NCBI RefSeq assembly: GCF_021134715.1
Contig: NC_060023.1
Span: forward strand, 8,556,001-8,620,000
Direction of reading: 5' to 3'
Length of the DNA stretch: 64,000 nt
Origin: Daphnia pulex
Taxonomy: Eukaryota; Arthropoda; Branchiopoda; Diplostraca; Daphniidae
The position numbers were made by a program, and so were the translations under genes. The notes below the pieces were generated by a model. The model ran no database searches and was not told the origin of the DNA. It saw only the letters and a list, made by a program, of their open reading frames with translations. This document shows, piece by piece, positions 1 through 64,000 of the stretch. How positions within the stretch are numbered: position 1 is the first letter of the stretch; each line of letters starts with the position of its first letter.

Positions 1-1517
1 ACGATCTGAAACATTAACCAGAAACACGGAAACAAGACCCTCCCGAAGGTGACGTTTGCCGTCTTTAAGATTTAGAAATGAAACCCCTTTTCTGGTAGAA
101 AGAGAGTAAAATAAGGTCTGGCCAAGGCCGAATCTCCGACAAATAAGACCGGAACAAGTAAATAGGTACACCCAAAAACCAGCCCATAAAAAGAATGAAA
201 TCAAACAAGGAAATGCAGAACGTCCGTCAACAAAGTTGTCCAATAATAAAAGAAGAAAAACACAAACCTGAACGACGAAGGTTGTTGTCAAGGGCACGGT
301 TCGTTGTGCTCTACGAGATCTATATGTCACCGCTGCTGGGATATCACGTAATGATTAGATATACACATCCCATCGGAGGTTTGTTCTTGAAATTCTTTGG
401 ATAAATGTAGCCGGAAATAAAAAGCGATTGTAGCCGTTTATAGGCAATGTACAAGGACACTGTATTCAAGTGCCGAATGTCAAAAAAAAAATTTTCAAAA
501 ACAAATTGTGTGTGTCATTCCAAGTTATACAATGCAATTCGAATTGGATGGAAATTATAAAGACAAGACGAGGGGAGAGGAGGGGTGAAAAAATAAAGAA
601 ATATGGAAGCGCAGCACCCAAAAAAAAAAACATTGTTCACGCACGCACATATCAGCAACCCGAGGAAACACGTTTCGTGTTATTAAACAAAAATAATTTG
701 TTGTGAATTTTCAATATAAAAAAAATGACAATTGGAGGGAGGTGATTTGAAAACAAAATTTGGGTAAAAACATCAAAAAGAGAAAATGAAAATCAACGAA
801 AAAAAATGTGGGATGGAATTATATAAAAATCTTGTGTGATTACAAAAATCTCGTTTTGCCGGTGTGTGAACGAAACAGAACGCAGTCGTCATTTTTTTCC
901 CCATGAAATTCGTACGCTATGATATTTAATATAGGTCTCGTCATCTTTAAAAAATAAAATAAATGCAAAACAAAAAAAAAAAAAATTATAAAAAACACGC
1001 ACTCGTCCAACTTGCAGCTTTGCGCCCTGCGCCTCTTCAGCATTTCCCGTGTCTTGACAAAAATGTTTTTTCGTTTCCCTTTATTTTCCACTCTGCTGGG
1101 AGTGTAAATGCCTCATCGGAAAAAAACACCGTTCCTAATTAAATTTATTTGCGTTTTCTCGAGAGAGAAAAAAAAACTAATTGGCCGCACAGATTCGCTT
1201 TCACGATGGGGGAGAAACGGGGATGGTAATAATAATAATTTCAAAGTAAAAATGTTAACCTCCTTCCATTTTTCCAGGTGAAATGATATCGACCCCAATT
1301 CGACCAAAAGTGGATGGATGGATGGAATCTGCCATGATTGCACTTGAATTCAGAACATTTTCACGACTCGTCGTTGTGTCATCTCTTTCTCTCTCTCTCA
1401 ATTTACTCTATAATTTTAATATCGATCGTCCAGTTCGTTCCATTTTTTTTTGTTTTGTTTTTTGTTGTTTTTATCCTTAGAATTGTCAACATTTCTTGCT
1501 TTTATTTGATCTTGTTA
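1..1517. other. AT-rich spacer, no gene recognised
   Basis: This stretch lies downstream of the serine protease homologue, which is on the minus strand. It is AT-rich, with long A and T runs and a CT-rich tract near 1383-1400. The open frames here are short, low in complexity and have no recognisable domain. The part next to 1517 probably includes the 3' UTR of the protease homologue. Confidence 0.6.
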
Positions 1518-4500
1518 TTAACCGGAGAGGGTCTTGAAACTGCGGATGGTTTCGTGGATCCATCCGTCGAAAGCCGAGAGTCGAGTGTAGACGCCTGGCA
1601 AATTGGTCCGCCCACAGCCGATGCCGAAACTGACGACACCCACCTGGAACCACTGACCTTCTTTTTCGCAGACGAGAGGACCTCCTCCGTCTCCCTACGA
1701 CCAGTCAGCGGACACCCAGAAAAAATAGAAGAAGAAATGAAATAAAATGATGTACAACTTTTGACAAATTGCCAACATATAATATAAATAATTAGCAAGA
1801 GAAAATTTCAAATCTTACATCACAAGCGTCTCTGCCTTCTGCGCCGGCGCAGATGGACGTGGACGGCAGGACGAAATTGGGCCCAAATTGGGTCTTTAAC
1901 GCCGCCTGACACTTGGCGTCGTCCCACAAAGGCACCTCGATCTCCTTCAGGATCACCGAATGAGTTCCATCTGCGATCATTTCAAAATTCGCGCCATTAT
2001 AAAAGCGGCAATTTCAAAAATTGCAATCATTAACTGGCGTCATTATTCAAAAAAAAAAAAAAAGACCCAAATTACCCTCCAATTTGCGTCCCCAACCGGT
2101 GACGACGCAGCGGGTTCCTTCCGTCTCGGAGACTTGGCCCGGATGAGGCATGCAGACGACGTCGATATGAGGCCGGCGTCTGGCCGGCTGTACGAAACGG
2201 AGCAGAGCGATGTCATTGGCCAGAGACAAATTGTTGAATTGCGGGTGGACCATGACGTGCGAAACGTCCAACTCCTCGTAGGCCAGCTGCTCGGTCGTCA
2301 CGCTAACATCGTATTCGCCAAGCCGCACCTTCAGCACCGAGCTGATGTTGCCACTCGCCAAACTGTCGAATTTTAATTTGTATTAATTTATTTTTTTTAT
2401 TTTTTTCTTTCAATTGAATAATAGAAAAGATTTTTTTTCCCCGGCGCTGTCCCACTTTTACATGTACATACATCTAAAATACTATCGTAATTGTCAATAT
2501 GCATAAAGTGAAATTTTTTCTTTGTAATATATTAGTCATATCTTTTTATCTTCTGTTTTTTTAATTCTTTTCCCTTTTTTTCTCTACAAATGCCTCGTTT
2601 TTTTGAATTTGTTCCAAAAGATAATAAAGTTGATGGGGCCGGTCTTTGGTCGAACAGAAAGTAGATCTTCCCAGTCTATATATTATCAGTAGAAAATGAA
2701 TGAAACGTAAAAAGAAAAAGAAATATGCATTGACTGGGATCTGGTCAATTCAAAATGGAGGGAAAGCCGAAAGTTATTTCTTTCTTTTTTAAAAAAAAAA
2801 AGAAAGAAAAGCAGTTTTGTTGTTTTGCGAGACTTTCGCAAACGGTGAAAGAGAGAGAAACAAATTATGGCGAATGTCAACTTTCATTCGGGTGACGGTG
2901 GGGACTTGAAGGAATGAAGAAAACAAGAAAGGGAAAAGGTACTACATATAATACGAGAGTTGGCCTTTTTTTTTGGGCGATGGCAGCTCAGTCTCACTCT
3001 TATATGGATCGAAGTTCTTTTCTTTTCAAACAAAAACAGGATGACTCTTTTCTATTTCTTCCTCACAGGTCCGTGTGAGGAGGATGCCGAGCGCCCCAGC
3101 AGCAGCACCTGTAAAACTGCAAAAGATATTGCCGGTCGACAGCAGCTTTCTAACGTCTGTGAGGACAGCACACCTATGATACAAGATGTCGAGCTCTCCT
3201 TTTTCTTTCCCTACATGCCCATCCAAGCCGGTCGTTCTGGTCAACACGTTTGCACGACGCATCATTTAACATCATCGACTAACTGCATGTTTTGAAAAAA
3301 GCGTCGACGTATATCTGTAACTGACACTCTATTTTTTCAAAAATTATATGGGCCGGTTGGTGGCCAAATTTTTCAACCAATTGAAAATCGCCAAATGGAC
3401 GGGAACGCTTGGATAAATAAATAACCCCCACAAAAAAAGAGAGAAATAAAAATTGGGCGTTTCACTTACTAATCATCGACGCAATGTGCGGCCGTCACGA
3501 CCCACGACTCGTCCAGAAGCGAGGCCCCGCAAACGTACAGATCCTGCGGTTTTTCCAGCACGGCCGCCTGCAGATCGACCATAAAACAAAAAAGAGAAAA
3601 ATATAATCATTTTTTTTGACGGAGGGAGTTGAAACAAAACAAAAGAAAAAACCAAAATCGATGGGCGAATAACGCCTTCGACACCAGAGAGGGACAACAC
3701 CTCTCCGCTCTTGCGGTTGTACAATTTTTCACGCAGAGAAAACGGGGTCCCGTGACAAGAGCTCTGGCGTCCTTGAGCTAAACGAGTGATGTAAGTGTTA
3801 TCTATAACACATTCCTCTTTTTTGTTGGCTGCTGAAGAAACAATCACGCCCTAGCGCAGCGTAAAACAAACGAGTTCGGGACGACATCCCACCCACCCGT
3901 TTTGTGTTTCCCGTGGCATTTCCTGTCGAGCCGCACCTGTCAATGTATCCCTTTTGCTGATGAGCTCACCTGCGAGATGCACCAGAGAGGCCATCTAGAG
4001 TGCATTGTACCCTTGTTTTATTTTAAAAGCCTAATAAGCTAAGAAGCAACTTTTCGGTCGGGGTTCAAACCTGCGCAAAGAGAGGCTCGGTCAGCCTTGA
4101 GAGAGGCCGTTGGCACCTGGTAGTTCCAGGATGCCCGCCAGCCCTGTGTGTGTGTGCGTGTGTATAATCACGGATTCCACGTCACACCGACAAAATAAGA
4201 AAGGCCACCCTCAGCTTCTTCTTCTTCTTCTTCTGAATATTGAATAACTATCCCCGGCCAAAAAAAAATAAAAAATAAAATCAAAAGAATAGAAGAAGAA
4301 GAAGAAGAGAGCGACTATATAGCGCGTGTTCCATTATGGAGCCGGATCTTGCGTGTGTCTGTGTGTGTGTGTGTGTGTTTGTCGACTTTGGCTATAAGCG
4401 CAGAGAGAGAGTGCCGGCAGCTACTACTGTTCGGGGCCGACCTCCATCTTTCGTTGATTCAACTGGGATAGAAGAAGAAGAAGAAGAGAGAATCGTGTGC

Positions 4501-5213
4501 TGGCCAACTCTCTTTTTAGTTGTAACCAAATTTTTCTTCTTCTTCTTCTTCTTCTTCGGCTCTCTGTGATGAAATCGGCGAAAAAATAGTCCAGGAAGAA
4601 ACAAAAAAAGAGCCCCCCCACTCATATAATAAACCCTGGCGAAAAAAGAATCTCTTGATCGATGGGCCTTTAATAACAATCTGTTGTGTGTGTGTGTGTG
4701 TGTGTGTGCACAGGAGAGGAGGAGGGGGATGTGATGACGTTTGTGCTGTTCGGCTACGAGATCTTACATGCCACGGCCATTCTCCCAAATCGGCTAGTCC
4801 GTCGCTGCGCTTGCGATCGCCAACGGCTGCGGCCACGTTTCCTTTGCGGCCGCACTTGGACTTGTTGAGGACGGGCAAGAGTCCGATGGGGCGGGCGCCT
4901 CGCGGCACGTAGCAACACACGCTCTGGTCCATGTTGCCGCAGTAGCTGTACGCCGAGCCTCCGCTGGATGGAAATAAAAAACCAGAAAAAAAAAACAATT
5001 TATTTTTGAGCCAAAATGGAAATGAATGGATTTTGAGATGGTAAGTGCGTACCTGGTGATGCAGGCCCAGTATTCCATGCAGTCGCATCCCATGGGGTTG
5101 TGGTTGTGGTCGTCGTCGGTGAGGTCGACGTGATTCTGCTGGCCGCTGCAGACGGTGGCGGCCAGGAGCAAGAGGAGCCACCTCATCGTCCCATTGGCTC
5201 TTGCCATCTTCAT
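1518..5213 (-). CDS. Clip-domain serine protease homologue (catalytically dead)
   Basis: Six exons read on the minus strand: 5213-5053, 4963-4768, 3567-3470, 2362-2076, 1970-1819 and 1694-1518, with GT-AG junctions and closed phase, giving about 356 residues. Residues 1-24 form a signal peptide with a Leu-rich core. A Cys-rich clip-like domain follows (CDC near the N-terminus, VCC near residue 80), then a GEWPWH segment leading into a trypsin-like domain. The catalytic His is present in TAAHC (about residue 147) and the Asp in NDIALL (about 202). The nucleophile motif reads GDGGGPLVC, so Ser is Gly at about residue 301. Clip-domain homologues with this change are known in arthropods as prophenoloxidase-activating cofactors and adhesive immune factors. 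That role is inferred here. The protein should be secreted into haemolymph and should not cleave peptide bonds. Confidence 0.87.
4351..4378 (+). repeat. (GT)n microsatellite
   Basis: Imperfect then perfect GT dinucleotide run of about 14 units inside the second intron of the protease homologue. Confidence 0.9.
4535..4557 (+). repeat. (CTT)n microsatellite
   Basis: About seven CTT units in the same intron. GAA-type triplet tracts lie nearby at 4292-4308 and 4471-4487. Confidence 0.85.
4684..4708 (+). repeat. (GT)n microsatellite
   Basis: Near-perfect run of about 12 GT units, close to the splice donor of the clip-domain exon on the minus strand. Confidence 0.9.
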
Positions 5214-8200
5214 CGAGCAAATGTCCTTTTTCCTCCTTCTAGTCGTTTTGATTCCTCTGCCTTCTCTCGATCTCTCCCTCTCTCGTTCCTGTCGTCGTCA
5301 AAACAACAAATAATAGAAACAATTCATCACACGTTTTAGACAACTGCCCGTTCGGATGTCTGTTGTTGTTGTTGGTCTTTGTCTATCTGACAAACTGAAC
5401 CGGATTTCAAACGAGAGGGGGGAAAAAACAGCATTCTTATTATCAAATACAATCCGAATTTCGTATATCTATGTCAATCGTTTGCTACAAACGATGATCA
5501 ACAACTGACATTCTCTTCCCCAAATAAAATACTGAATCGAAACGAAAAACCAGCAGCTCACTTTGATGATTTAAAGAGAAAGAAAATAAAATAGTAAAAA
5601 AAAAAAAGCATTTGATTTTCTAGTTAATAGCTCGCGGCCATACACTCCTTTCTCCGCTGCTTTCCTAAGAGATAAAAAATAAAAAAAAAATAAAATGTGT
5701 GTGTGGATGAAGCCAGAAAAAGAAAAGAAGAGAGAGAGAAAAAAAAATGAAAAAGAAAACAGGTTAGGTGTCTTGGACGTGTAGAAAGCCAGCAACTAGG
5801 GACTTGCCGGACCAAATCGATGGGTTACATACCGTATATCATTTGAGCTGTAGAGAGAAATAATGTAATAATAAGCTACTCAATAATTCCGTGTACTACT
5901 ACACACACATATTTCCGCTATATAGTTGGCCGATACGACAGTTCGTGTCACAGTCTACATACGAGCCGCCATACATTCGGCAAGGTCGCCCAAGTCTATC
6001 CAACAATGAAATATTTAACTCTAATAAATTTTGAAAACAACTCACTAATAAAAAAGAAAGAAGAAGAAAGTAGTGACAAAACTAGGTTAATGTAATAACC
6101 GAATCGCTGGTCTGTAGTAGTAGTAGTACAGCACCGACCATCGGTTACCGCATTATTATTACCTGGAAAAAAAAAACTGTCGAGCTTGCATATTATAATA
6201 TACACCTGTATATTATAATACCTGCATGGAAAAGGCCCATTGAATCGCTTCTCCGGCAATTATCAAGATCGCCCGCGTTTTAGTAGGTACGCAACAGGGT
6301 TCGTTCGGGAGAGAAAGAAAATGAAACAAAAGACGGTCTATAGCTCTCGCTATTATATAAAGGCTCTCTTTTTTAATAGTCCAGTCACCACCTGGGGTTT
6401 TTCTTTCTTTCTTTCTTATTATTAGCTTCTCAATCCTTTTATTTTTTGGCGGAAGTGTGTGTGTGTGTGTGCTGTACTTGGAGAGATAGAGAGAGAGTGC
6501 TCGAATCTAAAAGGGAGCTATACTGCCGTTATTAATGTCTACTTTCACGATGACATCACGCAGACCCCCTTTTTTCCCCTTGAGCTGTGCTGTGCTGGTC
6601 CGTCCGTTCGTTACCTGGGTTTTTCTTCTTCTTCTCTCCTTTGTTTAAAATGACAGGCTATACGTTAAGATTTGTGTGTTTCTACTTACACGGTTTGTTC
6701 TTCGTTTGTCTTTTCGCAAATATTTGTCAATCGATTGAAATTCACTTGAAAAGTCACTGGAACTACGACACTGGGAAAAATTAAAAACTTGATATTCCAG
6801 GTGATTTTATTTTATTTTTTGGGTAAAAATCTTGTGCGTGTTGGAGTGGAGAGATAAGAGAGAAAGGCGAACAGGAGAGAGAGAGAGTTTGGGGCACGTG
6901 TGTACGCTCGGCGAATTGGTAAGAAACTAAGACAGAAAAGGAACGGCCGGAAAAAGTTGTTCGGTTCCAGCGCATTGCCTGCCATGTACTACTAGTACCA
7001 CCACGGAACAGCAACAACCGCCCAGTTACCTTCGCCAGATTGTCGCCCACTTGACGAACCGTTTCCCGGTTGCTTTTTCGCATGTTTGTTTAGTTTTTTT
7101 CCACCAAACGCCTTTTGCGGTTCGGGAAAAAGAATCGTGTTTCTTTTGTTTAGTCGTCTGTCACACAGGAGTGGCCAAAAAAATAAAAATGAATTTTAAA
7201 GGAAAGAATGTTGTTCGCCAAATTCGAAGGCTGACAAGCAAAAAAAAGCTCTGCAAATAATTCGGCGGTTATATCGACAAGGTAACAGCGCGGTTGGTTG
7301 TTCTGGTCGTTATTATTCTTTTTTTGGAGGGGGGATTTGGGTTTTACCCCCCTGGTAGCGTTTCAAATCATTTGCGATTTAACGACAGTCGTGACCGTGA
7401 ACAAAAGCGCATCATATCCACACGGACATTCCAGGCAAAGTCGTTCACGTTTCCCTTATTCAGACGACTTGATTATTATACCGGGGGGAGGAAAGAGCGT
7501 CACCGGGATGACGTCATTTTCTTGTGTTATCGGCGGAATTTTTGTTCTTTTGAAAAACATTTTTTGGGAAAAGAGGCGCAGTCATCCGAAATGGAAACAA
7601 CAGGAAACCATCCATCCCCCCCCACCGCAAGGAATGATAATAAAAATACCTTTGCCGAAATTTCAAATTGAAATTCATTTGAATCTAAAAACCCCCCGAA
7701 AACTGATAATTCGACCTTGTCACACGTCTCATTCCGACATCCGGGGTGATGAAGTACAAACCGCTAATTGGATAATTATTAGGCATGTATCCTATGCAAA
7801 TATTTTCTCATAAAAGGGGAGTGTCTCTCTTATTTCTGTGAAGTTTTTCAACCGAAAAAATGAAATAAAATAAAAATCTTTACTGGGTTTTGAGGCCGGA
7901 CCGAAAATAAGAAAAGAGACTTGACGTCCTTGGCCAAGGACGTTCTTCGACTTCTTTGGAAGGTAGTCGTCCCGCGCAACACACAACAACATCATCCCAA
8001 CAAACCCAAAACTACACAGACGATGTACCTACACACAAGCAGATGCGCAGCATGAAGCTATAAGAAAGAAAGTCATCATCATTTTTTAGGGGTTTTTCTT
8101 TTTATGTCTTATCAGAAAAAGAAGGAAAAAACTAAAAAATGAAATTCTCTTTTGACTCTTACACTGCGGACCGTTGGACCCGGAATAACATAACACGGGT

Positions 8201-11200
8201 CCCGCCAGGAGGCACACATCACCGAGGGTGTGCAAAGGGGGGATATATTTTTATAAAAGAAACAACAACCCTTCTCTTTCTTCTTACATGGCATTAACTT
8301 TCTCTCTTTTTTTCTATATCCCTTTCACCATCTCAACTGCCACTGCCACTTGTTGTCGGAAAAGATTTCTGGTTGGGTTGGATCTCTCGTGATGCAACAC
8401 ACAACCCCAAAAATAAAAATAAAAAAACTCTCGATTCATTTTCAAAAAGGCTTTGAGGAAAGAGAGAAAAAAGGTCAAGTCAAACCGAATCAAAAAATCT
8501 TTTCTTCTTTTCTTTTTTCAACACAGCTGAAGAGAGAAAGTGATCATTTTCCCCTCCTCTCTCTCTCTCTCCACCCCTTTCGCCTCTTATCATCCACACA
8601 CACACACACACGGCAACAAGACTTTCGTGACGAATGAGATAAGAGTTAGCCCATCGTTTTCTTTATTTTTCTTTTCTTTTTGGAAGAGAGAGAAGCTTTC
8701 ACTTTCACTTTCCCCTGTTTTGTGCCGTAATAATAATGGTGGGGCCTCCGCCACCTTTATTTGGCCGGGCTCCGCTTTTCCTTGTATTCAACCTTAACGA
8801 AATAGAGGATGAGGCCACCAATAATATTCAAACCACTATACCTACCTACCTACCACTTCTTTCTTCCCTTTTGAAAAAAAAAAAAAGAAATAAATATAGA
8901 TGGATATATTGTGCGGCGTGACCTACTAGTCAGCCGTGAAAGCTCCTCCTCGGGAGTCTCTCTCTCTACCAGCGCACGAAGAACAAAAACCGTGTACATA
9001 CAACGTCAAATGGAATGATCAAAAGAGAGAAAGGGAAACGAACGCGGGTCGTGAAATCAAGTCTCGACGCGGAACTGTATCGCAACAGCATTTAATCCCG
9101 CGGGAATGATCCATGTCGGGAGTTATCCCATAAACGGAGAAGAAAACAAAGTTGTTGGGGGAGGGTTCAACGATGAACTTTGGCAGTCGGCGAAAAACTC
9201 CCGATGAATAAGATCAGACAATTGTCGGTTGGCAGCTGAAGGACTTTCACTTCCATCTCCCGCAATTCATCACGAATTTTTGTATTTTTACATTTTCCAC
9301 ACAAACAAAAAGGGCCTTTGACTCTTTTGTCAAAACTTTCGCCGTTTTTTGACAACCAACAACCAACCAACCCGCAAACGTCTGCGCGTTCAAATCTCTC
9401 TCTCCCCCAGCGCGTCAAGGCTTCAACAACTTCGACTCTGGCATTTGTTCACGACAGAAAATCGTGAATGATTCCCCCTCCCTTTTTGGAATTCGTGCAT
9501 TTTTTTTTCTTTTTGATCGACCCGCCTTGGCAGCTTCTTCTATTTCTTCTTCTCGATCCGATTAACCTTTTAAGTCGAGCGCGTGAGCGACCAAAGACAC
9601 AAGAACGAGACTTCGTGTTGACACGGCGCAATATCACAATGTGTGTTGTTGTTGTTGTTGTGCAAATCATGGGAATCGTTTAGCCAATTCAAATATCATC
9701 ATCGTCTATATGGGAAGAAGAAGAAGTAGAAGAGGTGGGTGTCATGGCCGACGTGATATTTGGCAACTCCCAAAACGGGGGTAAGGCGAAACTGAACTTT
9801 CCCTTGTCTGCGAATGTGCCAATTGATCCGTCCGTTCGTTCGTTGCCTAAACGAACCGAGAAGAGACACGAAAACCATCCAAAGACATTATTAGGATGGC
9901 ACGGCTAATAACTGGGCAACAAGAAAGGGAGGAATGCAAGGCCGTCTCTCTCAAATCATTCGATTGAACAGAAAAAGAATCGAACCCGCAAGACCCTTTT
10001 TGGGAGCATAGAGAAAACTAATCAACGCACAAGGGGAAAACCCCAACCACCATGCCAAAAGAAGCCGTGAATTGTCGACTGTTCTACAAGCGAATAACAC
10101 ATGTAAAAGAAGGTGAAGAGAGAAGAAGAAAAGTGAACACACCATTTCGGTTGCTGCCGCTGTCGTTGGGTTTGTCTATTTCGTTTGGACCGAAGAGAAA
10201 GGGAAGAGAAAAGAGTCAGGAGAAAAAAAGAGCAGCAGAGAAAGTTGCTTGTATCGCAGACGACCGACGCCGATATATACACTTGATGTGCCCCATATAA
10301 GGACAAGTATCACGCATTAGCATTCAAAAAATTCAAACCGACTTGTTCTTCTTTTTAATTTTTTTGAAATATACTGGTTGGCGCGAATTTTTGAATGAAT
10401 CGATTCAAACTCACCTAGCTGCAGCTCCAAAGTCGATGGCTAATTTTTAAGTCCTCGGGTTTTATTATTTTCAGGGGAGCGGAAGATTTGGTTGGGCAAT
10501 TAAGTGACTCGTTGGAGCAGCTGATGGCTTCCTTGTTGTCGGTTAGAAGAGCAGCAGCAACACCAGTCCATACAAATTTTCAATTCTTTTGGTGAGTGGG
10601 TCGAAAAATAGAAATAAAAAAGTTGATCGGTCACGTTCAAATAAACACACACACAAAGACGCACTCGAATGACGTAAGAGACACTTGACAGAACAAAATG
10701 TCCAGCCAGGGAAAACGAATTTTAGAGAGAGAGAGTTGTTTCTTTTTAAAATTTAAAATTTTTCAAGTATCAAAGAAAAAAGTCAACCGGTTGCGACTGC
10801 GGATCTTTTGCCACTGAGAGCACTAGAGGACTCTCTAGCGCTCACGAAGGTGCTGCTGGCAAGGAGGAGGAGGTTGGTGGGTGGTGGTGGGTGGGTGGAC
10901 TGGGAGGAAGACGAAAGAAAAAAAAAACGAACGAAACGATGAGGGAGAGGCGGGTCTTTTTATTTTTCGGGTGAAAAGAGAAGAAGAGCGCCAGCGATGG
11001 AGCTCGTGTTGGCTGCCTGCCTAACTTTCACACACTGGCACGTAACACCGTTTACTTTGAATCGAAATGTTAACTTCTTCTTTTTTTTTTCTTCATCGAA
11101 TTCACGACGACGACAGCTTAGCGCTTCATTTCTCTTTCTGGCTTTTTTTTTTTGTTTTTAAAAGTTTGGTCGTCATGGGCCTATTTGGCCTATTATTGCG

Positions 11201-12340
11201 GCCAAAAAAAAGAGATTATTACATTTTTGTGAAAGAAAAAATGTAATTTTTCCGCTCTTCTCGGGGTGAAGAAGAAAACACGCATCGCGCCTTTCTCTTT
11301 GCCTTTCAGCGGTCGCCCAAAAAGTCCGCCCTCCGCGCACAAAATTCTCTCCGCCGATTGCCAAAAAAATAAAATAAAATAAAAAGCCAAACCGCAAAAT
11401 AAAGTCAAAGTAAAAATAAGAAAATAAAAATAAAAAAATCTTCTTCCGCGTAGAAAAATACCCGCCAGAAATGACACGGAAAAATTTTTACAAAAAATCC
11501 CGAGTCAATAATAGACGAATGTACTGCGTCACACTCGAACGTGCAAATAGAACGCAAAAATAAAAAAGAAGCCCGAAACGATCAAAATTAAGTGAGTTTT
11601 TACAAATTTTTAGATAGTATGTATTATTAATAGCCGTAGTTAATTGTTGAATGTAAAACGACCCTTTGTTTTTACTATTATTGGCTTATCTGAAATTTCA
11701 TTTTTCATTCGAGCATTTCCCTGGCGACTCTCTCCCTGTTTTTAAAAAGTTTAGATACGATTTTGTGAGTTCGATTTGTCTTGGTAAAAGCCAGTCGGAG
11801 TCGCCCTTGTTTGTTAATGACACGTCAACTTTTCACCGAACAAGATTTCTTCTTCTTCTTTTAAAATAAAAGAAAAAGGGAAAAATCACGGAGAGAAATA
11901 GAAAATACAAGAGAAGAAAACGGGGAGAAGAAGGAGGGAAAGTTATATTACAGATATACCGCAGTACACAGCCTAAGTTTCTTCCGGGAACCCCATTTCA
12001 CCCCGGGTAGTATACATATAGAGTGTAGTGTGTGGAGATAATAGGCCCAGGTTGACTGTTTCTCGACGTGAACGAGTTGGTCACGATTCCATTTGGCGCT
12101 TGAAGAAAGAGGCTCAGCGAAGCTCTTGTCGGATGTGTCGGCCTTGTTGATGAGGTTCGTGATGGAAACAACAACCGACCGAAAGAAGAAGAAAAGTTGA
12201 GGAAGGAATGAAAAAAAGGGGGGCACAAGGAGGTGGTGGTTGGTGGTAGTGGGGGGCTTCTATGTAGAGCTATGGTCGTACCGACAACAATCACGGGCGT
12301 GAAAGCTGAAAGCTCGGCCATGTGAACTTCGCCGCTAGTG

Positions 12341-12360
12341 CACACACACACACACACACA
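12341..12360 (+). repeat. (CA)n microsatellite
   Basis: Ten perfect CA units in the gene-poor stretch. Confidence 0.9.
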
Positions 12361-15300
12361 CCGTTGGAGAAATGAGGCCAAACTCCTTCCACCAACAGCT
12401 CAGATCGCTCGCTGTTGTTTTTCTTTCTCTTCCAACAACAACAATCAACAAGTGAGCCCCCACCATTTTCATTTCGTCTTGTTCTCTTCCTATTTTCTTG
12501 CCCTCTAGTATAGACTTACATAATACGTATACGTCATACACGTCCAATAATTCCAGCCGGTTCAAATCTAAATATAGTGCCTAAACCCTAATAATTCGTT
12601 AACGGTAACATATTTAATTATCTAACTTTTATACGACGACTTGGTTGTTGTTTCTCCTTTCTTTTTCAAAGACTCTCTCTTTCTCTGGATGACAAAGCGT
12701 GAATCATGTAACAAGGATGGGGAGAAACGAAAAACAAACTTGTTATACATTGCTTATGCTACCCCCCTCCCCCTTTTTTTTTTTGCTTCGACTGTAATAA
12801 ATATATAAGAGCCTTTCTGGAATAAAATAAAAACATTTGGGAGAAAAGTTGAAGTTGAGAGGAGCCAAGGACGTACCGAGACGCCGCCGCCAACTGACCC
12901 GAACTGCCGCCGTCTCGGCTGCTCTCCAATGTGGACGCCCAAACAATAATTTTTTTTTTCGTACACCCGTTGTTAACATATTACACGCGCCGCCAGATAA
13001 TAGCTCATCTCACGGCACCCAAAAAAAAATTGAAATCATAAATATAGATTCTCTTTCGTGGAAGATTAGCCAATGAAAAAAAAAGAAAAGAAAAAGGAAT
13101 TATCCCCTCGTGATAACTGTGACGCAACCGGTGCCAACAAACCTCAACAACAACAACAGCAACAGCCTTGTGGAAAACGGGAAAGTGAAACAAGTCAAAT
13201 GATAAATCAAAATACAGCAGTCTTCGTCGTTCAAAGAACTTTTTTTTTCTTCTTTCCACGGCAGCCAACAACAACACAGTAGGGGTTGTACGCGCATTCA
13301 TATAATGACTGCCCATATATTCCAACCGGCGCGACCTATGCGACCGTTATTGTATACCTAGGCAACCCAACAAGCACACACACAGAGGCCTGCTGCAATA
13401 CATGTATAGAAAGTTGGTTATATTCCTACTGCAAGTACGGGGGGATTATATACAACATTATTGTACTATTATTATAATCATTATACAATGACTTGTTGGC
13501 GACCGGAAGTCGTCCGTCCAGTTCGTGATTATAAGACAGGCCATCATCTCTAGGCTCCCCTTGCGACAGAGACACAATAGCTCGGCGACATCGAGGATGA
13601 TATCGTGAGTGACTATACCAGACGATTGTGTCGACGTGATAAAAAAGGGAAAAAGAAAATGGAAAAGAAGTTTTGGCAGGTTTTGAATTGCGAAACGATG
13701 TGAAATGCCGTTAGTTACTTTCACTGCGCACGTATTAAACCATTGTGCGCGCTCAGTAATCATCGTCCGCACTCCGTGCGAAATCGAACTGATGGTTGGC
13801 GTATAAAATCCAGCCGAGCGAAAAAAACAAAAATATTATCCTACATATAAAAATTTGTTTTTTGTTTTGGGTGGGGGACTGACAAATTCTTTTTAAAAAA
13901 CCAAACTGCATTTCTTTATAACTCTAAACAGGATCCAGATCTCCACTCATCCGAAGCTTTGAAATACTGTATAAAAGAAATAGCGTCGGGAGAAATGTCA
14001 AGGTAAGTTATTCAATTAGGTATCGCTAAATGGAAGGGATTTACTTTCACTTATCCACCTCCTGCGATAACGAATCGACTTCATTACAATAGAAGGAATC
14101 GAGTAGCATATACGATTCTCGTAGTAGTAGTAATAGTAGTAGTTGCTGGATACTTTTTTGTTTTTTTTCCCCGCTTGAGTTTGGACGTGAGTCACGTCTG
14201 CTTTGATATCTCGGACCTCTCTGACGCAACTCTGGCCAGCGAGCTCCGTTTGACACGATAGAGAGAAAGACCGAGACCTTTAGAGTCTTAACGGCTACCT
14301 GCTGGGCCAACTGGCGGGAGGGATCGGAATGTGATTTGCGCAATATCTGAGATAGCCGGGCCACGTTCGTGTGTCACGGAATATCTTTGGCAATCGGAGG
14401 GGGGAAAAAACCAATAGCACCGAACGGCTGTTGGGCTGGAGCGAGATCAGAATAATAATCATAATAATATCGTATCTCGATGATAGATCTCAATGCTAAA
14501 TAAACAAAAGTGAAAATGTGTCTTGTGTGTGGATATACATACTATGTGAACACGCCCACACGCGCCAACATTCCAACAACAACATTTTTTTTTTCTTTTG
14601 GTGTTCGGTTACGGCCAAATCGAACGGTAAAAAAAAAAAATAATAATTTTTTGGCTGGTAGAACAGCGACTTGGACGCACGCATCTCGAGCCGTATCGCC
14701 CGCATCACACACACACAACTTTCTGTTGTGGCCTGGCACAAGTTACTTTATGACTCTCTCTCTTTTTCTCTCTCTTAGTCTCTCTCGGGAGCTTATTCAC
14801 AAACATTGTAGATTGTTTACTGACAACAACAAGAAGAAGAAGAAGACAAAAAAACACACAAGGTCGTCGTGAGTTTGGGGCCTTCGTTTAGGGCATTTCG
14901 GGAATCCTCTCTCCTTTTATTTTTTCTAGAGAGATAGGAGGGGGTATTAGTAGGATATACTAGTTACTACTGCTACACCGGAGATGCATCAAAAACCCCA
15001 ACTCTCGGGGCTATATAGAAGAAGCCACTCAAATAAAAGAAAGAAAGAAGAGTTGGGCAGATGAGGGAGAATGAGACAAGAAGAATTTTTATTCATAGAG
15101 AGGGGAAAGGTATTTGTTTTTGAGTGTTTTTCGTGTAACTTTTGAAGCGCAAAAAAACGAACAAACATTTTTCCATCTCTAATCTGAAAGAAATCGTCGA
15201 AAAAAAAGGGAAAAGTTCTTTTGTGTGTTGTCCGAAAGTGAAGGTCGCCATCAGTCGCCATCGGAATTTCCCTAGCTGCTCAAAAGACGCAATACAATCA

Positions 15301-17961
15301 TCATCATCATACACACACGTGTGTGTGTAGGAGGGAACCCAGCGACCGCTATAAGTTATAGACTTTGCGATTCTGAAAACTGTAGCTATTTTCGTGATGG
15401 ATGCCAGCTATTCGCTAAATATGTCAACTGTAAATTCCATTTGGTGGCATCCCCCCAACTCGAAAGAAAATTTCCCTTTCATCCAAATTTTTTGTTTGCG
15501 GTTGAGCTGCTGACCCTGATGCGTGTTGTGAGAGAGAGACGCTAATACACATACAAAAGAGATCAAGCTGAATTGAGATGGCAAGTTTTTGTGGGTAATA
15601 GTGTGGCATACCCATGTTTGGCAATCTTTTTGGTAATAATCGCTCACTAGATTGCGGCCACGCTGGCTCGCCCAGGCTTCGTCTATCCCGAAGCATTGGT
15701 TAAAAAAGAAGCTGGGAGAGAGAGTTGTGTGTGTCACAAAGAGATTTCCAACTTCTAGAAAAATAATAATTCTTTTTTTTTTTCTTTTTTTCACGCCACG
15801 TCAGGTGTCTGAGTAATCAGAAGAAAGAAGGTGTTGAAGCGCAAACAGAAATAGTTGGGACTGCGGCCGTTCATCATTATCAGCGGCTACTGGTTGCGTG
15901 AGATGATTGGCGCGAATCGAGGAAAAGTAGATACAAAATTCTTGGCGCCGGTCGAGACAATTTTGGGCTGTTTCGGTCCGATGGGATTTTAGCACCGCAC
16001 AAACTAGAAGAAGGCTGGCGATGCATATGGCCGAGTATCGGAAAGCTCGAGGAGGCGGAAAAATGTCACCGCCATTATCGTTTCAGCTCTGCCGTGCATG
16101 AGAAATTCATGCACATGTCGCTTTTCACACAACCAATTCTATTGTTGCATAGCCGATTTCTCTTCCAAGGAAAAAATAGGGGACGAATTAGCAATCAAGT
16201 TGTCACGCTCGCCAGCAAAGCCAACCAAATGTTACGGTGTTCCCTACAATACAATATGCCTATTCTTGGTGGTTGATTTCCCTCTCTAATTAGTCTGCAT
16301 ATATATGCATGCAAACCTCCTGACACACACGAATGACAATGGCCATTTCTTGCATCACACATGCCACACAAATTTGTGTATAGGCCATTACTGGGGGAGT
16401 GTGACAGACAGCGAATTCTTTTGCAAGTTCTTTTCAAATGTTGGGAGAGAGACGAATGAAAACTTTGACTTGTTAATTTTTCCCTGTTTCGATTCAAATT
16501 TCTGTTTGCGAAACATGAAAACAGTTGTCACAAACTGTCAGAAGCTGTTAAGAAGAACTTACCAAGTCATGGTGGCACAACGCCATATACTGATGAAATG
16601 GAAAGTCGACGATTTGCCAAGTCATCCGTTGCAAGCGGAAATTTTGAAACACTGTCGAACGCACAATATGAGCCATCGCCAGGTTTCTGGATATTCTGGA
16701 AAAGAGTGGATAATACTGAGTATATACTGACGTCAAACAATCACATCATTTCTTTTACCTTTGTCCATTTTCAAGGACGAACCAAATGGCCATAAAATCT
16801 CGACGATTTCACTAAACACAAACATGTAGAGACTATTTGAATTTCATTTGAATGTGCTTTTCACAAGAACCAGTTTTCCTGTCTGTTGTCATGTGGCGTT
16901 TCGTTCTGTTTATTGTTTACGTACGTCGTTATTCCAACGACCACCAGATGGCCGCTGTCAGAAAAAATCGACCAAAATTCAAATAATTAAAAAAAACCTC
17001 CTCTCGCTTGTTATCCTATTTTGAAACCAACACCAAATATTTGTTTTCATTGCCAAGATAAACAGAAAACAAAGATAGCCAGTGACTATATTCGCCCAAA
17101 CTCGTAATCTCCTCCCCACCCGGCAAACGTGAAAAACACAAAAAAAATTGCACCATCGATTGCTCAAGAGTGCGCGCACGCGTTGTCATACACATATACA
17201 CTCTGTATAGAACTTTGTGGAATATTCTTGAATAACATGTTTTTCTCTCGCTTTGCAATATCCCCCTCCCCCCTATCCAAGTAATAAACGTGAAAGCCTT
17301 ACAAGTCGAATGGATCGTTAAGTTTGCGCTGCCTTCAAAACTCAATGTCGATTTCATCGTTTTGATCATCATCAAATTGTGACGTTTGTAGTTGGTTGCT
17401 CACGAATCTCTGGAAAATTCAATGTTGCTTTTGGCGACGTGCATTTTGTAATTGTCTTGAGAGAATGATAAGGACGATGGGAGGAGAGAAAACAAACAAA
17501 CTTCACTGGCGAAAAAATGTACACGCATGAAAAAGAGACACACACATTGAGACACACCCAACATTTACAGCACATACACACACTCTCACACGTAATTAAT
17601 ATACGGTCCGATGAGCTTTATCGTGTATAATATAAACCAGGGATTTTTTTAGTTTTTCTCTTTTTTTTTTCAATTTTTAATTTTTCAGTTTGCCTTTTCA
17701 ATGGAAGCTAATGTAGCCCAAATGATTTTTGTTTTTATTGTTAGTATAGTTTAAGCCAGTTGTAAGTTTTGTTTCACGAATGATGAAGTCATCTCTCCTC
17801 CCAGCTGGCCATTTTCTCTTCCTGTTTGCCGGTCCTTTTTTTTTGTCTCTTACTACATTATAACAGAATGAATGAAATGAAAACAGCACATGTACATCCA
17901 CAGGGAGGAGCAACACGTAAAGAGGCGGATACATTGAGTGAAGGATTATTTCGGATGATGT

Positions 17962-17981
17962 ACACACACACACACACACAC
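17962..17981 (+). repeat. (AC)n microsatellite
   Basis: About ten AC units in the gene-poor stretch upstream of the UBALD 3' end. Confidence 0.9.
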
Positions 17982-19012
17982 GTAAGTAAGAAAGGGGTAG
18001 GACGCTGTTTTTTTTTTTTAGTTTTCCCAATTTTTCTGAATTCGGAATTCAATTGTTCAATAGTTTCGCAAAAAGGAAAAGAAATAAAAATATGAAAACG
18101 AAGAAATCAAAGAAAATCAAGACGCCATGCATTTCCCCCTTTCAAGAAAACAGGCCTACAATTGACACACAAATTTATATAATTAACCACAACAAAATTT
18201 GAAGACTACCAGGTAAATTTCTTCTCTCGTGTCTCTCTTTTCTCTTGTTTCAAAAAACAAACCAAAATTCGCATACTCTTTTTTTTCCAATTTTCTCTTT
18301 TTAAAATTTTTTAAATTAGGACGAGGAGAAATGAACCAAAATGGATCCGAATTTTTGCTAGATCGTTTTAACACACAAGAAAAAAAAGGTATTTTTTTTT
18401 TTTTAACATTTACATACGAGAAACTAAAGAGGAAAACAAAAAGAGACACGATCCAGCGCGCGTGAAATGTCGGGATGGTGGGGGGGTTACTACAAGTGTT
18501 TCTTTCGGTGTGAGGATTGTGAAGTTGACAGCAAAAGTGCAACAACGACAACAACAGCAACATCATGTGTGTGTGTGAGGTTGGTTTTTGTTTTCCAGCG
18601 CCTAGTTATTATTATTATATATAGTTACACAAGAATTAAGAGAGAGAGAGAGAAATAAAGTGTAGTGGGGGGGGAATGAGATCGAAGAGGATTTATCTTC
18701 TTCCTTGTCCCATCGCGAATGATTAGTTTGGCTTCTCGATGTCTTTTCCTTTTTTGTTTTGTCTATCTGCCAAATTTATGCCCGAAGATCTGGGAGAGAG
18801 TGAGGAGGGTTTTTGGGGGTTGGGGGTGGTGGATAGAGGTAAATATTAACTGTTGTCAAAATCAAAACTAGTCGTCTTGCTACTTTTGCTCCTTTGAAAC
18901 TCTTTTTTTGCAATAATGAGGTGTATAATGTCTGTGTGTGGGTGGTGGTTTTTAGTGGACATGCCAACCAATGAAAACAAAAAGAAGAAAGACAAAATAT
19001 AGACGGTCACAT

Positions 19013-23082
<4,070 letters not shown>

Positions 23083-26000
23083 TTATTGCTGATTGGGATC
23101 TGGAATTTCTCGTCTAGCCGTATAGATCCTTGCCCCGTTGCTGTTCAGGGGCACCCCAGGTCTATTGTTTGGTCGAACTGGTCTATACCTATTGACCTGT
23201 GGCTGCTGTTGCCCAGGCCTATCACGATTGAACTGGTGGAATCCCTGCTGCGGTCTGTATCGGTTCATCTGCTGCTGATGCTGCTGCTGATGCGGCAGCG
23301 GCTGACCAGGCCCTAATCCCCTGTCACGTTGCTGAACCATATTTCTGTTATGCACTTCCTGTGCCGGATTCTGCGGATTATCTCTCGGCTGCTGTTGGGG
23401 AGAATTTTTATCTTGGCCTCTGTTTCGGTTTCCCCGGTTTTCGCATTCCTTGGCCTTGTGTCCAACTTTGCCGCAAATTAAACATCCGCGGTCGTTAGGT
23501 GGTGGACCGTTGGAGATCAGAATTTTAGGGTTGAACAAGTATTCCTGCAAAAAAAATAGTTAAAGATAAAACCAAATTTATTCGCGAACCATCAATCATT
23601 TTCTTTTTCAAACCTCCAAGGACGAGAAGTTAGGGGGCAGTGCCCTAACGGGAGTCTGGAAAAACCGACGAGCAGTCACGAAAACACGACGGATGTAAGC
23701 ACCCACTTTGAAAAGATAAGATTCCAGTTAGGGACGACTATCCTTGAATAGTGGGCTACAGTTTCACAGAAATTGAACGGGCGAGAAATAACTTACTTCG
23801 AAGCGATACTCCCGATCCCAGATTGTGACTCAAGTCAAAAGGGTCTTCGATCGCGATAGGCCGATCCGTCCACATCTTTTCCAGACGGTACAGCGGTGGC
23901 AGCTGTCGGATGGAAACAACTTGCAAGCGATAATCGAAGAGCTTGGCATAATAGAGCAAGAATCCCAGCCACAAGGTTGAGGGCGGTTCGCGATTGGCAC
24001 CGTGATGTGGCCATACACGTCCCTGTAAAATGTCAAATTAATCGACCATAAATTTTTCCACCATTTCTTTTAGTCTTACCAAATCTTGGGCATTCTCAAA
24101 GAACCACGTGTCCCACCCCTCGACGATGTACTTTTTCCGGTCCACACCGTCGACCATGATCTACATAAAACACAATAAGTACGTCAGTAAACGGGCAATG
24201 TCGTTAAATAACATTAAGTACCTCTTGGAGTACGGGTATAACGGGCGGTTTGACTTGTTGCAAATAGTGGATGACCATTAAGGTGTAAGCGTAAGAAGAG
24301 AGCGATCCGCGGGATGCATCGCCGATCTCGCACTGCTTGGCTAGTAATTTCGCCATGTATCCCAGGATCTAATGTTACAAAAAAAAAACTTACAATGTTG
24401 AACATAAAGCAATGCATTGGCAGCATCTTACCCGAACGCGTGAATCAATTGCGCAATAAGTTGCGAGCAGTTTCGAATTACGCCGACCCAGTTGATTATA
24501 CAACGAAATATCCGATTCCAATCCAGTGGGCCTGTGACGCAGTTTCACTATAGGAACCTTGGCCGACGATATGGGAACACTTTGCGTGACGCGAGAAAAA
24601 CAGGTTGCCAATGACAGTTGATCCCCTTAAATCTTGTTTTACTTTACTTTACTTACATGTCGCAAAAGAATCGATTGCGCTTTAAGGTTCTGGCCAATTT
24701 CTTGACGATGGCAACGAAATCCAAGCCCTATAAATAGCAAACGAAATTATCCTGAATGTTCAAATATTTGCCAATCGGGTTTTCAATAAAAATTTGTTTA
24801 CCTTGCCGTCCTCGTTGGACTCGAACGTCAAACAGAGATCCACGTCGCTGTCGGCGAATCCAAATCCGTTGCACGATGATCCAAACATTGACAAAACAGC
24901 ATCAGCGTACTCGGTCCGAATATGCGTTTCGAGCTCCTTTTGGATGGTTTGTCTGTCAAAGAAAAACACACAAGATAAATTTAGATACTTTCGTGACACT
25001 AATAAAAATAAGAACGCACCTGTTGTTCGTATCCACTTCCCTCTGCGCAAAGTTGCGGAAAATATTCCAGCACACATTGTCCAGGAGCGCAAAATAGTTG
25101 AAGTCGGGTGGCGGTATGAAACCGACATCTGGCACTTCCAACTCGGTACACTTTAGTTTCGTGTGTCCGTCGCCGCCGCAAACGGTGCAAATAACTGGCA
25201 ACCGTTTGGAACGAAGGATTTTATCCGGCTGGAAATCCCATTTGACGTCTTCCTTTTTTAGGGCGGCCATTCGGGCGACAGCTTCCGCCGGAGTGCATTG
25301 CAGTGGATCATCATTTTTGGCTTCGCCGGGCAGTACAAGATGGACGAAAAGGGGTCCGTCGGCAGTTTGAGGGATCCAAAAATAGTGAAATATATTGCGG
25401 ATGCATTCAATAAAGAACTCGAAGGTTTGAATAGTCGCCATGAATGCCCCCATATTGACATTCCCATGAAAAGGATCCTCGACAGCAATACGTCGATTGC
25501 CCCAATTCTTCGTCGATCGCAGCAACGGTTCAATAGAGCGAACGCAGACGGCATGCTCATTATGAGTGAAGGTGTAAGCATAAAATTTCAACAGACCCAG
25601 CCAAAGTTGGCCGAGAGTCAATTCACGGGGTTTCCACTCTCCCCTGTCCTTCATTTCAAAGAATTCAGCAGCGGCTAAAGAAGAGAAACAATTTTAACGT
25701 ATATCATTGGGAATAATCGTAAACAACCGGACAGCGACTTACTCAAATAGTCGTCTTCAGCGTCACTTTTCTTCAGCTGGTGTAAAACGGGTAAAACATG
25801 ATCTTGTTGTAGATAGTACAGAACCATTAGAGTAAAAGCATGCGAAGGTAATGACCCCAATTCCGGCTGATCCAGGCAACAGATGCGAGCAAATGTGCGA
25901 AACGCAACCGTTAAGACGGCGAAACGTGGGTCAATCATTCGGTACTGTTGTAAAAGAACGGTCGTTTTATGAGCGGCCTCGCTCTCCACCACCATGGCAA

Positions 26001-27795
26001 AGGTAACGCCCATTTGCTCGTAATGAAAGTGGATGATGGGTGTTCGACAATTTAGATCGTCACTGATGTATCGGAATGTGTTGGAGGCGGGACCTTGCAA
26101 CCAAGACAGTATCTTTATGATGAGCAATCCATCTTTCTTGATGTCGGGAGAAATTTCAACTAATCCAACGTTGGAATTAGAAGCTCGCAGCCCAAGCTCT
26201 AGAAAAAGAATTATGATTCGCAGACATTCAAAATTTTAAAAAGTGAACGTACCTGTAACCACAGAACCATATGGTCGGATGCTGAAGCCGGGGAAAGCAG
26301 TTTCAATCATTTTTCTTAGGTTTTCAGTGGCAACTCTACGTTTTTCCAAATCCTCCTTTGATAGACAAGAACAATGAAAGATATCCTGGATGAATTGCCC
26401 AACCACTTCGACGATTTCAGGTGGTGGGGAAGGCATCAGAGAAGCCGTTTGGCGACTCATTTCTTGGTTTTGTAGTCGAACGTGCCGTTCGTCTTTTGTG
26501 TGACGATAAACTTCTGGTATGCTGCTGATGTGGAAACTGCAAAGCCGACAGTGGAAAACAGCTCTGGGAAATTTCGGGCTGATGTGCTTCAGTGGAAGAA
26601 CACCCCTTTTACGAAATTGATTAAGCTCGTTTTTGCGAATTTTGAATACAAGAGGTTGCTGGATTTCATTCCGTCTTGGTTTTGGTTCCTCTTCACTTGA
26701 GGAAGATGAACTATCGCTGGATCCATCATCAGATTTCTTAGGCTCATCTTTCTTCTCAGTTTTGGCCGGTTTCTTACGTTTTTGTTGGGGAAGTGTCGGC
26801 AAGACTACAATTTGGACAATCTCTTCTTCATCTTGAACAGCGGCATGAGGAATTTGTATACCATCAGCACGAGCATCAACTTCTTGAGCGACACTCTTTT
26901 TCTCTCCAAGTAAAACGACTGAGCGTTGGCTCACAACAGATGGAGGCAATGGAACAATTCCTGTAGGATAATTCAATTCTTGAAGGTGTTTCGGAACTTC
27001 GTCATATTCTGATGACAAAAGAGCCAAGTCAACACGTTCTTTCTTTTGAGTTTCCTGCTTTGAGCGAAGTTTTTCTAAGGATCTTGCTTTGGCCCCTTGT
27101 CCCTTGCGGTTCTGGTCAACAACTGGGGCTTGATCTTTCACGTTGTGAGAAACAGTTTCTGAAAGACTAGAGCTTTGCTTCTCTGGAACTGTTCCATTTT
27201 CTTGACGCAAAACTTGGTTGATGGTTTTGCGTGGCGCTTGGTAAATTTTAGGAGCAGGTTGGCGCCAATTGTGAGGGATCTCTTCGTTGCTTGCGGTCCG
27301 GTTGTAGACTTTAGTACCTTTCCTGGGAGAAGTTTTCGCTAATTCGTCATCCAAGTGCCAACGACGGTCGCGTATGAATCCTGTGATAGTAGTTGGCTGT
27401 TTTGGGAGGTTTTGTTGCTTTGAAGAATTGGTGTTTAATGCATGGTTCTTCTTTTCTTGTCCACCATCATTTTCTGTGCTTGCTGAAGCATTTTCTCTTA
27501 CTTTTCCAGCATCGTCAATATTTGCAGAGCTTGAAAGACCTTCACTTCTTTTCCTGTGCCTGACTCGAGGAGTTTTACGTCCTTTTGGGGTTGACTCTTG
27601 ATTTTTTCCTTGGGAAACTTTAGTGGCTTCAGAGCCATCAGCTCCTGCACGCTGGTTCAAACTTCCTTGATGCACTGTGTCAGGATTCTTGTGGACAGAC
27701 TCTGAAGATTTTGGCGTGTTGGCATTTTTGGTTATGCCCAGAAATCTTTTGAGATCTCCCTCTAAATGAGCCACACTATCATCACCTTCCGCCAT
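23083..27795 (-). CDS. TUT4/7: Terminal uridylyltransferase, TUT4/TUT7 (ZCCHC11/ZCCHC6) type
   Basis: Eleven exons on the minus strand join in phase to about 1343 residues: 27795-26253, 26198-25743, 25674-25020, 24952-24802, 24727-24657, 24579-24432, 24368-24222, 24160-24080, 24022-23797, 23705-23614 and 23544-23083. Residues 1-400 are a charged, disordered region. A C2H2 finger lies near 416-438. A first nucleotidyltransferase/PAP-associated module follows (about 500-770), where the acidic motif is degraded to SNSNVG. A CCHC knuckle (CTVCGGDGHTKLKC) sits near 835-850. The second, active module has GSSCNGFG, then ADSDVDLC (about 905-925). The last exon has a CCHC knuckle at 1211-1224 and a Gln/Pro/Arg-rich tail. 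The architecture equals vertebrate TUT4/TUT7, which add uridines to let-7 precursors and deadenylated mRNAs. Start chosen at the first Met of the long first exon. Confidence 0.94.
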
Positions 27796-28544
27796 TTAGT
27801 CAATTTTTAAAAGATGAACGATTCTGAAAATGTATGCACTACTTGGCAGGTAAATTCCAGACAGTTGATTTCAGATCCAAACTTGAATAGCAAGTGATAA
27901 AATTACCTAGAAAAAATATGTTCAACTAAGATAAGAACTGACGGAATTGGCACATAGTTCAAAATCAACAAACCATGTAGATTCAGTGCAGGCTGATAAG
28001 AAAAACATTTGGTTTAAGCTATGAGTAAGATAGTCTGATTACCATGGCGAACTTTCCAACAGTTTTAACAATAGGCCCTAAATAAAATTGCATAGTATTA
28101 CTCGTATCTTAAAACATGCCAAGGAAATTATAATTGTTTTTAAACATAAACGAAAGAAGCAATACTTGGAAAAGTGCCGAAATCAAAAAAATGAAGCCGC
28201 CATTTAAATGCTATTGCTTCGACATAGTAGACAACCTAATACAAAAATAAAAATTTGGGTCGGAGTCGGATCTCCTTCAGATCAGATTTTTGAATTTGGC
28301 AACGAACAATAAACAGCAGAGTTAAAACAAGAGGCGGAAATGACTCCCGTATATTTCACGATTTTTTTATGTGAAAATCAATGACATGAATTAAAAGTTA
28401 AACGTAACAAAATGTAAAACAATAAGCTCAATTTACAAACCAAAACAGAAAGATTTAAGTTTCTGACTTCGGACGGAGTTTTGGACGTTACGAATTATTC
28501 GAGTTACAGGATTGTTTTACCTTTCTAAGGTAGTTATTTTGTAT
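27796..28544. other. Head-to-head spacer between TUT4/7-like gene and the PAP2-like cluster
   Basis: AT-rich non-coding sequence separates the minus-strand uridylyltransferase from the plus-strand cluster. The half near 27800 should carry the uridylyltransferase promoter; no TATA box was seen there. The conserved promoter module of the first cluster gene starts at 28545. No open frame of note. Confidence 0.6.
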
Positions 28545-28733
28545 TGAACATTATTCGTTAAATTGTAAGTTAACGAAAAATCAATTTAAAAAATAATTTT
28601 GTCCAGTTAATTCCCCAAAAATCTGCAATAAATTGCCGGTTCGACAACTGCAGAGCAACTTTCCGTCCACGGAGGGCATATATACGACCGCTGAACGAAG
28701 CGGATAATCATCAAACTAAAACTCGTTTTCACC
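28545..28733 (+). promoter_or_regulatory. Conserved cluster promoter, copy A
   Basis: About 190 bp also found upstream of genes B, C and E. It starts with a perfect 8-bp inverted repeat, TTCGTTAA (28554-28561) and TTAACGAA (28570-28577) with an 8-bp spacer. A block containing GCCGGTTCGACAACTG follows, then a TATA box in GGGCATATATACGACCGC (28677-28684). ATCATCAAAC about 30 bp downstream of the TATA box is a plausible initiator, leaving a 5' UTR of about 25 nt. Conservation across paralogues suggests function or recent duplication. Confidence 0.75.
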
Positions 28734-29870
28734 ATGACGAACTTCGAAAAAGTGAAAAACGCATTTTCAAAAGTCACCAATCTAAAACCTGATTTCACAA
28801 TGATGAATGAAAAAGTGAAAAAGGCTTTTTCCAAATCGACCAAATTCTTATCATCCAAGAAAGAAGTGATCGTATTTCTGATGTTACTTATGATTGCGTG
28901 GATCTTTCTGCTGTGTTTTGTCAAACTACCTCCTGATCTACAAGACATGAGCGGAAAACCAATTAAGGTAACATGCAACGATGACAAAATCAACTACCCG
29001 ATGACATCCAAGATCCAAGATCCGACAAAGAAATTTGATGACTCTTATGCACATGAAATAGGTACAAGCTTTTTCAGCCTCTTAATAAGCTTTATCATTA
29101 TAAAAAAAAGAAGACAAACAGAAAATTCTGATTCATCATGGTGTTCAATCATACTGCTTTTCGTTCAACTTGTGCTATGGACTCTATCGTTAATTACTGG
29201 AAGCGTTTTCGTCTGGCTATGGGTGAACAACGGCCCTACTGAAACGTTGGCTCCCAACTTCTTAGCAGCCTGCAAACCTCAGGGGCTTGATTTGCTTTGC
29301 AATCCGGACAGTCATCCTGAAGATTGGAATCCGGTTGTTTGGGTGACATGCACAACACCTCCTGAAATGTGGATTCCGGCCCTATCCAATGCGCTGCCCC
29401 CTTTAGCTGCAGTACAAGCTTACCTGACGTTTGCAGCGATAATTTATATCATTTACAACTGGAAGTGGGAGGGGGAGTGGCCGACAGTTTTTCAGTTAAT
29501 CAACTTGGCAGTCTGTATAAACTTCGCCGGGTGGGTTGTATACCACGTCATCTCGAACAATGTTGCGAATTTCGACCAAGAATTTGTTTCCGGCTACTTA
29601 AAATGCTTCGCTGTAGCTTGTGTGTGGTTAGCAGTGGATAGTTTTTGGCAGAAAACTAAAAAAGAATTAAAACTTCCACGTCACTGGAATGACCCCACAC
29701 CCCAAACTGGACCAATTCCTACTAACCCGACACCTTCGTTGCACGAACCTCCTGCGGCAACAGAATCAACAACGCGAGAAACGGAAAACGCTTATCAGAC
29801 CATTTACCCGGATCTGCCGCCGGAATATGAATATCCCCCAAGTTACGGGTCCTCGGCCACCCGATACTAA
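28734..29870 (+). CDS. PAP2/lipid phosphate phosphatase-like membrane protein A (degenerate active site, PPxY tail)
   Basis: Single-exon gene of 378 residues, first of five tandem paralogues. Hydrophobic segments lie near 44-63, 106-124, 137-164, 213-242, 251-274 and 288-304, the six-span plan of lipid phosphate phosphatases. Family landmarks persist: CNDDKINYP (81-89; compare CND..I.YP in PLPP proteins), LAPNFLAACKP (172-182; compare LRPHF..C.P), then Cys in the loop before span 4. The catalytic motifs are gone: RP of motif C1 is AP, PSGH of C2 is PALS, and the SR and His of C3 are replaced around VANFDQEFVSGY. N and C termini should be cytosolic. The tail holds PPEY (362-365) and PPSY (368-371), WW-domain ligands. 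Residues 1-40 contain two copies of an EKVK..FSK module. Homology to PAP2 is inferred from motif order. Function unknown; hydrolysis is unlikely. Confidence 0.85.
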   Translation: MTNFEKVKNAFSKVTNLKPDFTMMNEKVKKAFSKSTKFLSSKKEVIVFLMLLMIAWIFLLCFVKLPPDLQDMSGKPIKVTCNDDKINYPMTSKIQDPTKKFDDSYAHEIGTSFFSLLISFIIIKKRRQTENSDSSWCSIILLFVQLVLWTLSLITGSVFVWLWVNNGPTETLAPNFLAACKPQGLDLLCNPDSHPEDWNPVVWVTCTTPPEMWIPALSNALPPLAAVQAYLTFAAIIYIIYNWKWEGEWPTVFQLINLAVCINFAGWVVYHVISNNVANFDQEFVSGYLKCFAVACVWLAVDSFWQKTKKELKLPRHWNDPTPQTGPIPTNPTPSLHEPPAATESTTRETENAYQTIYPDLPPEYEYPPSYGSSATRY

Positions 29871-30089
29871 ACGTTCGGGACGGGACAGCTACCAATTGAG
29901 ATCCATTTGTCATCAAAAATGTTATTGACTGGATTAAAATGCATGACGATCGAATTCAATAAATAAATTTCAAACTGTTCATTTCATTTGTTATTTCGAA
30001 ATTATTTAAATGAAACCTATAGTATCATAAGTTCTATAGCTCTAATTTTACGCTCGAAATAATTTGTCTAATAACTGGTTTAACCCATA

Positions 30090-30255
30090 CAGAAACATGG
30101 CTCTGCTGATCACAGGTTTTCGTAAGAAAAAAAAAAATTCTTGATCAACAATCCCGCGCGGGTTAAAATGCATAAGATTTAAATGATTTCGTGATGTGAA
30201 AGGATTTTTTAATGTAAAACATCACTGAATAGCATCATCAATTAAGCGTGTTTAA
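30090..30255 (+). repeat. Conserved intergenic block, copy 1
   Basis: This segment downstream of gene A recurs after genes B, C and D. Shared words include TCTTGATC, GCGCGGGTTAAA and CATAAGATTTAAATGATTTCGTGATGTGAAAGG, with local differences. It shows that the duplicated unit is about 1.8-2 kb and includes the spacer, not only the gene. Confidence 0.7.
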
Positions 30256-30351
30256 ATAAAAAAAAACAATTGCTACGCTGGCACTGTCGAAGTTTAACTT
30301 TTTTCGATGCAAATTAAGAGTTATGTAATTATCGCAAGTTCATAATTTCTT

Positions 30352-30545
30352 TTGAACATTATTCGTTAAATTGTAATTTAACGAAAGATCAAATTAAAAA
30401 ATAATTTTGTACAGTTAATTCTCCCCAAATCTGGAATAAATTGCCGGTTCGACAATTGCGGAGCAACTTTCCGTTCACGAAGGGCATATAAACGACCGCT
30501 AGACGAAGCGGATAATCATCAAATTAAAACTCGATTTCATTCACC
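30352..30545 (+). promoter_or_regulatory. Conserved cluster promoter, copy B
   Basis: Same order as copy A: TTCGTTAA, an 8-bp spacer, TTAACGAA near 30363-30386, then the GCCGGTTCGACAA block, a TATA box (TATAAA at about 30487) and ACGACCGCTAGACGAAGCGG. The start codon follows about 60 bp after the TATA box. Confidence 0.75.
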
Positions 30546-31637
30546 ATGACGAAATTCGAAAAAGTGAAGAACGCCACTTCAAAATCGATCAGATTCTTGT
30601 CGTCCAGCAGACGAGATTCGATCGTATTCCTGATTCTGTTGATTGTGTGGACGTGTTTGCTCTGTTTGGTCAAGAAACCTGACCATCAATCAGACACGGA
30701 GATAATATGCAACGACGAACGTTACATAAACCACCCGATGGCATCACGAGAAAGGATAGTGTGGAAACAAATCTGCCTTATCTTTGGACTAGCTTGGTCC
30801 TGTTTCAACTTTGCCACCATTGAAATTCTCCACGGATTGGCCGGAAGACAAAAAAAGACGGCTTTACTCAAGTTTACCTATCGCGCTCTACTTTGTATAG
30901 CATCAATATTGACTGGATCCTTTCTCGTCTGGTTGTGGGGTAACAATCTTTATTATACCGAAACAAGATTGGCTCCAAATTTCTTGGCCGTCTGCCGACC
31001 ACTCGATCTGTTATGCAGTCCCGACAGTATTGTTCGGGTCAAGTGTACAACACCTGCTGAAATGTGGATGCCGGCCCTATCCGATTCGCTGCCCACATTA
31101 GCGGCAATCCAAGCTTACCTGATGGTGATAGCGTCCGTCAAGATGGCACACTGCGTGCTCTTAGCGGTGGCGACGGTGGATATTAAGTCGATAATCTTTG
31201 GCCTGATTACGCTAGTCATCAATGTAGCGATTACTTTGGCCACTGCTTGCTTGATCATCACTTGCAACGAAGCAAGTCTCAACATTGATTTCGTTTCCGG
31301 CTACCCGAAGAGCTTTATTGTTGCTTGTTTTTGGCTAGTGGGGGAATACTATTGGAGGTTGAGTGGAATTGAAGGTCCAACACTTCCACGTTATTGGAAT
31401 GACGAAGAGCTGGGCGATGAAGAAGCCATACCCGAAAACGACCAACTCCCTACAAACCCGACACCTTATTCGACCACAAGTAACGACCCCACAGCCCAAA
31501 GTGGCCCTACTAACCTGACATCTTCGTTCTTTCTTCGAGAAACAGAAAATGCATATCAAACCATTTACCCGAAACTGCCGGAATATAGGCCTAATGAATA
31601 CCCCCCTAGTTACGAGGACTTGGTCTTACGGTATTAA
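30546..31637 (+). CDS. PAP2/lipid phosphate phosphatase-like membrane protein B
   Basis: Single-exon gene of 363 residues, paralogous to A, C, D and E. It has one N-terminal EKVKNA module, then a first membrane span near 25-43. CNDERYINHP (55-64) matches the CND..I..P landmark. LAPNFLAVC (142-150) replaces the catalytic R-P motif, and the C2 position reads MPALSD where PSGH is expected. The segment around NEASLNIDFVSGY replaces the SR/His/Asp motif. Five further hydrophobic segments give the six-span plan. The loop between LLCSP and CTTP is shorter than in A, C and E, lacking the HPEDWN stretch. The cytosolic tail ends with one PPSY (353-356), followed by acidic EDL. Function unknown; probable pseudo-enzyme. 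Confidence 0.84.
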   Translation: MTKFEKVKNATSKSIRFLSSSRRDSIVFLILLIVWTCLLCLVKKPDHQSDTEIICNDERYINHPMASRERIVWKQICLIFGLAWSCFNFATIEILHGLAGRQKKTALLKFTYRALLCIASILTGSFLVWLWGNNLYYTETRLAPNFLAVCRPLDLLCSPDSIVRVKCTTPAEMWMPALSDSLPTLAAIQAYLMVIASVKMAHCVLLAVATVDIKSIIFGLITLVINVAITLATACLIITCNEASLNIDFVSGYPKSFIVACFWLVGEYYWRLSGIEGPTLPRYWNDEELGDEEAIPENDQLPTNPTPYSTTSNDPTAQSGPTNLTSSFFLRETENAYQTIYPKLPEYRPNEYPPSYEDLVLRY

Positions 31638-31849
31638 ACGAGTTCGGTACAGCTACCAATTGAGATCCATTTGTCATCAATAAATGTTATCATTGTCTGG
31701 ATTTAAATGTATGATGACGATCGGATTGAATAAAATAAATTTGAAAATTTCAAGTTCACTTCATTTGTTATTAATTTTTTTTTAAAAGTTAGTTAGACGT
31801 ATCATAAATTCCAGTTTTACGCTTAAAATCATTTCCAACAAAACCAACA

Positions 31850-32050
31850 GTAACATGACGGTCGTTCCCAGCACTCTACTCTCACTGGTTCTATTGGTCG
31901 CAGGTATACGTAAAAAAAACAGTCTTGATCTAGAAGCCCGTGCGGGTTAAATAAATACATAAGATTTAAATGATTTCGTGATTTGAAAGGTTTTTTAATG
32001 TTAAAGGTCACTGAGTAGCAAAAGCAGTTAATAAGCGTAGTTAAATTTAA
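31850..32050 (+). repeat. Conserved intergenic block, copy 2
   Basis: The segment recurs downstream of gene B, with the GTCGCAGGTATACGTAAAA start, AGCCCGTGCGGGTTAAATA and CATAAGATTTAAATGATTTCGTGAT words. It matches copies after genes A, C and D. Confidence 0.7.
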
Positions 32051-32151
32051 AAAAAAATTGCTATTAGAGGCAGGCAGCACAAATCCAAGCCAAATGTACT
32101 GTTGTCAATTACAATTACAGGTTATGTAATTGTCGCAAGGTAGTTATTTCT

Positions 32152-32346
32152 TTTGAACATTATTCGTTAAATTGCAAGTTAACGAAAAATCAAATTTTAA
32201 AATAATTTTGCCCAATTAATTCTCCGCAAATCTACATTAAATTGCCGGTTCGACAACTGCGGAGCAAGTTTCCGTCCACGGAGGGCATATATACGACCGC
32301 TAGACGAAGCGGAAAATCATCAAACTAAAACTCGATTTCATTCACC
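32152..32346 (+). promoter_or_regulatory. Conserved cluster promoter, copy C
   Basis: Carries TTCGTTAA and TTAACGAA with the 8-bp ATTGCAAG spacer, the GCCGGTTCGACAACTGCGG block, a TATA box in GGGCATATATACGACCGC near 32283-32300, and the AAACTAAAACTCGATTTC leader ending at the start codon. Confidence 0.75.
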
Positions 32347-33531
32347 ATGACGAAATTCGAAAAAGTTAAAAACGCACTATCAGAGGTCACCAAAATAAAA
32401 CCTGATTTCACAATGATGAATGAAAAAGTGAAAAACGCACTTTCAAAAGTCATCAAACTAAAACCCGATTTAACAATGACGAAATTAAAAAAAATTAAAA
32501 ACGTCGTTACCAGATTCTTGTCTAGACAAGATGTGATCGTATTCCTAATGCTAGCGATCGTCTGGACTTGTTTGTTCTGTTTCGTCATACCCATTGCAGA
32601 TACACTAGCAGACATGAAGAACAAACCAATTAAAGTTACATGCAACGACGAAAAAATTAACTACCCGATAGTATACAGAAGCGCGCGCTCGCAAATTGAA
32701 ATGTTTGCACATGTAACGTGTCAAATATTTGGCAGCATGTTACTAACCTTATTCATATGGATAAAAATAAACCAATCAGAAAAGAAATCTATCATACGTT
32801 ATTTCGGTTATTTCTTTAGATTTCTGCTATGGATTTTATCGTTAATTACTGGATCAGTTTTCGTATGGCTATGGGTGGACAACGGCCCCACTGAAACGTT
32901 GGCTCCCAACTTCCTAGCCGCCTGCAAACCTCGTGATCTTGATCTCCTTTGCAGTCCCGAAAGCCATCCTGAAGATTGGAACCCGGTTGTTTGGGTGACA
33001 TGCACAACACCTCCTGACATGTGGATTCCGGCCCTATCCAATGCGCTGCCCCCTTTAGCTGCAGTACAAGCTTTCCTGATGTTTGCAGCGGTACTACAAA
33101 TGATTTACTACTGTCAGTGGAAGGAGCTAGTGCAGCGGGTGGTGTCAGTTTGTAAGCTGGTTCACTTGGTAGTCTGTATATTCTTCGCCGGGTTAATTGT
33201 ATCCAACCTCATCTCAGATAATGTTGCCAATTTCGACAAAGAATTTGTTTCCGGCTACCTGAAATGCTTTGCTGTTGCTTGTGTGTGGTTAGCAGTCGAT
33301 AGTTTTTGGCAGAAAACTAAAAAAGAACCGAAACTTCCACGTTACTGGAATGACCCCCCACCCCAAGGTGGCCAAATTTATACTAAACTGACACCTCCGT
33401 TGCACAAACCTCCTGCGACGACAGGATCAACAACACGAGAAACGAAAAATGTATATCAGACCATTTACCCGGATCTGCCGCCGGAATTTGAATATCCCCC
33501 AAGTTACGGGGATTCGTTCTTCCGGTATTAG
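32347..33531 (+). CDS. PAP2/lipid phosphate phosphatase-like membrane protein C
   Basis: Single-exon gene of 394 residues, the longest of the five. Its N-terminus carries three tandem copies of the roughly 19-residue module of the type EKVKNALSKV.K.KPD.TM, against two in A and one in B, D and E. The rest is closest to A: CNDEKINYP, LAPNFLAACKP, the HPEDWNPVVWVTCTTPP loop, and IPALSNALPPLAAVQA at the position of the PSGH motif. The C3 region reads VANFDKEFVSGY, so no catalytic His or Arg remains. Six hydrophobic segments are visible. The tail has PPEF (first PPxY lost) and PPSY (384-387). Function unknown; a pseudo-phosphatase scaffold or adaptor is inferred. Confidence 0.85.
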   Translation: MTKFEKVKNALSEVTKIKPDFTMMNEKVKNALSKVIKLKPDLTMTKLKKIKNVVTRFLSRQDVIVFLMLAIVWTCLFCFVIPIADTLADMKNKPIKVTCNDEKINYPIVYRSARSQIEMFAHVTCQIFGSMLLTLFIWIKINQSEKKSIIRYFGYFFRFLLWILSLITGSVFVWLWVDNGPTETLAPNFLAACKPRDLDLLCSPESHPEDWNPVVWVTCTTPPDMWIPALSNALPPLAAVQAFLMFAAVLQMIYYCQWKELVQRVVSVCKLVHLVVCIFFAGLIVSNLISDNVANFDKEFVSGYLKCFAVACVWLAVDSFWQKTKKEPKLPRYWNDPPPQGGQIYTKLTPPLHKPPATTGSTTRETKNVYQTIYPDLPPEFEYPPSYGDSFFRY

Positions 33532-33749
33532 ATCCGTTTACCTGTAACAGTGTAGCTATGTTATCAAATAATTTTATCATTGATTTAAATGTATGACGAT
33601 CGAATATAGAATAAAATAAGTTTCAAGTTCACTTCATTTGTTGTTTCACAATTTTTTTTTAGTTCAACGGATCACAAGTGTTCCAGCTTTAATTTTACAC
33701 TTTAAATCATTTCCAATGTCCAATGTCTAACTGGTTAAACATGACAGAA

Positions 33750-33955
33750 ACATGACGACCATGACCAGCAGAACTCCATGGCTCTACTGATGGTCGCAGG
33801 TTTCCATAACTCCATAAAAAATAAAAGTCTTAATCTAGAATCTAGATGCCCGAGCGGGAAAAACATAAGATGTAAATGATTTCGTGATGTGAAAGGAATC
33901 TTGAATGTAAAAAAAATCACTGAATATAGCAGCAGCAGTTGAGCGTTTTCAATTT
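33750..33955 (+). repeat. Conserved intergenic block, copy 3
   Basis: Downstream of gene C, the block with GGTCGCAGGTTTCCATAA, GCCCGAGCGGG and AAGATGTAAATGATTTCGTGATGTGAAAGG is present again, diverged from the copies after A and B. Confidence 0.65.
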
Positions 33956-34068
33956 TTTAAACAATTTCTAGGCTGGCACAAATCTTAGAAATCTAAGCCA
34001 AGTAATTTTGACGATACAAATTACGAATTGTAGCCAATTATGAACGATGTGGCAACCGGCAACCCTGT

Positions 34069-34096
34069 CTTTCCCCCAACGGCTACGCTGGGAAAG
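34069..34096 (+). repeat. Hairpin in unrelated sequence upstream of gene D
   Basis: CTTTCCC at 34069-34075 and GGGAAAG at 34090-34096 form a perfect 7-bp inverted repeat with a 14-bp loop. It lies in a GC-rich stretch (about 34040-34150) that is not found upstream of the other four cluster genes. Confidence 0.55.
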
Positions 34097-34279
34097 AAGG
34101 GGAGGCTGGGGACTGTGGGGTGAGACCGGGTGAGATTTCGCGCGGATTAGACGCATATACTTAAGTGTGGTATCTAATTTCAAGAATATTGCTAGTTTAA
34201 AGTCGAATTTAGTCATTTACAAGTTAACAAACACGAGTCAACGTTACCGTCTTTTAGTTTTTCACAACACGTTCACAGA

Positions 34280-34337
34280 GTATACGACCGCTAGACGAAG
34301 CGGAGAGTCATCAAACTAAAATTCGATTTCATTCACC
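34280..34337 (+). promoter_or_regulatory. Truncated cluster promoter upstream of gene D
   Basis: Only the TATA-proximal part of the cluster module is recognisable: TATACGACCGCTAGACGAAGCGG, then ATCAAACTAAAATTCGATTTCATTCACC before the ATG. The TTCGTTAA/TTAACGAA inverted repeat and the GCCGGTTCGACAACTG block are absent upstream. Confidence 0.65.
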
Positions 34338-35387
34338 ATGTCGAAATTCGCAAAAGTGAAAAATTTCGTTTTTACCAAATCGACCGAATTCTTATCGTCC
34401 AGAAAAAATGACGTCGTAATCCTGATGCTAATAGTTTCGTGGCTTTTTCTGATCTGTAATGTCAAGGAACCGGAAGATTTACCACCATCAGTCAAAGTAA
34501 AGTGCAACGACATCAATATTAACCATCCGATGGCATCACAGGCAATGTCCTCATGGAAATCATTCTTCATTTTATTTGGATTGGCTTGGTTCTCAGCCCT
34601 GAGTATAGGTATTCCTTTAACGCACGAATTCAAACGCATTGGTAGAGGAACGACTTTTCTCAAGTTTGGCGGTCGCTGTTTTCTATGGATCGTCTCAATA
34701 TTTTATGGATTTCTTTTCGTCAGCATTTGGACCATGAGAAACAGTGCTTCTGAAACTTTAGCCCCAAACTTCCTAGCCGTTTGCCAACCTCATGGGCTTG
34801 ATCTCCTTTGCAGTCCCGACAGTCCAGTCGATCGGGTTGTTTCGGTGAATTGCACAACACCTCCTGAAAAGTGGATTCCAGCCCTATCCAATTCGCTGCC
34901 CCCTTTAGCTGCAATCCAAGCTTACCTGATGGTTTTAACATTTGCAACTTGTATACACTACTTTCGCTGGAAGACAATTTGGGATAAAATCAGTGGCCTC
35001 ATCACGCAAGTCATCAATGTAGCGCTGACAGTGTGCACCGGATGCTTCATCATCTTCTGCAACGAGGCAAATTTCAACACAGATTTCGTTTCCGACTACG
35101 TCAAGAGCGCTGTTGTGGCTTGTGCGTGTATAGCGATCGATTATTATTGGTGCGAGACTGGAATTGAAGATCCAATACTTCCACGTTATTGGAATAACGT
35201 GCCGGGCTATGAAGAAGTCATACTCGAAAACGACCAACTCCCTACAAACCCGATACCTTCGCGAGACGAACCTCCAGCAACGACAACAGGAACAACATCC
35301 GGAAATGAGGACAATCCGCCACCGTACTCGAAGCTGCAACCATCAAGAAATGGAGATCCACCGCCGGATTACGATAAATCGGTTTAA
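34338..35387 (+). CDS. PAP2/lipid phosphate phosphatase-like membrane protein D
   Basis: Single-exon gene of 349 residues. One N-terminal AKVKNF module precedes span 1 (about 30-48). CNDININHP and LAPNFLAVCQP match the family landmarks, again with AP in place of the catalytic RP. IPALSNSLPPLAAIQAYL sits at the PSGH position. The C3 region reads CNEANFNTDFVSDY; the last Asp could correspond to the Asp of the ancestral motif, while the Arg and His are absent. The tail differs from A-C: it carries PPPY (327-330) and PPDY (342-345). With E it forms a sub-group sharing HPMASQAMSSWK and the NPPPYSKLQ tail. Its upstream region has lost most of the shared promoter, so its expression may differ. Confidence 0.85.
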   Translation: MSKFAKVKNFVFTKSTEFLSSRKNDVVILMLIVSWLFLICNVKEPEDLPPSVKVKCNDININHPMASQAMSSWKSFFILFGLAWFSALSIGIPLTHEFKRIGRGTTFLKFGGRCFLWIVSIFYGFLFVSIWTMRNSASETLAPNFLAVCQPHGLDLLCSPDSPVDRVVSVNCTTPPEKWIPALSNSLPPLAAIQAYLMVLTFATCIHYFRWKTIWDKISGLITQVINVALTVCTGCFIIFCNEANFNTDFVSDYVKSAVVACACIAIDYYWCETGIEDPILPRYWNNVPGYEEVILENDQLPTNPIPSRDEPPATTTGTTSGNEDNPPPYSKLQPSRNGDPPPDYDKSV

Positions 35388-35699
35388 CTTTTTCGATATT
35401 AATGACAGTACGAGACTTCAATTGAAATTCATATATGCCATGGAAATTTCTACTCAGATTGAACTATGTGTTTGGTATGTTCAAATAAAATTCTTTTCAA
35501 CCTAAATTTTTATTTGTTGTATTTTTTATTATTATTATTAAAATACGCATATAGCTCGAATCTATCGCTCATATGACCAATATTCCGATGTATGTCGAAC
35601 AGGCGTAACGCCAATCCAAATATGAGGTCCAAATTCAAATTGAGATTAATCTACTGTACATGATTAGCTCCTTGGTAACTTGGTAACGAGGCTTTCTAT

Positions 35700-35930
35700 A
35701 CAACTGATGGTGCTGGTGCAGTTAACGTTGACCTATACGGCTCTGCTAGTTGCAGACTTTTGTAAGAAAAAATTCTTGATTTTAAAAACGCGGATATTAT
35801 TATTTCAAAAGCCCGCGCGCATATTACATAAGAAGTAAATGATTTTTCGTGCTGAAGGATTTCTAAAATGTAAAAAATCACTGAAATAGCAACAATCAGG
35901 CTAAAATTGAGCGTATTCAAATTAGAAACT
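35700..35930 (+). repeat. Conserved intergenic block, copy 4
   Basis: Downstream of gene D, a diverged copy of the spacer block: TTGTAAGAAAAAATTCTTGAT, AAGCCCGCGCGC and AAGTAAATGATTTTTCGTGCTGAAGGATT. No clear copy was seen after gene E. Confidence 0.6.
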
Positions 35931-36024
35931 ATTTACAAGGCTAGCTAGTACTGGCTAATTTAAGCCAAGTGTACTTTTGACAATACAAATTACGAGTTAT
36001 GGGATTGTTGCAAGGTAGTTATTT

Positions 36025-36221
36025 CTTTTGAACATTATTCGTTAAATTGCAAGTTAACGAAAAATCAAATTTAAAAATAATTTTGTCCAGTTAATTCTCC
36101 CAAAATCTGCAATAAATGGCCGGTTCGACAACTGCGGAGCAAGTTTCCGTCCACGGAGGCAATATAAACGACCGCTGGACGAAGCGGATAATCATCAAAC
36201 TAAAACTCGATTTCATTCACC
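36025..36221 (+). promoter_or_regulatory. Conserved cluster promoter, copy E
   Basis: TTCGTTAA, ATTGCAAG and TTAACGAA are present near 36037-36062, followed by GGCCGGTTCGACAACTGCGG, a TATA box (TATAAA at about 36163) and ACGACCGCTGGACGAAGCGGATAATCATC. The arrangement equals that of A, B and C. Confidence 0.75.
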
Positions 36222-37310
36222 ATGACGAAATTCGCAGAAGTGAAAAATGCATTTTCAAAATCGACCAGATACTTGTCGTCCAGAAAATATCTGGTAATAT
36301 TCCTGATGCTCCTGATTGCGTGGTTCTTTTTCTTTTGTTTTGCCAAGAAACCGGAAGATCAATCAGACTTATTGAAGACAAAACCAGTCAAAGTAAAGTG
36401 CAACGACCCCAACATCAACCATCCGATGGCATCACAGGCAATGTCCTCATGGAAAAAATTCTGCATTTTATTTGGATTGGCTTGGTTCTTGACCCTGAGT
36501 ATAGGTATTCGTCTAACCCACGAATTCAAAAAGAAAGAAGAAGGAGCGACTTTTCTCAAGTTTTGCGTTCGCCCTCTGCTATGGATATTGACGTTATTCA
36601 CTGGATCCCTTTACGTCGGGTGGTGTATGAACAACGGCCCCACTGAAACGTTGGCTCCCAACTTCCTAGCTGCCTGCAAACCTCATGGACTTGATCTCCT
36701 TTGTAGTCCCGAAAGCCATCCTGAAGATTGGAACTCGGTTGTTTGGGTGACATGCACAACACCTGCCCAAATGTGGATCCCAGCCCTATCCAATGCGCTG
36801 TCCATATTAGCGGCAGTACAAGCTTATCTGATGGTGATAACGATTGTTAACGTTTGGTACTACTTTTGCTGGGAGGGGATTTGGGGTAAAATCAGTTGCC
36901 TCTTCCTGCAAACTACCAATGTAGCACTTACGGTGGCCACCGCTTGCTTGATCATCTTCTGCAATGAAGCCAGTTTCAACATGAAATTCCTTGACGACTA
37001 CGCATTGAGCTTTTTCATTGCTATTGTGGTGATATTGGTAGATTTTTATTTGTGTCTGGGTGGAGTTGAAGATCCAGAACTTCCACGTTACTGGAATGAC
37101 GTGTTGAATAAGGAAATCATCCCCGAAAAAGGCCAACTCCCTACAAACCTGATACCTTCGCAATACGAACTTGACAACAACTTGGCGACAACAGGACCCA
37201 TAGCCGGAGATGACGACATCGATGCCAATCCACCACCGTACTCGAAGCTGCAAGCAGGAAATGACGATCCACCGGATTACCGTAAATCGTTTTCACTCAT
37301 CCAATTGTAA
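36222..37310 (+). CDS. PAP2/lipid phosphate phosphatase-like membrane protein E
   Basis: Single-exon gene of 362 residues, last of the cluster. The N-terminal part (CNDPNINHPMASQAMSSWK, GLAWF.TLSIGI) and the tail (NPPPYSKLQ) match D. The middle segment, from NNGPTETLAPNFLAACKP through SHPEDWN.VVWVTCTTP to IPALSNAL, matches A and C almost exactly, also at the DNA level, which suggests gene conversion. The catalytic motifs are lost as in the others; the C3 region reads NEASFNMKFLDDY. The tail has PPPY (337-340) and PPDY (350-353). Six hydrophobic segments. The tail ends with a unique SFSLIQL. Function unknown. Confidence 0.85.
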   Translation: MTKFAEVKNAFSKSTRYLSSRKYLVIFLMLLIAWFFFFCFAKKPEDQSDLLKTKPVKVKCNDPNINHPMASQAMSSWKKFCILFGLAWFLTLSIGIRLTHEFKKKEEGATFLKFCVRPLLWILTLFTGSLYVGWCMNNGPTETLAPNFLAACKPHGLDLLCSPESHPEDWNSVVWVTCTTPAQMWIPALSNALSILAAVQAYLMVITIVNVWYYFCWEGIWGKISCLFLQTTNVALTVATACLIIFCNEASFNMKFLDDYALSFFIAIVVILVDFYLCLGGVEDPELPRYWNDVLNKEIIPEKGQLPTNLIPSQYELDNNLATTGPIAGDDDIDANPPPYSKLQAGNDDPPDYRKSFSLIQL

Positions 37311-40300
37311 CGAGTCTAATACGAGACTTCAACTGATACCATTATGTTAATGAACATTTTTCTTGATCAATCCATGTGTACTTATGGATCAAATAAAATT
37401 CTTTTCGAGCTCACTTTCTATTTGTTATTTAAAAATTATTATAATTGCAGACCTTTAATTTTTTGCTAAGTAAAAAATTGTCAAGTTCATGTTAATCTAC
37501 TGGATACATGATTAGTTACTTGGTGACTGGCTAGTCTCTTGATGGATCATTACTGGTAATCAGCTGCAACTCACGCCAGAATCCAGTTCACTTAACCGGT
37601 CTTAACCCAGTTGGCTGGGCGCATGAAAGCCAACAGTCTAAAGTGACTAGCTGCTGGACGAGCCCAGCTAGTGTCCAGTTCTATATTTGTAGATCACGTA
37701 CGCCTTTACATATGCATTTGTCACGCAGAAGAGGAAACCGAAACATGGCGATGATGAGAGTACAGCCGGAGCAGAGCCTATACAACCCCGCAGCCGAAAG
37801 CCCTTTGAACGCAAATGCTGACCAACGATGATTGGCGCTATAAATATCAGCTGCCATCACTACCACAGCAGCAGTCGGTGTATTTCGCCTTTGAGGATCG
37901 AATGAAAAATAAGACACACGGACTGACACGTCGTGTGTATTTTATAGCTCAGACATTATAAGTAATAATAGAAATTTGAATGGTTGTTTTTGAAAGTTGA
38001 TATAGATCATCATAGGCTGGGGACAAATAGAGAGACTGAAATGTTCAGTAGTTGTCGAAAACACTGAGAGACTATCCTAAAAATGTATAGGGGGGAAATT
38101 ATGAGATTATATAATCAAAAAGGGGAAACAGAGAAAAAGTCGACAAGCGAAAAGATGGTTTTTTGAAATAAAAACGGCGGGAAGTCGAGAGACATTTTTC
38201 AACTCTGTTCCGTCCGCCATCGTAATAATTAAATAATTTAGAAAAGGAGAGAAAAAAAAATTGGATTTCTTTACAAGCAGTTGAGAGAAAATAATCAACA
38301 CGCGCACTGGTGGGAAAATAAGTGTCGGGATTGTCTGAAGCCGATTGAAAAAAAAATGTGAACGCACAATATCAAAATCATGCGCCGGTCAATAAAATAG
38401 TAAATAATAAGGGAGAGAGATGTGGTTTTTGATTGGGTGTACAGTTGGGATAGTAGATGTGATTGTTTCCAATTGATGTCGTCATTTTTTGAAGAAATTT
38501 GTTCCAACAGTTGAAAATATACGAGAGAGAGGACACACTTCAAGTCAAAGGGGGCATTCAAGGAAGAAAGGTTCAACCCAAATTCTTGTTTTTCTTTGGT
38601 TTAAATAATTCAAAACAAATTAGAAGGTGTAAAATAGGTGACAGTTTCCGCATTCCGTCTTGACGGGTCTCAAAGGCCGATGGAGTATGTATAAACGGCT
38701 GGCGTGTGTGTTACATTTTTATTTTATATGTTTTTTACCTTCTGGTTGGCCCAAAATGAATTGGATGAAATATGGAAATTGCGCGGATTGTTCTCCGTCC
38801 CTTCAATGCCCCAAGATCCTCTTCGTGGTGGTGTGCGCGCGACTGCTTTACATCTAATTCAATTTCATTCAAAAAGAAACAACAGAATTTTATCCACCAT
38901 TCAAATATTCCCGCTGAAAATTGAAAGGAGCAAGCAAGAAACAAGTGAAGAAGTATAAATAATGTACGATGCACGGACGACATATCCATTTGAAGCGCCA
39001 ATTTTGGTTTGAAATCAAATTGTTGGAGATAATAAGCAGAGATGAATAAGAAGAAGAAGAACTTTTCTATCTTTAGACGGACAACGACAAGTCAATCGAA
39101 CTAATATAGAAAGAATAAAAAGGAGCTGACGCCAAGTTATTAGACAACGGATATCCATCATGCAAACTGCTGGGGCTAGGAAAATGTAGTTCCAGAATAA
39201 TTTTCGAATGAGCAAAAAGTTATTTTTTTTTGTTCTTTTTTAGAAACGAAAAGAATAACGATTAGACTTGTGTAAGATGATGACATTCACGAGCCAAAAG
39301 TGGCAGCTGCTTGACCTTATATATCCTACCCCCTTTTTACCAAGTCCCGAAATAAGCGCCAGAAAACTCATCACGGGTGTGTGTGTGTTTTTTCAAAAAA
39401 AAAATTCTTATTTTTTTAAGTTTTTCGCCGAGTTGGCGCTTTTTTTGTGTGTGCAATGGCATTAAAGAAAAATCCCCATTTTACCCTTTTTAAAAAGATC
39501 ACACACACACCAAACGTAAACAATAAACATACACGCCATCAGTCCGGCGGCAGCAGCATCTTTTCTTTTGCGCCTGCGCTCCGAAATTTCCCCAAGTGTC
39601 CGGCGAAACTTTAAAAAATAAAAAAGGAAAAAAAACGGGCCAACGAAAAAGTAAAAAAAAGTAGACGAGTTCTGTTGAAAGGTTTGTACGCGGCACGTGT
39701 GGCAAGGCTCTAAAAGTAGTGCTGGGCCGGGCCAAAAAAGTCGAGAAGATGATGATGATGGTCGGGTGAAACTTGTACGGTGAACGAACCGCAGCAACTG
39801 TGAGGTCTAAATTGGTGGTCCCGGTAACACCACTCGCGACCTCTTCTCTGCCCGTCCGTTTTGGCGCTTGACGAGGGAAAATAAAAATGTTTGACACAGA
39901 GAAGCCAGCAGCAGTAGCGCTGGGCTTTTTTTATTTAATTTTAGCTGATGGGGTTAGACGCCGGTTTAGACCCGGTGACATTCGAAAGTGAAACATGTAT
40001 CGTCTGCCGGCCCGTGGAAAACGGCGGTATCAAAGGGTCCCAGCATATCCGACAGGCAAAAGACAAATGTTGAGCGGACGACAGGTAGCAGCTAGCCGCC
40101 CAGTCGCAAATAGATAGGAGAGAAAATAATAATAATAAGCCATGCATCTTTTTAAAATTTTAAAACAGATGCCCATGCTGAGAACTGCCATGGCCGGCGC
40201 GGACTCGATGCAATTTGCTTTTTTGTTTGTGTTGACGATGCGCTGATTTATGTGGTTGGGCGTTTTTTTTTTTAATAATATCTACACACGAGACGACAGA

Positions 40301-40704
40301 TAGCGACAGGCCAAGTTTTTTGTTGTGTCTGCGGGGATTTTTGGCTTTTGAATTTCTTTTATTTTAAATTTTGTTGGCTACTAAGACTGGAGATACACAT
40401 TGAAACTAGCTCGACTGAGATGTATATACCTGGACATCCGCTAATACGAAAACGCGATTTGGTGTTGTTGAATGGGGAGACATTTGTGTGTGTGTGTGTG
40501 GGTGATGATTTTGGTGAAGTGGCGCCGCGTGAGAAATTCGTTTCTTTTTGTTTGTTTGTTTCGAATTGGCTTTTTATTTAAAATGCCTGTAGGAAATTTC
40601 GTATTTCAAACGAAAATAAATAATCAGATATTTAATTACATTGTTGGTGGTTGGAATTTGTATATTGGTGTTAAAATGAATGAAAACAATTCGGGTTATT
40701 ATTA
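37311..40704. other. Spacer after the cluster, no clear gene
   Basis: The first part contains the 3' end of gene E (polyadenylation-type AATAAA near 37390). A GC-richer part at 37560-37870 carries inverted repeats (CTGGAC/GTCCAG) and a TATAAATA at 37839-37846, followed by CCATCACT and AGCAGCAG, which looks like a promoter core. No matching long gene was found downstream. The rest is AT-rich with short frames only. A minus-strand frame around 39990-40080 has a balanced composition, but its splice signals are weak. Confidence 0.5.
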
Positions 40705-40836
40705 TTATGTAAAGTTGGAAGAATAAGAAGGATCTCTTACCCCTTCGTAGAGGAGCCAAAGGAGAGAGAGAAGCAGAATGATGACGACGTAGTTGATGAT
40801 GAGCGATTTGGCGTGGGCGTGTTCTGGGTTATTCAT
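40705..40836 (-). CDS. Candidate short membrane peptide, or first coding exon of a type II membrane protein
   Basis: A 43-residue frame on the minus strand begins MNNPEHAHAKS and has one strongly hydrophobic segment (about residues 12-29) rich in Ile, Leu and Val, then a short polar end. Read through, it would be a single-pass micropeptide. A good donor (GGGTAAGAG) after LYEG would instead make it the first exon of a longer protein with an N-terminal signal anchor. No downstream exon could be identified. Composition is unlike the low-complexity frames around it. No family assigned. Confidence 0.35.
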   Translation of the reverse strand: MNNPEHAHAKSLIINYVVIILLLSLLWLLYEGVRDPSYSSNFT

Positions 40837-42022
40837 TTTTCTATAACCTTCCTGGACGGATTTCGAAGCGCTCAATTCAAATGAAAGAGTTGGAACCCTG
40901 GACTTTTGTTTGTTTTCCCTTTCACAAAAAGGATCGGAGATGGGAAAGATTGAAGAACTTGTGTGTGCGCAAATGGACAAATGGCAACTGAAACGGATGG
41001 CCGAGAGTCCGAGATGGTCGGAGGTTGAAGTTGATCTGCGACGCTCCTACCAACAGCTCCTGGATCAAGTATAGCGGCTGGTCGATTTTTTTCTTTTTTG
41101 ACTTGTAAAGAGCGCCGTGAGCGGTCGGGAGGTGGTACAGTTGGTGGGAGGGTTATTGAGAAGGGCCAGTTTGGCACGGGCTCACAAAGTCTCGTCTTAT
41201 GTCGAGAGTGCGCCGTGTGCGGAGGGGAGAAAAATCTATTTAAACGACGCCAAAGTGTATAGCGCCGGAGCGGAAGAAAACGAGCGGAGAGAGAGAGCAG
41301 AAGGAACGCGCAGATAAATAGATGGGAGGCAGGAAAAAAAAAGGAGTCGAAAGGTGAAGAGAAAAGAAAAAAAACTTTAACGTGTTTATTAAACCCGGGA
41401 CCATTCCAAATGTGGACCAAAAGGGTAGCAGCAGCTATACCGTGAGTAGTACAGCGTAGCGCCCTGCTGGCATCTCTGTATGGATAACATATACTCTCTA
41501 TAATAACACAAGTAGACAAAAAAAGGGCGTGGTTCTCCTATATATAGTCATATGGTAAAATTCCTAATGAAAGATTTGAATTTTGGCGCTAAATCAAAAT
41601 TTTTCAAATTTCTTTAATTATGCAGCACCTCAATTCGGTGCGTGTCTCTTGTATTTTAATTCCAATAGTTATTAGGCGTTATTAAATTACACAAAGTTCG
41701 ATTTCATTCAGTTTCGAGATTTAAAAAAAAAACATAAAACAAAATTACAAGAAGGTAAATAATAATTCAACAGGGAAAAGAAGAGTTTTCACTATATGCC
41801 ATCCCCCATGGTATACCAATCCATCATCACTTTAACAATAAAATTCTTATATAACTAATAATAATAATAATAATTTGTTTGATTTTCTTTTTTCAAAAAT
41901 GATATAATAAACCTCCACGATATCATCATCATATCTTATATAATCAACCGAGATTGTTCTTTTTTTTCTCTCCGTATAAATAAATAAATCTAAATAAGAA
42001 AGAAGCGGATGACGTCGGGGCT
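40837..42022. other. Spacer upstream of the short membrane ORF
   Basis: Contains a GC-richer block at 40980-41330 with purine-rich tracts, and AT-rich DNA with an (ATA)n run near 41858-41873. The minus-strand frame 40872-41519 is open but low in complexity and has no family signature. The segment may hold the promoter for the short membrane ORF. Confidence 0.5.
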
Positions 42023-44920
42023 CTAAATAGAGTGGAGGAAAGAGACGGGCGCCAGGAGGAGGAGCAGCGTGAGGACGGGCCACGAAGAGACGACGCCTCG
42101 GGACGACAACAACGACGACGACGACGATGCGTGTTGTTGTTGTTGTTGATTATGTTGACGAGAGGACACGAATTCCGTCTCGTCGACGCTGCGCGGCTGC
42201 TCCGACTCCACTCCGTCGCTGCGATCCAGCGCCTGCTCGGACGGCTCGTAATTGTTGTAAGTGGCCAGCGACGGATCGACTTTGGGCGTTGGCTGTTCGC
42301 AATCGATTTCGTGCTCGGTTCCGGGCTCGTAACTCAGACAATATCCCTGTCGAAATAATTGTATTCAATGTTTTGAATTTTATTTTTCAATTCATTTCGT
42401 AAAAATTTTACTTGGATCAATGGGCCGGCCATAGTGTCCAGGAATCCCCGTGTGAATGAAGCTGACCATTTTTTAAAAATAGAATCGAATAATAGGCCAT
42501 TAAAAAAAGAAAGATAAATGGGACGAAGAATTCAGATAATAATAAATGGGGGGCGCTAATACTGACCAGTTTGAACTCCGCACGTGCCGGCGACAACTGC
42601 TTGGGAGCACTTCATGTAATTTTGGAACGAACTATTTTTATATAGCCACAGCACACACGGCCAGGCGTGTCAAGTGCGTTGTTTCATTTGTCAAAAATTA
42701 AAAAAACAAAAGAAAAAGGTTTTAAAAAAATTATTTTGATGGGTTTCTCATGAAATTGAAGTAATAATCATAATCATAATAATACCAGCAGAGTTTTTTG
42801 GAATTCTCAACTGGGTCATCGACGACGGTGGGACCTCCGCCCAGAGTGGCTGCTGCCCCGTTGGCCTGGTTGTTGTTGCTGCTGCTGTGCTCCCGCACGT
42901 GACTCTGGTATTCGACGGCGCATCGCTCGTATCCCGACTGGACATCTCTCATGCACGGAGCGTGCATCAAATATTCTATTCAAAATAGGAATATCAACAG
43001 TTATGCATAATTAGGTTCTTCATTATTTTGTTGGGAACGTGTGTGATAAAATTTCAACCTTTTTGGTAATCTTCGTCTTCGCACAAATCGACAATGACCT
43101 GCTTGGTGCCGGCGTAGAGCATGTGGAAGAATTCACGATGCTGGGCGTCCAGGCAGCGCGACGTGAAATTGTCGATGCATCTCAAACCGTCGATCAATTT
43201 CCTATTTTAAATTCAAATAATTAATTTTTGAAAAGTTGGCGGGAAAAAAAAACAAATTTGAAATTAATAGATAATAAAAGATCATTTGGAAATGGGCGAA
43301 AAAAAAAACAAATAAAAATTTTTAAGGACTCGCATCAAAGCGTGTGATGATCTTCACGGTCACGAGAGATGCGTGAAAATATAAAAACACAGCAGTCTCC
43401 CCGCGTATAGCGTCCCAGCACTTGAGTGTGTGCTGTGGCCGCGCGCTATTTTCTATATTTATAGACGCCAAAACAATTTGAGAGTGCGCAACCTCAAACA
43501 ACAACAACACCGTCGAATTTCTGGTGTTTTTTTGAAGTGTGTTGGGGAGACAGAAAGAAGAAGAAGCTAAGACAAATCTTGTGTGTGTTTTTCTCGACCA
43601 TTTTTCTTCTGCGCCTTTTTGAAACGGAGCCAAAAGAAAGTTTGGAGTGGCTCTAGAAGTGAGAAGATAAAGCGGGATAGACTCCCGCCGGGCGCTGCAG
43701 TACGGACTATAGTAAACTATCGCGACTAGCTCTCTAATGACTTCCGTCTGACTTGATCCACCTGATTCCCCCCCATCGTCGTCGTCGCTATATGCCAACC
43801 GAAACAGCCCAAAAGGGGCACCTTAGTTAGTGCGGACGGAACCCCCATTTCTTCTTCTTCTTCTGTTTTCACGCGCTGTTATTTGTCTTGTCCGCTCTTT
43901 GCTGGTGCCATTGCGCGGGCAACACTTTGAAGGAAAACAAACGCACCAAAGCCAACAGCAACAATCAACGTGAAATTTGTCTTCTTCTTCTCCGGGGCTA
44001 GGAATAGAATAAGAGCAGCCAACACACAAATCAGGATCGTAATTCCATCAACCTGATTGCGCTGCTGCTGTTGTTCACCTGTCTGAAACGTCCCGTTATC
44101 CAATTAATGCCCATCGTTTAGTTTCACACCTTTAGATATTAGTCGATTGCAACGATGCCAAGTTCGTTTTTCGGAACGAATTTTGGTTTGAAATTCAATT
44201 GAAATGCCCCGGTTTCTTGTTTTTACGTCAATGAACTGCAACAACTGAAACGTTGAGTTTTGTACGTACTTTAATAATAATATGTAATCGCATTTTCTTT
44301 CTTTTTCCCTTGCGGATGAATCATTCTGATGATGCCCTTCTTCTGATCACGTTTTTAGCTTCCGGACACTCGCACACACCAAATAAAATAAAAAAAGGAC
44401 GACCCAGCCGGTTTTTTTGTGTTTACTCCCGTCTGAGAATGTGCGTCTGACGTCACGAATTCACGAGTTTAACCCAGCCGAAAAAGAAATGAATGACTTT
44501 GTAGATATAAGAGTCGCGCAATCAAAATAGAACATCTCAGATCAAAAAATATCACAAGATAAAATAAAATAAAATAAAATAAAATAAAATAAAATAAAAC
44601 TGACGGGCAGAGGGTGTTGAGCTCTTGCTGGGAGGCGGCGAAGCCGAGGTCTCGGTTGTTGGTCAGGACTTTGAGCGGGTCGGTGCACCGTGTCAGGGAA
44701 TCCTGTTGGCACGAAGCTGCCCGTAATCCTAAGGCCGTATTAGCTGCTGCCCGTCATCATCCAGCAGTCAACACACAAATTGAAATTTTATTCAAAATCA
44801 AAGCCCCAAAAAAAGGAAAATCGACAAACGGCGCTGCATGCTGATGGAGGACTCACCGTTGGCCGAAGCACACAAGACGACAACCAACAACAACACGCTC
44901 ACGCTGGGTAGAAACAACAT
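42023..44920 (-). CDS. Secreted Cys-rich protein, probably GPI-anchored
   Basis: Seven exons on the minus strand join in phase to about 319 residues: 44920-44857, 44728-44605, 43201-43059, 42975-42786, 42631-42567, 42461-42412 and 42346-42023. The first exon encodes a clean signal peptide (MLFLPSVSV, Leu/Val core, CASANG). The mature part has regularly spaced Cys pairs (CQQDSLTRC, LRCIDNFTSRC, CCSFQNYMKC, GTCG) and one NFT glycosylation site. A Gln/Ser-rich linker follows. The C-terminus is hydrophobic (SSWPVLTLLLLLAPVSFLHSI) with no cytosolic tail, which is typical of a GPI signal. The Cys spacing recalls the insect 27-kDa haemolymph glycoprotein type (DUF1397), but that assignment is tentative. 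Function unknown; a cell-surface role is inferred. Confidence 0.8.
43879..44103 (-). CDS. Possible nested small two-span membrane protein
   Basis: Inside the second intron of the GPI-anchored protein gene, on the same strand, an open frame encodes a polar, Gln-rich start (GEQQQQRNQ), a hydrophobic stretch (ITILICVLAALILFLA), a charged turn (PEKKK), a second stretch (FTLIVAVGFGAFVFLQ) and a basic end (AKSGQDK, stop at 43879-43881). It has no ATG in frame: an ATG at about 44111 is one base out of phase, and an in-frame stop lies just upstream of 44103. The start exon may lie upstream, with an acceptor near GTTTCAG. The two-span pattern is not low-complexity noise. Family unknown. Confidence 0.4.
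   Translation of the reverse strand: MDNGTFQTGEQQQQRNQVDGITILICVLAALILFLAPEKKKTNFTLIVAVGFGAFVFLQSVARAMAPAKSGQDK
44557..44599 (+). repeat. (AAAAT)n pentanucleotide repeat
   Basis: About eight tandem copies of a pentamer of the AAAAT type. They end a few bases from the splice donor of exon 2 (44604-44603 on the minus strand) of the GPI-anchored protein gene. Confidence 0.9.
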
Positions 44921-46385
44921 GTTGCTGGGCTATTATAAGATGTATAGCAAAGAGATATAAATATAATCACGCTTGCTTTGCTTTGCTTTGCTGCCGGAAT
45001 AACACGCACACAAACACACAACGGATGGTCGAGCGAGCGCAAGGCAACCGGAGAGAAGAAATTTCAACGCACCAACGAAATTTTTGACCAGCCAAATATA
45101 AGCCAATATAAGAATTTTGCTGTTGGGGGGAGAAGAAGCTGTTAAAAGGACAAGAATATAAACACGACCGATGGACACCGACGATCAGAAGCGACTGGAC
45201 GAGGATGAGAACTGCACCCGGACAGGTATAGGTGCGCTCAGACGGGCATTATAACAACCAGCGGAAAAATATCCAAACAGAAACAGACGACCAGCAAGAA
45301 AAGGAGGAGGAATTGTGGCATTGCTGCAGTTGTTGCTCTTTTATTTTTTTTTTCCAGCCCCGGCAGCAAGTCGAGCGTGATTGGAAAAAAAAGAGGAGGA
45401 ATTTGAACGGGAGGAAGGTTTTTCTGGACACAGCAGAACCACCGTAACACAACACACAAGGACGGCCAGCGCCAGCAGTAGACACACACACACCGGGCGA
45501 ATCTTTCCAAGCTGTGGCTTTTCGGGTGTAGTAGAGAGAAAGAAGAAAATATACAACAACAACAACTAGAGTCGGGCCGGCGTGTGTGTGTGTAACACGG
45601 GCCGGCATGTAGGACGGTGCTGGTCTATAGCTGTACATGACGGAAAAAAAGAAATACAAGACAAAACCAGAACACGCCAGGTGGTGAATGTAGCCCTCGA
45701 CTTCTCTACGCATCGGATTCGAATGGTCTAAACAAAAGAAACGGACCCGCAGTAGCCCCTTGCGTGTAGACTTTTGTAATAGAGAAATTCCGATTTATTT
45801 CTTATATCTTTCCGTTGTAATAGAATGACGTAGAAAATAGATCAACTTTGATTCGATCAGGAATTGATTTGTTCGGCCTGATCGGATTTTTCGAATGGGG
45901 TTACGCAACAGGACTTGGATATAGTGGAAGGGGTTGTTGCTTGTTGGTGATGTATGTGATGCGCATATCGAGCATGAGACCAAAAAATGTTGTTGTTTCA
46001 TTTTTCTCAGACGAAAGAAACAATAATCCCCCGTTACTATGGCGACGCGATCGACCCAACAGAAAAACCAAAACTCGACCCGTTCACGCGCCAGGTGGCC
46101 GGGCGTGGACGGTGTACATAGCATTTCGAGTGTCCGCTGCTATAGTAACCGTACGTGTTCCAGTCGGCTACATTTTTGCTACGCAGTTTGATTCATTTTT
46201 TCATTTTTTCCTTCATTCTATTCAAATCATTTCGTTCGGTTGTTGTTGTTGTTGTTTTTTCCTCGTCAATCACGCTGGATGTGCTGGGCGGTCATCTGGC
46301 AGGAAGTTTTTCTTACTGGAACGTGACGATACCAGAAACCCATCTCTCTGATCGGTGCTACTGCTAGCTGGAACGGAGAGCCATA
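44921..46385. other. Head-to-head spacer between the GPI-anchored protein and CCDC112-like genes
   Basis: A 1.5-kb interval between divergent genes. It holds a short TTTGC repeat (about 44970-44992), purine-rich tracts and CA/GT runs near 45480-45600. The frames on both strands are repetitive. The part next to 46386 probably includes the 5' UTR of the plus-strand gene, with upstream non-coding sequence. No TATA box was evident for either gene. Confidence 0.55.
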
Positions 46386-49300
46386 ATGGATGAGGTACGG
46401 TGCGAGAGCTGGTCGATCGCCCGTCAATTGAACGCCCTCTACGAGTCGGTGGGCCACATTTGTGGCGTCCGTGTCACGGCGATAGACATCGGCCAGCAGC
46501 AGCGGGATCATCTGGTCCGACCGACATTGCTGCCACTGCCGACCGAAGACGACGATCGCCAACAGCTGCTGGAAGGATTGCGCCAACAGGACGGTCTCCT
46601 TCGTCAGCAGATTCGTGACCTCATTGCGAAATTGCCCATACGGACTCCCGCCGACCAGGTATAAAGCGACTTGTGTTAAATGACGTCACAAAATGTGTAC
46701 AATAATCCGCTTATTCGTTAAGCCCGGTTCTTTTAACGATCTCTTTAGCGTAGAAAGACAATAAGAGATGAGTATGTTACAAGTTTAGACGCAACTGTCG
46801 TTCAACTCATTGTTGAAATTTTTAACGGGAGTCGATTTTTGATGGTCATCGTGATAATTTTGATTGAATCATAAAAACGGCGGATAACGTTCGTTAGCTA
46901 CCGCGCATTCTTGTTCTAATAAATCAGCAACTGGGTTATTTCTTTTGTATTAAATTGATGGCAGTCAGTGGTATTATATTTACAAGGTTGATCAAGTTAT
47001 CGTCGATGTTCATTAGTTTCTTTTCTCGATCGTTACGAGCTCCATGAAATTCGGTTGATTTTCTTAAATGGACAAGTTATATAGGAGATACAATCTTTTA
47101 GGGTCATGGTTATGTAGTTACAACCGGTACTTTTAATTTTGAGTTTGTAGTTTTTGCGACTCTCGGGATTTCCCAGTGTGTGTCCAGGAAAGAAAAAATA
47201 AAAATAAAACCGACGATAAAAGTTCCAAATTTTTCAATGGGTTAACGCACCGTTGGCCGCCGATGAATGAAAACGTTTAATGCGTCCATTTCCAGCAACT
47301 TGGTTTATGGATATGTTGGAAACTGTGCGCCCGCGCTGCTGGACAGGCGGAGATATTGTGTTGCTGGCCAGCAGCAATCAGTTAGGGAAATCGTGACGAC
47401 GAAATTGTCTTGATTAAACGCTTGATAAAAGAGATGGCCAACGTCAGTTTGTTATATAGTGAATAACGAGCGCTGGATGAAATAATCAGGGCCCAGCTGA
47501 TGCTGGGCAGTATAAATCATCTGGGTCCATCACTGAGCCATCGCAGCAGCAGGTCTATATATATAATATGTAACACCCACTACCACAAAGTCTAACAACG
47601 GGGTCCTGCTGCTGGACGTGGCTGGACGTGATTAACGTCGTCTCTTTAATGATCCGGCAGGCGGTGACCAGTGGTGGAACGGCATCAGCGCCGGCGGCCG
47701 AAGCGCTCCGGCACTTCCTCGTCTCCAACGGCGGCGAAACGGGCGGCTGGGACGCCCGGGATCACGGCCTTTTCCTCCAGTGGCGCTCCAGATTTAGAAA
47801 CAATCGGCAGACCTTCGTCTCGGCCGTCTGCGACACGGTGCCAGGTGAGGATCTGTATAATGTACACATCTCGGTTTTTCAATCACGGAACTTGATGCGT
47901 GAAATAATAATTACACCGGGAAATTCAAACGTGGTTACCAATAATACCAAACAAACGGGTTTTTTTTTCTCGTGAATCTCTCACGCTGTGACGTCGACCC
48001 AACACTCGGGCGCGATGGATGGATGGTAAACCGTAAGCTACACGCATCCAGCAGCTGCCGTCCATACAGAAAGTGACGTCCATTTCCTCTAAATACGAAT
48101 CAGCGTGACGAAAAAGAACAACCGGCCAGTTGTCCCGATTTGACTCAATTTCTCTATTGATGGACACACGTATACAATCAGTGAGAGATAATCACGCGCC
48201 ATTGCCAAATCATTATTTAGCCAAAAAAAAACGTTTTTTTTTTGAGGGAGGTTCTCTGAACGAATTGAAAAGAAAAATTACAAACGGGAAATGACCGACA
48301 AGAATTCCAAACTTGGTGGGGAATATGATATGCGATATGCCCATCTCATTATCCCGTTATACATGCGTGGAATCTAATCAATGCGATTTACGGCCAACAC
48401 AACAACACATGGCGTGTGAAAAAGTGGCGTCCAATTTAGGAATCGCTCCAGTTTTTGTTCTTTTCCATCGACTTAATTATTTAAAAAACCAAAACCAGAA
48501 AAAGAAATGGCGGTTTTTTTAAATTCATTCGGACAGGTAAGAACGCGGCCCAGGTGGAAGCCCACGAGAAGTGGTACCAGAATTTGCAGAGATTGCGTCG
48601 GGAGCAGCGACAGGAGTTGGACGAGTGGAAACGCCAGAAGAAATTGGCGGACGAGGAAGAGCGGAAATCGGCGTCGACGGAATTCCGGCAACAGCAAGAA
48701 AGCGACGCCTGGGTCGCCCAGTGGCGCCGCCAACGCGAAACTGTGCGCAAGAACCTCGACCGCTGGAAGGTAGCACATCATTAGCGTGACTGATGGAACG
48801 ACAGACTAAATGACATCATCCGCATATATCCATCAATTTTAAATGTTTATCTGAAATTATTTGGCAGGAGGAAAAGGCTTTAAAAGCGGCCGAAGAGCCG
48901 GCCAATGCGGACGAGTTGGTGGAGGAAGAGCGTAAGAAAGCGGAAGCTGAGCAACGACGCCGGATGGATCAGCAATACCAGAAACTGGTGGCCTATTTGT
49001 GGCGGATGGAGCAAGAAACGGCCAAAGTGGCGGCGGAGACGGCTGACGAATATTTGGCCCGGCTGGCCAGGAAGGAGAAATCTCAGTCGGGCAACAGCCG
49101 AAACCTGCAGCTGATGGCCGAACAAAGGCAGGAGCGTGACCGGCAATGGCTGGAGCAGCGACGCCGCCAGCTGTTGACTCGCCAACAACAACAACAACAG
49201 CAGCAGCCACCCAAAGTGGCGTCACTCAAACGGGCGGTGTCGGTGCCACGAGATCCGCAGCGTCTCCTCCGACCCACATCCGCATACATGGCCCGGCTCC

Positions 49301-50072
49301 TACCTGCCCATAATGACGATGCTGTGCCGTCAGTCAAACAGCGGCCGGCCGAATCCTACATCCTGGACATCCAGTCCAAGTCAGTCCATTTCCGGTTTAT
49401 TCTTTTGTTTTTTTAAAAAGTATCGCGCCATTTCATTCGAAAAAAGACAGTTGAAGACACAAATAAATTGTTCCATTGACTGCTGGATGCACCCTGGGTT
49501 ATATTATATTCTCACGTAATCAGCAAGCCGTAACACATATGGCCTGGATTTGATCGTTAATTCTTTTTGAGTATAAAAGAAAAAAAATTGTCAAATCTCC
49601 TATTTGTCTCGCCCCTTTTTTCTACGGTGTTATCTTTCATTGGCCAGCTGCGCGTCATTTCGTCATAGCGTCATCCAGTCAGCTTTAACGGCTCATAACC
49701 CACTTCCTTATGGCGCACACACGTCACGTGACTTTTGAAAAGGCACTAGTAAGCTGATTGTGGGTCATTAAAACAAAAGAGAGGGAAGAAAAATAAACTT
49801 AGCATCTCCAGTGTGGATTTATCCACATGCTAAAAAGAGAGACGACAGCATATGGGGCCGAAATAGACGTGCGCAACGGGACCGTATTTATAAGGCGGTC
49901 GGCACTAAACCGATTTTATTTTAGAATTAATGGGGAATATAAAGATAATCCTAAATTCATTTTCCATATTTGTTAATTCGCTTTAGTTTATTCTCGGTTT
50001 TTCTGACGAAGTTTATTTTTATTTGTGAAACTCAGAACGGTGCCGAGTTGGCGACAACTGTCAAGCCGATGA
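46386..50072 (+). CDS. CCDC112: Coiled-coil protein, CCDC112-like
   Basis: Five exons, 46386-46658, 47661-47844, 48537-48769, 48868-49379 and 50036-50072, join in phase to about 412 residues. The hallmark segment is WDARDH..F..W, then VCDTVPGK, then a VEAHEKWYQNL helix leading into a long Arg/Glu/Gln-rich coiled coil. This order resembles the vertebrate CCDC112/CCDC148 type of coiled-coil proteins; CCDC112 is a centriolar satellite component. A Gln run (eight residues) interrupts the coil, and the C-terminus ends with a conserved-looking VPSWRQ motif supplied by the short last exon. The start is the first ATG of the exon; further 5' exons are possible. Intron 1 (1.0 kb) contains a TATA-like core. 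A role at centrosomes or cilia is inferred from the family only. Confidence 0.72.
47511..47552 (+). promoter_or_regulatory. TATA-type promoter core inside intron 1 of the CCDC112-like gene
   Basis: TATAAAT at 47511-47517 is followed by CCATCACT (47527-47534) and AGCAGCAG (about 47545-47552). The same order occurs at 37839-37873. It could be an internal start for a shorter transcript or a chance match. Confidence 0.35.
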
Positions 50073-50243
50073 CGTCATCACTGGAATGGAATCGCGTAAT
50101 CATCACCCACCACCAACAGCAGATTTTTTGTTTGAAAATGTGTTTAGAAGATTGTTGTTGTGTGTTGTTCAAAGTGTCGTGTCATGTGCTGTGTGTTGTC
50201 CAGGACAAATGTGTGTTGCGACATCTTTTTTAAAAATTGTCTT
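50073..50243. other. Tail-to-tail spacer with close 3' ends
   Basis: Only 171 bp separate the stop codons of the convergent CCDC112-like and histidine ammonia-lyase genes, so the two 3' UTRs probably overlap or abut. Confidence 0.7.
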
Positions 50244-53200
50244 TTATTCGTTGATGATGTCCTTCTTGTGTTGGTGGTGGTCGGTGCAATGTTTCTTGAT
50301 GGGCGGATCGTCTCCATCTTCGTCGTCTTCCTGGATCAGATAAGAGGGCGGAGCCACCGAATGCGGCAGCGAGACGCAAGTGGGCGACGGAGCCCTCGAC
50401 TCCAGGTCCAGATAATCCTTGACAGCGTCCAGATAACCTGTAGTAACATATTTTATTGGTTTTCCAACAAACAATTAAGACATTTCACATTTATTTTCTT
50501 CCGGTTCAACGTGGCAATTAGCCGAGTCTAATAAACCCCCCGCTGATGTACATTATCGACTGTGAAATGTTTTCAATGGCCACTTAATGTCCGAAACGGC
50601 GTCACCCGTTTCCAGTAATCGATTGCCTTGTTTTTCTCGGGAGAGTTGGCAATGGCCAACGGGCAATTTCAACCGGCCGTCCAACGCCACAAATGTTTGA
50701 AACGGTGAGATATGTACTACGTACCTTTGACGCAATTCCATATCTTGCCATCCTTGAGGAGATTGGTGGCCGCTTCGATGTCGGGTGCCATGTAGCGATC
50801 CTTGTCCCAGGGACGGACGACGGCCCGGACGGTCCGGTAGACTTCCTCCAGCGGCACGGTGGTCTTGAGCGGACGCAGGAATTCGATGGCCTGGCAAGCG
50901 GCGAGCAATTCGATGGCGATGACGCGCTCCACGTTGGCCACCACCTGCAAAGCCTTGCGGGCCGAGAATCCGCCCATCGAGACGTGATCCTCCGTTCCGG
51001 CGCTGGTCGAGAGCGAGTCGACGCTGCTGGGATGGCAGAGGACCTTGTTCTCAGAGACCAGGGAAGCGGCCGTGCAGTGGGCTATCATGAAGCCGGAATT
51101 GAGGCCGCCTTCGCGCACCAAAAAGGCCGGCAACTCGCTCAGCACCGGATTCACCAGCCGCTCGATCCGGCGCTCGCTCATCGACGCCAGTTCATGAACA
51201 CCTTTTTTTTTAATGGGATAAATTTGGTTGACAATTGATTTAATTAACTTTGATTGGAAGAATTAAGTTATTTACCAATGGCAAGGTAATCCAAAGCTTT
51301 GGCTGGATACTCTCCGTGAAAATTACCTGCCGAGATAATCTATTGGCCATTTAATTTAATTAATTTAACCTTAATTCGATTACACATAATTGAGGTAATA
51401 ATGAGTACCTCTCCGCGTTCGGGTAACACTAGAGGATTATCAGTGGCGCTGTTCATTTCCGTCTTGATAATGTTGTGAACAAAGTCGATGGTATCGTGAA
51501 CGATTCCGTGAACCTAATTTTTAAATTTGAATGAATTAATTGGAATACCAGACGAAACCAAATCAATCACGTATACTTGAGGGCAGCATCTCAAAGTATA
51601 GGCGTCCTGGACGCGGTCGCAGAAGCGATGACTTTCGGCTATGGCCGACGGATAAGCCTCCGAGTGAAGCAAGGATCGCAGGCGACGGGCGACGTTGATT
51701 TGGCCGGGGTGCGGGCGGAGCTGGTGGACGTCACTGTCAAAGGCCCTGGACGAGCCCTTGAGAACCTCGAGGGAGAGAGCGGCCACCACGTCAGCCTGTT
51801 TGGCAATCAGCTCACATCTGTCGACCGCTTCGGCTCCAAGTGCCGTGATCATCTGGGTCCCGTTGATCAATGCCAATCCTTGTCAAAGTCAGAAATGAAC
51901 AAAATGTGTCGTCGTCGTTAATTTTTGGTTTACAAAAACAAAACAACCAAATTTGACTATTTAACACAAAAAGAAGAGTCTCTCCATTGTTTGGACGGCC
52001 CACATGACGACATCTGGACGTCATTTTCTTTTATTTTGTTGTTGGTTGGTTGGTTTCTTTTGCGGTGATGCGCCAAATCTTATTGCGGATTTGTTCTAGA
52101 CATTTTTCAGTAGTATTGTTATTATTATTACCTTCCTTGGCTCCCAGCTTAATCGGTTCCAGTCCATTGCTCTCCAGGCAGAGCTTGGCGTCCGTCCAAC
52201 CGGTCCGATGGCTCCACATCTGTTTGTTTGGTTTAGTTATGCACAGTATGTATATTATTGCAACAACTCTATCCTGGTGACGGATTCATGGGCTAAAGAG
52301 AGAGAAAAACATTCTTTCGGGGGCCGTGGAACAGTTTCTATGAACGTCAGGTGGATTTTTTTTTGCTTTTCCCTGATTGATATTCAGCTGAGAAATGTGT
52401 CAAAAATCTCGTAGCGACAGAGTAAATCCTTTCAGACACTATTTTTTTGACGAAGGATCCTGTCCATCAACAATAAGCAACAACTCAGAACTACAGAATT
52501 AGCGCAGCAGCAGCAGCAGCAGAGATCTAGGACATGGAACCGAAAATATGGGCGAGCAAAGTAACGACCCAACTCATTTTCTCTGCATGTCATTAAGGCG
52601 GCCAGGAGAATATGGGCCAGCTGACTCATAATTCTCCAGTCAGAAATTGCGCAACAGAAAGAAACCTCCTCCCCTATTTGCATATGTCTGTGCTGGTAGT
52701 CATTTTGAAAATAAGAATTTGAATCGCTTACCTTCCCTTCCCCAATCATACCGAGGGCCAGGTGGGACAATGGGGCCAAGTCTCCACTGGCCCCGACAGT
52801 TCCTTGTTCGGGGACCCAGGGCAGACAGGATCGATTGAAGGCGTTGATCACCTGGTTGAGTGTCTTGATGGAAATTCCGGAGTAACCTTTGGCCAGCGTG
52901 TTGATCCGCAGGGCCATCAACATCCGAACGCGCTCCAGGGAAAGTGGCTGGCCCACTCCGGCCGAATGGGAGCGAATCAAATTCTCCTGCAACTCCTCCA
53001 ACTTGTCCGGCGAGATGACAGTCCTCGCAAACTGAAATTTTCAATTTTCAATTCAGAATTAAACGACGTCATTAATCGCCAGGAATTTCAAAAATTTCTT
53101 TTACCTTGCCGAATCCGGTCGTAATTCCGTAGGCCACCTGGCGTTCGTTTAAAAATAGAACCAAAGAAATTAGACAATCAGCTGCATAGTTCTCGAACAA

Positions 53201-54503
53201 AGTCCATTATACACTCTGACTGAAGAAGAAGATGTGCCAATAAATTCGTACAAGTTGGCCGGACTGGGCAAAAGCTAAATCGGACCCAACTTGTTCTATT
53301 TTAAAATTTCAACCGGCTATTTTTGAACATAAAACAATAAAAAAATAAATAAAAAGCCTCTGAGTAGCAATTTTTTGGGCTACATTTCAAGAAGTAGAAG
53401 AAAAACAGCCACCCCCCCCCCTTTTTTTTCTAAAAATGCTATCCCCCCGCTATTTTTATTAATAGTTATCTGTTAACCTTATTTTCTTTCAAAATGGCTT
53501 CGACGAGCTGGCGGCCGGCTATGACGCGATCTTCGGCGATCTTCCTCAGACGGATTTTCGTGTTTCCTTTGCTCAGCAACACCAACTGCTTGATGGTCAG
53601 ATGGTAGCCGTCCAGAACGACGTCCGAGTCCGACGTCGTGCTCATTTGATCGTGGGCCGAAGCGCCAATTTTGGAGCTGGAGAGAACCAACGGATCGGAG
53701 AGCGTGTGATCGAAATGGCTGACGGATGGCGGGCCGATCGTTGTGGTTCCAATCGAATCCGGGACGTCGTTCTCCATCCTGACGTTGACAAAGTCGTTGT
53801 CGTCCAGCACGTCGCAGACATTGTCCTCCGGGTCCAGCAGGACGCAACCGCCCGTTTTGCGGACCTCGACCATCCGCGGTTTGTTGTTGTTGGCGCTGGA
53901 TGGCAACAGAACGTTGCCGCTGACTGGATGCAACCGAACGTAGCGGCGGACCGCCTCCTCGGCCAGCCAACCCACTGTCACCTTACCTGCGAAAACAACA
54001 GTCGCCGTTAAAATAAGAAAACGGGGAGATTTCTGAGAAGAAGAAAGAACTGAATAATAGTCGTCCTTGGAGATTATTATCTCACAGGTGTATATTAGCA
54101 TCATGTTTGTGTGTGTGTAGAAGCTGGGAAAGGGGGTTTACGACTTTCAGCAGTTTATCGTCTGATTCTTTTTCCATCCTCAAGGGGTTTTTCTACATAT
54201 GGACATTTTTAGTACCCAGACAAGGATGATGCCAAGTTGCATACGGCCGTCAAGGTTCTCAATGTTTTTGAATGTCCATTAAATAAAAAATACATTTTGA
54301 AAATAGAGATTTGATGATGTTATGCAACTCTAGAATTATCAATCAATTATTTAACAGGTAATTCCCACTTGGTAAACTTTGATTTTAATTTTTTCTTTTT
54401 TTAAGGTTTTCAAAATGGACAGAAAAATGAATTGAATTTTAGACTTACCATCTTTGCAAGGAACTTGAAGCCACTCTCCTCTGACTCTAGCGGAGATCTT
54501 CAT
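50244..54503 (-). CDS. HAL: Histidine ammonia-lyase (histidase)
   Basis: Ten exons on the minus strand join in phase to about 708 residues: 54503-54449, 53986-53478, 53137-53105, 53031-52732, 52219-52132, 51878-51577, 51513-51409, 51339-51276, 51201-50725 and 50437-50244. The enzyme deaminates L-histidine to trans-urocanate, the first step of histidine breakdown in the cytosol. The Ala-Ser-Gly triad that cyclises to the MIO electrophile is present in [14 protein letters not shown] (about 280-282). Other family motifs are [41 protein letters not shown] and [10 protein letters not shown]. The N-terminal region of about 190 residues is longer and more acidic than the core. The protein is somewhat longer than human HAL. 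The stop codon overlaps an AATAAA motif. Confidence 0.97.
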
Positions 54504-55973
54504 CTTACGGATTGCAGAGGGATGACGGATGTGTAGTTCCGGAAAGTGGTGAAAGCGCTAGGGACGTGATCCAGGTGTGTATTTTTTTCTCGGGAAGGTA
54601 TCGAAGATACGTCCAACTCGGTCAGAAGGTAAAGCAAAACTCGGTTCACATCTCCATGCCAATACTGATATAGCAAGAGAAGATGGACGCCGACTTGGTG
54701 CTGGATCCGATTTACCTGTACAGGTAGTCTGACCCAGCCTCCCCGGTCCGTTTGCTCATCTCGAGGTCGAGCCACAATGTTTATCCTTCGCCACAACTGC
54801 GCACATCTGCAAAAGAGGTCGAGGAATCATATGGGTTTGTTTTTATAACTTTTTAAATGTTTCCTTATTTTTTTCAAAGTCGTAAATAAAATTCTTATTT
54901 ACCTGCTTGATCATTGGAGGGAACAAACGGGAATTGTGGCGACCTTCTTGTGACCTCAGGTTTCTTGACCTTGGCCAAAGATGGACCACATTTTCAGGTG
55001 AGCTACGTCTCTTCTTATTGCGCAGTTGGACATTCAGTGTGGGAATACAGTAACCATCAACACATGTGGATGGTCCTCCGATGTTTTCATTTTCTGATTT
55101 CTTAACGGCTTCCTGTACGGATTTCGTGAAATATTTTTCTTTCTCTCTTTGATGGCGTTAAAATTATTTTCGGTTGAGAACAGCATGGCGTCAGTCCTAT
55201 TGAGATAACGAAAAAAAAAAGAGCAAGGTACGTACTTGTATATACATTTAACCGAAACGCACAAACAATACTAACCAAGTGTATCGAATTTAAGTTGGAA
55301 ACGAAGGCTCGTTTCGACGCTGGATGTCTAATCGAATATTTAAAAAAAGAGCTCGGCTTTTTATTAGGAAAATAGGCGATGTGTTTGCTGGTGATAAGAA
55401 CCGGCTAGCCATGGCAGCGTGTAAGTGTTTTGATTTGATAATGAAGAATTTTTGGAAATTCCTAGAAATAACAAAATGAAAATTCTTTGCAGAGCCCAGC
55501 GGGAGTGAGTAAAAGGGGCAACAGCATCAATAAACATCCAAGAAGAGAGAGAGAGTGGTGGTGGTGGTGTGTTAGAGTCAAACTTTTTCTTTCTTTCTTT
55601 TTCGATTTTGAACGGATGCCAGCTTCCGGGAGTTATGCTAGATTCAAATTTAGCCGCCCGGCTGTTATTCACAGCACAAATAGACAGGGGCGACTATATA
55701 TTTTGTTAAAGAAATATAATAAACGCCCCTTTTCCTCCTCCTTCTTCTTCTTTTTTCTCTTCCTCTCTACTTCAACTTCAACTTTAGTTTGTTCAAAACA
55801 AACGAGAGTAAGAGCAACTGGCGTGAGCTGCATCTGACATTTTATTAGCAGTGTCTTTCATCGCAGCATCTCAAAAAGTTATATACAGAACCCGGAGCGA
55901 GTCGTTTGCGAGACTCGTTGGCTGTCCGTCGCTGTGTATTTGCTGCTGGAACAACAAACTGGGACAAGGCAAC
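54504..55973. other. Head-to-head spacer between HAL and the SOD gene
   Basis: A 1.5-kb non-coding interval. It has CT-rich tracts (about 55737-55785), GTGGTG near 55557-55568 and AT-rich DNA. The frames here are short. It should contain the promoters of both divergent genes; no TATA box was convincingly placed. Confidence 0.55.
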
Positions 55974-57824
55974 ATGCTGTCCATCTTTACACTCCGGTTC
56001 TGCACGATTTTGTTTATTATCCAATGGAGCCGAGCCGTTCCAGGTAGTACAAACTGCATTTTTGTTCTTCTTCTTCTTTCGGTCACGAAGGAGCTCACAG
56101 GAAGGGGCGCGCGACCTAATAATGAATTGGGGCTAACACATTTTAATTATCGGAATCGACCAAATTGTTTTCGCAACTCTTTTTAAATGCAAAAACAAAA
56201 CAAAACAAATCAGTTTCAGAGACGAGCGACCTGGCCGAATTGCGGGATAGCGTTTCCAAGCTGTGGAAAGCCCTCAGGGAATTGGAATCTGAAGTTCGTG
56301 AAAGTTTCGACATTCACGCCGCTATAGAAAATCACGAACACCAGGTCTAGTTCATTTACGAAAATTGGTTCTCTAACGTTACATTACCCCATCTTCACGC
56401 CATTTAGTTTCCTAGCTGCTAACAAGTAAAAAAATATAACCACCCCCCAAACTTTTTCACAGGTACATCATCTGGGTCACGAGGATAATGGCCACGAGAT
56501 CCACCATTCCGAACGGCATCTGAAGGTTTTTCCCCCCTTGCTGAGCTATAAATTTTATTTTAAGATTTTATTATCACGAACCAATCCATTAAACTCCGTT
56601 CGCTATTTCCTCATTTTTAGCATCTCGAGCAAGTCCACGGGCGAACGGTAGCTGGGCCAGCCGGCATTGAGCCCCATAAACCACACACTCCCGACGAAAA
56701 GGTTCTCTGAAACTGCATTATTTTTTTTAAATTGGAACTTATGGCAAAGATAATCTAATTGGAATACTTTCTCATTTTACGAACGCCGTAAAAAAAACAG
56801 GAAGTCCTTCGCCACGAACACGAGTTCCATCACGCCAACGCAAGTTTCGAAACGGAGGAAGAACACAAAGCCCATCACGATGAAAAGATGTTGAAGCATT
56901 TGGAGCTGGACCACGGCCACGGAGAGCATAACGGCATCCACCACGGCAAAGTAATTACTATACTAAAAATAGGATAAAAATATTAATGATACCATTTGCT
57001 AATCAAATCTATACTTACCTCATCTCCAGATGAATAAGGAGATTGAGCATGAAATTGACGTTCATTTCATGTTGAGGAATCACGACGGTCACGCTGCGCA
57101 TCACAACGAAAATCTGCTTAAACATCTGGAAGATGACGACGGACATGGACCAGCAGCAGATCGGCCCAAGCCAGTAACGACGCCCAAACCACCCAGGGGC
57201 TCCAAGACTTATCAAGCAGTTTGCGAAATGAAGCCGAATAAGGCCCTGCAGAGGACTAAACACAACATCGTTGGCAAAGTCGCTTTCACTCAGACGACGG
57301 GTGGCCCTCTAAACGTTCACGTCAATCTAAGGGGATTGCGTACAAACGGGAAAAGTCTGCACGGATTGCACGTTCACGAGCTCGTCCCAGATGAGGATGG
57401 CAATTGCAACCAAGCTGGAGGACACTTCAACCCAACTAGCTCTGTTCACGGAGGACCAAAGTCTCGTACAAGGTATTCTTTTTGTTTCCAGGATGACACG
57501 ACGTGAAATCGCCATTTTCCGCTTTAGGCACGTTGGAGATTTCGGGAACGTGGAAGCTATTGAAAACCAAGGTATTAACGCGATGTTTACCGATTCTCTC
57601 GCGACGCTGATGACTGGACCTAATTCCATTCTACACCGAACCCTTGTGGTAACTGAAACCTAAAATGGCGTATAATTTGAATAAAAACTTAAATCTGTTG
57701 TTACCTAAAAAAAATCTAGATCAAAGAGAAGGAGGATGATTTGGGACAAAATCGTGATACAGAGAGTCTAGCCAATGGCAATACTGGCCGTCGTTTGGCT
57801 TGTTGCATCATTCGAGCTGTTTGA
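55974..57824 (+). CDS. Secreted Cu/Zn superoxide dismutase with His-rich N-terminal extension and altered copper site
   Basis: Eight exons, 55974-56043, 56220-56344, 56463-56525, 56621-56701, 56801-56950, 57030-57472, 57528-57648 and 57720-57824, join in phase to about 385 residues. Residues 1-23 form a signal peptide. A helical segment (ETSDLAELRDSVSKLW) and three His/Glu-rich stretches ending in motifs like KHLE.D.GHG cover about 60-205. The SOD domain occupies about 223-385. Metal ligands seen are HVH (277, 279), His295 in GGHFNP, His303 in HGGP, His312 and Asp315 in RHVGD. The last copper ligand, His in the usual VVHEK, is Lys353 (LVIKEKEDDLG). The active-site Arg is kept at 376, and disulphide Cys are present. 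Normal superoxide dismutation at copper is therefore doubtful; this is inferred. The chain is about twice the length of a typical SOD. Confidence 0.93.
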
Positions 57825-58205
57825 GGAAGATTACTGAATTAAGGTGAATTACAAATTATTTCTACCTAATGGGAAACGGAGAAATTTGAGTTCACATTCG
57901 CTACTTAATTAGTGGCCTTTAATGCTTCTTCACGCCATTGCTGATCGGCATCTTGTCTCCTTCACAGCACCTTTAGGGTCGAAATATTTCTAAAAATTTT
58001 GAGTTTAAATACAAAGTTAAATGTTTAAGCGCATTTGTTCTCAAACCGAGTTTTAATTTTTTTTTTGCAACAGAGAAGCGTTTTTTCTATCCTTCTACCC
58101 AAGGAACTCTGTAGACGACGAAGAAATGACTATGTATAGAATGCTATTACATGAGATGCAGCAAATTAAAACACAATTTGTAGCTCTAAATTCCTATAAT
58201 GGACA
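57825..58205. other. Tail-to-tail spacer between SOD and MIA40 genes
   Basis: 381 bp of AT-rich sequence carrying the two 3' UTRs. No open frame of interest. Confidence 0.6.
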
Positions 58206-59386
58206 TCATGTTTTTGCTTGAGCTTCAGATTTTGAATCTTCTTTTGAGGGTTCTTTGCTCTCTTCTTTGGGCACTTCGTTTTCTTCGTCCTCCTCTCCTG
58301 ATGGCTTATCATCGTTCCCATATAATGTAGGATAATTGGACATGCATTCTTGCATCGCCTTAAAGGATTCAAAGCAGTCACTGCCCTTGGGTTCAGCATC
58401 GCTATAAAAACGAAATACATCATTTAGTAGGCAAATAAAAAAGCAAACTGAAAATGTGTTATCACCTATAATGGAAGCAACTGAATGCTTCTCGGAAATC
58501 AACTCCACACGGACCAGTGGCCATTCCTCCTAAACACGGGCAGTCCCAGTTAATATCACCATTTGGCAGCATAAGACCTGCTGGCTCATCTTCATCGGGG
58601 AAGGTGAGTGTGCTAGGTTTCTGCAAATCCTCGGGAGTTAGAAAGACAATTTTGTCTTTTCCTGCAGAATAATTAAAAAAATGTTTAATGCTAATGACAT
58701 TTAAGGTATAAGTGAAAAACCACAAGTTCATGACAGAGAGAGACTATCAAAGTACAGCAAATCAGACACCAGGGACTGTAGTGCAGAAAATTTTATGCCA
58801 GATATAGAAGGAGTGGATAATGCCTCAGCCACTACTTCAACACAGTAGAAATTGGGGCTCAAATGAGAGCTGCTACATTTAAGCTGTGTTTACTTGGAGA
58901 AAGTGTCAGATGATTTTTAAGCTTTACAAAAAATGTTGGTTTCATTGATGGAGATTACATAACAATTTTTCACCGTTTGAAACATTGTCTAGTGTGCATA
59001 TTTTTAGTGAGAAATCCAATAAAGATCAGCAAACAAACAAGCATTTTTCAAAGGAAGCATTCTTAAATTCAATGAGATTCAGGCTTGTTCAAAATATGTA
59101 TAGTTCATAGTTTTTAAGCTGAGAACAGTTAGGATTGGATCGAAGTGGGGCACTGATTTAATCAATCTGAGTTTTGATTCTCCAGTTTCTTTGCTTAATA
59201 AGTACAATTTCCAAAACTCTATCAAGATTTTAAAAAATCTAATCAACAAGAACTTTTGTATCTATACATCTACTTACAAATGTCGTTACTTTAGTGAATG
59301 GTGCGATTAGTCATTCGGTTATCTGAATTACCAGAGAGAATAAATAACAAACTTTGTAACTTACCTTCTTCTTTGCAGTAAGACAT
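58206..59386 (-). CDS. CHCHD4: CHCHD4/MIA40 mitochondrial intermembrane-space import oxidoreductase
   Basis: Three exons on the minus strand, 59386-59365, 58661-58466 and 58401-58206, join in phase to 137 residues. The redox-active CPC motif is at 48-50 in NWDCPCLGG. The twin CX9C helices are C59-X9-C69 and C82-X9-C92, as in the family, with GPCG, AFSCFHY and [11 protein letters not shown]40 oxidises small Cys-rich proteins in the intermembrane space so that they fold and stay there; it works with ALR/Erv1. The N-terminus ([12 protein letters not shown]) matches animal MIA40, which lacks the membrane anchor of fungal forms. The acidic C-terminal tail is longer than in human and rich in Glu, Ser and Lys. 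Confidence 0.97.
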
Positions 59387-63084
<3,698 letters not shown>

Positions 63085-63709
63085 ACCCATTCGTCACCAA
63101 CATCACCACAGCCGATACTTTGTAGTCACCTGGCGCAATAAGGTGGTGAAGAGGCTGATGAATGAAAGAGGGGAGAGGAGGAGGAGGAAGAAGAATCAAG
63201 ATAAAAATCCACCTGGTTTCACACGTGCTGTTTTTTTTCCTTTCAGTTTAAAAGCAGTTTCTTATAATTTTGTTTCCACACAAATTTTTTTTTTCCAATC
63301 TCCAAACTCCTTTGTTTCCTTCATTTTGCGAGTAGATTATCGTGACTTGGTGTGTTTGTTAGCTGTTGACGCCTACCTACCATCATTCCGAAAAAACTTT
63401 TTTTTTTTCGTTCGATTTCCGTTTTTTTTTTGGAACAAGATAACAAAAAAATTCCTCTAGCCATTCCCGCAAACAAGAGCCAGCCTCTTTGCGCGCAAGT
63501 CACTTTGAGGTGTGCGTGTGTCTGTGTGTATTTTCCCCCCTCCCGTTTGAGAGTTGTGATAATAAAACTCTCGAAAGTTCCAATTTCTCGTGTACTTTAT
63601 ATTTTTATTGAAAGAAATTTTAACTCCAGGAAGTGAAAGTCGAAACCTACTGAAGAGAATGGGAAAATTAATGATGATGAAATTATAATTAGAAAGCATA
63701 GAGAGCCAT
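63085..63709. other. Actin 3' UTR and convergent gene 3' end
   Basis: Contains the actin 3' UTR up to the AATAAA at 63561-63566. A minus-strand AATAAA (TTTATT at 63604-63609) is placed to serve the gene at the right edge. CT and poly-T runs are common. The frame 62981-63460 is a shadow of actin and its UTR. Confidence 0.65.
63561..63566 (+). terminator. Actin polyadenylation signal
   Basis: AATAAA about 480 bp after the actin stop codon; it is the first canonical signal downstream on this strand. Confidence 0.65.
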
Positions 63710-64000
63710 CTAGGGGTCATGAGTGACACGGTGACAAATTGTGAGAAGGCCGAGTTGCACGTGGTTTGTGTCTTGAGAGGTAGTCGATTTTCCCTTTTTA
63801 GTGTCCTCAAGTTCATTCTGAAAAAGATTTCTAATCACAATGGAATCATCTCTGGGCTGTGTGTATGTGTGTGTTCCATTGAGAAAAAATGAAGCTGAGA
63901 GAGTCTAGCGACACTGACGAATAGCAGTCATAAAATGGGTTGAAGATCCTACCTGGTTTGCTTCTAACTCTTCAGTTGTTCTTTTCATCTTCTTTTTCTG
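63710..64000 (-). CDS. 3' end of an unidentified protein gene, partial
   Basis: Two exons on the minus strand, from the window edge to 63953 and 63817-63710, join in phase across a GT-AG intron. They encode a polar, probably helical stretch (MKRTTEELEANQ, then NELEDTKKGKS) followed by a less charged end closing in CHRVTHDP and a stop at 63712-63710. A Met occurs in the edge exon, but the frame stays open to the window end, so the start is not fixed. An AATAAA lies about 100 bp downstream on this strand. The gene is convergent with actin. Family not recognised. Confidence 0.42.

Follow-up and report, generated by a model that had tools for sequence, protein, structure and literature searches.

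Five open reading frames lie in tandem on the forward strand of the 64,000-nucleotide stretch of Daphnia pulex DNA analyzed here (the window). They raise the question of what these genes descend from, whether their products can still act as phosphatases, and what they would do if not. The earlier note on this DNA had read them as lipid phosphate phosphatase-like proteins (PAP2/PLPP) whose catalytic motifs have been erased. The features to which we refer are the following.

28734..29870, + strand: gene 1, 378 aa, two PPxY motifs
30546..31637, + strand: gene 2, 363 aa, one PPxY motif and LPEY in the tail
32347..33531, + strand: gene 3, 394 aa, one PPxY motif
34338..35387, + strand: gene 4, 349 aa, two PPxY motifs
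36222..37310, + strand: gene 5, 362 aa, two PPxY motifs
29232..29390, + strand: loop of gene 1 that once held the active site (residues 167-219), running from C1 and stopping just short of C2
29817..29846, + strand: gene 1 residues 362-371, PPEYEYPPSY, in the C-terminal tail
28311..30362, + strand: approximate duplicated DNA unit, gene 1 plus the non-coding flanks shared with dispersed copies
29750..30356, + strand: terminal part of gene 1 and the 486 bp that follow it, with homology to the 3' end of L049 on contig C3

In an end-to-end alignment, the window proteins were 43 to 67% identical to gene 1, and CND..I..P, LAPNFLA.C.P, and the cysteines of the second loop were invariant or almost so among the five. 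Both AF2 models, which are of low confidence, contained six membrane helices. A hydropathy scan likewise found six in genes 1 and 4, although only five rose above the threshold in gene 2. With that exception, the six-span plan and the PLPP order of landmarks that had been read from the sequence held up. The genes had also been described as single-exon; all five frames are indeed uninterrupted, as such a structure would require.

To place the family, we relied on profiles rather than on single proteins. A ten-member profile that included a divergent paralogue on contig C4 (L025) matched human PLPP3 (E value of 3.1e-10), PLPP2 (9.7e-7), and PLPP1 (6.9e-6) in the PDB, with others weaker, and the C4 protein alone matched PLPP1 at an E value of 6.9e-6. 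For both queries, PLPP1-3 were the only significant PDB matches, and these ran in register over ~210 to 230 residues. The five window proteins alone reached PLPP3 only at an E value of 0.01, with PLPP1 matches out of register, and a single-protein search of the PDB with gene 1 found nothing. When the family was compared by hhalign with four canonical PLPP genes of the same genome, the match was 97.4% (E value of 9.1e-12); leaving out the two deepest members gave 93.3% (E value of 2.8e-7), and the reversed control gave 0.1 to 0.2%. Matches to the lone exon that runs from PSGH to HHW were weak (11.6% and 1.6%), and thus the link to PLPPs rests on the whole length. Pfam did not list PAP2 for any of the five window proteins at E values up to 10 (best match of any kind, 0.066). 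For L025, its best match was a short unrelated model (0.024) and PAP2 came second (0.17), scoring 12.1 bits against the PF01569 gathering cut-off of 27.2. The proposed check against the PAP2 profile came out divided, with the Pfam model finding none of the five and the ten-member profile with L025 reaching PLPP1-3. The family lies below Pfam detection, and its membership in PAP2 is bridged by this one divergent paralogue.

Structure prediction gave a similarly mixed picture. The AF2 models of the five full proteins (pLDDT of 38) and of the trimmed five (pLDDT of 45) were too weak for the proposed overlay on PLPP1 or for pocket mapping. Foldseek nevertheless placed human LPP1 at ranks 1 to 3 for the trimmed model, with all TM-scores by Foldseek and VIA-align below 0.5, which we take as weak support only. 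A fold unrelated to PAP2, which would have contradicted the proposed descent, did not emerge from these weak models. That the likeness stems from helical composition and chance motifs is scarcely credible in the face of the in-register matches to PLPP1-3 alone, the negative reversed control, and the top Foldseek ranks. Profile searches, hhalign, and Foldseek agree, and descent of the family from PLPP-type PAP2 proteins, as had been claimed, is well supported. Because a long branch separates the family from the PLPPs (2.35 in the tree, where treekit flags long branches), we make no claim as to which PLPP was the founder.

We then scanned the catalytic columns and motifs of 18 family rows, using the four canonical PLPP genes as the reference. 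All five window genes have lost catalytic residues in the three motifs. At C1, the lysine is replaced by asparagine (tyrosine in gene 2) and the arginine by alanine with the proline kept, so that RP reads AP as had been reported. At C2, PSGH is replaced by LPPL, LPTL, or LSIL; at C3, arginine is replaced by V, I, or L and histidine by A, again as reported. The earlier reading of C2 was right that PSGH is gone and misplaced the column, since PSGH pairs with these tetrapeptides ~6 residues downstream of PALS. This register comes from a gapless alignment anchored on QAY/SAY and from the HMMER alignment to human PLPP3. The same losses extend across the family. The column of the C1 lysine holds N in 10 rows, Y in 3, F in 2, and H, R, and S in 1 each, and that of the C1 arginine holds A in 17/18 and S in 1/18, with the adjacent proline retained in 18/18. 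The PSGH column reads LPPL (6 rows), LPTL (5), LPTS (3), and LPPI, LPKL, LSIL, and SPTF (1 each); the C2 histidine is missing from all 18, and the C2 serine is left in gene 5 only. At C3, the arginine (now V, I, L, or A) and the histidine (now A or S) are missing from 17/17 alignable rows, the broken copy at C10:10.94 being gapped there and left out of the count. Intact motifs do not occur elsewhere in the proteins either: a whole-protein scan found K.{6}RP, SGH, and SR.{5}H or R.{5}H in 0/18 family rows, and found K.{6}RP, SGH, and SR.{5}H in 4/4 canonical genes (the RP proline of these genes sits at a junction and was inferred). By alignment, then, absence of the catalytic residues from the family is well supported, and we consider PLPP origin and lost hydrolysis, taken jointly, very likely.

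The claim that the family has expanded was borne out by genome searches, which gave about 20 loci on four contigs: the 5 in the window, 6 more on C7, 3 on C9, 5 on C10, and 1 on C4, all lower bounds. Two further places (C3:177878 and C10:16108353) carry the tail only. At C7:7.908-7.914 Mb, three copies in inverted arrangement form a mirror image of genes 1 to 3, and the tree pairs the copies with 100% bootstrap. Matches to the gene 1 region span window positions 28311-30146 in L011, 28323-30362 in L013, and 28309-31337 in L010; 411 to 425 bp of upstream DNA are common to gene 1 and all three, and L013 also shares 492 bp downstream. These common non-coding flanks indicate that the copies spread as DNA. 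Since the non-coding DNA on either side of L010, L011, and L013 matches that around gene 1, retroposition is disfavored as the means of spread among copies. Canonical PLPP genes have introns inside the homologous region and the family frames are undivided; it is possible that the founder lost its introns through retroposition.

Constraint is unevenly distributed along these proteins. We compared segments among pairs of 12 members, with borders hand-set on gene 1, and the loop of residues 167-219 was under the strongest constraint (mean identity of 81%, dN/dS of 0.22), followed by the N terminus (identity of 0.72, dN/dS of 0.40). The segment after the loop, which holds the C2 position, had an identity of 0.60 and a dN/dS of 0.73, and TM2, TM5, and the inner loops evolve fast (identity of 0.16 to 0.29). 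The tail, for which we had expected constraint equal to that of the loop, had a dN/dS of 0.55. A strongly constrained loop with invariant Asp, Glu, Thr, and Cys might be thought to house a new active site, which would leave the proteins enzymes; yet the phosphate-binding residues are gone and Pfam recognized no known hydrolase pattern, and we regard this as very improbable.

The same comparisons bear on whether recurrent duplication maintains copies that have no strong function, so that the family is in decay. Several of the ~20 loci are truncated or contain stops, and among the 16 pairs for which we calculated dN/dS by the Nei-Gojobori method (9 of them bootstrapped), two that involve truncated copies had values of 0.77 and 0.90, the intervals of both spanning 1. 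In seven bootstrapped intact pairs, however, dN/dS was 0.37 to 0.59 with upper limits of 0.64 to 0.81; an eighth, gene 2 versus C7:3.567, had 0.62 without a bootstrap. All five window frames are open despite a dS of 0.71 between genes 2 and 5. Set against these values and the 0.22 of the loop, decay seems improbable, and purifying selection on the intact copies is well supported by the substitution patterns.

Tails of the PPxY type often bind ubiquitin ligases. The earlier note missed that a proline-rich tail with PPxY ends 12 of the 18 rows, among them all five window genes; seven rows carry two PPxY motifs (including genes 1, 4, and 5) and five carry one. Five of the six rows without a tail are cut short or have a broken frame, and the remaining one is the deep C4 member; the tail was thus probably gained after the C4 branch split off. 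At the four canonical loci, the sole PPxY on the gene strand falls in the second extracellular loop, at three of them. The number of composition-preserving shuffles, out of 20,000, that reached the observed PPxY count was 24 for gene 5, 167 for gene 4, 199 for C7:7.000, 480 for gene 1, 2,741 for gene 2, and 4,676 for gene 3, so that genes 2 and 3 are not clearly above composition; enrichment is suggestive and not decisive. The sequence context of PPxY in genes 4 and 5 also differs from that in genes 1 to 3. At C3:177878, the same tail closes a long coiled-coil reading frame (L049) that is open for 844 codons. DNA identity between gene 1 and L049 is 84% over 614 columns, and the match extends 486 bp beyond the gene 1 stop codon, so that the coiled-coil gene has acquired, in frame, the 3' end of a family member.

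How, then, does the family stand to known proteins? With PLPP1-3 and other lipid phosphate phosphatases (wunen type; PF01569), it shares the six-span plan, a first loop like CND..I.YP, L.P.F...C.P, the positions of the loops, and the C-terminal helix, and sequence homology reaches an E value of 3e-10; unlike them, it lacks the C1, C2, and C3 residues and introns, bears a PPxY tail, and falls below Pfam detection. Dead PLPPs are a known kind, of which the vertebrate PLPPRs are the best described. According to PMC9520309, PLPPR1-5 (plasticity-related genes) are PLPP derived, have altered catalytic residues and a cytosolic proline-containing tail, and lack LPA phosphatase activity. The earlier statement that no such group has been described was therefore too strong for dead PLPPs overall. 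By description, the present family apparently forms a separate case from the PLPPRs; its motifs are wholly gone, it has no introns, and it is expanded in one genome. PPxY tails are not mentioned for PLPPRs in the portion of PMC9520309 that was available. Searches of open-licence PubMed Central papers turned up neither a paper on this family nor the combination of complete motif loss, expansion, and a PPxY tail, and the words phosphatase, PAP2, and wunen have 0 occurrences in PMC12102780.

A further likeness is to the NEDD4-ligase PY adaptors NDFIP1/2 and TMEM127, which are multi-pass proteins with PPxY/LPxY in a cytosolic region; in NDFIP2 and TMEM127, these motifs serve to recruit ligases of the NEDD4 family (PMC12720080). 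The likeness is one of design, and binding is putative here. In PLPPs, both ends lie inside and the catalytic loops outside (PMC9520309); by analogy, the conserved loop of the family would lie outside the cell and the PPxY tail inside. The genome also contains HECT-domain sequence (59 exon-level matches). Given PLPP topology, the NDFIP2/TMEM127 precedent, and the HECT sequence, we favor a membrane adaptor. Under this scheme, an intronless, PLPP-derived founder would have lost its catalytic residues, and the main clade would then have gained a cytosolic proline-rich PPxY tail and grown in number through DNA duplication, both tandem and segmental. The former active-site loop may bind, but not hydrolyze, an extracellular ligand or partner protein, and the tail may recruit proteins with WW domains, most likely ubiquitin ligases of the NEDD4 family, whereupon the bound partner, the presumed target, would be ubiquitinated and internalized. 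The best explanation of the whole, PLPP-derived pseudoenzymes that were duplicated and act as PPxY adaptors, comes in our estimate close to an even chance and a little under it; the adaptor mechanism as such we advance tentatively, as quite possible.

The nearest rival to an adaptor also holds that hydrolysis is lost. It takes the proteins for PLPPR-like regulators in the membrane, which would bind lysophospholipid or join active PLPPs in mixed oligomers and so shape lipid phosphate signaling, their PPxY tail governing only their own turnover. PLPPRs modulate LPA signaling (PMC9520309), the stretch from C1 to C2 is the most constrained of the family, and at least four canonical PLPP genes are present in the same genome. 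However, the family has lost more catalytic residues than PLPPR1, whose C2 and C3 residues can still be mutated with effect according to the same source, and retention of the tail in 12/18 rows together with its in-frame capture by another gene hints that the tail itself has a role. We regard such a role as possible, though unlikely.

Returning to the adaptor reading, the window proteins look like enzymes that have been recycled into receptors or adaptors. It is doubtful, although conceivable, that they constitute a new class of multi-pass ubiquitin ligase adaptor in which a dead extracellular loop would serve as the binding module, the PPxY tail would lead to NEDD4-type ligases, and the tail would be mobile, having also been fused to a coiled-coil protein. 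The case is more extreme than that of the PLPPRs, in that the catalytic residues are erased and the loop that bore them is the most conserved part. The family is a natural test of what this loop does without catalysis, and binding of NEDD4-type ligases by the PPxY tails, if it occurs, would reveal one way in which an enzyme can become an adaptor for such ligases.

The proline-rich, PPxY-bearing C-terminal tail of this family of dead PLPP-like membrane proteins also occurs at two places (L049 and L050) on other contigs (C3 and C10) of the genome, listed here with related features.

C3:176000-179500, minus strand: L049, tail at C3:177878-177985
C10:16108353-16108496, plus strand: L050, family tail alone in a 76-codon frame
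Window 28734-28850 (gene 1) and 32347-32510 (gene 3), N-termini: repeated start-region module KVKNA.SK...KPDFTM
C7:7908193-7913887: inverted gene trio, mirror of window genes 1-3

L049 is a long coiled-coil reading frame, open for 844 codons, that ends in the family's PPxY tail, and its DNA matches the 3' end of gene 1 at 84% over 614 columns. This tail was captured from a family member, together with 486 bp of its downstream DNA. L050 is an orphan copy lacking the rest of the family protein; homology to gene 1 begins at nearly the same point in both (29729 for L050 versus 29750 for L049). Downstream in the L049 region lies a second, separate frame, KH-like by eye.

The inverted trio lies about 670 kb from window genes 1-3. 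Other window frames we take, by eye, to resemble a terminal uridylyltransferase-type nucleotidyltransferase (23083-27795, minus), histidine ammonia-lyase (50553-53040, minus), a Cu/Zn superoxide dismutase-like protein (57003-57506, plus), and actin (62119-63084, plus).

The start-region module is present in two copies in gene 1 and three in gene 3, which looks like an in-frame duplication of the start region that took in 5' untranslated letters as well.
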